Shown: positions 1-33,445 of the stretch, piece by piece
Layout of the letters: the number at the start of each line of letters is the position of its first letter
Position numbering within the stretch: position 1 is the stretch's first letter
From: Oscillatoriales cyanobacterium
GTDB taxonomy: Bacteria > Cyanobacteriota > Cyanobacteriia > Cyanobacteriales > Microcoleaceae
Assembly: GCA_004292745.1 (NCBI GenBank)
Contig: RDXH01000011.1
Span: 1-33,445, forward strand
Direction: 5' to 3'
DNA length: 33,445 nt
The notes under the pieces: model-generated
The model's database searches: none
The model's input: the letters and a program-made list of their open reading frames with translations, nothing else
Told to the model about the DNA's origin: nothing
Program-made: the position numbers and the translations under genes

Positions 1-354
1 CACAACTGCTGAGATATCTCCTGACATGACTTGTCCCAGAAGGGCAAGCAGCGCTTTTCTTTTAAAGTTGAGTCCGCCTCCGATGTCTTTGAAGACTTTG
101 GCTTGCGGGTAGAGACTTTGGAGGTAGCTGACTTGCCTGTCAAGGTCTTCTCGCTGTTTGTAGCTACTAACCCTGGCGTAGATGGCTGTAATTCGGTCAT
201 GTCCGGTTCCAAGAACGCTATCGATGTCGTAGCGTCGCTGGTTGGATGGGGTTCTGATTGCTGATATTTTGTCGGCAAGTTCCCAGTTTCTAAGGGTTTT
301 GTCTGAGACTTGCAGGATTTTGCAAGCTTCTCGCGGTGTGACATATTTGGTCAT
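1..354 (-). CDS. IS607-family transposon resolvase (TnpA), 5' part only
   Basis: The minus strand from the ATG at 354 is open to the window edge (118 codons, 3' end missing). The N-terminus (MTKYVTPREACKILQVSDKT, then LRNWE) is a MerR-like helix-turn-helix that ends in a short linker rich in Arg, followed by ITAIYARVSS, the start of a serine-recombinase catalytic domain with the nucleophile Ser in the ARVSS motif, then the QREDLDRQ helix. This HTH-then-resolvase order is diagnostic of IS607 transposases, which move by serine recombination, unlike the tyrosine TnpA of IS200/IS605. A tnpB would be expected further along the minus strand, outside the window. An inverted repeat sits just upstream of the start. 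The neighbouring gene at 429-704 looks truncated, consistent with insertion of this element. The family call is firm; completeness of the gene cannot be judged. Confidence 0.9.
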   Translation of the reverse strand, partial: MTKYVTPREACKILQVSDKTLRNWELADKISAIRTPSNQRRYDIDSVLGTGHDRITAIYARVSSYKQREDLDRQVSYLQSLYPQAKVFKDIGGGLNFKRKALLALLGQVMSGDISAVV

Positions 355-360
355 CGCTAT

Positions 361-390
361 GTGGTATTTGGCTTTCTATCACAATACCAC
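361..390. promoter_or_regulatory. Inverted repeat upstream of the IS607 resolvase start
   Basis: GTGGTATT (361-368) and AATACCAC (383-390) form a perfect 8-bp inverted repeat 6 bases upstream of the resolvase ATG. MerR-like HTH resolvases could bind such a site as an operator or element end; this role is inferred from position only. Confidence 0.4.
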
Positions 391-428
391 CTTTTACTAG
401 GATTTGCCAGAATCTTCTAGGAAATCAT

Positions 429-704
429 TTACTTTGCGTCGTCAGTCAAAGTATCATCTTCCGTTTCGCCAGTGAGTTGCACCAACACTTCGACACTACC
501 GTACTTAAACTTCCAAAGATGTCCACCCGCCTCATTTTGACCGACCATCACTTTTTGGTCTACAGCCATGCTGGCGATGACAGTTTCAATTTCTTCTGCA
601 TAGGTGACGGCCGTGGCTGTTTCGACCTGCTCAGAGGCGATCGCGCTTTCACTTAAAAGGCTTTCTGGAGAAACAGTTTCTTGGTTGGGTTCGCTGGTAG
701 TCAT
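429..704 (-). CDS. YbjN-like small protein, probably truncated at its C-terminus
   Basis: A 91-residue protein. The first 35 residues are low-complexity and acidic, followed by AEEIETVIASM and GGHLWKFKYGSVEVLVQLTG, which match from memory the N-terminal half of a cyanobacterial YbjN-domain family (type III secretion chaperone-like fold, function unknown). In that family the sequence after GETEDDTLT normally continues with a VWSSVLKLPAK-like strand and some 60 more residues; here it ends abruptly in DDAK and a stop. The IS607-type resolvase starts only 75 bases beyond the stop, so I infer the element inserted into this gene and supplied the last codons. The alternative is a naturally short paralogue. 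No function is known; the truncated product would lack most of the fold. Confidence 0.6.
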   Translation of the reverse strand: MTTSEPNQETVSPESLLSESAIASEQVETATAVTYAEEIETVIASMAVDQKVMVGQNEAGGHLWKFKYGSVEVLVQLTGETEDDTLTDDAK

Positions 705-740
705 GGTTATGATTTGACGGAAACTATTCCAATAATTATT

Positions 741-1019
741 TTACCTTAACTGGTTAACTGGTAATATCAATTGCGATTGTTCGCGATCGCTAGCAACAGA
801 GGAGACGGCAATGCCCATTGGTGTCAACAATCGCCTGAAAGCCCGCCCCGTGTCCGTCTGTGGGCCCGCGAGTCCGACAGAAGTCTCAACCCCTGTCTCA
901 AAGCTAAAGTAAACGGCACTGCCGTCTCCTAATTTCTTCGTTTGTATAGCCACGGTTTCAACCGCCCGGTCATCTAGGCTTAGTCGCCGCCGGCTGCTTC
1001 TGGGAGTTATTGAGTCCAT
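741..1019 (-). CDS. Uncertain small ORF overlapping the ferritin-like gene
   Basis: An open frame of 92 codons starting at ATG 1019, overlapping the last 50 bases of the ferritin-like gene in a different frame. The overlap part (MDSITPRSSRRRLSLDD) is a frame shadow, but the rest, including AVYFSFETGVETSVGLAG, has protein-like composition and lies where no other gene is present. I do not recognise it. It could be a translationally coupled small gene, the remains of a longer frameshifted partner, or chance. There is no signal peptide or membrane segment. Existence is about even odds. Confidence 0.35.
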   Translation of the reverse strand: MDSITPRSSRRRLSLDDRAVETVAIQTKKLGDGSAVYFSFETGVETSVGLAGPQTDTGRAFRRLLTPMGIAVSSVASDREQSQLILPVNQLR

Positions 1020-1872
1020 TGAGAAACATCGGCACAAACTTCTCCACAAATGCCTGGGGGTCACGGTTCCAGGCCCGCTGAGCCACATCAACCCTAGTCA
1101 TCTGCAAATCCGGGGCCAGCAAAGTTCCAGCCAACCGTTCCATCAGGTATTGGGGCCGTTCCCACATAGGCATCGTGTTAGCAATATCCACCAAGCGAGT
1201 GACACGACGCAGTTCCGCCCCCAGCATGATATCCATTCCCGATGCAAATGCAGCTTGTTCGATCGCCACATACTTCCGCTTAGCCCGTTCCACCTTCTGG
1301 GCGTGGGCTGGGCTTTTGGCCGCTATGTTTCCCAACCACCGATTTCCCCAGCGGACGTGACCTGCTTCTTCGGGAAAAATCTTTTCGATAGTTTCGCGGA
1401 TTTTGACGTTTTCGTCAGTTTGCGGAGCATTTTTCAGGGCGTGGATGTGCGCTCCGAAGTATTCGCAGCCCCGCTTTTCGGTGACATTAATCGCCGCTAG
1501 GGAAGAAATTACAAAATCTTCTCGGTCTTTAGCAGGGTCTTTCTGTTCGCTGTCGAACAGTCTTTCAAACTCGTCGATGTAGGATACTCCCGGCGGCTTG
1601 CCCACATTTTGGCCCAAGTCTACCAGCAAGTCAGTCAGCCACATGGCGTGTCGCGCTTCATCAGCAATGTGCCGGGAGAGGTCGCGGACGAGTTCGGCTG
1701 GTTCTCCGTCTAGCTGTTCGATCAAGTCGGTGAGGTCTTTGCAACTGCGCTGTTCGCTGTAGCGGTAGCGGTTGAGGGTGATCAGGTGAATTTCGCGATC
1801 GCGCACGACTTGAGCTAAAATTTCACGGGCTCCCATGCCATTGCGAAGCTTGCGGGGATAAGCTACGGTCAT
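970..1872 (-). CDS. Ferritin-like di-iron protein
   Basis: A 300-residue helical protein with the full ligand set of a ferritin-like di-iron carboxylate four-helix bundle: E40 (RYSEQRS), E72-x-x-H75 (DEARH), E132 (VTEKRG) and E169-x-x-H172 (EEAGH). Such proteins bind two irons and act as oxidases, hydroxylases or iron-binding proteins; the substrate of this one cannot be read from sequence. The C-terminal ~100 residues lie outside the bundle, and the last 15 are polar and probably disordered. It has no signal peptide, so it should be cytoplasmic. No convincing Shine-Dalgarno precedes the ATG at 1872, but no alternative start fits better. Its 3' end overlaps a doubtful small ORF at 741-1019. 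The fold is confident; the function is unassigned. Confidence 0.85.
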   Translation of the reverse strand: MTVAYPRKLRNGMGAREILAQVVRDREIHLITLNRYRYSEQRSCKDLTDLIEQLDGEPAELVRDLSRHIADEARHAMWLTDLLVDLGQNVGKPPGVSYIDEFERLFDSEQKDPAKDREDFVISSLAAINVTEKRGCEYFGAHIHALKNAPQTDENVKIRETIEKIFPEEAGHVRWGNRWLGNIAAKSPAHAQKVERAKRKYVAIEQAAFASGMDIMLGAELRRVTRLVDIANTMPMWERPQYLMERLAGTLLAPDLQMTRVDVAQRAWNRDPQAFVEKFVPMFLNGLNNSQKQPAATKPR

Positions 1873-1979
1873 TGTTTTATGTTTTTTTGTAAAGATGCTT
1901 ATATAAGTGTAACGCAGTTTTTCGGATTCCTAATTCACTCGCAGGGTAGAAGTTTTTTGGTAAGTAACTTTAACTCTTA

Positions 1980-2112
1980 TATAGCAATCCTAAATCAGTT
2001 GTGTAATTTTTGTAGGGGCTCGCTTGCCCCGTGGTTGCCCCGCTTATGCTGGGGTAGGCACGCACCATCCACTACCCCTACAAATCCTCATGAATGATTT
2101 AGGATTGCTATA
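1980..2112. mobile_element. MITE-like element with perfect 18-bp terminal inverted repeats
   Basis: TATAGCAATCCTAAATCA at 1980-1997 is the exact inverse of TGATTTAGGATTGCTATA at 2095-2112. Inside, TTTGTAGGGG and CCCCTACAAA form a second inverted pair, so the whole 133 bp can fold into a long hairpin. It has no coding capacity. A diverged relative lies at 31289-31392. The ends suggest mobilisation in trans by a transposase not present here (inference). Confidence 0.75.
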
Positions 2113-2113
2113 G

Positions 2114-2220
2114 TTGTTGGTTATTGGTTATTGGTGATTTGTTATTGGTTATTGGTTATTTGTTGTTGGTTATTTGTTATTGGTTATTGGTTATTTGTTA
2201 TTGGTTATTGGCTATTGGTT
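2114..2220. repeat. Short tandem repeats (TTATTGG heptamers)
   Basis: About 15 imperfect copies of a 7-bp unit (TTATTGG, with TTATTTG and TTGTTGG variants) run in tandem directly after the MITE. Heptanucleotide arrays of this kind (STRR) are common between cyanobacterial genes. They lie 70 bases upstream of the next gene. Confidence 0.85.
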
Positions 2221-2290
2221 TTTTCCTCACAAAGCCCTTATACTTATTTATGTATAATGTTTCTTACATCATCCATTTTCGGACTTGGCT

Positions 2291-2731
2291 GTGAATTATT
2301 TTAAACTTTGCGTAATTTTGACTGCTACTTCTACACTTCTTGGTTGGGAAGCACATGGGCCTATCGACCCTAGCTTAAATATATCACCAACCACACCTGA
2401 CTTGCAGATTCAAACCGTCCACATAGCAAAAAAGAACAATCCTAACTTGAGCAATTCCAAAGGCACATTAAAAATAGGAAGTGCCATTTCCATCGATCCC
2501 GGTGAGGTCACTGGCATCTCAAAAGCGGAGGCGAAGCAGCGTTTTATTCTCAATAAAATATATCGAATTCAGGAAGGTACTAGCCCCCAGGATTTGTTTA
2601 TCGTTGATGAAAAAGCAACTAAATGGGTAGTAGAAAATGTCTCCGATGCTACTATGGGAAGGATTACTCACAGTGTCGTCCTAATGGTATCGGGCAAGGG
2701 TAAAGTTTGGGCATTGATACAGAAGTTTTAA
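2291..2731 (+). CDS. Hypothetical secreted protein
   Basis: About 146 residues. The N-terminus (MNYFKLCVILTATSTLLGWEA) is a short positive/hydrophobic stretch that reads as a signal peptide, possibly with a lipobox-free cleavage near residue 20. The mature part is polar with mixed alpha/beta composition and ends in strand-like segments (HSVVLMVSGKGKVWALIQKF). I do not recognise a family. The start could be GTG 2291 or TTG 2285, two codons earlier; neither has a strong ribosome site. It converges on glnA with a hairpin between them, and is preceded by repeats, so it is probably monocistronic. Expression is uncertain. Confidence 0.55.
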   Translation: MNYFKLCVILTATSTLLGWEAHGPIDPSLNISPTTPDLQIQTVHIAKKNNPNLSNSKGTLKIGSAISIDPGEVTGISKAEAKQRFILNKIYRIQEGTSPQDLFIVDEKATKWVVENVSDATMGRITHSVVLMVSGKGKVWALIQKF

Positions 2732-2805
2732 TATCTGAGAATTGACCGAAGCTCCGGGATGGGCATCGGCTAATTTGAGGCTTTAAATTTCATAGTCCTG
2801 GACGC

Positions 2806-2875
2806 AAAAAACCCGGTTTATGAAGGTCTTTGCCTCCTTTGACTTTGAGGGCGATCGCCACAAACCGGGTTTTTT
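2806..2875. terminator. Bidirectional hairpin terminator made from the ACCGGGTTTTT repeat
   Basis: AAAAAACCCGGTTT (2806-2819) and AAACCGGGTTTTTT (2862-2875) are perfect 14-bp inverted repeats separated by 42 bases, with T runs outside both arms. It lies between the convergent gene ends at 2731 and 2909. The left flank GTCCTGGACGC is shared with copies near 15530 and 31175, so it is a member of a dispersed repeat family that may double as a terminator. Confidence 0.6.
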
Positions 2876-2908
2876 ATGTTAATAGTCCGTCCACAACAGA
2901 CGAACTAT

Positions 2909-4330
2909 CTAACAGTCGTAGTACAAAGCAAACTCGTAAGGATGAGGACGTAACCGCATCGGGTTAACTTCATTATCGAGTTTGTAAGAAATCCAAGTTT
3001 TGATGAAATCTTCGGTAAATACACCAGTTTCAGTCAAGAAAGCATGGTCTTTTTCCAAAGCTTCCAGAGCACCTTCCAAGGAACCAGGAGTCGAAGGAAT
3101 CTTGCTCAATTCTTCCGGGGATAAATCATAGATATCCACATCCAAAGGTTCACCGGGATCGATTTGATTCTTGATGCCGTCTAAGCCCGCGCACAGCATG
3201 GCTGCAAAGGCTAAATAGGGATTGGAAGTGGCATCGGGACAGCGGAATTCTAAGCGCTTAGCTTTGGGGTTAGTTCCTGACAGCGGAATCCGTACTGAGG
3301 CCGATCGATTTCCTTGAGAATAAGCTAAGTTTACAGGGGCTTCAAAACCGGGAACTAACCGCTTGTAGGAATTAGTTGTGGGATTGGTGATTGCCAAAAG
3401 TGCCGGGGCGTGCTTGAGAATACCGCCGATGTAATGCAGTCCCATTTGACTGAAACCAGCATATTGGTCGCCAGCAAATAACGGTTGACCGTCTTTCCAA
3501 ATTGACTGGTGAACGTGCATCCCAGAACCGTTGTCGTTAAACAATGGTTTGGGCATGAAGGTGATGGTTTTGCCGTATTTTTTGCCTACGTTTTTGATCA
3601 CATATTTGTAAGTCAGCAAATAGTCAGCGGCTTTGACTAAAGTGTCAAAGCGGAAGCCGAGTTCGCACTGGCCACCGGTGGCGACTTCGTGGTGGTGCTT
3701 TTCAATGGGTACGCCGCATTTTGCCATTGTCAGCAGCATTTCCGTTCTCATGTCTTGAGAGGTATCAGTTGGTGCTACTGGGAAATAACCTTCTTTGTAA
3801 CGTGGTTTGTAGCCGAGGTTGCCGCCCGGTTCTTCTTTGCCGGAATTCCAACGTCCTTCTATTGAGTCTACATAATAATAGCCACTGTTTTGGGTTTGGT
3901 CGTAGCGAACGTCGTCAAAAATGAAGAATTCTGCTTCCGGGCCAAAGAATGCGGTATCGCCGAGACCGGTGGTAACTAAGTAGTCTACGGCTTTTTGGGC
4001 TATGGTGCGAGGACAGCGGCTGTAGGGTTCGCCTGTGCGGGGTTCTTTGATGCTGCAAATGAAGCTGAGGGTGGGTTCTGCCATGAATGGGTCGATCCAA
4101 GCAGTGGTAGGATCGATGACCATTGTCATGTCTGATTCGTTGATGGCTTTCCAGCCGCGTATGCTGGAACCGTCGAAGGGTACGCCGTCTGTGAATGCGG
4201 TTTCGTCGATTTGGTTGTGGTACAGGGATAGGTGTTGCCAAATCCCCGGCATATCGATGAATTTGAGGTCAATGATCTGGATTTTATTTTCTGTTATGTA
4301 GTTTAAGGCTTCTTGGGGTGTCTGGAACAT
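2909..4330 (-). CDS. glnA: Glutamine synthetase, type I
   Basis: 473 residues, the usual length for the dodecameric cyanobacterial GSI. It makes glutamine from glutamate, ammonia and ATP, the entry point of nitrogen assimilation (GS-GOGAT) in the cytoplasm. Visible signatures: the N-terminal beta-grasp with [13 protein letters not shown], the catalytic metal/ATP region around [26 protein letters not shown], and the C-terminal IYDLSPEE segment that corresponds to the adenylylation loop of enteric enzymes. Cyanobacterial GSI is known to be controlled instead by small inactivating proteins and by NtcA; neither gif gene is in the window. GGAGT 9 bases before the ATG at 4330 serves as ribosome site. 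Upstream lies an IS-derived non-coding element, and I see no canonical GTA-N8-TAC NtcA box in the ~630 bases up to apcF. Confidence 0.98.
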
Positions 4331-4434
4331 GACTTACTCCTGATATTGGTTTGGGAAAGGTCGATCGCCGATCGGGCAAATGCCAGCATTGGGGTTTTTC
4401 TGCCGGGTTTAACCTGTGGTCAGAAAATCCTATA

Positions 4435-4867
4435 GCGCGTCACGCGCAAACCCCGGTCTTTCAAGCCGGAGATGAAACCCAGTTGTAGCCTTTAGGCTGC
4501 GAGTAATCTGTGTTATAATTTTAACAATGCGGAACAAGTAGGCGTATCAACTACGCGATGAATTATCCTAGCACGGTGAGATACCAGCCAGTAAGACACT
4601 CCCAGCAATTTTAGATTGACTGGAAAAGACTAAGGCACAGGCAAGCAATGGCGGGATAATGAGCGTACCAAACTGGCTAGTGCGTCGCACGCAAGCGTTG
4701 CCGAAGTGTTGAAAAGTGCGAACGAAAGCATAGAACAAAAAAGTAGACGTGATCTTCATGGCGTAAGTCAGTGAATTTGAACGTGTAGCGGCGATTTGAC
4801 AGCGCCCTTAAGAGTTTCAAAACTTCTTAAGAATCTCCCTCCGTTCCTTCAGGTCGGAGAGTGTCAA
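4435..4867. mobile_element. Probable non-coding element derived from an IS200/IS605-type transposon
   Basis: The stretch between glnA and apcF has no convincing ORF but is dense in hairpins: CCGG-TCTTTCAAG-CCGG near 4454-4470, AGCCTTTAGGCT near 4487-4498, GCGTA-TCAAC-TACGC at 4542-4556, CTTAAGA...TCTTAAG near 4807-4832, and CTCCCTCCG...CGGAGAG near 4834-4861. The last region, ending GTGTCAA, resembles the right-end hairpin that follows tnpB genes in cyanobacterial IS200/IS605 elements. I infer a transposase-less derivative (PATE-like) moved in trans. Ends are approximate. It separates two highly expressed genes and may carry their promoters or displace them. Confidence 0.4.
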
Positions 4868-4963
4868 CTCAAATCTTAATCAAACGCCGATTTGTAGTAG
4901 TCTACAATAAGCGGTCTATCTCAGATAGCAAAGTATTGATAAAGATTTTTGGGAGAGAAACTT

Positions 4964-5473
4964 ATGCGCGATGCAGTGACGAGTCTGATTGAAAATTATG
5001 ATGTTGCTGGTAGGTATTTAGACCGAGATGGGATCGATCGGTTGAAATCTTATTTTGCAACGGGTACAGCACGAGTACAAGCAGCAGCAGCAATTAACAG
5101 TAATGCAGCGGCAATTGTCAAGCAAGCTGGTATTGAATTATTCGCTCAACAACCGGAACTGATCCGTCCGGGTGGAAATGCTTACACGACTCGTCGCTAT
5201 GCGGCTTGTCTGCGGGATATGGACTACTACTTGCGCTATGCTACTTACGCTCTAGTGGCTGGCAGTACAGACGTGCTTGATGAGCGGGTTCTGCAAGGGC
5301 TACGGGAAACTTACAATTCACTGAGTGTACCCATTGGCCCGACGGTGATGGGGATCGGGATTATGAAGGAAATGGTTAAGGCTCAAGTTCAAGCTGCTGG
5401 CTTGGCTGTGGGGCCTTTTCTGGAACAGCCTTTTGATTACATGATTCGCGAATTGAGCGAACAGGATATCTAA
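4964..5473 (+). CDS. apcF: Allophycocyanin beta-18 subunit
   Basis: 169 residues, exactly the usual ApcF length when ATG 4964 is used (GGGAGAG ribosome site nearby); an in-frame TTG 15 bases earlier is unlikely. ApcF replaces one ApcB in the core cylinders of the phycobilisome, next to ApcE, and helps pass excitation energy to the terminal emitters. Features seen: phycobiliprotein globin fold start MRDAVTSLIENYDV, N72 (site of methyl-asparagine in beta-type subunits), the chromophore attachment C82 in AACLRDMDYYLRYA, and the ApcF-type C-terminal region. The family member is chosen over ApcB by the MRDAVTSLI start and the ETYNSLSVPIGPTVMGI segment. It stands alone with its own terminator, as apcF usually does. 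Confidence 0.95.
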   Translation: MRDAVTSLIENYDVAGRYLDRDGIDRLKSYFATGTARVQAAAAINSNAAAIVKQAGIELFAQQPELIRPGGNAYTTRRYAACLRDMDYYLRYATYALVAGSTDVLDERVLQGLRETYNSLSVPIGPTVMGIGIMKEMVKAQVQAAGLAVGPFLEQPFDYMIRELSEQDI

Positions 5474-5606
5474 GTCAGTTTGCTAGTGATTGGTAATTGC
5501 TAGTGGCACTTCGCCACTCTCCAATATCAATTGTTAATTTTTGTCAATTTTGACTTGATAACTAGCAGTTTGATGAATTTAAATTTAAGCCCTTGATATT
5601 GCAAAG

Positions 5607-5635
5607 AGACTGGTAATTTTTTGCCAGTCTTTTTT
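5607..5635 (+). terminator. Rho-independent terminator of apcF
   Basis: AGACTGGTAA (5607-5616), a TTTT loop and TTGCCAGTCT (5621-5630) form a 10-bp stem (one G-U or mismatch), followed by a T run to 5635. It lies 134 bases after the apcF stop. Confidence 0.85.
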
Positions 5636-5722
5636 CAAAAAAAAAGGAATTTGTGGTGGTGGGTTTGTGTAAATTAAGTCGATCGCATCACAGCATCAAA
5701 GGCGGAGAGCGTTGTTCAAGGA

Positions 5723-5920
5723 CTAAAAATCGCCGATACGTCCCCAGACGAGACATTTGTCCAGGGGAATTTTGGTTTGGCGACGATCGACTTGTTCGAC
5801 AGTGGTTGCTTCTACATCCCCATTAGGGTAGAGAATATGAACTATCTTACCGCTGACAAATGCCAGAGGATTGTCTTGACAATTGTCCATATTTTTGATA
5901 GGGAAGTTAAAGTTTTTCAT
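5723..5920 (-). CDS. Small conserved-type hypothetical protein
   Basis: 65 residues, or 55 if the second Met (MDNCQDNPLA, ATG at 5890) is the start; neither has a clear ribosome site. The core FVSGKIVHILYPNGDVEATTVEQVD and the end DKCLVWGRIGDF look like a compact beta-rich domain and resemble small proteins I have seen repeatedly in cyanobacteria, but I cannot name the family. No signal peptide or membrane segment. It is transcribed toward apcF's terminator and away from tlyA. Confidence 0.65.
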   Translation of the reverse strand: MKNFNFPIKNMDNCQDNPLAFVSGKIVHILYPNGDVEATTVEQVDRRQTKIPLDKCLVWGRIGDF

Positions 5921-6221
5921 GGTAGATCGATACAGGTTTAATCAGTCCAAAATAGGGCATTGGTTGACAAAAGCATTTAATTTGTAACGGTTTGACCCAT
6001 TGTTACATCATCTGTTCGTCACCAAGGTTTCAGTGTGATCGTACCAAGGTATATCTGTGATAAAACTAGACACACCCCGTGATAGAAGTCACCAAAATAG
6101 GGGTGAGGGGGAACACCCATCACAGGATTTTGGTTGAGTGCCGATCCTGACGGCTTTTGACCAGTTGTTTGGGAGATGTCTAATAAACTATTGTTAACCC
6201 GATCTTTAAACATTAAAAACC
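5921..6221. other. Intergenic region between divergent genes
   Basis: About 300 bases between two divergently read genes, so it should contain both promoters. I see TTGACA and TTGACC hexamers near 5963 and 5991 on the plus strand but no -10 element at good spacing. An open frame on the minus strand here (6019-6213) has no protein-like features. Confidence 0.5.
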
Positions 6222-7061
6222 TTGGCTAAACAACGACTAGACACTTTATTAGTCAACCTAAATTTGTGTACTTCCCGACAGCAAGCTCAAGCTTTGATTC
6301 GCACAGGAAAAGTTGCAGTCAACCAGCAGGTAGTTGACAAACCGGGCACAGAGGTTGATATTTCAGCCCCAATTCAAATTAAAGAGCGATCGCGCTACGT
6401 TTCTAGAGGAGGCGACAAATTAGCTAAAGCATTAGAAGTTTTTGCGATTCCCGTTACAGATAGAATTTGTCTCGACGGCGGCATTTCCACAGGGGGTTTT
6501 ACCGACTGTTTGCTGCAAGCGGGCGCAGCCAAAGTCTATGGGATAGATGTGGGTTACGGTCAAGCAGATTGGGGCTTGCGGAACGATCCGAGGGTAATTT
6601 TGAAAGAACGCACCAATTTGCGCTACATGACGGCTACAGAACTCTATGGCGACTCTCAGCGAGCAGATTTGGCGGTAGTAGATGTGTCGTTTATTTCCCT
6701 GGATAAAGTTTTACCAGCGCTGTGGGAGTTGTTAGCACCACCGCGAGAAGCCGTGTTGCTGGTAAAGCCACAGTTTGAAGTTGGGCGCGAGAGAGTGGGG
6801 AAAAAAGGGGTAGTGCGAGACTCCGCCACCCAAGCCGATGCGATTTTCCAAGTGTGGAAAGCAGCCACTGCTTTAGGATGGGAACAACGGGGCTTAACTT
6901 GGTCGCCTTTACTTGGCCCGGCTGGCAATATCGAGTATCTTTTATGGTTGGGGAGCGATCGTCAGCAGTCGGAGCAAAATGCTGTGGAAGATAGTGTGAT
7001 GAAAGAAAGGATCACAGAAGTGACAAAGGGGGCTAAAGGGGAACTGATCGATAAATTTTAG
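6222..7061 (+). CDS. tlyA: TlyA-family rRNA 2'-O-methyltransferase
   Basis: 279 residues with an N-terminal S4 RNA-binding domain (1-60; RLDTLLVNLNLCTSRQQAQ, LIRTGKVAVN) joined to an FtsJ/RrmJ-type Rossmann methyltransferase domain. The SAM-binding loop is at 84-98 (LDGGISTGGFTDCLL), the DVGYGQ acidic end of strand 2 at about 109, VVDVSFISL near 153, and the LVKPQFE motif near 182; together with DK at 65-66 this supplies the K-D-K-E style set of 2'-O methyltransferases. TlyA proteins methylate ribose in 16S/23S rRNA; the sequence does not tell which site. The start is a TTG at 6222, because no ATG or GTG in frame precedes the conserved S4 start. The last 35 residues are a polar tail. It appears monocistronic. 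Confidence 0.9.
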   Translation: MAKQRLDTLLVNLNLCTSRQQAQALIRTGKVAVNQQVVDKPGTEVDISAPIQIKERSRYVSRGGDKLAKALEVFAIPVTDRICLDGGISTGGFTDCLLQAGAAKVYGIDVGYGQADWGLRNDPRVILKERTNLRYMTATELYGDSQRADLAVVDVSFISLDKVLPALWELLAPPREAVLLVKPQFEVGRERVGKKGVVRDSATQADAIFQVWKAATALGWEQRGLTWSPLLGPAGNIEYLLWLGSDRQQSEQNAVEDSVMKERITEVTKGAKGELIDKF

Positions 7062-7364
7062 ATTTTAGATTTAGCAACCTTCGGATGTGGCACTCGTTGA
7101 CGATAGATTGCTGAAACATGATATAAAATCCTTTCTTCATCGTCCTGTATTAAACTCTCTCTTCTCTTCCTTCGCGTCATGAGCGCCTTCGCGGTTAAAT
7201 CACCTGACGATACAACCGGAATTGATATGAGCTAGGATGACCTCTGCCTCTTATTATACTTCGACTTGGCGATCGTACAATTTTTAGAGTTTATACGGGA
7301 GAAATAAAAAAATTGAGTTCAATGATAAATCGGTTTTTTAACCTTTTACTTAACTAATAATTTC
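7062..7364. other. Intergenic region with a degenerate CTCT/GCGCC/GGTTAA repeat
   Basis: Holds one copy of the dispersed 'ctcttcct..gcgcc..cgcggttaaa' type of sequence (about 7150-7200), which recurs near 9660, 9780, 23900 and 24020. Nothing else recognisable; the downstream gene's promoter should be here. Confidence 0.45.
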
Positions 7365-8054
7365 ATGCAGTCATTCAAACAAGTTGGTTCGCTTTTTTTG
7401 TACCTGTTAGGTGCTATCGGCTATGTAGCTAGTGCAGCGATGATTGTGGGGATTTCAGTCCTGATCAAATTTGTCGCCCTGATGTTGGCAGATAAAATTT
7501 TATATACTATTTTTATTATCGGCGATTTGTTGAGAGGCATCGAAGTTATTGAACTATTAAATATCTTAGTGTTTGCTTTCATCGGCATGGGGTTTGGTTT
7601 GGCTACCAGACTGTTGAAACCTGAATATTGTCGCCAAGTTAGTGCTATTTTGTTGATTTTGATAGTTCCTTTTGTGTTCATGAGTACGCCGATAATTCGC
7701 TACAATTCTTGGCTAGATAAAGTTGAAGAGTCGGAGAACTTATCGCCGGATGAAGCTACGAAAATAACTAACTTATTTTTGAAAAAGCAGATAGGAGTTC
7801 CCGGCTTCTTTGGTTATTATTTATATACAGGTCAGTTTCCAGTGATTCCTACGACTCAATCACAGATGAAAGACCTCGATAGCTTTGAAAAAAAAGTTAA
7901 CTCCCGATTTGTGCAGTTAACAGGTGCTGCGCCCACTATTGTTTCTTGGTCGATGTTGATTTGTTTTTGGCTGATTAGACTATTTTATTTTGCGATCGCA
8001 GTAATTGCCACGATTGCCCACTTTAGGCAAGGCGTGGTGATTGCTAGAAGGTAA
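7365..8054 (+). CDS. Hypothetical multi-pass membrane protein
   Basis: 229 residues with about four membrane segments: roughly 9-40, 62-82, 92-110 and 193-220. Between the third and fourth lies an ~80-residue extramembrane region (starting STPIIRYNSWLDKVEESENL) that is probably outside the cytoplasm given the positive residues at both termini and around 84-91. I do not recognise a family. It converges with the GTPase/DUF697 gene at 8066, leaving only 11 bases between the stops, so the two are not co-transcribed; any functional link is speculation from proximity. Confidence 0.75.
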   Translation: MQSFKQVGSLFLYLLGAIGYVASAAMIVGISVLIKFVALMLADKILYTIFIIGDLLRGIEVIELLNILVFAFIGMGFGLATRLLKPEYCRQVSAILLILIVPFVFMSTPIIRYNSWLDKVEESENLSPDEATKITNLFLKKQIGVPGFFGYYLYTGQFPVIPTTQSQMKDLDSFEKKVNSRFVQLTGAAPTIVSWSMLICFWLIRLFYFAIAVIATIAHFRQGVVIARR

Positions 8055-8065
8055 AAGGTGAATTT

Positions 8066-9517
8066 TTACTTACCAATTTTTAACTCTTGTTGTAGGCGAT
8101 CGACAATTGTATCACGTTCTATGGTACCAAGAATTTCTTGAATTACCGTATCTTGTCCCAAGGGGCCCCAAGTGCAGCCTTTTTCTAAATAAACTTGGGC
8201 TGCGCGACCGACAGCATAGGTTCCGTAAGCTGCTAAACTAGCTTGAGTTACCGCAACTCCTGCAAAAGTAGAAAAGCCAATTTGAGGAGCAGCAATCGCC
8301 GCGCTTTTCCCGAATCCCAACAAAAAACTACTACCTAATTCTCCCAAAAGTACGCCACCGGCACTCGAAAAAATAGTTTGCCAAAGTTTCCCCGCTTCAT
8401 AGCCAGTCATGGGTAAACCGTAAAGTCTGGATAAAGAGCGAATTAAGGCTAAATCAGCGACAGTTGCTCCCATGACATCGAGGAAAGCAATCGGATTTAA
8501 GCCCACAGCCAAAGCTTTATATTTCGCAAATTGCCAGATTAAATCCTCGGCTTCGGTATGTCGCAATTTGAGAATTTGATGGGCAATATTTGCCTCTGCA
8601 TCTCTAGCTTCCATTAAAGCATTGAGAGCGAGGAGCGATCGACCTTCTCGGTTAAGAATCGTGAAAATAGTCTGTTTGAGCTCATCTATCTGCGGCGGCG
8701 GCGACTCCCACTCGTGGGTAATGCTACCATCAGGCCATTCAATGCGCACCTGCATCGGTGCCGGTTCCGCCGCTACCATGACTATTTCTAAGGATTTGGG
8801 ATTATTTTTAGGAGAGTTTGTAGTAGATTTAGGCGAGGGATTGTTGGAGGATAAATTTTCGCTATCAGCTTTATCTGTCACCCCATCGGTGGCAAAATTT
8901 TCGCTATTATTTCCGAGATTTTGCAAACTTTTATAAATAGTTTGCCTATCTAATTCTGGATAGAGGTCTATTTTATTGAAAACTAAAATTAGCGGTTTTT
9001 GAGCTGTTTGTAATTCGCACAGTGCTTGATATTCAGTGCGAGTGATATCACCAGCGACAACAAACAAAATTAAGTCAGCTTGGCGAGAGACTTGTTTCGC
9101 CATGTCGCCCCGCACTTCTCCACCAACTTCATCAATTCCTGGAGTATCAATTAATTCTATTTGCACTTTTTCTGGGTCTTTTGTGCCAGAAATAGCCGGA
9201 ATTGTCCAAGCCACGGAACGCGGCCATTGAGTCACACCGTTGAGAGGGCCTGTTTGCAGAATTTTTTTACCTAAAAGCGCGTTTAAGACGGCTGACTTGC
9301 CACGGCTGACTAAACCAAAGGTAGCAATGCGAATGATATTTTGGTTAAGTTTTTCTGAGGTAGAATTTAAGATATCTAACTGATTTTGTAGCGTAGCTGC
9401 CAATTCTGTATTTGAGTTGTTTTTGCTTGGGCGCAAGTTAGAGTAGCGCGCCAGGGATTGGCGCAAACTGGCGCGGGCAAGGGATAAGCGATGGTCTTGA
9501 ATCGATTTGTCAGCCAT
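8066..9517 (-). CDS. GTPase with C-terminal DUF697 (YcjF-like) membrane domain
   Basis: 483 residues. A helical N-terminal 60 residues precede an Era/dynamin-like G domain: G1 GLVSRGKS (68-75), G3 DTPG (124-127) and G4 NKID (181-184), all intact. A low-complexity Asn/Ser-rich insert follows (about 205-245), then a helical C-terminal region (about 300-465) with several hydrophobic stretches, including LNPIAFLDVMGATVADLALI and a Gly/Ala-rich hairpin (SSAGGVLLGELGSSFLLGFG), which is the DUF697 signature. Proteins of this build are thought to act at membranes as remodelling or stress GTPases; the exact role is unknown. A second GTPase/DUF697 gene lies upstream on the same strand but 526 bases of repeats separate them. 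Confidence 0.85.
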   Translation of the reverse strand: MADKSIQDHRLSLARASLRQSLARYSNLRPSKNNSNTELAATLQNQLDILNSTSEKLNQNIIRIATFGLVSRGKSAVLNALLGKKILQTGPLNGVTQWPRSVAWTIPAISGTKDPEKVQIELIDTPGIDEVGGEVRGDMAKQVSRQADLILFVVAGDITRTEYQALCELQTAQKPLILVFNKIDLYPELDRQTIYKSLQNLGNNSENFATDGVTDKADSENLSSNNPSPKSTTNSPKNNPKSLEIVMVAAEPAPMQVRIEWPDGSITHEWESPPPQIDELKQTIFTILNREGRSLLALNALMEARDAEANIAHQILKLRHTEAEDLIWQFAKYKALAVGLNPIAFLDVMGATVADLALIRSLSRLYGLPMTGYEAGKLWQTIFSSAGGVLLGELGSSFLLGFGKSAAIAAPQIGFSTFAGVAVTQASLAAYGTYAVGRAAQVYLEKGCTWGPLGQDTVIQEILGTIERDTIVDRLQQELKIGK

Positions 9518-9620
9518 TGGCGATCGGCTTTTTTAAGCAAGTATAATAGAGTATCTAACTAGAGATATTCCGATCCATTCTAGTACAAATTTTCATAATT
9601 TGCTAAACTTTAAATTTATT

Positions 9621-9830
9621 CTGCATCAGAATTACTCATTTGTCTCAGATATCTCTCTGTGTTCTCTGCGCCCTCTGTGGTTAACTAATCACAATACAAC
9701 AGTCAACGAGATCATGTCTATAAAAAATATATCAATTCCCATCTGCATCAGAATTACTCATTTGTCTCAGATATCTCTCTGTGTTCTCTGCGCCCTCTGT
9801 GGTTAACTAATCACAATACAAAAGTAAACG
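9621..9830. repeat. Tandem duplication of ~90 bp (122-bp period)
   Basis: CTGCATCAGAATTACTCATT at 9621 recurs at 9743, and identity continues through the CTCTGTGTTCTCTGCGCCCT stretch and GGTTAACTAATCACAATACA, about 85 bases in each copy. The copies are almost identical, so the duplication is recent. The core is the same sequence type as at 23858-24073. Confidence 0.85.
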
Positions 9831-9876
9831 ATATAATCTCTATTGCGCGTTCCACAATCACAAAACCTTTGGGTAT

Positions 9877-9896
9877 AACAGGCCCGAAAGCCTGTT
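9877..9896. repeat. Short REP-like hairpin
   Basis: AACAGGC (9877-9883) and GCCTGTT (9890-9896) form a 7-bp stem with a 6-base loop; no T tract follows, so it is a repeat rather than a terminator. Confidence 0.5.
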
Positions 9897-9922
9897 CCTA
9901 ATAACAGTACAAAATATGACTA

Positions 9923-10033
9923 ATACCAATTTCATCAAGTAGCGCTACATATCTACCCCCCCAACCCCCCCTTGGGTTCGGGGGGGCTAAGAACTACATC
10001 TGTATCTGTAGTAGGACTTTATGAAAATGGTAT
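9923..10033. mobile_element. MITE-like element with G/C-run core
   Basis: ATACCAATTTCATCAAGT (9923-9940) and ACTTTATGAAAATGGTAT (10016-10033) are imperfect 18-bp inverted ends. The interior has a hairpin of C and G runs (around 9955-9986). The 111-bp unit has no coding capacity. ATACCAATTTT and C/G-run hairpins recur at 33240-33445, suggesting a related family. Confidence 0.6.
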
Positions 10034-10043
10034 AATATTGTAC

Positions 10044-11492
10044 TTAATTGAGATCTGAATTAACTGCTGCTGGCTGAGATATTGGCGGTGCAAGACGACT
10101 AGCCATTTGGTTGATGAAAGATTGCAAGAACGAAACTTGCTGATTTTGTTGAAATACCGCTTGCAAAGTTTTAGTCAACTGGTCTATATTGAAACTGCTA
10201 TTTACAGAAGTTTCCAGGTCTCGACTTTGGAAATATTCCACTAAACTGACTCCAGCTATTCTGGTAAAATAGGCTGCACTAATTCCTTGGACTGCACCTC
10301 CGGCGACAAAAGTTACAGCATTGCTTTTGAGCAATCCCGCAATAGTTTGAGTAGACAATTCAACTAATCCCAATTTCAACATTTGGGCGGCCAAAGTTGC
10401 CGCTACTGTCTTAGCTTGGTCTAGGGAAAACTTGTGCTGATAAATAGTGCCGAGATCGATTACAAGTTGGGTACTGATGGCAGTGGTTGCTAACAAGTCT
10501 AGGGCTGCAACGGGATTAGCAAAAACGGCGGCGGCTGCGATATATTGATATTGCTCGATGATGGGCATTGCCCGATCGCGCCTGACTGCATTTAATAAAG
10601 TTTTTGCTTCCTGTTTAACACTTCCAGCGCCCCGCACTGTATTAGCCCACACCAATTGTTGTCTTTCTGCTGTTAAGAGTTCCGTCAGTTTAGCCCTCAA
10701 AGGCTGAATTTGAGTTCCGGGATTTTCCATCCGTTCGCTGATTGTACCATCGGCTTGATGCTGCCGCACTTTCAGGGAATTAGGGTTCGCTGCGATCGCA
10801 ATTATATCTTCTTTCGGCAGTAGGCCGTCCATTTTTTCCTGCAAAGAATGCAAAATTTGGGACTGCTGTGCTGGCAAATATTGGTCTTGTTTGTTCCAAA
10901 CTAGCAAGAAACGTTGACCTGCGAAAACTAGCTGAGATAATACTTGAAATTCCGAATCGGTAATGTCGCCTGCTGTCACAAACAGCACTAAATCATCGCT
11001 GATTTTAGCATCGGTATTGGTGCTACTAAATAGCGGGGTTGTTTCTTGGAAAGTTAGCTTGTGTGGCTGTTGGGATGTCCAGTGAGAATTCAAAACTTGA
11101 ATTAAGGTACTTTTGCCTACTGCTTTGCCGCCAGTCACACTAATTCTCAAATCTGGTCTGTCTAATTCGGCCGTGAGTCGATCGAGCTGTGCTTTAAGCA
11201 TAGCTGGAGATTCGGATATTGGAGCTTCAGAAGCCAGCAAATTAATCGAGCTTTCTGCAGCCCCGATCGCCTTTAAGGCTGCTTCCCTGTTGGCTAGGGC
11301 TTGGGGGAGTGGAAATTCCAGTGTAGGCGATTGTCGCTGCCACCACCAATATCCGGCGCTAGCGGCCACCAAGCCGATGAGTGCCGTTTCGCCCATTTCT
11401 GAAACTGAGTGCTGTAGACTTTCTAACAGCCAGAGTGCTGCTGAGAGTCCGATTCCGCCAATTAAAACCGGTCGCCGCAAGTTAAGTGTCAT
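10044..11492 (-). CDS. Membrane-anchored GTPase/DUF697 protein with degenerate G3
   Basis: 482 residues from ATG 11492, which has a strong GGAAGGG ribosome site; an in-frame ATG 69 bases upstream gives a poorly folded extension and is rejected. Two membrane segments (about 9-25 and 36-51, ending YWWWQRQ) anchor the protein. The G domain has G1 GGKAVGKS (121-128) and G4 NKQD (200-203), but no DxxG (G3) can be found between them; the space is shortened and reads ETTPLFSSTNTDAKISDD. The C-terminal part (about 300-450) is helical and hydrophobic like DUF697. The paralogue at 8066-9517 keeps G3. A GTPase without G3 may bind but not hydrolyse GTP (inference). It is preceded on its strand by pfkA, which has its own terminator. 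Confidence 0.8.
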   Translation of the reverse strand: MTLNLRRPVLIGGIGLSAALWLLESLQHSVSEMGETALIGLVAASAGYWWWQRQSPTLEFPLPQALANREAALKAIGAAESSINLLASEAPISESPAMLKAQLDRLTAELDRPDLRISVTGGKAVGKSTLIQVLNSHWTSQQPHKLTFQETTPLFSSTNTDAKISDDLVLFVTAGDITDSEFQVLSQLVFAGQRFLLVWNKQDQYLPAQQSQILHSLQEKMDGLLPKEDIIAIAANPNSLKVRQHQADGTISERMENPGTQIQPLRAKLTELLTAERQQLVWANTVRGAGSVKQEAKTLLNAVRRDRAMPIIEQYQYIAAAAVFANPVAALDLLATTAISTQLVIDLGTIYQHKFSLDQAKTVAATLAAQMLKLGLVELSTQTIAGLLKSNAVTFVAGGAVQGISAAYFTRIAGVSLVEYFQSRDLETSVNSSFNIDQLTKTLQAVFQQNQQVSFLQSFINQMASRLAPPISQPAAVNSDLN

Positions 11493-11617
11493 TTTTCCCT
11501 TCCTGTGGGTATTCCCGCCAAGCTTAACTTTACCGGGCTTGGCATTCCCCCTATATTCCATCGTACCTCAAGACATTTTGAAATACCCGACGCGATCGCC
11601 GAGTTAAGTTTTTGATT

Positions 11618-11663
11618 AAAAAAAAATCGAGCAACCAGATCAATTAAACAAGTCTGGCTGCTC
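11618..11663 (-). terminator. Rho-independent terminator of pfkA
   Basis: On the minus strand GAGCAGCCAGAC (11663-11652) pairs with ATCTGGTTGCTC (11640-11629), followed by a run of nine T residues (11626-11618). It lies 37 bases after the pfkA stop and before the GTPase gene. Confidence 0.9.
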
Positions 11664-11699
11664 ACTCCTTAATGTGGGAAAATTCCGATGACTGCTTTT

Positions 11700-12782
11700 C
11701 TAGTCTCCGAGGCAAATTTCCAAACCACGGGCTGTTTTCACCAGAGTACCATCGAGCTCTACTGCTCTGTATTTGGCGATCGCATCTTCCAAGGGAACGC
11801 TAACAACTTCCCGTTTTTGCCAAGATACCATGCAATCGTATTTTTCTTCAGCAATTAAATCAACTGCTGCTACTCCAAAAGCCGAAGCAATTAATCTTTC
11901 TAGCGGTGAAGGCGTTCCTCCTCGTTGAATGTGTCCCAAAACAGTAACGCGAGTTTCCGCGCCACTACAGTCAGAAATTTGATCGGCTAAATACTGACCG
12001 ATACCACCCAACCGACTTTGACCTAATCGATTTGTCTGCATCACTAATTCGCCTGCTTCAGTGCGAACTGCCTCAGCTACTACAATTAAACAGTAGTTTT
12101 TTCCCTGTGCTTGGCGTTCTTGAATTTTGGCACAAATTTTGGAAATTGTGTAAGGAATTTCGGGAATCAAAATGATATCAGCGCCCCCAGCGATACCCGC
12201 ACTAATCGCAATATGTCCCGCATCGCGTCCCATGACTTCAATAATCATGACGCGACTGTGACTTGCTGCGGTAAAATGCAAGCGGTCTAGTGCTTCAGTG
12301 GCAATATTAACAGCAGTATCAAACCCGATGGAACGCTCGGTAATGCCGACATCATTATCAATAGTTTTAGGAATAGCAACTAAGTTCAACTTGCCTTGTT
12401 GAGCAATCTTCCTGAGAATAGCTAGACTACCATCGCCACCAATGCCAATTAGGGCATCTAGACCTAGTAGATGATAGCCTTCGATAATATCATCAGAGCG
12501 ATCGCGCAAAGTCCCATCGGACATCGGATATGCAAAAGGATTACCCTGATTAGTCGTCCCTAGCATGGTACCGCCAATAGTCCGCCAATCGTCTACTTTT
12601 TCAATATCCAAAGGAATTGCTTGAGGGGGACGACTCATTAAGCCATTGGTGGCTTGACGAATTCCCATCACCTTCCAATTGTAAGTTGCTGTTGCGCGGT
12701 ACACAACGGCTCGAATCACTGCATTTAAACCTGCACAGTCACCCCCACTGGTAAGGATGCCGATGCACTTTTGTTGTCCCAT
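11700..12782 (-). CDS. pfkA: 6-phosphofructokinase
   Basis: 360 residues; phosphorylates fructose 6-phosphate to the 1,6-bisphosphate in glycolysis. Signatures: GILTSGGDCAGLNAVIRA at the N-terminus, GGDGS at 115-119, PKTIDNDV at 138-145 with catalytic D142, GFDTA at 153-157, MGRDAG at 184-189 (substrate loop), and HIQRGG near 300. The Gly in GGDGS (Asp in PPi-dependent enzymes) argues for ATP as donor, while the Lys of PKTIDND is the mixed signature of the long group III PFKs, so donor choice is a prediction. No allosteric duplication is present. It has its own terminator, and ATG 12782 fits the conserved start. Confidence 0.93.
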   Translation of the reverse strand: MGQQKCIGILTSGGDCAGLNAVIRAVVYRATATYNWKVMGIRQATNGLMSRPPQAIPLDIEKVDDWRTIGGTMLGTTNQGNPFAYPMSDGTLRDRSDDIIEGYHLLGLDALIGIGGDGSLAILRKIAQQGKLNLVAIPKTIDNDVGITERSIGFDTAVNIATEALDRLHFTAASHSRVMIIEVMGRDAGHIAISAGIAGGADIILIPEIPYTISKICAKIQERQAQGKNYCLIVVAEAVRTEAGELVMQTNRLGQSRLGGIGQYLADQISDCSGAETRVTVLGHIQRGGTPSPLERLIASAFGVAAVDLIAEEKYDCMVSWQKREVVSVPLEDAIAKYRAVELDGTLVKTARGLEICLGD

Positions 12783-12855
12783 AGTTGATAATTAGAAGGG
12801 ATAAGGAAGTTAGCCCAAGGACTGCATTATTATCATCTTAGGCTAGAGGTCAATT

Positions 12856-13098
12856 TTACTTGGGATTGAGACGCTTAGAAACTTGGTTAATAATCCCACT
12901 CAGAATAGCGCCTCCCATGAGAATTCCTAGGGCGGGATTAAATACAGGCTGCCAGAGACTGTACCACAGATCGAAACCGAGATTCACACCGGTCGATCTA
13001 CCTAATACTGCGATCGCAAACCAAGCAAAGCTAGCAAAGACAAAAAATACGTCAGCGACTAAAACTATGTTCAGCCAGTTCATAAATTTCTCTTTCAT
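12856..13098 (-). CDS. Small two-helix membrane protein, hypothetical
   Basis: 80 residues from ATG 13098, chosen because AAGGAACTC lies 8-12 bases upstream; an open extension to 13194 has no ribosome site and polar random composition. Membrane helices at about 8-30 (LNIVLVADVFFVFASFAWFA) and 50-68 (FNPALGILMGGAILSGIINQ), separated by a Trp-rich polar loop (DLWYSLWQPV). The C-terminus is positive (SKRLNPK), likely cytoplasmic. I do not know the family. It is divergent from the gene at 13238, sharing a 139-base upstream region. Confidence 0.75.
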   Translation of the reverse strand: MKEKFMNWLNIVLVADVFFVFASFAWFAIAVLGRSTGVNLGFDLWYSLWQPVFNPALGILMGGAILSGIINQVSKRLNPK

Positions 13099-13237
13099 TA
13101 TGTTAGAGTTCCTTGTGAGTATATGTCTGTTAACTTTTGAAAACCGATTTGCCCGCTGGACAGGAGTGATAGCTGCAACTGGCGATCGAATCAAGATAAA
13201 ATATCATTAATTGTTGTCGCACAAAGGCTGTCAAAAT

Positions 13238-13777
13238 ATGGTTCGCTATACACTTCCTCAAAGCCCCGAAACTATTTTAACTGTTAAAGGGAAAGATTCA
13301 GCCAAAGCCCGCGAAGAAGCTATGGATCAGCTTATGCAGCTTATCGACTCTGACAAGCTACCTACAGAGCTCCAAGAAGGATTTGGTCCAAAACAGTTTG
13401 TGGAAGTTAAAGATATGGAAGATGCGACATCTGAAACCGAGGATGCGATTACCGAAGCAATACAGATTTTGAGCAATTTGGCAAGTCTCAAATTGAAAGT
13501 CATGGAATCCCGCGAAGAAGCCCTGAAAATCCGGGCGGCGATCGACATTTTGTTTACAGATGAGGCTGTCAGTGCTGAGGAAATCACCAGTCTCAAAGAC
13601 GGTTTCAAGGTGCTCAAAAACTTCGCCCAAGCTAATGTCCGCTATCGAGAAGCTAGGAGTAAAGCAGAGTCAGCCCGTGCAATTTTAGACGAAGCTTTGC
13701 AATCTCCTGAATCTGAAAACAAAGCCTCAAAATCTGCCAACTTAGATGTCGGCAGGGGTCGCCCGTTATACCCCTAG
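13238..13777 (+). CDS. Hypothetical helical protein whose C-terminus is encoded by an IS end
   Basis: 179 residues from ATG 13238 (AAAGG ribosome site 11 bases upstream); an in-frame TTG at 13211 is rejected. The N-terminus (MVRYTLPQSPETILTVKGKD) is a short beta stretch, then acidic helices; 100-155 is heptad-like and probably a coiled coil. No membrane segment. I recognise the general type as a cyanobacterial hypothetical but cannot name it. The last codons (GRGRPLYP and the stop) lie inside the left-end palindrome of the IS200/IS605 element that follows, so the native C-terminus may have been replaced by the insertion. Confidence 0.7.
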   Translation: MVRYTLPQSPETILTVKGKDSAKAREEAMDQLMQLIDSDKLPTELQEGFGPKQFVEVKDMEDATSETEDAITEAIQILSNLASLKLKVMESREEALKIRAAIDILFTDEAVSAEEITSLKDGFKVLKNFAQANVRYREARSKAESARAILDEALQSPESENKASKSANLDVGRGRPLYP

Positions 13778-13828
13778 GGTTAACGGGTGGGGAATGCCGA
13801 CCCACAAAAAATTGAGCGTAGCGAATCC

Positions 13829-14026
13829 TTATTCTGGAGTTGTCTGTTGTTCAACGTATTTCTTGAGTTGCTCAACAGTTACTCCGCCACAACTAGCTAC
13901 AAAATAAGAACCCGTCCAGAAAACCTGTTTGCTGTAAATTCGATTGAGATAGTCACCGAACTCTTTGCGGATTAGGCGACTAGAAACCGTTTTGAGATTA
14001 GCAATAAACAAGCAATAGAATAGCAA
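13829..14026 (-). pseudogene. tnpA: IS200-type Y1 transposase remnant (C-terminal part)
   Basis: Residues 9 onward match the C-terminal third of the IS200/IS605 TnpA: ANLKTVSSRLIRKEF, then FWTGSYFVASCGGVTVEQLK and KYVEQQ, which contains the catalytic tyrosine. The N-terminal half with the HUH metal site is absent; the first eight codons run straight into the tnpB start region, so an internal deletion removed about 80-90 codons. It should be inactive. Orientation is divergent from tnpB, as in IS605. Confidence 0.9.
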
Positions 14027-14028
14027 TT

Positions 14029-15291
14029 ATGATTTTAACCTACTCCTACCGAATTAAACCCAATGCTGAACAAGAAGCAACCATGCTCCATACATTAGAG
14101 CTGCTGCGCCGGCATTGGAATTATTGTTTGGGGCAAAGGTTAGATTGGCTGCAACGAACTCGTTGTCAGGTTGACCGTTGCAGTATTGTTTCTGAGCCAA
14201 TAGGCGAGATACCTACTACAGTCAACTATTACACCCAGCAATCAGAGCTCAAACATACTAAAGTGCTGTTTCCTGACTACAAAAATATTTGGTCAGAGTC
14301 GCAGCAAGTTAACTTGCAACGGCTAAACAAAGCTTGGGAGCGCTGGTTGTTTCCGGATAAATCTGGCAAACGCGGTGGGCGACCGAAGTTCAAAAAAGCT
14401 GGCGAATTGCGGTCATTTGTTTACCCGCGAGTTAATTGTCTTAAAGCCGGAGCGTACCTCAATAATGGTGTGTTGAAACTGTCAAAGATTGGGGAGATGC
14501 CAGTTGTCTGGCATCGCCCTATCCCCGACGGCTTTATTTTAAAAACTTGCACTATTGTTCGTAAGGCTGATGGCTGGTATTGCTGTATCTCCATGCAGGA
14601 TGACACTGTACCCGAACCATTGCCACTGGAAGAAATAAAAAGCGCTGTTGGTGTTGATGTTGGGTTGAAAGAATTTCTTACCACGTCTGAGGGTGAGACA
14701 GTCCCCATCCAGCAAACCTACCGCAAAACTCAGTCTCACCTGGTACGAGCGCAGCGCAAGTTAGCAAGGTCAAACAAGGGGTCAAATCGCTCTAACAAAC
14801 AGAAAAACAAGCTCGCCAGAATTCATCAACGGATTGGTCGAATCAGGGAAAACTTTCACTACAACACCGCTCACGCTCTCGTCAAAAAGTATGACTTGAT
14901 TGCGGTGGAAGAATTAAACATCAAAGGGCTTGCTCGAACAAGATTGAGCAAATCAATTTTAGATGCAGCTTGGGGAAGGTTTATCACCATATTGGAGGCA
15001 GTGGCGGTCAAACGCGGTGTCCGAGTGGTCAAGGTGAATCCTCACGGCACATCACAAAATTGCTCGAATTGTGGAGCGAAAGTGCCGAAAACTTTGTCCG
15101 TTCGCTTGCATGAATGCCATAAATGTGGACTGCAAATGGATCGGGATGAAAATGCAGCTTTGAATATTTTGAACAGAGCATTAAACGAGGTGGGACTCAT
15201 CTTGTCTGCGCAGGGAGGCTTAGGGGATACCCAGCCTGTGAAGTGTGAAGCTTTTTCAGGTTGGGGCAGCGTACAGCTATCTCTATTCTGA
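14029..15291 (+). CDS. tnpB: TnpB, RNA-guided nuclease of an IS200/IS605 element
   Basis: 420 residues. The N-terminal helix-turn-helix/wedge part runs to about 200 (MILTYSYRIKPNAEQEA), then a split RuvC-like domain: D210 in GVDVGLK, E294 in VEELNIKGL, and D371/D373 in DRDENAALN, with the zinc ribbon C345-C348/C363-C366 (NCSNCG, HECHKCG) between the last two. All catalytic and zinc residues are present, so the nuclease is predicted active. TnpB proteins use an RNA from the element's right end to cut DNA next to a short target motif, promoting element retention. The length is at the upper end of the family. The ATG at 14029 sits directly beside the tnpA remnant's 5' end. The guide RNA would overlap the tnpB 3' end and finish at the right-end hairpin. 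Confidence 0.95.
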   Translation: MILTYSYRIKPNAEQEATMLHTLELLRRHWNYCLGQRLDWLQRTRCQVDRCSIVSEPIGEIPTTVNYYTQQSELKHTKVLFPDYKNIWSESQQVNLQRLNKAWERWLFPDKSGKRGGRPKFKKAGELRSFVYPRVNCLKAGAYLNNGVLKLSKIGEMPVVWHRPIPDGFILKTCTIVRKADGWYCCISMQDDTVPEPLPLEEIKSAVGVDVGLKEFLTTSEGETVPIQQTYRKTQSHLVRAQRKLARSNKGSNRSNKQKNKLARIHQRIGRIRENFHYNTAHALVKKYDLIAVEELNIKGLARTRLSKSILDAAWGRFITILEAVAVKRGVRVVKVNPHGTSQNCSNCGAKVPKTLSVRLHECHKCGLQMDRDENAALNILNRALNEVGLILSAQGGLGDTQPVKCEAFSGWGSVQLSLF

Positions 15292-15528
15292 TTGAGAAGC
15301 CCCCGTTATAATCTTTGATTTAACGGGGGAGAACGTCACATAAGGATTTTAGGTAATCGTCTGGTGTGTCGGCGCTATTCAATCTGCAAATTCCCTCGAA
15401 ATCTCATAAGTAGAAGATCGATGTGAAGAAGTCACCCCCCCCAAGGGGGGAATATCGATGTGAAGAATAGCAAGCCACTAAGCTTTTGAGCGATTTGGAT
15501 ACTGCATTTAATTAGGTGGACTTACTTA

Positions 15529-15558
15529 GTCCTGGACGCAAAAAATCCGGTTTTTTCC
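15529..15558 (-). terminator. ACCGG-type repeat acting as possible ygfZ terminator
   Basis: GTCCTGGACGCAAAAAATCC followed by GGTTTTTT: on the minus strand AAAAAACCGGATTTTTT is a short palindrome with a T tract, 11 bases after the ygfZ stop. Same family as 2795-2875 and 31174-31275. Confidence 0.45.
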
Positions 15559-15568
15559 AAAGACTGTC

Positions 15569-16618
15569 TCACATTAAAAAAGGTACATTTACTACTTCTC
15601 CGACAATTTCTCCTACCTGGACTTTCAATCCTGCACCACCAGCTTTGGTGCGGATATAAGCCAGACCAAAAAATCCAGATTGTGTTTCAGTCACACTGGT
15701 AATTTTGCCTACTTTTTCCTCTTCAATAGTGACTACGGTTCCCGGTTCAACAGCACCGCTGAGTTGGATGCCCCAAAGTTGTTGTTTGACTCCTTTGTAG
15801 GTGTTCAATCTAGCAATTGTTTCTTGACCGATGTAGCAGCCTTTGTCATAGGTAATGGTGTGTAACAGTCTTGCTTCTAGGGGATTGTAGTCATCTGTAA
15901 GCTCAAAATCTGTGGCGGGGCGGCCTTGTTCGATTCGCAGTTGTTCCCAGACTCGATCGCCCATGGGTACGGCCCCTGCTTGCACTAATTCATGCCACAA
16001 TTTAGCTGCATCCGTGGCTGCGGCAATTAAGGTGTATCCGGGAGATGCTAACCCACTACCCATAGCAACTCGAACTTCTATCCCAGCTAATTTTATCAAT
16101 TTGTGACTGGCATTAGGTAAATTTTCGAGTTCGCTAACTCCCATTTTTTCTAGTAATTTGCTGCTTTCAGGACCGATCGCACTGAAAGCGACTGTGGTAT
16201 CAGTTAAATCTGTTAATTCTACCCGATCCATGGGGAAAATATAGCGATCGAGTAATTCTAGCAATTGTCGGCGACGGTTGGGAGAAACTAAGATTAACAA
16301 AGCATCTTCTGTAGCATAAGCTGTGGCGAGGTCAATCGTCCGGGCGGTGGAAGTCACAAACACAGTGTCGCAGCCTTGACCGGGTTGAAGTTTATTGATA
16401 TTATTGGTACTTTGATTGTGCAAAAACCGTAGGCGATCGCTATCGGAAATTTGTAGGCGTCCCCAGTGAGTGCGATCGCACAAAGCTACACTTTCTTTGG
16501 TGGCGGTGATGGCGGCGGCATCATTAGCAAAACTAACTGGGACTGTTTCTGTGGTTGTTAATTCGCCAAAGATAGCACCGAAAGATGTTTGAATATCGTG
16601 CAATTCTTGAATCAGCAT
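15569..16618 (-). CDS. ygfZ: YgfZ/GcvT-type folate-binding protein
   Basis: 349 residues from ATG 16618; an upstream in-frame ATG at 16678 would add residues encoded by a tandem GGTTGAC repeat and is rejected. The fold is that of the glycine-cleavage T-protein, and the YgfZ signature K-G-C-Y-x-G-Q-E is seen at 259-266 (DKGCYIGQET), with the Cys needed for activity. YgfZ (IBA57-related) binds tetrahydrofolate and supports maturation or repair of certain Fe-S enzymes. The N-terminal domain contains SDSDRLRFLHNQSTNNIN, also typical. The gene follows the hypothetical at 16686 by 67 bases and may be its downstream partner, although the repeat between them weakens this. Confidence 0.9.
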   Translation of the reverse strand: MLIQELHDIQTSFGAIFGELTTTETVPVSFANDAAAITATKESVALCDRTHWGRLQISDSDRLRFLHNQSTNNINKLQPGQGCDTVFVTSTARTIDLATAYATEDALLILVSPNRRRQLLELLDRYIFPMDRVELTDLTDTTVAFSAIGPESSKLLEKMGVSELENLPNASHKLIKLAGIEVRVAMGSGLASPGYTLIAAATDAAKLWHELVQAGAVPMGDRVWEQLRIEQGRPATDFELTDDYNPLEARLLHTITYDKGCYIGQETIARLNTYKGVKQQLWGIQLSGAVEPGTVVTIEEEKVGKITSVTETQSGFFGLAYIRTKAGGAGLKVQVGEIVGEVVNVPFLM

Positions 16619-16626
16619 AAAATTTG

Positions 16627-16659
16627 GTTGACGGTTGACGGTTGACGGTTGACGGTTGC
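16627..16659. repeat. GGTTGAC heptamer array
   Basis: Four to five copies of GGTTGAC in tandem immediately upstream of ygfZ. STRR-type repeat; length may vary between strains. Confidence 0.8.
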
Positions 16660-16685
16660 TAAAACTAATGACTAACAACTACTAA

Positions 16686-17069
16686 CTAATTAGCTAAATT
16701 AGCGAAGATTTCCTGTATTAATTGGCTGGCCTTAGCATCAAGACGATTCCAATCTACATCGCCAGTATCCTCCTCAATCAAAAAAGTGTCAATTTCAACT
16801 TCCTGACTTTGGATCTCGGAGTGGGCTGGTTGGTAGTCAACAAAACAGACTCGATAACAAAGTTCCCAAATATCGATCGACCTTTGCTCGCCTTGACGCT
16901 CTAAAATCAGTTTATAGCCAGGAAAAGGAGTTTGTACTTCTTGATAAGTCCCTGTCCAAACAGAATCTTCTAGTTGTTTGCGGATATTGTCGAGGACTCG
17001 AATCAAGGCGGGCTGCATTAGCAGTTCAGCTTGCTGCCATGCGATCGGGGTAGTTATTTTCGGCTTCAT
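16686..17069 (-). CDS. Conserved-type hypothetical protein
   Basis: 127 residues. No signal peptide or membrane helix. The middle (SVWTGTYQEVQTPFPGYKLI) and WELCYRVCFVDYQP are well-structured, and the region before the C-terminus is acidic (EIDTFLIEEDTGDVDW), ending in an amphipathic helix (RLDAKASQLIQEIFANL). It resembles a small cyanobacterial protein family that I cannot name. The ATG at 17069 begins a clean frame; just upstream the strand shows no strong ribosome site. It may be co-transcribed with ygfZ. Confidence 0.75.
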   Translation of the reverse strand: MKPKITTPIAWQQAELLMQPALIRVLDNIRKQLEDSVWTGTYQEVQTPFPGYKLILERQGEQRSIDIWELCYRVCFVDYQPAHSEIQSQEVEIDTFLIEEDTGDVDWNRLDAKASQLIQEIFANLAN

Positions 17070-17212
17070 ATATCAGGATTCTAAAAAAGAAAATCAATAA
17101 TTTAATTTTCTAACATCGAGTGCCAACTTTGCTGAAAACCCGTAAAATGGGCAACACCCCCGATTTATGACAAAAGTGGGGATGGCATCAACAAGACGTG
17201 CCATAATCAGCC

Positions 17213-18991
17213 ATGTTATTAGGTATGCGATCGCCCGAACCTATGGATGCGCTAATCGGCAAAAGCTTACAGGGTGGAAAATACACCCTCGAACAAGAAT
17301 TGGGAAGAGGCGGCTTTGGGATTACCTTCAGAGCAACTCACCGCTATTTAGGACAATTTGTAGTCATCAAAACCCTCAACGAATCTCTGCGACAGCAACC
17401 CAATTTTGCCGAGTTCGATCGCAAATTTCAAGACGAAGCCAGACGATTGGCTTCCTGCGTTCATCCCAATATCGTCCGAGTCAGCGATTTCTTTGTCGAA
17501 GACGGACAGCCCTACATGGTAATGGACTACATTCCAGGGCAGAATTTGGGCGAGGTAGTATTGCCAAATCGGCCGCTTCCAGAAGCAGTCGCCATTATAT
17601 ACATACAGCAGATTGGCGCGGCTTTGAAGGCAGTTCATCAAAAGAATTTGCTGCACCGAGATATCAAACCACAAAACATTATTCTGCGCCAAAACACCCA
17701 GGAAGTTGTGTTAATTGATTTTGGCATAGCCCGCGAGTTCACTCCCGGTGTCACCCAAAGTCATACTAATATGGTGTCCGACGGTTATGCGCCGCCAGAA
17801 CAGTATTTCGCCCAAGGAAAATACACCCCCGCAACAGATGTTTACGCTCTAGCCGCGACGCTTTATACTTTGCTGACAGCACAGGTGCCGATGCCGGCAG
17901 TTTTTCGCCCCAGTCAGCCGATGGCTACACCCCGCGATTTACAGCCCCAGCTAAGTGCGGCCATCAGTCAAGCGGTGATGCGAGGGATGACTTTAGAGGC
18001 TGAAAATCGCCCGGCTACTGTGGATGAATGGCTGTCGCTGCTGTCCAACTCGCCAGCATCGATGACTGGACCGACGCTGGCAGTGATGCCGGGACACGGG
18101 CCTATGATGCCTGCGGGAGCGAGAACAGCGCCTGCTGTGGTGTCTTCTGGGGCTGGGGAAAGCAAAATTTGGTTGATTTTGGGGTTGGTGGCGATCGCCC
18201 TTATTTTCGCAGGATTTGTGGGTATAGCGAGGATTTTGCTCGATCGACCTTCTGCTGAACCCGCACCCATAGCCCAGGAAAATCGCACTTCTCCCCCCGC
18301 AGCAACAAGTACGCCCGATCGCCCTGCGGCAATTCCCACACCCGAAGCAACTCCCAAACCTCAGCGAAAAACTCCAACTCCTGCGGCAATTCCCACACCC
18401 AAAGAAACTCCACCGCCAGCCGTAGAAACTCCAACGCCAGCGATAGAAACTCCAGCGCCAAAACCTTCTCCTGTGGCGGAGTCACCCAAACCAACGGAAA
18501 AACCTGTTGAGCAGCAAAGGCCGATCGCGCGATCGCCCACACCAACACCCGCCCAAGAACAACCAGCAACCAGTTCTCAAAAAATCCCCAGAGTGCCGGG
18601 GTTTCCGGTGGGCACGCCGGAAACTCAGGTAATAGCTGCCTTGGGAACCCCAACAGACACTCAACGTAAAGGCTATTGGCCCAATACTCGTACAGCACTT
18701 TACGATTTGGTGCCGAATCAGATTACTCTCGGCTACATTTACGATCGCGATTCGGGCCAGCTAGTCCAAACAGAGGGTTCTTTTGCTCAGTCTGTGGATG
18801 ACTTGGTAGTGCGAACCGCGTTAAACGGGATGTTGGGCGGGGCCGATCGAGATATCATGCAAGGGTTCCGAGATGTGCAGCAGCGGCGGAAAAGTCGGTT
18901 TACTTTTAGGAAGCGTGCGCTTAAAGGTACGATCGAACGTAATGAGCGCGATCGAATATACATCGGCGTCTGGGACGAAAACTTGCATTAA
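17213..18991 (+). CDS. Membrane-anchored Ser/Thr protein kinase
   Basis: 592 residues. A complete Hanks-type kinase domain (about 24-280): glycine loop GRGGFG 31-36, K53 in VIKTL, HRDIKPQN 148-155, DFG 169-171, and APPEQ 193-197. A single membrane helix at about 320-343 is followed by a Pro/Thr/Ala-rich linker (345-455) and a C-terminal domain (about 463-592; VPGFPVGTPETQVIAALGTP, then GYWPNTRTALYDL) seen at the end of several cyanobacterial kinases and expected outside the cytoplasm as a sensor. Starts at 17213, 17225 (ATG) and 17243 (ATG before DALIGKSL) are all possible; the last is closest to the kinase domain. Downstream come repeats and ssrA. Substrate and signal are unknown. Confidence 0.9.
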   Translation: MLLGMRSPEPMDALIGKSLQGGKYTLEQELGRGGFGITFRATHRYLGQFVVIKTLNESLRQQPNFAEFDRKFQDEARRLASCVHPNIVRVSDFFVEDGQPYMVMDYIPGQNLGEVVLPNRPLPEAVAIIYIQQIGAALKAVHQKNLLHRDIKPQNIILRQNTQEVVLIDFGIAREFTPGVTQSHTNMVSDGYAPPEQYFAQGKYTPATDVYALAATLYTLLTAQVPMPAVFRPSQPMATPRDLQPQLSAAISQAVMRGMTLEAENRPATVDEWLSLLSNSPASMTGPTLAVMPGHGPMMPAGARTAPAVVSSGAGESKIWLILGLVAIALIFAGFVGIARILLDRPSAEPAPIAQENRTSPPAATSTPDRPAAIPTPEATPKPQRKTPTPAAIPTPKETPPPAVETPTPAIETPAPKPSPVAESPKPTEKPVEQQRPIARSPTPTPAQEQPATSSQKIPRVPGFPVGTPETQVIAALGTPTDTQRKGYWPNTRTALYDLVPNQITLGYIYDRDSGQLVQTEGSFAQSVDDLVVRTALNGMLGGADRDIMQGFRDVQQRRKSRFTFRKRALKGTIERNERDRIYIGVWDENLH

Positions 18992-19069
18992 CCCACGGGT
19001 AGTCAGGGTTTCGACTTCGCTCAACCACCGATGGTTTTTGCTCCAAGACTTCGTTACGCACGTAAAAAC

Positions 19070-19187
19070 CCCAAAAAACCCGGTTTCTTGGGTTTTATGC
19101 GATCGGACTGACGCACTGGTAATCAGAAACCGGGTTTTTGCCAGAATATGCGTCACAACTCCCAGAAACCCATAAAAACCCGGTTTC
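19070..19187. repeat. Cluster of ACCGGGTTTTT palindromic repeats upstream of ssrA
   Basis: Three arms: AAAAAACCCGGTTTCT near 19070, AGAAACCGGGTTTTT near 19126, and AAAAACCCGGTTTCT near 19173. Adjacent arms are inverted and can pair over 14-15 bp. It also separates the kinase gene from ssrA and may terminate the kinase transcript. Confidence 0.8.
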
Positions 19188-19232
19188 TAAAATCCCCAAT
19201 CGAAAATCCAAAATCGAAAATCCAAAATCGAG

Positions 19233-19261
19233 TTGACGTAATACACAATCGTGTCTATGAT
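19233..19261 (+). promoter_or_regulatory. Sigma-70-type promoter of ssrA
   Basis: TTGACG (19233-19238), a 17-base spacer and TATGAT (19256-19261). Transcription would start about 7 bases later, just before the mature tmRNA 5' end at 19276. This is the best-looking promoter in the window. Confidence 0.8.
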
Positions 19262-19275
19262 GAAAGAATGCACGA

Positions 19276-19663
19276 GGGGCTGTAATGGTTTCGACAGGGT
19301 GGCGAAAGCTGCTCCGTGATGCAGGTCGAGAGGGAGTCTACTCTCGTAAATATCGGCTCAAACAAAATAGTAAATGCGAACAACATCGTTCCTTTCGCTC
19401 GCAAAGCCGTAGCTGTAGCCTAAAAACTTCTTGAGCTTGGTTTAGAGTGTATGCCACCTAACTCCGTTAACGGTAGCATAACAACCCCCAACGGATGCCC
19501 TAGCTAAACGTTTCTAGTCGGCTAGCTGGGAAAGCAATCACTAGAAAATCCTCCCATTTAGGATAAAGATGGTTCCCGCCCCGAGGATCAGAGGGGATAA
19601 ACCTGTGAACGATCGGAAGGTAAATACCCGCTTTGGACGGCAGTTCGATTCTGCCCAGTTCCA
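19276..19663 (+). ncRNA. ssrA: tmRNA (one-piece)
   Basis: The 5' end GGGGCTGTAATGGTTTCGAC and 3' end GGCAGTTCGATTCTGCC-CAGTTCCA give the tRNA-like half: GGGGCTG pairs with CAGTTCC (7 bp, two G-U), the T-loop TTCGATT is present, and CCA is encoded. The tag reading frame runs 19376-19420 with a TAA at 19421, coding ANNIVPFARKAVAVA, the usual cyanobacterial tag ending in AVA that marks proteins for Clp-type proteases. Pseudoknot-forming segments lie in 19430-19600. Together with SmpB it frees stalled ribosomes. It is a single-piece tmRNA, unlike the two-piece forms of some marine picocyanobacteria. Confidence 0.97.
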
Positions 19664-19721
19664 TAAAAAAGGTAGCGTAAAATCAATGGTTTAAACCATT
19701 TGAAAGTTACTTTAAAGCATA

Positions 19722-19753
19722 AAAAGGGCAGAGAATTAATTCTCTGCCCTTTT
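19722..19753 (+). terminator. Strong hairpin after ssrA
   Basis: AAAAGGGCAGAGAATT and AATTCTCTGCCCTTTT form a perfect 16-bp palindrome (19722-19753) with a T-rich end, about 60 bases after the tmRNA CCA. Confidence 0.9.
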
Positions 19754-19775
19754 GTTTGGGCTATATTTCGCTCTA

Positions 19776-19976
19776 CGCACGGGTTGCCAGAAACCGGGTT
19801 TTTGGGAGAAAACCTCGTTACAGCACGCAGAAACGCATAAAAACCCGGTTTCTTTGGTCTTTGTGCGTCCAGGACTGTAGTCCTTGACGCACGGGTAGTC
19901 AGAAACCGGGTTTTGCCAAAATACTTCGTTACAACTTGCAGAAACCCATAAAAACCCGGTTTCTTTGGTCTTTCCA
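19776..19976. repeat. Tandem duplicated ACCGGGTTTTT hairpin module
   Basis: Two modules of ~88 bp with a 112-113 bp period: each has GCACGGGT, AGAAACCGGGTTTT, then CGTTACA, CATAAAAACCCGGTTTCTTT and GGTCTTT. The inverted arms (19789/19839 and 19901/19950) can pair within each module. They lie between ssrA and ndhA; open frames across them on the minus strand are repeat artefacts. The rest of the 500-base gap (19980-20173) is the presumed ndhA leader and promoter, with no clear -35/-10 pair. Confidence 0.85.
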
Positions 19977-20173
19977 TAAGTTACCAACCCATTAGCTAAG
20001 CTGGGGGATCAAATAACTAGAATTTCACCCCGTCCGTCCGTTCTTGTAGCCTGTCGGGCGATATACTGATATGCGGTAAAGCATTAAAAATCTTTACAAA
20101 CACCTACTTTCCAAGCCTACTCCTACTAAGGATGGGTGCAAAAATATATGCGATCGCTCATTCATCTGGAAAC

Positions 20174-21292
20174 ATGAACCCAGGAATTGACTTACAAGGA
20201 AGTTTTGTAGAAGCCCTAATGAATTTGGGCTTACCGGCGGACATCGCCCATGTGCTTTGGCTACCACTCCCAATGGTACTGATGGTTGTCGGTGCCGTAT
20301 TCGGCGTACTCACTAGCGTCTGGCTAGAACGGAAAATTTCGGCCGCCGCTCAACAGCGGATTGGCCCGGAATTCCTCGGCCCCCTGGGAGTGCTAGCACC
20401 CGTTGCTGACGGTATGAAGTTGGTATTCAAAGAAGACATCGTACCCGCAAAAGCTGACGCCCTGCTATTCACCCTGGGCCCAGTAATTGTGGTAATCCCA
20501 GTTTTTCTGTCCTACTTAATCGTGCCCTTCGGAGAACATATGCTGATCGCCGATATGGGGACAGCAATATTTCTCTGGATTGCTCTATCTAGCATTCAGC
20601 CGATCGGCTTGCTGATGTCCGGCTATGCTTCCAACAACAAATACGCCCTCCTCGGAGGACTCAGAGCCGCCGCTCAATCCCTCAGCTACGAAATTCCTCT
20701 AGCTTTGGCAGTATTAGCAGTTGTGATGATGTCCAATAGCCTGAGTACGATCGACATCGTACATCAACAAGCAGGCTACGGCATCGTTGGCTGGAACGTT
20801 TGGCGACAACCTGCTGGTTTCCTGATTTTCTGGATTGCAGCACTAGCAGAATGCGAACGTTTACCCTTTGACCTTCCAGAAGCAGAAGAAGAATTGGTAG
20901 CAGGATATCAGACTGAGTACACAGGCATGAAATTTGCCTTGTACTACATCGCTTCCTACGTTAACCTCGTCCTTTCTTGCCTGCTAGTAGCCGTTTTGTA
21001 CCTCGGTGGCTGGGAGTGCCCGATTCCCGTCGGAGTGCTGACAAATGCCCTAGGATTGAGCGAGACGACTCCTTGGTTGCAGGTAATTACGGGCACGCTG
21101 GGCATTACAATGACCTTGCTAAAAGCCTACTTTTTCCTATTTTTGGCAGTTCTGCTCCGCTGGACTCTGCCGCGAGTTCGGATCGACCAATTGCTCAATT
21201 TGGGATGGAAGTTTTTGCTTCCCGTTGCTCTAGTTAATTTACTATTGACAGCAGCTTTGAAACTTGCCTTTCCCTTTGCTTTTGGCGGTTAA
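20174..21292 (+). CDS. ndhA: NAD(P)H-quinone oxidoreductase subunit 1
   Basis: 372 residues from ATG 20174, the usual NdhA length; the open frame extends 14 codons upstream but [19 protein letters not shown] is the conserved start. NdhA (complex I NuoH homologue) is a membrane subunit lining the quinone site of thylakoid NDH-1, which serves respiration, cyclic electron flow and CO2 uptake. About eight membrane helices are seen; signatures include [19 protein letters not shown] and [20 protein letters not shown] with the conserved acidic loop, and [17 protein letters not shown]. First gene of ndhA-I-G-E, with 106 bases to ndhI. Confidence 0.97.
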
Positions 21293-21398
21293 TTCCTAAT
21301 AGGTAAAGAGCTAATAGCTAAGGTAAATTAGCTGTTAACTATCATTACCTATTATAAATTAGCAATTACCAAAAACTCAAGTACAGAGAGAGAACACG

Positions 21399-21974
21399 AT
21401 GCTAAAATTCCTCAATCAAGTAGGCGAATACGCCAAAGAGACTGTTCAAGCTGCTAAGTATATCGGCCAAGGGCTAGCTGTGACCTTCGATCACATGAGA
21501 CGCCGGCCGGTTACGGTGCAGTATCCTTACGAAAAACTAATTCCTTCCGAACGTTTTCGGGGCAGAATTCACTTTGAATTTGACAAGTGCATTTCCTGCG
21601 AAGTCTGCGTTCGGGTATGTCCGATCAACTTACCCGTAGTGGATTGGGAATTTAACAAAGAAACTAAGAAGAAACAACTCAAGCACTACAGTATCGATTT
21701 TGGGGTGTGTATCTTCTGCGGCAATTGTGTGGAATATTGTCCGACTAATTGTTTGTCAATGACAGAAGAGTACGAGTTAGCAGCCTACGAACGTCATGAA
21801 TTGAATTATGACAACGTGGCCTTGGGACGTCTACCCTACAAGGTTACAGATGACCCGATGGTGACACCGTTGCGGGAATTCGCTTATTTGCCGAAAGGTG
21901 CGATGGACCCCCATGACGTCTCTAGTGGCGATCGGCGTGCAGGTCTTCGCCCAGAGGAAATTATCGAAAAGTAG
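21399..21974 (+). CDS. ndhI: NAD(P)H-quinone oxidoreductase subunit I, 2x[4Fe-4S]
   Basis: 191 residues. Two ferredoxin-type cluster motifs: C64-x2-C67-x2-C70-x3-C74P ([12 protein letters not shown]) and C104-x2-C107-x2-C110-x3-C114P ([12 protein letters not shown]), which hold clusters N6a and N6b and pass electrons to the quinone site. The N-terminal amphipathic helix ([20 protein letters not shown]) lies on the membrane near NdhA. GAGAGAGAA precedes the ATG. The C-terminal 40 residues are polar. It is followed by 199 bases rich in tandem repeats before ndhG. Confidence 0.97.
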
Positions 21975-22155
21975 GTAATGGGGAATGGGGCATAGGGAAT
22001 GGGGAATGGCGAATGGGGAATGGGGAATGGCGAATGGGGAATGGCGAATCGCTGACAATTAATGACTCGCGGGGAACCAAAAATTACCAATTACCAATTA
22101 CCAATTACCAATTACCAATGCCCAATGCCCAATGCCCAATGCCCAATGCCCAATT
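21974..22155. repeat. Two tandem repeat tracts between ndhI and ndhG
   Basis: 21974-22047: about ten copies of GGGGAAT/GGCGAAT heptamers starting at the ndhI stop. 22082-22155: six copies of ATTACCA heptamers followed by six of ATGCCCA, ending 4 bases before the ndhG ribosome site. The repeats are inside the operon, so they are transcribed. Confidence 0.9.
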
Positions 22156-22173
22156 AACAGAGGATTAAAGATT

Positions 22174-22800
22174 GTGAATTTAGCCGAAGGGGTTCAAATT
22201 GTTTCATTTGGCATACTGTCCGTAATGATGATTGGAGGAGCATTAGGAGTAGTGCTGTTCTCAAACATCGTTTACTCAGCTTTTCTGCTGTGCGGCGTAT
22301 TTACCAGCATTGCTGGTTTGTACCTGTTGCTAAATGCCGACTTTGTAGCAGCAGCGCAAGTGTTGATTTATGTTGGCGCTGTTAACGTCTTGATTTTGTT
22401 TGCCATTATGTTGGTGAACAAGCGAGAAGAGTTCCGCACTATTCCTAATGCTTGGGTGCGTCAAGTAGCAACAGCAGTAGTTTGTGTAGGTTTGTTTGCA
22501 CTGTTGAGCACAATGGTGTTGTCTACTCCTTGGGCGATTGTCGCCACGACGGGCGCACCAGCCGAAAGTTCGATCGTCACGATCGCCAAACACTTCTTTA
22601 CAGACTATTTGCTACCGTTCGAGTTAGCATCAGTGTTTTTGTTAATGGCAATGGTAGGAGCAATTGTGTTAGCCCGTCGCGATTTCTTCGCCGATGAATT
22701 GCTCTCCAATAAACCATCTGAAACACCTGCTTTTAGTTTACCAGAAAGACCACGCGAATTAGTTTCTGCCGGAGATGTTGCTTCGCCAGAAACTAAGTAA
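22174..22800 (+). CDS. ndhG: NAD(P)H-quinone oxidoreductase subunit 6
   Basis: 208 residues from GTG 22174, preceded by AGAGGA at 9 bases. Upstream in-frame ATGs lie in the tandem repeat and encode PNAQCPINRG-like filler, so they are rejected. Five membrane helices are visible, with the family segment LLNADFVAAAQVLIYVGAVN (helix 3, pi-bulge region important in proton translocation) and VLILFAIMLVNKREEF after it. The C-terminal ~40 residues are polar and variable (SLPERPRELVSAGDVASPET). Homologue of NuoJ. The next gene, ndhE, follows after 73 bases, including a GGTGCGCCCAGCGCACC hairpin at about 22806-22822. Confidence 0.96.
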   Translation: MNLAEGVQIVSFGILSVMMIGGALGVVLFSNIVYSAFLLCGVFTSIAGLYLLLNADFVAAAQVLIYVGAVNVLILFAIMLVNKREEFRTIPNAWVRQVATAVVCVGLFALLSTMVLSTPWAIVATTGAPAESSIVTIAKHFFTDYLLPFELASVFLLMAMVGAIVLARRDFFADELLSNKPSETPAFSLPERPRELVSAGDVASPETK

Positions 22801-22873
22801 TAGTAGGGTGCGCCCAGCGCACCTATCTGTTTGTTTTGTAGTAACTTTAGATTGAGACAAAATCGCAAAATTT

Positions 22874-23185
22874 ATGCAACTGCAACTCCAGTATTTCCTG
22901 TTATTAGCCGCCGCACTGTTCTGTATTGGTATTTACGGTTTGATTACGAGCAGAAATGCAGTGAGGGTGTTGATGTCGATCGAGTTAATGCTGAATGCCG
23001 TCAATCTAAATTTGATGGGTTTCTCCAATTATCTCGACCCCGTACAGATTAAAGGCCAAGTATTTACCGTATTTGTAGTGACGGTAGCGGCGGCTGAGGC
23101 TGCGGTAGGTTTAGCAATTGTGTTAGCGATTTATCGCAACCGTAATACAGTAGACATGGAAGCATTTAATTTGCTGAAGTGGTAA
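22874..23185 (+). CDS. ndhE: NAD(P)H-quinone oxidoreductase subunit 4L
   Basis: 103 residues with three membrane helices; homologue of NuoK. Signatures: [20 protein letters not shown] with the conserved Glu in helix 2, [13 protein letters not shown], and the helix 3 segment [20 protein letters not shown] with the second conserved Glu; both glutamates are part of the proton channel. It is the last gene of ndhAIGE and is followed by REP and MITE sequences, beyond which folB is convergent. Confidence 0.97.
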
Positions 23186-23257
23186 TTAGTCAGTTGTTCG
23201 TTGGCAGTTGATTGTTGGCTACTGATAACTGACCCTTTGACCCAACGATCGTTCGAC

Positions 23258-23307
23258 CCTTCGACTTCGCTCAGGGTACCATCGCGGTTCCTGAGCGGAG
23301 TCGAAGG
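23258..23307. repeat. Inverted REP pair (CCTTCGACTYCGCTCAGG)
   Basis: CCTTCGACTTCGCTCAGG (23258-23275) and CCTGAGCGGAGTCGAAGG (23290-23307) are an 18-bp inverted pair with one mismatch. A third copy, CCTTCGACTCCGCTCAGG, is at 23396-23413 inside the adjacent MITE. Position after ndhE suits transcript termination or 3' protection. Confidence 0.85.
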
Positions 23308-23343
23308 ACAGATCACCGCAACGGACTACTGCCAACTGACAAA

Positions 23344-23447
23344 TATAGCAACCGCCAAGGTGGTTAAGGCATTGATAACCGTTGAATCCTTTGACCCTTC
23401 GACTCCGCTCAGGGAACGATGCTCAAAGCGCCTTGGCGACTGCTATA
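23344..23447. mobile_element. MITE-like element with a REP inserted in its core
   Basis: TATAGCAACCGCCAAGG (23344-23360) and CCTTGGCGACTGCTATA (23431-23447) are 17-bp inverted ends with one mismatch. The core holds the REP copy at 23396. A short form of the same element lies at 25563-25607. Confidence 0.7.
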
Positions 23448-23448
23448 A

Positions 23449-23805
23449 CTAATGACTTCGAGTAATTTCTAGAGTAATTCGGCCACCAAAATCAGGGATA
23501 GGGGCAGCAGGTTTTGAGAGTTGTAATTTGACTTTATCGACTAAAGGTAGTTGTAAAAGCGCTTGGGCGATGGTATCTGCTAGACGTTCGATCAACAAAA
23601 ACTTAGATTCTTTGACTAGGTTTTGGATCAGAGTAATCGCACTGCGGTAATCGAGAGTATGTTCAATATCATCACTTTTTCCAGCTTGCGATAAATCCAG
23701 CCAGAGAGTAACATCCACTTCAAACCACTGGCCCAAAACCTGCTCTTCCGGGAGATAGCCAGTGTATCCGTAACAGCGAATGCCTGTAAGTTGAATAGAA
23801 TCCAT
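23449..23805 (-). CDS. folB: Dihydroneopterin aldolase
   Basis: 118 residues, the normal FolB length. It converts 7,8-dihydroneopterin to 6-hydroxymethyl-dihydropterin and glycolaldehyde in folate synthesis. Signatures: the opening strand MDSIQLTGIRCYGYTGYLPE with the family Glu pair (PEEQ), FEVDVTLWLDLS, the DDIEHTLDYRSAI segment, and the catalytic Lys in LQLSKPAAPIP. The ATG at 23805 matches the conserved start; no strong ribosome site is seen. It stands apart from other folate genes here, flanked by repeats on both sides. Confidence 0.95.
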   Translation of the reverse strand: MDSIQLTGIRCYGYTGYLPEEQVLGQWFEVDVTLWLDLSQAGKSDDIEHTLDYRSAITLIQNLVKESKFLLIERLADTIAQALLQLPLVDKVKLQLSKPAAPIPDFGGRITLEITRSH

Positions 23806-23857
23806 TGTGCAATAAACTAAAAGTGCGTTGCCTATACAAATTTGTATTAAAGCAGAT

Positions 23858-24073
23858 AAAGTTATCTTTCTCTTCCCTCTCTTTCTTAGCCCCCTGTGCC
23901 TCTTCCCTCTGCGCCCTCTGCGCCCTCTGTGGTTAAATAAATCTTATTCTATCTTAAATTTCAAAAAAGTTATCTTTCTCTTCCCTCTCTTTCTTTGCCG
24001 CCTCTTCCTGTTCCCTCTGCGTCCTCTGCGCTCTCTGTGGTTAAATAACTCTTATTTTATCTTAAATATCAAA
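23858..24073. repeat. Direct duplication of a 108-bp CT-rich repeat
   Basis: AAAGTTATCTTTCTCTTCCC starts at 23858 and again at 23966; each copy continues through a CT-rich stretch and ends in CTCTGTGGTTAAATAA, CTTATT and CTTAAAT. The second copy reaches the stop of the kinase gene at 24069. Relatives near 7150 and 9621-9830. Confidence 0.85.
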
Positions 24074-25439
24074 AAGTTCCTCCTTTCTCCAACTTGTCCA
24101 GAAAATCCTCAGCAACTTCACACCATTTCTGCCTGATTTCTGCATCTTCTGGCTTATCTGTCAAGCTACGACCTTTTAATTCTGGATATTTATTGTAATA
24201 CAATTCATCAACTTTTTGATAAAATATATCTTTATCAATGTTGAGATTTTTACGTCGTTGGCCAATTTTTTCTTGACGAATTATTTCTGCTGGCTCTAAG
24301 GATGTATCGGGTGGTTGGTGGCGGGAAGAAAATTTCGGTAAATCAGGCAACTTAGGAAAGGTGAAACCAGACTTAACTACACTAAAAGCTAGCATTCCTG
24401 GTAATAAAACCACACTTAAACTCGCTAAGGTTTTCCAAGGAATTAATTTGAAAATGTTGATATTAACAACTTGAGGATTTGGCCCAACAGGAGTATGATT
24501 GCTGGTAGGGGTTTGAGTGCTGTTTTTGAAAGGGTGGCCGACAAAGTTCATTGTCACCATTTGGGAGATGATGCTGCTAATTTGAGATAATTTTGGATCT
24601 TTGAGTGCTTCGCGGACTTCTTTTGCAGACTGATAGCGATCGCCCGATCGATCTGCTAACATCCGATCCAATACCATCCCTAAGTTTTGACTGACACTGA
24701 CGTGCGATCGCCAATCCCAAGTTTTTTGATTAACATCGTACAATTTCTGAGGCTTTTTCCCTGTCAGCAAGACTAAAGCGGTGACAGCCAAAGCATACAA
24801 ATCGCTAGCCGGAGACACTTTACCCTGTCGCATTTGTTCCGTGGGCGAATAACCGTGTTTGCCGATCGCAGTATCCGATTGTCCTTTAAACTGGAATACA
24901 GCAGTAGCTGCGATTTGTTTGACAGAACCGAAATCAATTAAAAATGGTAATTTGTCAACATCATGTTGAATAATATTGTCCGGGGAAATATCGCGGTGAA
25001 TTAAATTTTTCGAGTGGATGTATTCTAGAATTGGCAAAATCTGAAATAGCATTTGAGTAACTTCAGCTTCGTTAAAATTTTTACCTTGTTGCTGACGCGA
25101 TATCAGTATTGCTTCGTAGGTTTGACCAGGGATATAATCTTGGACTAAAAATAAACATTGATTCCCGGCGATATCGGTTCGCAGAAGTTCTCGAAAGCGC
25201 GGAATTTGGGGGTGTTGGAGGTTGTAAAGGATACTCGATTCGCGATCGAACAATTCCGCGGCTTTGGGGCTGTGAATCACCGGAGAAAACTCTTTGAGTA
25301 CGCAAGGTTCGTGGTAGCGGTTGATATCTTCGGCGAGGTAAGTGCGGCCGAAGCCACCGCGGCCTAATTCGCGGATAATGCGGTAGCGTTTTTCGAGAGT
25401 TGAACCTGGGGTGAGGATGGAGGAGTTAGACATAGACAA
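24069..25439 (-). CDS. Ser/Thr protein kinase with C-terminal membrane anchor
   Basis: 456 residues. Kinase domain (about 17-285) with GRGGFG at 26-31, K49 in VLKEF, HRDISPDN at 148-155 (Ser instead of the usual Lys after HRDI), DFG 169-171 and a PTEQ motif at 199-202. A membrane helix at about 337-357 is followed by ~100 residues ending in DELYYNKYPELKGRSLTD and a terminal helix (EVAEDFLDKLEKG); this tail is probably outside the cytoplasm. The HEPCVLKEFSP segment is typical of a cyanobacterial kinase class distinct from the one at 17213. HRDIS for HRDIK is a real difference: the Lys normally helps phosphate transfer, so activity may be altered. The start could also be ATG 25433. Confidence 0.88.
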   Translation of the reverse strand: MSMSNSSILTPGSTLEKRYRIIRELGRGGFGRTYLAEDINRYHEPCVLKEFSPVIHSPKAAELFDRESSILYNLQHPQIPRFRELLRTDIAGNQCLFLVQDYIPGQTYEAILISRQQQGKNFNEAEVTQMLFQILPILEYIHSKNLIHRDISPDNIIQHDVDKLPFLIDFGSVKQIAATAVFQFKGQSDTAIGKHGYSPTEQMRQGKVSPASDLYALAVTALVLLTGKKPQKLYDVNQKTWDWRSHVSVSQNLGMVLDRMLADRSGDRYQSAKEVREALKDPKLSQISSIISQMVTMNFVGHPFKNSTQTPTSNHTPVGPNPQVVNINIFKLIPWKTLASLSVVLLPGMLAFSVVKSGFTFPKLPDLPKFSSRHQPPDTSLEPAEIIRQEKIGQRRKNLNIDKDIFYQKVDELYYNKYPELKGRSLTDKPEDAEIRQKWCEVAEDFLDKLEKGGTF

Positions 25440-25701
25440 CTGAAATTTGTTCGAGTTGGGGAGCTCAGTATAGCTTAATTGTAGCCAAATGTGTGGACAA
25501 GGGGGAGAAGCAAGGGCGATCGCTTTTTTTGATTAAGGAAAAGAAACACTTTGCTTAAGATTTATAGCAGTAGCCAAAGCGCCTTAACAGCTTTGGCGGT
25601 TGCTATAGGTAATTCCGAGTCGTGAGTTTTGCGAAGGAACCAAAGCATCTCACACCCTCACCAAACCATTAAAATGCGTAAGTCCTGTTGGTTAATCAAT
25701 T
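25440..25701. other. Gap between map and the kinase gene, with a palindromic repeat
   Basis: A 45-bp palindrome at 25563-25607 has ends TATAGCAGTAGCCAAAGC and GCTTTGGCGGTTGCTATA. It is a short relative of the element at 23344-23447. The kinase promoter should lie between it and 25440. Confidence 0.7.
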
Positions 25702-26463
25702 CTAAGGTAACGTCAGAATTTCCACCCCAGAATCAGTCACCGCCAAAGTGTGTTCAAATTGAGCCGAAAGCTTTCCATCTTGAGTCACAGCAGTCCAACC
25801 ATCGGCGAGAATTTCAACTTCCCAAGTACCCTCATTAATCATAGGTTCAATGGTAAAAACCATCCCTTGTCTCAACTTTTTTCCAGTCCCCCGTTTCCCA
25901 TAGTGCAGAATTTCCGGTTCCGTATGAAACACTCGATGGACACCGTGCCCGGCAAAATTTCGGACTACCGAAAAGCCCTGTGATTCTGCATACTCTTGAA
26001 TTGCTGCGCCGATGTCGCCAGTACGAGCACCGGGTTTCACTTCCGCAATTCCTCTTCTCAAACATTCCTCGGTTACTTCCACTAACCTTTTTGCAACTGG
26101 TGAAGGTTTCCCAACAAAAAAAGTTTTGGAAGTATCGCCATGATAACCATCAACTAAAGGCGTTACATCAATATTAATAATGTCACCTTCTCTCAGAATT
26201 TGTTTGGCATTGGGGATGCCATGACATACTACTTGATTCACACTAGCGCACAGAGACTTAGGAAATCCTTTATAACCTAACGGAGCACTTTTTGCGCCAT
26301 GTGCCAAAGTCCAACGTTCGGCTTCGTCATTAATTGCTAAAGTGCTGACACCGGGCTTAACCATTGGTTCGAGATGTAGTAGAAGCTGTGCTGCTAAGCG
26401 GCCTGCTTGGCGCATTTTTTCTATTTCTCTACTAGATAACAACACTAAACGTTCCGTGGCCAT
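25702..26463 (-). CDS. map: Methionine aminopeptidase, type I
   Basis: 253 residues; removes the N-terminal methionine from new proteins. All five metal ligands are present: D99, D110, H173, E206 and E237, with the substrate histidines H81 and H180. Motifs: HGIPNAK (81-87), INIDVTPLVDGYHGDTSKTF (96-115), AGHGVHRVFHTEP (171-183), FTIEPMI (203-209), and SAQFEHTLAVTD (233-244). It is the short form without an N-terminal SH3-binding extension. The ATG at 26463 fits; upstream is AT-rich. A small hypothetical gene lies 38 bases upstream on the same strand and may be co-transcribed. Confidence 0.96.
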   Translation of the reverse strand: MATERLVLLSSREIEKMRQAGRLAAQLLLHLEPMVKPGVSTLAINDEAERWTLAHGAKSAPLGYKGFPKSLCASVNQVVCHGIPNAKQILREGDIINIDVTPLVDGYHGDTSKTFFVGKPSPVAKRLVEVTEECLRRGIAEVKPGARTGDIGAAIQEYAESQGFSVVRNFAGHGVHRVFHTEPEILHYGKRGTGKKLRQGMVFTIEPMINEGTWEVEILADGWTAVTQDGKLSAQFEHTLAVTDSGVEILTLP

Positions 26464-26501
26464 AGTTATTTTTTTTTGTGGTTTTTGTAGTTGAGTAAGA
26501 G

Positions 26502-26693
26502 TTAATTTAACTCAAAGGGGACTTTTCCGAAAGCTTCAATCCAGGGTGTTTTCATCAACAATGGTGGACATGGACACCCTCGGATTTGTTTTTGTACTTC
26601 GGTTGTGGTCAGAAACCTTAAATATTCTACCGGAGCATCGGGGTAATCTGCACATTTTTTTTGCCAATCATCTTCATCCTGTATTTTGCCCAT
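26502..26693 (-). CDS. Small hypothetical protein
   Basis: 63 residues, acidic N-terminus (MGKIQDEDDWQKKCADYPDA), then VEYLRFLTTTEVQKQI and a Cys/Pro motif (GCPCPPLL) before an aromatic end (TPWIEAFGKVPFELN). No membrane segment. The composition looks protein-like but I do not recognise it. The CxC with one other Cys could bind metal, which is only a suggestion. It precedes map by 38 bases on the same strand. No clear ribosome site. Confidence 0.55.
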   Translation of the reverse strand: MGKIQDEDDWQKKCADYPDAPVEYLRFLTTTEVQKQIRGCPCPPLLMKTPWIEAFGKVPFELN

Positions 26694-26796
26694 AATAGGA
26701 AAAAGTGCTAATACTTATATTTTATGGTGGTGCTTGTGCAATTATTCAGCAATATTAGAGCAGAGAGAGATGAATAATTTCGATGGTCACAAATCA

Positions 26797-27960
26797 TTAA
26801 CTATCCTTCCCAGAATGAGGACGGATGAAATTCAACTGATTAATTGCCCAGCGAGCTGTTTCCTGAACTTCGGGATCGGGATCGTCAGTAGCATAATGCA
26901 ATAAGTAAGTAATTTGATTTACTAATTCATAGATGCGTGTCAAATCACGAATTGCATTTTTACGCACTTCCGGATTTTGATTTTGCAATGAAATTGACCA
27001 AGCATTATTCATCGGCTTGAGCGTGCGAACGCCTATTTCTGAGAGAGTTGCTAAGACTAAACTATACTGGTTAGAGTCTGAATTTGCTAGCAGATCTACC
27101 AGTGGCTTAATAGCTCTGGAATCTCCGTGTTGGCCCAGTTCCCAGATTGCCTTACGCCGCTGATTTGGATTTAGGTGCTGCAAATCTTCAATCAATAATT
27201 CAATAATATCAACTTGAGGTCTCTCACCATCTTCGGAAATGAAAATATCTTTGGTAAGAGGGGCTAAGGAATCGGTAAAATTGCTCTTTTGAGAAACATT
27301 CAAATCTGTGTCAGTGTATAAGCCGTTGCTGTTAGTTTCTACATATAAGGCATCGGAATTGATTCGATCGCCTTCACTTCCTGTTTCCTCCGTTTCTCTA
27401 CTGTCTGGATTGTAGCCTTTCGAGAAATCAGAACCATCGGGCAATACTGGTGTGGTTTTGATTCCCAAATAAATGCCTGCTGGTCTAGTTTCGTTGAGCT
27501 TTCTGGGAGAGTCGGGAGTTTTGAATTGAGTATTTCTTGGTTTATGGCGATCGAATCTACCCCGTTTTCGCTGAGAATTATTTGACTCGTCACTACCAAC
27601 TAATTTGAGCATGATAAATACTGCCGCTGCCGTGATGACAATGGCGGCCACACCCAAGATTAACAACCCTCGCTGGCGAGACAAAATGACGATTAAATTC
27701 GAGATTGATTTGGGGACTTTGGAATTAGATTTTTGGGTTTTAGATGGCTGAGATTTGCTTCTATCGGTTCCTGGAGATGGTTTTGGAGTCTTGGAGTCGG
27801 GGCGATCGTCCGAGGGGGAGTTCGCCTGAGCAATTTCTGGAGAAGCATCGCGGTAGGACACATTGACGGCGTTTTTACGTCCGTCCCGATCGGGACTGAA
27901 GGCTGCCCCCAGACAGGCGATACAGGTAAATAAAAGTAAAGTGAATCGGTAGTACGCCAT
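26797..27960 (-). CDS. HEAT-repeat protein with membrane anchor
   Basis: 387 residues from ATG 27960 (an in-frame TTG at 27969 is less likely). The N-terminus MAYYRFTLLLFTCIACLGAA is a signal peptide or lipoprotein-type signal (LGAA without a perfect lipobox Cys). A Ser/Pro/Lys-rich stretch follows, then a membrane helix at about 90-115 (LLILGVAAIVITAAAVFIML), a long polar region, and C-terminal HEAT-like helical repeats (about 265-387) with RRKAIWELGQHGDSRAIKPL, and PEVRKNAIRDLTRI and PEVQETARWAI as repeat cores. HEAT repeats bind proteins; in cyanobacteria related repeats also occur in phycobilin lyases, but the membrane layout argues against that here. It is divergent from the helicase gene. 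Confidence 0.8.
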   Translation of the reverse strand: MAYYRFTLLLFTCIACLGAAFSPDRDGRKNAVNVSYRDASPEIAQANSPSDDRPDSKTPKPSPGTDRSKSQPSKTQKSNSKVPKSISNLIVILSRQRGLLILGVAAIVITAAAVFIMLKLVGSDESNNSQRKRGRFDRHKPRNTQFKTPDSPRKLNETRPAGIYLGIKTTPVLPDGSDFSKGYNPDSRETEETGSEGDRINSDALYVETNSNGLYTDTDLNVSQKSNFTDSLAPLTKDIFISEDGERPQVDIIELLIEDLQHLNPNQRRKAIWELGQHGDSRAIKPLVDLLANSDSNQYSLVLATLSEIGVRTLKPMNNAWSISLQNQNPEVRKNAIRDLTRIYELVNQITYLLHYATDDPDPEVQETARWAINQLNFIRPHSGKDS

Positions 27961-28273
27961 AAGACTCAACCGGGTTTTTTAGAGGCAATGCCACATGACA
28001 GGCTTTAGCTGTAACCTTGAGCTAGCTCGATCCTAGCTGCTATGGGCTCAACTAATTCAAAAATAGCCCCAGATTATGAAAAAATAATGGTTTGAGATTG
28101 CCTCAAGGAAGGCACAAGGCTTTCGGCAGCAGACAGAAGGAAATAAAAACGGGGAATGCAAAACTTTTGCTGTTTTTTCGATCGCACTTTAAAAGTCTGT
28201 CTTGAGTTGACCAATTGCCTCCTTGCCGGTTAAGTCATTGAATTAATTATCGTAAACAGCTACTGGGACTCTT
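27961..28273. other. Divergent intergenic region
   Basis: About 310 bases between divergent genes. It contains a GAGCTAGCTC palindrome near 28019-28028 and otherwise nothing I recognise. Promoters of both neighbours must lie here. Confidence 0.5.
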
Positions 28274-31165
28274 GTGGGTAAAGCAGCACAATCTCGAAAA
28301 TTTATTGCGACTGAGCCACTAGGAAAAAGCGGAGAAACGGCAGAAAAAAAGGTTTGGGATGCCGTTTGCGAGGCTTTTGCCGATCGCGATTGCATTGCCT
28401 ATTGGCGATATCCTATTTTTTCTTCCTGTGGAAATTTTCGCAAAGAACCTGATATTCTAATTGCTGATTTTGAACTGGGTTTAACTATCATTGAGGTCAA
28501 AGCGATCGCGATCGACCAAATTGTCGCCATATCTGGTCATAGATGGGATTTCCAACATTTTTATACTACTGGGGGCAACCCCTATCAGCAAGCAGAGCAT
28601 CAACTATACGCCATGCTTGGTTACTGCGATCGCGAAACAGCTTTGCGGGGCAAAGTCAGCGGGCGGGCGATCGTTGCCTTACCATCAATTTCTCAGCAAC
28701 AGTGGCATAATAAAGAGTTTAACAAGCTTCCGAGCAATCCGCCGATCCTTTTTCACGACCACCTCCACAGAAATTCAGGACAAACAATAATTGGTGGAAT
28801 CGAAAAACCAGGAACCGCCCCAAATTTTGTCATTTCCTCACCGGGAAATCCTCAATTATCTATTCCCCATACTCCCCATCTAATAGAATTTATTAAAAAT
28901 ACGGCTTGTGTTTTTAAAGGAAGCCAATTAAACCGGGAACAGTGGCAATTACTGCTAGCTGTAATTGGCGGAACTCCTATTTTTAAACCACGACCAAGAC
29001 GATTTTTTTTCAATCAGCAGCAACCAGCACCACCAACAAATTTGATTTCTTCCCCTCTGGCAAATTATACAACCCGTGCAGCAGTTTTAGCTAATTTACA
29101 GCAGCAGTTTTCCCAACTAGATTTGCAACAAGAACGCATCGGCAAACAGATACCTCCTGGGCCGCAGCGAATTCGGGGAATTGCAGGTTCTGGCAAAACA
29201 GTTGTACTCTGCCAAAAAGCAGCTCTGATGCACTTAAAATACCCAGATTGGGATATTGCCTTGGTCTTTTTTTCTCGCAGTTTGTACGAGCAGATTGTCG
29301 CCCAGTTAGATAAGTGGCTCCGCCGTTTTAGCAATGGTGAAATTGGCTACGATGCTAATAATAATCAAAAATTGCGTCCGCTCCATGCTTGGGGTGGACA
29401 AGACAGACCCGGACTTTACAGTACAATTTGTCGCGCTGCGGGAGTGGGACGTTTGACTGTTGGTGACACAGATTTTCAGGAACCAACTCAAGCTTTAGCC
29501 TATGTCTGTCGCCACTTGCTAAAATCTGCTAATATACCCCAAATTTTTGATGCTATTCTAATTGATGAATCTCAAGACTTAATGGTTGCCGCAAATTTTA
29601 ATATACAAGGAAAACAGCCATTTTTTTGGATGGCTTATCAAGCTCTACGCCTAGTAAATATTCCCCCAACCTACCCCGATCGAGAAGGGGGTGCTAATCA
29701 GCTACAAACATTGGATAATTTCTCCCCCCCTTTACAAGGGGGGGTTGGGGGGGGTCAAGATTTGCGCCGTTTAATTTGGGCTTACGATGAAGCACAAAGT
29801 TTGGAATGTCTAGAGATTCCCACGGCTAGCAAATTATTTGGTGAAGAGTTAGGGCATTTGGTAAATGGCGAGTACAGCGACGGTATCAAAAAGACTGAGA
29901 TTATGCAAAAATGTTACCGCGTTCCCGGCCCAATTTTAACTGCTGCTCATGGAATTGGTATGGGTTTGTTGCGACGGGGGGGAATGCTGACTGGTATTAC
30001 TCGCGTGGAAGATTGGAAGGCGATCGGCTACGAGGTAGTTGTCGATCGAGAATCGGAAATAAATACAGAAATAGTCAAAAATAATCAATATCAATTAGCT
30101 CAAAAAATTACTATTTACCGCCCTGCTGATAACTCTCCGAATTTAGTGCCTAAATTGTGGGTAAATCCGGTTTTGGAGTTTGAAGCCTACCGTTCTCGTC
30201 AAGAAGAATTAACTGCCATAGCTGAAGATATTTTATACAATCTCAAAGTGGACGGTTTGAGACCCTCCAGGGAAATTTTAGTGATTGTTTTAGGTACGGG
30301 CTTTGAAGCAATGGAACTTGAAACTTATACGGCTAATTTTTTAATGAACCAAGGAATTGATATTTACATTCCCAGTACCCCAAGTTGCAATCTCTTGAAA
30401 GTAAATAAAGCCAATTCTCAGCCCGATCGCTTTTGGTGCGAAGGCGGAGTCACGGTATCTCGGATTCACCGTGCTAAGGGAAATGAAGCTGATATGGTAT
30501 ATCTGATTGGTTTTGACTCCATTGCTAAAAATGAAAGTAATTTGAGTTTGCGAAACCAATTATTTGTAGCCTTAACTAGGTCAAAAGGTTGGCTGAAATT
30601 GAGTGGAACTGGTGCATACCCCATGTATGATGAAATGTGGCGAGTCATGCAAAGTGGCGATAGTTTTACTTTTACTTGGAACCAGCACCATCAGAGAAAT
30701 ATTAGTGTTACAGATGCGGGAGATTTGGTGGCTAGATATGCAGCGGGAGGGAGAAATTTTCAGGGTGTAAATTTATCGGGTTCGGATTTAGTTGGTGTAA
30801 ATTTGCAGCGAGCTAATTTAGTTGGTTCTAAGTTGATTGGTGCAGATTTGCAAAATGCTAATTTAGATGATGCCCGGTTGATTATTGCTGATTTGAATGG
30901 TGCTAATTTGAGCGGTGCTAGTTTGAAAAAAGCCAAGTTAGTGGGGGCTTTTTTAAATAATGTTAAGTTAAATCAAGCTAATTTAAGCCGTGCGGATTTG
31001 AGCGAGGCTCAGTTGAAAAATGCAGATTTAAGATGTGCTATTATCACTAAGGCTAATTTGAGTGGTGCAGATTTGCAAGGTGCTAATCTGGAGGGTGTTG
31101 ACTTGACAGATGTTCGTTTGAGTGGGACAATCATGCCGGATGGAAGCGTTTGGGCGATCGATTAA
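28274..31165 (+). CDS. NERD nuclease - UvrD-like helicase - pentapeptide-repeat fusion
   Basis: 963 residues from GTG 28274. 15-165: NERD domain, a PD-(D/E)xK nuclease fold with D60 (KEPDILI) and E74-x-K76 (IIEVKA). 295-775: superfamily 1 helicase core with Walker A GIAGSGKT (302-309), Walker B ILIDESQD (428-435), WAYDEAQSLE (502-511) as motif III, QKCYRVPGPI near 545, VTVSRIHRAKGNEADMVYLI (726-745) as motif V, and LFVALTRS (763-770) as motif VI. 825-950: about 24 pentapeptide units of A(D/N)LxG type, predicted to form a right-handed beta-helix. NERD-helicases are implicated in DNA metabolism or defence; the pentapeptide tail is unusual and could mimic or bind DNA-like partners. Residues 464-495 come from an intergenic-type repeat lying in frame. 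Flanked by ordinary genes. Confidence 0.9.
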   Translation: MGKAAQSRKFIATEPLGKSGETAEKKVWDAVCEAFADRDCIAYWRYPIFSSCGNFRKEPDILIADFELGLTIIEVKAIAIDQIVAISGHRWDFQHFYTTGGNPYQQAEHQLYAMLGYCDRETALRGKVSGRAIVALPSISQQQWHNKEFNKLPSNPPILFHDHLHRNSGQTIIGGIEKPGTAPNFVISSPGNPQLSIPHTPHLIEFIKNTACVFKGSQLNREQWQLLLAVIGGTPIFKPRPRRFFFNQQQPAPPTNLISSPLANYTTRAAVLANLQQQFSQLDLQQERIGKQIPPGPQRIRGIAGSGKTVVLCQKAALMHLKYPDWDIALVFFSRSLYEQIVAQLDKWLRRFSNGEIGYDANNNQKLRPLHAWGGQDRPGLYSTICRAAGVGRLTVGDTDFQEPTQALAYVCRHLLKSANIPQIFDAILIDESQDLMVAANFNIQGKQPFFWMAYQALRLVNIPPTYPDREGGANQLQTLDNFSPPLQGGVGGGQDLRRLIWAYDEAQSLECLEIPTASKLFGEELGHLVNGEYSDGIKKTEIMQKCYRVPGPILTAAHGIGMGLLRRGGMLTGITRVEDWKAIGYEVVVDRESEINTEIVKNNQYQLAQKITIYRPADNSPNLVPKLWVNPVLEFEAYRSRQEELTAIAEDILYNLKVDGLRPSREILVIVLGTGFEAMELETYTANFLMNQGIDIYIPSTPSCNLLKVNKANSQPDRFWCEGGVTVSRIHRAKGNEADMVYLIGFDSIAKNESNLSLRNQLFVALTRSKGWLKLSGTGAYPMYDEMWRVMQSGDSFTFTWNQHHQRNISVTDAGDLVARYAAGGRNFQGVNLSGSDLVGVNLQRANLVGSKLIGADLQNANLDDARLIIADLNGANLSGASLKKAKLVGAFLNNVKLNQANLSRADLSEAQLKNADLRCAIITKANLSGADLQGANLEGVDLTDVRLSGTIMPDGSVWAID
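29663..29758. repeat. G/C-run hairpin repeat inside the helicase gene
   Basis: CCCCC...GGGGG near 29663-29691, CCCCCCCTTTACAAGGGGGG at 29723-29742, then TTGGGGGGGG. The same C-run/G-run hairpin occurs in intergenic positions at 9955-9986, 15435-15451 and 33275-33445. Here it is translated without a stop as PPTYPDREGG and SPPLQGGVGGG. Confidence 0.8.
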
Positions 31166-31173
31166 TATTTACA

Positions 31174-31275
31174 TTCCTGGACGCAAAAAACCCGGTTTCT
31201 TGGAAAAATCGTCGCTTTATCCGAGAGATATTGACGCAGAAACCGGGTTTTTGACCCCCCGTGCCTCCAGGACTG
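31174..31275. repeat. ACCGGGTTTTT palindromic element with outer CCTGGA arms
   Basis: Nested inverted repeats: TCCTGGACGC / CCTCCAGGA outside, AAAAAACCCGGTTTCT / AGAAACCGGGTTTTT inside. The outer arms show the complete unit of the repeat that occurs partially near 2795 and 15529. It lies 10 bases after the helicase stop and could terminate that transcript. Confidence 0.8.
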
Positions 31276-31288
31276 ATTTATTTAGTGA

Positions 31289-31392
31289 TATAGCAGTCCT
31301 TGCAGGAGTCGTAAAGTTTTTTACCCCACCCCAACCCTCCCCTTATTAAGGTCCGGGAGTAAGAAATTCACAAATGATTTAGGATTGCTATA
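31289..31392. mobile_element. MITE-like element, second copy of the 1980-2112 family
   Basis: The right end TGATTTAGGATTGCTATA (31375-31392) is identical to the 18-bp end at 2095-2112. The left end TATAGCAGTCCT (31289) is diverged. The core differs from the first copy. It ends 57 bases before the capA-like start. Confidence 0.7.
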
Positions 31393-31449
31393 TGGTGTAA
31401 TTTTGGTATAAAATTAACCTAAATTTTTAGTGTGAGAGTAGAGGCATTT

Positions 31450-33204
31450 GTGAGCCAACAAGATATTGTAAATTTAGCCAAAGAAGGCGATGCTAAGGCG
31501 ATCGCATTTTTGATCTCTCAAGCACTCCAAAGCTTTGGAGTCACAGCTAAAGCCAGCCGCGAAAACAACACCTTGCATTTGTTGCTCGAAGGTGAAAAAT
31601 TACCCGCCCAAGATGCTTGCATCCGAGTCGCAGTCAAAGGCTTGCAGAGACTGCAACCAAATCACATTTACTTCCTGACAATTTACGGGCGACGAAATGG
31701 TGAGGAATTGCCAGCTTGGACTCAGAATGTCGAATTAACAAAACCATTAAATTCCCCACCAGCAGTTACAGGGGCTGCCCGAATTACTGCGGTTTTACAA
31801 AAGGTAGAACCACATCAAAATGTCAAAATTGATGCTCCTAAAATTAGCGAAAAAACAGCGCAAAAACCACCTGTACTTACAACAGAAAAACCAAAAAATC
31901 CTCAAATCACCGAGCAAACAGCACCAAAACCATCTGTACTTACAACAGAAAAACCAAAGAATCCACCGCAGCAACAAAAGCTTGTCGGCAGCAAAACTAA
32001 GCATCAAAAACCTTGGCTTTACATGGCTGGTTTGAGTCTAATTTTAGTGCCGATATCTGGGATTGTTCTAGCTACTCAACTTTACAAATCCCCAAGCACG
32101 GCTGCTACTGAGACTGAAATACCCCAGGCGGAGGTACCGGAAGTGCGATCGATAAACTCCCCATCACCAAATCCCCAAGCCATCCCCACTCCAAAAACAC
32201 CGCCCGTACCAGCCAAAAAAACCGTCACAGCACCCGCAACTGTCAGCATCAAAGCAGTGGGGGATATTATCCCCGGTACGAATTTTCCCTACAACAAGTT
32301 ACCTCAAAAAAAGGAGATTTTATTTGAGTCGGTTAAACCGCATTTGAAAGGAGCTGATATTTTATTTGGCAATTTTGAAAGCACGATGACCGATCATCCT
32401 TACAGCTCGAAAGGAGGCGGCGGAGGTATGCTGTTTGCCTTTCGGACACCTCCGAGTTATGCAAAAATCTTGAAAGATGCTGGTTTTAATATTTTGAATA
32501 TTGCCAACAATCATTCTTACGATTTTAACGAGCAGGGATTTAAGGATACGATTAAAAACATTGATAGCCAGGGGATGAAAGCAGTTGGTAAAAGAGACCA
32601 AATTGTCTATAAAAATGTCAAAGGTGTGAATTTTGCTTTTATCGGTTTTAGCAACTACGGCGAAGTTCACAATTCGTTATTGGAACTAAAGGCTGGGGCG
32701 GAAGTTGTCAAAAAAGCTAAGCAAAAGGCTGATATTGTGGTGATATCTGTTCATGCTGGTGCGGAAGGAACGGGGGCTTTGAATGTGCGAAATAAAAATG
32801 AATTTTTTGCTGGTGAAAACCGGGGAAATATGGTTTTGTTTTCGCGAACAATGATTGATGCGGGTGCGGATTTGATTTTGGGACACGGGCCCCATGTTGC
32901 GAGGGCGATGGAACTTTATAAGGGGAAATTGATTGCTTATTCCCTGGGCAATTTTATGGGCTATCGTACTTTGTCAACTGTGGGAGAATTGGGTAAATCT
33001 CTGATTTTGGATGTGAAGATGAATCCGCAGGGTGATTTTGTATCTGGTAAGATTATTCCGATCGCACTTAATGGCCAGGGTATTCCGTCTTTGGATGATG
33101 ATTTTAGGAGTGTGAAGTTGATTCGGCGTCTGACGAAAAGCGATTTTCCTAATGCTGGTTTGAGTATTGGCGACGGGGGACAAATTGTGAAGCAGAGTAA
33201 TTAG
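31450..33204 (+). CDS. CapA-family (PGA_cap) metallophosphatase-like membrane protein
   Basis: 584 residues from GTG 31450, preferred because AGAGG precedes it at 6 bases; another in-frame GTG at 31432 has no ribosome site. Residues 1-97 form a cytoplasmic alpha/beta domain (DIVNLAKEGDAKAIAFLISQ; YFLTIYGRRNGEELPAW) found in several cyanobacterial membrane proteins. A linker with a 27-residue internal duplication (TAxKPxVLTTEKPKNP twice) leads to a membrane helix at about 189-211. Residues 265-560 are a PGA_cap domain of the calcineurin-like class: KAVGDIIPG, FGNFEST, IANNHSYD, ISVHAGAE and LGHGPHV carry the expected metal ligands. Related CapA/PgsA proteins act in poly-gamma-glutamate or capsule formation. 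No PgsB/C partners are nearby, so the substrate is unknown. Confidence 0.88.
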   Translation: MSQQDIVNLAKEGDAKAIAFLISQALQSFGVTAKASRENNTLHLLLEGEKLPAQDACIRVAVKGLQRLQPNHIYFLTIYGRRNGEELPAWTQNVELTKPLNSPPAVTGAARITAVLQKVEPHQNVKIDAPKISEKTAQKPPVLTTEKPKNPQITEQTAPKPSVLTTEKPKNPPQQQKLVGSKTKHQKPWLYMAGLSLILVPISGIVLATQLYKSPSTAATETEIPQAEVPEVRSINSPSPNPQAIPTPKTPPVPAKKTVTAPATVSIKAVGDIIPGTNFPYNKLPQKKEILFESVKPHLKGADILFGNFESTMTDHPYSSKGGGGGMLFAFRTPPSYAKILKDAGFNILNIANNHSYDFNEQGFKDTIKNIDSQGMKAVGKRDQIVYKNVKGVNFAFIGFSNYGEVHNSLLELKAGAEVVKKAKQKADIVVISVHAGAEGTGALNVRNKNEFFAGENRGNMVLFSRTMIDAGADLILGHGPHVARAMELYKGKLIAYSLGNFMGYRTLSTVGELGKSLILDVKMNPQGDFVSGKIIPIALNGQGIPSLDDDFRSVKLIRRLTKSDFPNAGLSIGDGGQIVKQSN

Positions 33205-33445
33205 TTTATGGTGGAATTTGCCCATACATGATTAGGGCTTATACCAATTTTTTGTGAGGCTGCATAGAATTTGATCCCCCCTAACCCCCCTTAGTAAGGG
33301 GGGGACAAGAGCGCTTTCAAAGTCCCCCTTTCCGCATCCCCCCTTAGTAAGGGGGGGACAAGAGCGCTTTCAAAGTCCCCCTTTCCGCATCCCCCCTTGG
33401 GGGGCTGGGGGGGGGACAAGAGCGCTTTCAAAGTCCCCCTTTCCG
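33205..33445. repeat. Tandem array of G/C-run hairpins running off the window
   Basis: The unit contains CCCCCCTTAGTAAGGGGGGG, then ACAAGAGCGCTTTCAAAGTC and CCCCTTTCCGCAT. ACAAGAGCGC occurs at 33305, 33358 and 33416, so periods are 53 and 58 bases. The third unit replaces TTAGTAAGG with TTGGGGGGCTGGG. The array begins after ATACCAATTTTTTG (33241), similar to the MITE end at 9923. It continues beyond the window. Confidence 0.85.

What the first reader, a model, noticed from the sequence alone, without database searches (positions are those of the whole stretch)
28274..31165. NERD nuclease, SF1 helicase and pentapeptide-repeat domain in one protein
The sequence shows a PD-(D/E)xK NERD domain, a complete UvrD-like helicase core and a ~125-residue pentapeptide-repeat tail in one uninterrupted frame. 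NERD plus helicase is a known pairing; a C-terminal pentapeptide beta-helix is not one I know. Pentapeptide proteins such as QnrB and MfpA mimic DNA and bind gyrase, so the tail may target a topoisomerase, phage DNA enzyme or self-inhibit the nuclease. This is the best candidate here for an undescribed DNA-processing or defence factor acting alone.
Basis: partly seen in the sequence, partly recalled or inferred. Interest (0 to 1): 0.75.

Follow-up and report, generated by a model that had tools for sequence, protein, structure and literature searches.

The report
Nuclease-helicase with conserved pentapeptide tail
A cyanobacterial protein joins a DNA-cutting domain, a DNA motor and a rod-shaped repeat tail; in the relatives examined the tail is old and always goes with an intact cutting site, which hints that it controls or aims the cutter.

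Summary
Window 28274-31165 encodes 963 aa: an N-terminal NERD-type PD-(D/E)xK nuclease, an SF1 helicase and a 125-residue pentapeptide beta-helix (pLDDT blocks 87-97). It is neither a recent fusion nor an assembly error: in a tree from helicase columns, 63 homologues (60 with tails of at least 90 aa) form one cyanobacterial clade.

Main new result: all 63 keep the nuclease residues D60/E74/K76, whereas 36 of 58 tail-less relatives have lost E74 or K76. At least 10 changes map outside the tailed clade, none inside. Against a simple reading, 22 of the 58 keep the nuclease without a tail. Walker A is intact in all 125 homologues.

The tail is not an acidic DNA mimic (net charge -1, median -2) and carries a conserved basic pair (R/K868, K888) one coil apart. 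Sampled neighbours of tailed genes are mostly housekeeping; in the genus the gene was repeatedly lost. Tail-less relatives occur on plasmids and, in 3 of 5 Bacillota cases, near defence genes.

Best reading: an Nhi-like single-protein nuclease-helicase whose tail is a binding or control platform. Defence is inferred, not shown. New variant of a known kind.

The parts
28274..31165 (+). 963-aa NERD nuclease - SF1 helicase - pentapeptide-repeat protein (GTG start, stop included)
   Evidence: 100% hit G000:C158:28274-31162
28274..28768 (+). NERD-type PD-(D/E)xK domain, aa 1-165
   Evidence: Pfam NERD in 8 of 16 family members, not in the window protein; AF2 model pLDDT 80.9, SduA and EndoMS among the first solved neighbours
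28451..28501 (+). catalytic core residues D60 ... E74-x-K76
   Evidence: invariant in the 60-row tailed alignment; E74 or K76 lost in 36 of 58 tail-less rows
28769..29068 (+). variable linker aa 166-265, partly low confidence
   Evidence: pLDDT <50 at 167-200 and 235-263; dN/dS 0.15-0.62
29069..30673 (+). SF1 helicase core, aa 266-800
29177..29200 (+). Walker A GIAGSGKT, aa 302-309
   Evidence: GxxGxGK[T/S] in all 125 homologues
29555..29581 (+). Walker B ILIDESQDL, aa 428-436
   Evidence: DE kept in the 119 of 125 homologues that the output shows
29660..29755 (+). in-frame insert, aa 463-494, carrying a copy of a genome-wide palindromic repeat
   Evidence: absent from the aligned homologues outside the Microcoleus group; pLDDT <50; repeat has 40 matches in the genome at <=2 mismatches, 0 for the reversed control
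30449..30595 (+). UvrD_C_2 segment, aa 726-774
   Evidence: E=7.2e-10
30713..30742 (+). short helix before the repeats, aa 814-823
   Evidence: DSSP on the model; conserved in the tailed alignment
30752..31126 (+). pentapeptide beta-helix tail, 25 units, aa 827-951
   Evidence: PF00805 1.2e-33; beta-helix, block pLDDT 87-97; 60 tails of >=90 aa in one clade
30875..30937 (+). basic ladder: R868 and K888 (20 residues apart), with K886
   Evidence: K/R at 868 in 95% and at 888 in 93% of 60 rows, at 886 in 85%; every other i-1 position <=31%
26797..27969 (-). upstream HEAT-repeat gene, conserved neighbour
   Evidence: 28 of 29 genus genomes
31432..33204 (+). downstream PGA_cap-like gene, conserved neighbour
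   Evidence: 29 of 29 genus genomes

Best explanation
A single-polypeptide nuclease-helicase of the Nhi-like kind. The SF1 motor moves on DNA (inferred from conserved motifs); the N-terminal PD-(D/E)xK domain cuts or nicks it (inferred from invariant catalytic residues); the C-terminal beta-helix is a rigid protein- or nucleic-acid-binding platform that aims or restrains the nuclease (inferred). Shown by comparison: the tail was added to a nuclease-helicase chassis that also exists without it, most simply once, and in the rows examined it occurs only with intact nuclease residues. The likeliest use is removal of foreign or damaged DNA (anti-phage or anti-plasmid). In cyanobacteria it acts as a dispensable chromosomal single gene, not visibly as part of a multi-gene island.
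For: 63 rows form the tailed clade (SH-aLRT 100 in a quick tree; 99 in the larger tree) and 63 of 63 have D/E/K, against 22 of 58 tail-less rows; all 10 parsimony changes (13 losses without regain) lie outside the tailed clade although it holds 20.0 of 33.0 units of ingroup branch length (with Bacillota, Deinococcus and plasmid rows 11 changes, 15 losses). Walker A is intact in all 125 homologues while the nuclease decays, so the motor is the constant part. Tail dN/dS 0.08-0.45. Chassis kin in defence libraries and settings: PADLOC 'Helicase' PDLC03002 2.3e-75, NERD+UvrD C3a187 1.2e-10, RTasNERD-Hel 2.5e-6 for L108; L108 lies next to an IetA/IetS pair, with a ZorD/DpdE-like SNF2 helicase about 5 kb away; L253 is followed directly by an N6-MTase and a type I specificity gene; L256 has BrxA and BrxB 6-8 kb downstream. 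Three Bacillota kin scanned carry an N-terminal DUF4145 and no pentapeptide match: swapped accessory modules. The gene is dispensable: intact in 8 of 29 genomes of the genus, with remnants at some empty sites.
Against: No activity is shown. The tail is not needed for keeping a live nuclease: 22 of 58 tail-less rows keep D/E/K (Domibacillus among them), as do the six full-length plasmid proteins fetched. One row of the tailed clade, L080, has its tail cut after 48 aa and an intact nuclease. Neighbours of tailed genes are mostly housekeeping; 110 sampled neighbours gave scattered PADLOC matches, single proteins such as a type II REase, a type II MTase, PD-T4-6 and HEC-06 among them (25 of 70 families shown, no random control run). 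Two of five Bacillota neighbourhoods showed no defence system: two L255 neighbours gave no PADLOC hit, L254 was judged from its gene list only. The tail arose once, so its link to a live nuclease has one phylogenetic origin; the pattern was seen first and tested on the same data; tree warnings note several long branches. Synteny within the genus looks vertical. No relatives were found in viral contigs (pattern-limited) or in phage records at E<=1e-30.
Confidence: 0.48

Rival explanations
1. Housekeeping genome maintenance: a cyanobacterial end-processing or mismatch/repair nuclease-helicase (RecBCD/AdnAB-like in function), with the tail docking it to a repair partner.
For: Chromosomal synteny between a HEAT gene and a PGA_cap gene in the genus; neighbours mostly housekeeping; the helicase resembles RecD/UvrD/Rep and the nuclease EndoMS as well as Shedu.
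Against: Intact in only 8 of 29 genus genomes; a match at E<=1e-60 in 54 of 386 genomes of the phylum; relatives on plasmids and near defence genes.
Confidence: 0.28
2. The tail is a passive scaffold: it adds stability or makes the protein dimerise, without any specific role for the nuclease.
For: Pentapeptide proteins are abundant in cyanobacteria (passages of PMC8145042); tail length varies beyond aa ~910; the tail arose once, so its link to a live nuclease could be lineage history; tail-less live forms exist.
Against: R/K868, K886, K888 and the R-N-F start are conserved at positions outside the A..L core pattern; within the tailed clade no row is cleanly tail-less, the three short ones being cut by a contig end (L076), an in-frame stop (L092) or an early frame end (L080).
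Confidence: 0.21
3. The tail is a DNA mimic like MfpA/Qnr that binds gyrase or plugs the protein's own nuclease.
For: Same fold: QnrB1 and MfpA are among the weaker matches.
Against: Net charge -1, median -2, range -9 to +5 over 60 rows; the best matches are cyanobacterial pentapeptide proteins and designed beta1 solenoids, not Qnr; conserved basic patch.
Confidence: 0.06
4. Recent local fusion or assembly artefact.
For: The window is one contig of a 408-contig assembly.
Against: Same architecture in 60 distinct homologues, including records not labelled MAG such as Planktothrix and Hydrococcus.
Confidence: 0.01

Closest known systems
Nhi / Nhi-like (single-gene nuclease-helicase immunity)
   Same: One polypeptide with nuclease and helicase; NERD (PF08378) is listed for Nhi-like (passage of PMC10952713); Nhi nicks and unwinds DNA (passage of PMC12904381).
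   Different: Has a C-terminal pentapeptide beta-helix; cyanobacterial; no defence test; direct sequence relation to Nhi not tested here.
PADLOC candidates 'NERD+UvrD' (C3a187), 'Helicase' PDLC03002, DRT-associated RTasNERD-Hel
   Same: Best matched stretches of the window protein lie in the helicase: 1.2e-10 and 2.3e-75; RTasNERD-Hel 2.5e-6 for L108, over its NERD part.
   Different: No reverse transcriptase among the 10 window neighbours scanned with Pfam; pentapeptide tail.
Cyanobacterial pentapeptide proteins (Alr5209, HetL, NP275/NP276)
   Same: Pentapeptide beta-helix; NCBIfam Alr5209 7.2e-25 and HetL 1.6e-21, both below the curated cut-offs; 2j8k (NP275-NP276) is the first Foldseek hit.
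   Different: Fused to a nuclease-helicase; family-specific basic ladder.
GajB of Gabija
   Same: SF1 UvrD-like helicase, weak match 2.6e-9.
   Different: Gabija is a two-gene system with an OLD nuclease (recalled); here one protein with a NERD nuclease.
Shedu SduA
   Same: First solved neighbour of the NERD model.
   Different: SduA has no helicase (recalled).

Membership tests
NERD nuclease domain (PF08378, PD-(D/E)xK) | Profile match | tested here: inconclusive
   Not hit by the window protein at E<=1, hit by 8 of 16 family members, best 2.5e-8
NERD nuclease domain (PF08378, PD-(D/E)xK) | PD-(D/E)xK fold with intact D...ExK | tested here: met
   AF2 element order and PD-(D/E)xK structural neighbours, weak E-values; D60/E74/K76 invariant in tailed rows
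SF1 (UvrD/RecD-like) helicase | Walker A/B and C-terminal motifs | tested here: met
Pentapeptide-repeat protein | At least 8 tandem A(D/N)LXX-type units forming a beta-helix | tested here: met
   25 units; PF00805 1.2e-33; beta-helix model
MfpA/Qnr-type DNA mimic | Strongly acidic, DNA-like surface | tested here: not met
   Net charge -1, median -2 over 60 rows; no surface map was computed
MfpA/Qnr-type DNA mimic | Gyrase binding | not testable with these tools
   needs an assay
Nhi-like anti-phage system | Single protein with NERD nuclease and helicase | tested here: met
Nhi-like anti-phage system | Homology to Nhi itself | not tested
   Nhi sequence not fetched; no model named Nhi among the 13 PADLOC matches of P0001
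Nhi-like anti-phage system | Protection against phage | not testable with these tools
   needs a challenge assay
Multi-gene defence island component | Conserved defence neighbours of the tailed genes | tested here: not met
   Window neighbours and 110 of 246 selected neighbours: no shown PADLOC family in more than 3 proteins; 3 of 5 Bacillota relatives do have such neighbours

The most novel reading that the evidence does not exclude
The pentapeptide beta-helix is a built-in governor of a live NERD nuclease: added once to an immunity-type nuclease-helicase, it restrains or aims the nuclease, and lineages without it are freer to drop the nuclease and keep only the motor. That would be, as far as I know, the first pentapeptide domain with a role in controlling a nuclease, and a function for one of the many unexplained cyanobacterial pentapeptide domains. 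Tail-less proteins with live nucleases would then need another control or another task.
Probability: 0.28. Interest if true: 0.75.

Novelty: new variant of a known kind. Interest (0 to 1): 0.5.

Why it matters
Cyanobacteria hold about a quarter (26.9%) of pentapeptide sequences, and the biochemical functions there are almost completely unknown (passages of PMC8145042). Here such a domain is tied to an enzyme with a clear expected activity, and tail-less relatives exist, at times in the same genome, so its role can be tested directly by deletion and swap. The chassis recurs with another add-on (DUF4145) and near BREX, IetAS or restriction genes, which suggests a modular single-protein family; the fusion was not found in the papers searched.

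Tried and rejected
Rejected: assembly artefact or recent fusion; acidic DNA mimicry; a defence island around the window gene; phage carriage (600 pattern stretches, 0 relatives; no match at E<=1e-30 in 50,697 phage records). The profile of A1 found no PDB sequence at E<=0.001. A Pfam NERD match for the window protein itself failed. Schlafen (SLFN11) appeared in Foldseek over 821 columns but at TM 0.27-0.31, 11% identity and rmsd 22, so I treat it as a helicase-level resemblance. Three plasmid proteins named 'pentapeptide repeat' or rfrA proved tail-less and a fourth is truncated. Literature: no paper holds 'NERD domain' + 'pentapeptide repeat' + 'helicase'; one holds 'pentapeptide repeat' + 'NERD', and its one pentapeptide passage is about Orc/CDC6 fusions; the two papers with 'pentapeptide repeat' + 'antiphage' + 'nuclease' were seen as a listing, one of them also in passages.

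Rows dropped before counts: 20 ORF pieces covering under 560 core residues, several of them the same place in two or three loci: the broken G018 copy, G151, G032, G029, pieces in G167 and L105, and the second ORF of L092. The four distant outgroup rows (L187, L035-L037) are outside the 121 ingroup rows. L080, L076 and L092 are in the 63 but not among the 60 with tails of at least 90 aa. L174 has a 99-aa C-terminus that is not pentapeptide and was counted tail-less. One search left out two L248 fragments and L263, and L187 and L036. Of 185 relatives, 105 were not returned.

Full report
OBSERVATION. The window is a whole 33,445-base contig (C158) of a 5.9-Mb, 408-contig genome; the nearest named relative is 'Microcoleus sp. 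EPA2' at 96% over the core. The frame 28274-31165 codes for 963 aa. Pfam finds the pentapeptide repeats and the UvrD C-terminal segment. NERD is not hit in the window protein itself but is in 8 of 16 family members. AlphaFold2 with 60 tailed family sequences gives mean pLDDT 82.6 and pTM 0.83; the tail is a regular beta-helix with block pLDDT 87-97. A separate model of residues 1-170 (pLDDT 80.9) has PD-(D/E)xK endonucleases as its first neighbours, Shedu SduA first, none at E<0.001.

CONSERVATION OF THE FUSION. A scan of genome contigs gave 185 confirmed relatives, of which the best 80 were returned; 54 of 386 genomes of the phylum have a match at E<=1e-60, some of them only to more distant relatives. 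Merging the loci in hand gave 125 distinct homologues covering most of the core. In a quick tree from helicase columns only, with nuclease and tail left out, 63 rows form one tailed clade, SH-aLRT 100; 60 have tails of at least 90 aa past residue 812, and the other three are cut by a contig end (L076), an in-frame stop with the tail in the next ORF (L092) or an early frame end (L080). Records in the clade include Microcoleus, Tychonema, Kamptonema, Symploca, Coleofasciculus, Planktothrix, Hydrococcus, Spirulina, Halothece and Prochloron; tail-less rows are largely Nostocales, with Moorena and others. At least eight genomes hold both forms (pairs L169/L168, L063/L093, L073/L097, L069/L110, L075/L096, L082/L131, L087/L113, L177/L171). 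In these the long partner is intact 8 of 8 times, the short one 4 of 8.

TAIL AND NUCLEASE. At the positions of D60, E74 and K76, 63 of 63 tailed-clade rows read D, E, K. Of 58 tail-less ingroup rows, 22 do; the other 36 have lost E74 or K76 in varied ways. Parsimony needs 10 changes (13 losses without regain), none in the tailed clade, which has 20.0 of the 33.0 ingroup branch-length units; if changes fell by branch length the chance is about 8e-5. Adding Bacillota, Deinococcus and plasmid rows gives 11 changes (15 losses), none in the tailed clade, chance about 4e-4, and 28 of 67 tail-less rows intact. Walker A is kept in all 125. NERD evolves about as fast as the helicase in tailed rows (median distance ratio 1.0), about the same in tail-less intact rows (1.1) and faster in dead ones (1.29). 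Caveats: the tail arose once; the pattern was found and tested on the same data; sampling favours rows near the query; the quick tree warns of long branches; and a live nuclease clearly does not need a tail.

THE TAIL. Net charge -1 here, median -2, range -9 to +5 over 60 rows, so no strongly acidic DNA mimic. In the A(D/N)LXX pattern the second position is K/R at 868 (95%) and 888 (93%), 20 residues or one coil apart, against 31% or less at every other such position; 886 is K/R in 85%. Its best PDB sequence matches are designed beta1 solenoids and cyanobacterial pentapeptide proteins. dN/dS over 11 pairs: tail 0.08-0.45, linker 0.15-0.62, NERD 0.07-0.21, helicase blocks 0.05-0.18 except one value of 0.38 in the near-identical pair window/L058. 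In two pairs (window/L058, L066/L072) the tail value exceeds the linker's, so the tail is constrained but not uniformly more so than the linker.

LOCUS HISTORY. In the genus, 8 of 29 genomes have the intact gene and one (G018) a copy broken by stops and frameshifts. The flanking HEAT gene is found in 28 of 29 and the PGA_cap gene in 29 of 29. In 15 genomes the two lie about 0.5-1.0 kb apart on one contig without the gene (my count from the coordinates). Five of these keep a short match to residues 940-963 in the right place and orientation (E 1.5e-4 to 1e-3 in a small database), one of the five also to 115-176; G003 keeps residues 5-83. The simplest reading is an early presence in the genus followed by repeated decay; the short C-terminal matches alone would be weak.

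SURROUNDINGS. Neighbours here: HEAT protein, M24 peptidase, protein kinase, ndh-type genes, PGA_cap. Recurrent neighbour clusters across homologues are listed. A random 110 of 246 neighbours of tailed genes (at most 900 aa; seven near-duplicate Microcoleus-group loci left out) gave VTT/DedA in 6 and SahH in 5. At 1e-20 they matched 70 PADLOC families, of which 25 are shown, none in more than 3 proteins; single proteins matched a type II REase, a type II MTase, PD-T4-6, HEC-06, MzaA and others. No random-locus control was run.

KIN OUTSIDE CYANOBACTERIA. In 398 genomes of Domibacillus's phylum, 7 match at E<=1e-80, five of them strongly. Domibacillus L108 (tail-less, intact nuclease) lies next to an IetA/IetS pair, with a ZorD/DpdE-like SNF2 helicase about 5 kb off. 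L253 is followed by an N6-methylase and a type I specificity gene; L256 is followed by a PDC-S37/Hhe-like protein and, 6-8 kb on, BrxA and BrxB. L255 gave no PADLOC hit in the two neighbours scanned, and L254 was only listed. L253, L255 and L256 have a DUF4145 N-terminus (L254 looks alike by eye), and all four have lost the lysine. On plasmids 14 of 72,556 records match at E<=1e-50, six from Deinococcus and eight from cyanobacteria; of the seven regions fetched, six hold full-length tail-less proteins with D/E/K and one (Chondrocystis, 546-aa frame) is truncated.

READING. The constant part is an SF1 motor with a NERD domain. Accessory modules differ: the pentapeptide rod in one cyanobacterial clade, DUF4145 in Bacillota rows, none elsewhere. 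[quoted passage not shown] NERD is listed for Nhi-like (passage of PMC10952713). In the two-protein Hachiman system the helicase restrains the nuclease (abstract start of PMC12278908 in the listing). I propose that the rod is the partner surface or governor of a live nuclease. Shown: architecture, one tailed clade, conservation, association with an intact nuclease, dispensability. Inferred: DNA cutting, defence, and the tail's role.

Noticed in passing
window 29660-29755: An in-frame insert in the helicase carries a palindromic repeat found 40 times in this genome at up to 2 mismatches (0 for the reversed control); the stretch is predicted disordered and varies among close relatives.
   Followed up: partly
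L108 2064-13159 (Domibacillus mangrovi): A tail-less relative with intact nuclease sits between an IetA/IetS pair and a NYN-domain gene, with a ZorD/DpdE-like SNF2 helicase nearby: it looks like a defence island in a Bacillota genome.
   Followed up: partly
   Followed up: partly
L258, L261, L262 (plasmids): Tail-less family members are annotated as pentapeptide repeat or rfrA proteins though the frames end without repeats.
   Followed up: yes
L045/L070 and L047/L092: The copy in G018 is broken by stops and frameshifts and that in Lyngbya aestuarii by one in-frame TGA.
   Followed up: partly
L174 (G323): A tail-less member with an intact nuclease has a different 99-aa C-terminal extension without pentapeptides.
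   Followed up: no
L080 (Microseira wollei): The only row of the tailed clade whose tail ends early (48 aa) inside a contig; loss or disruption not resolved.
   Followed up: no
L100: A contig filed under Candidatus Gracilibacteria groups with Hydrococcus in the tree and is probably a misbinned cyanobacterial contig.
   Followed up: no
window 14029-15291: An IS605 OrfB/TnpB-like gene.
   Followed up: no
window 19276-19663: A tmRNA gene with tag ANNIVPFARKAVAVA.
   Followed up: no
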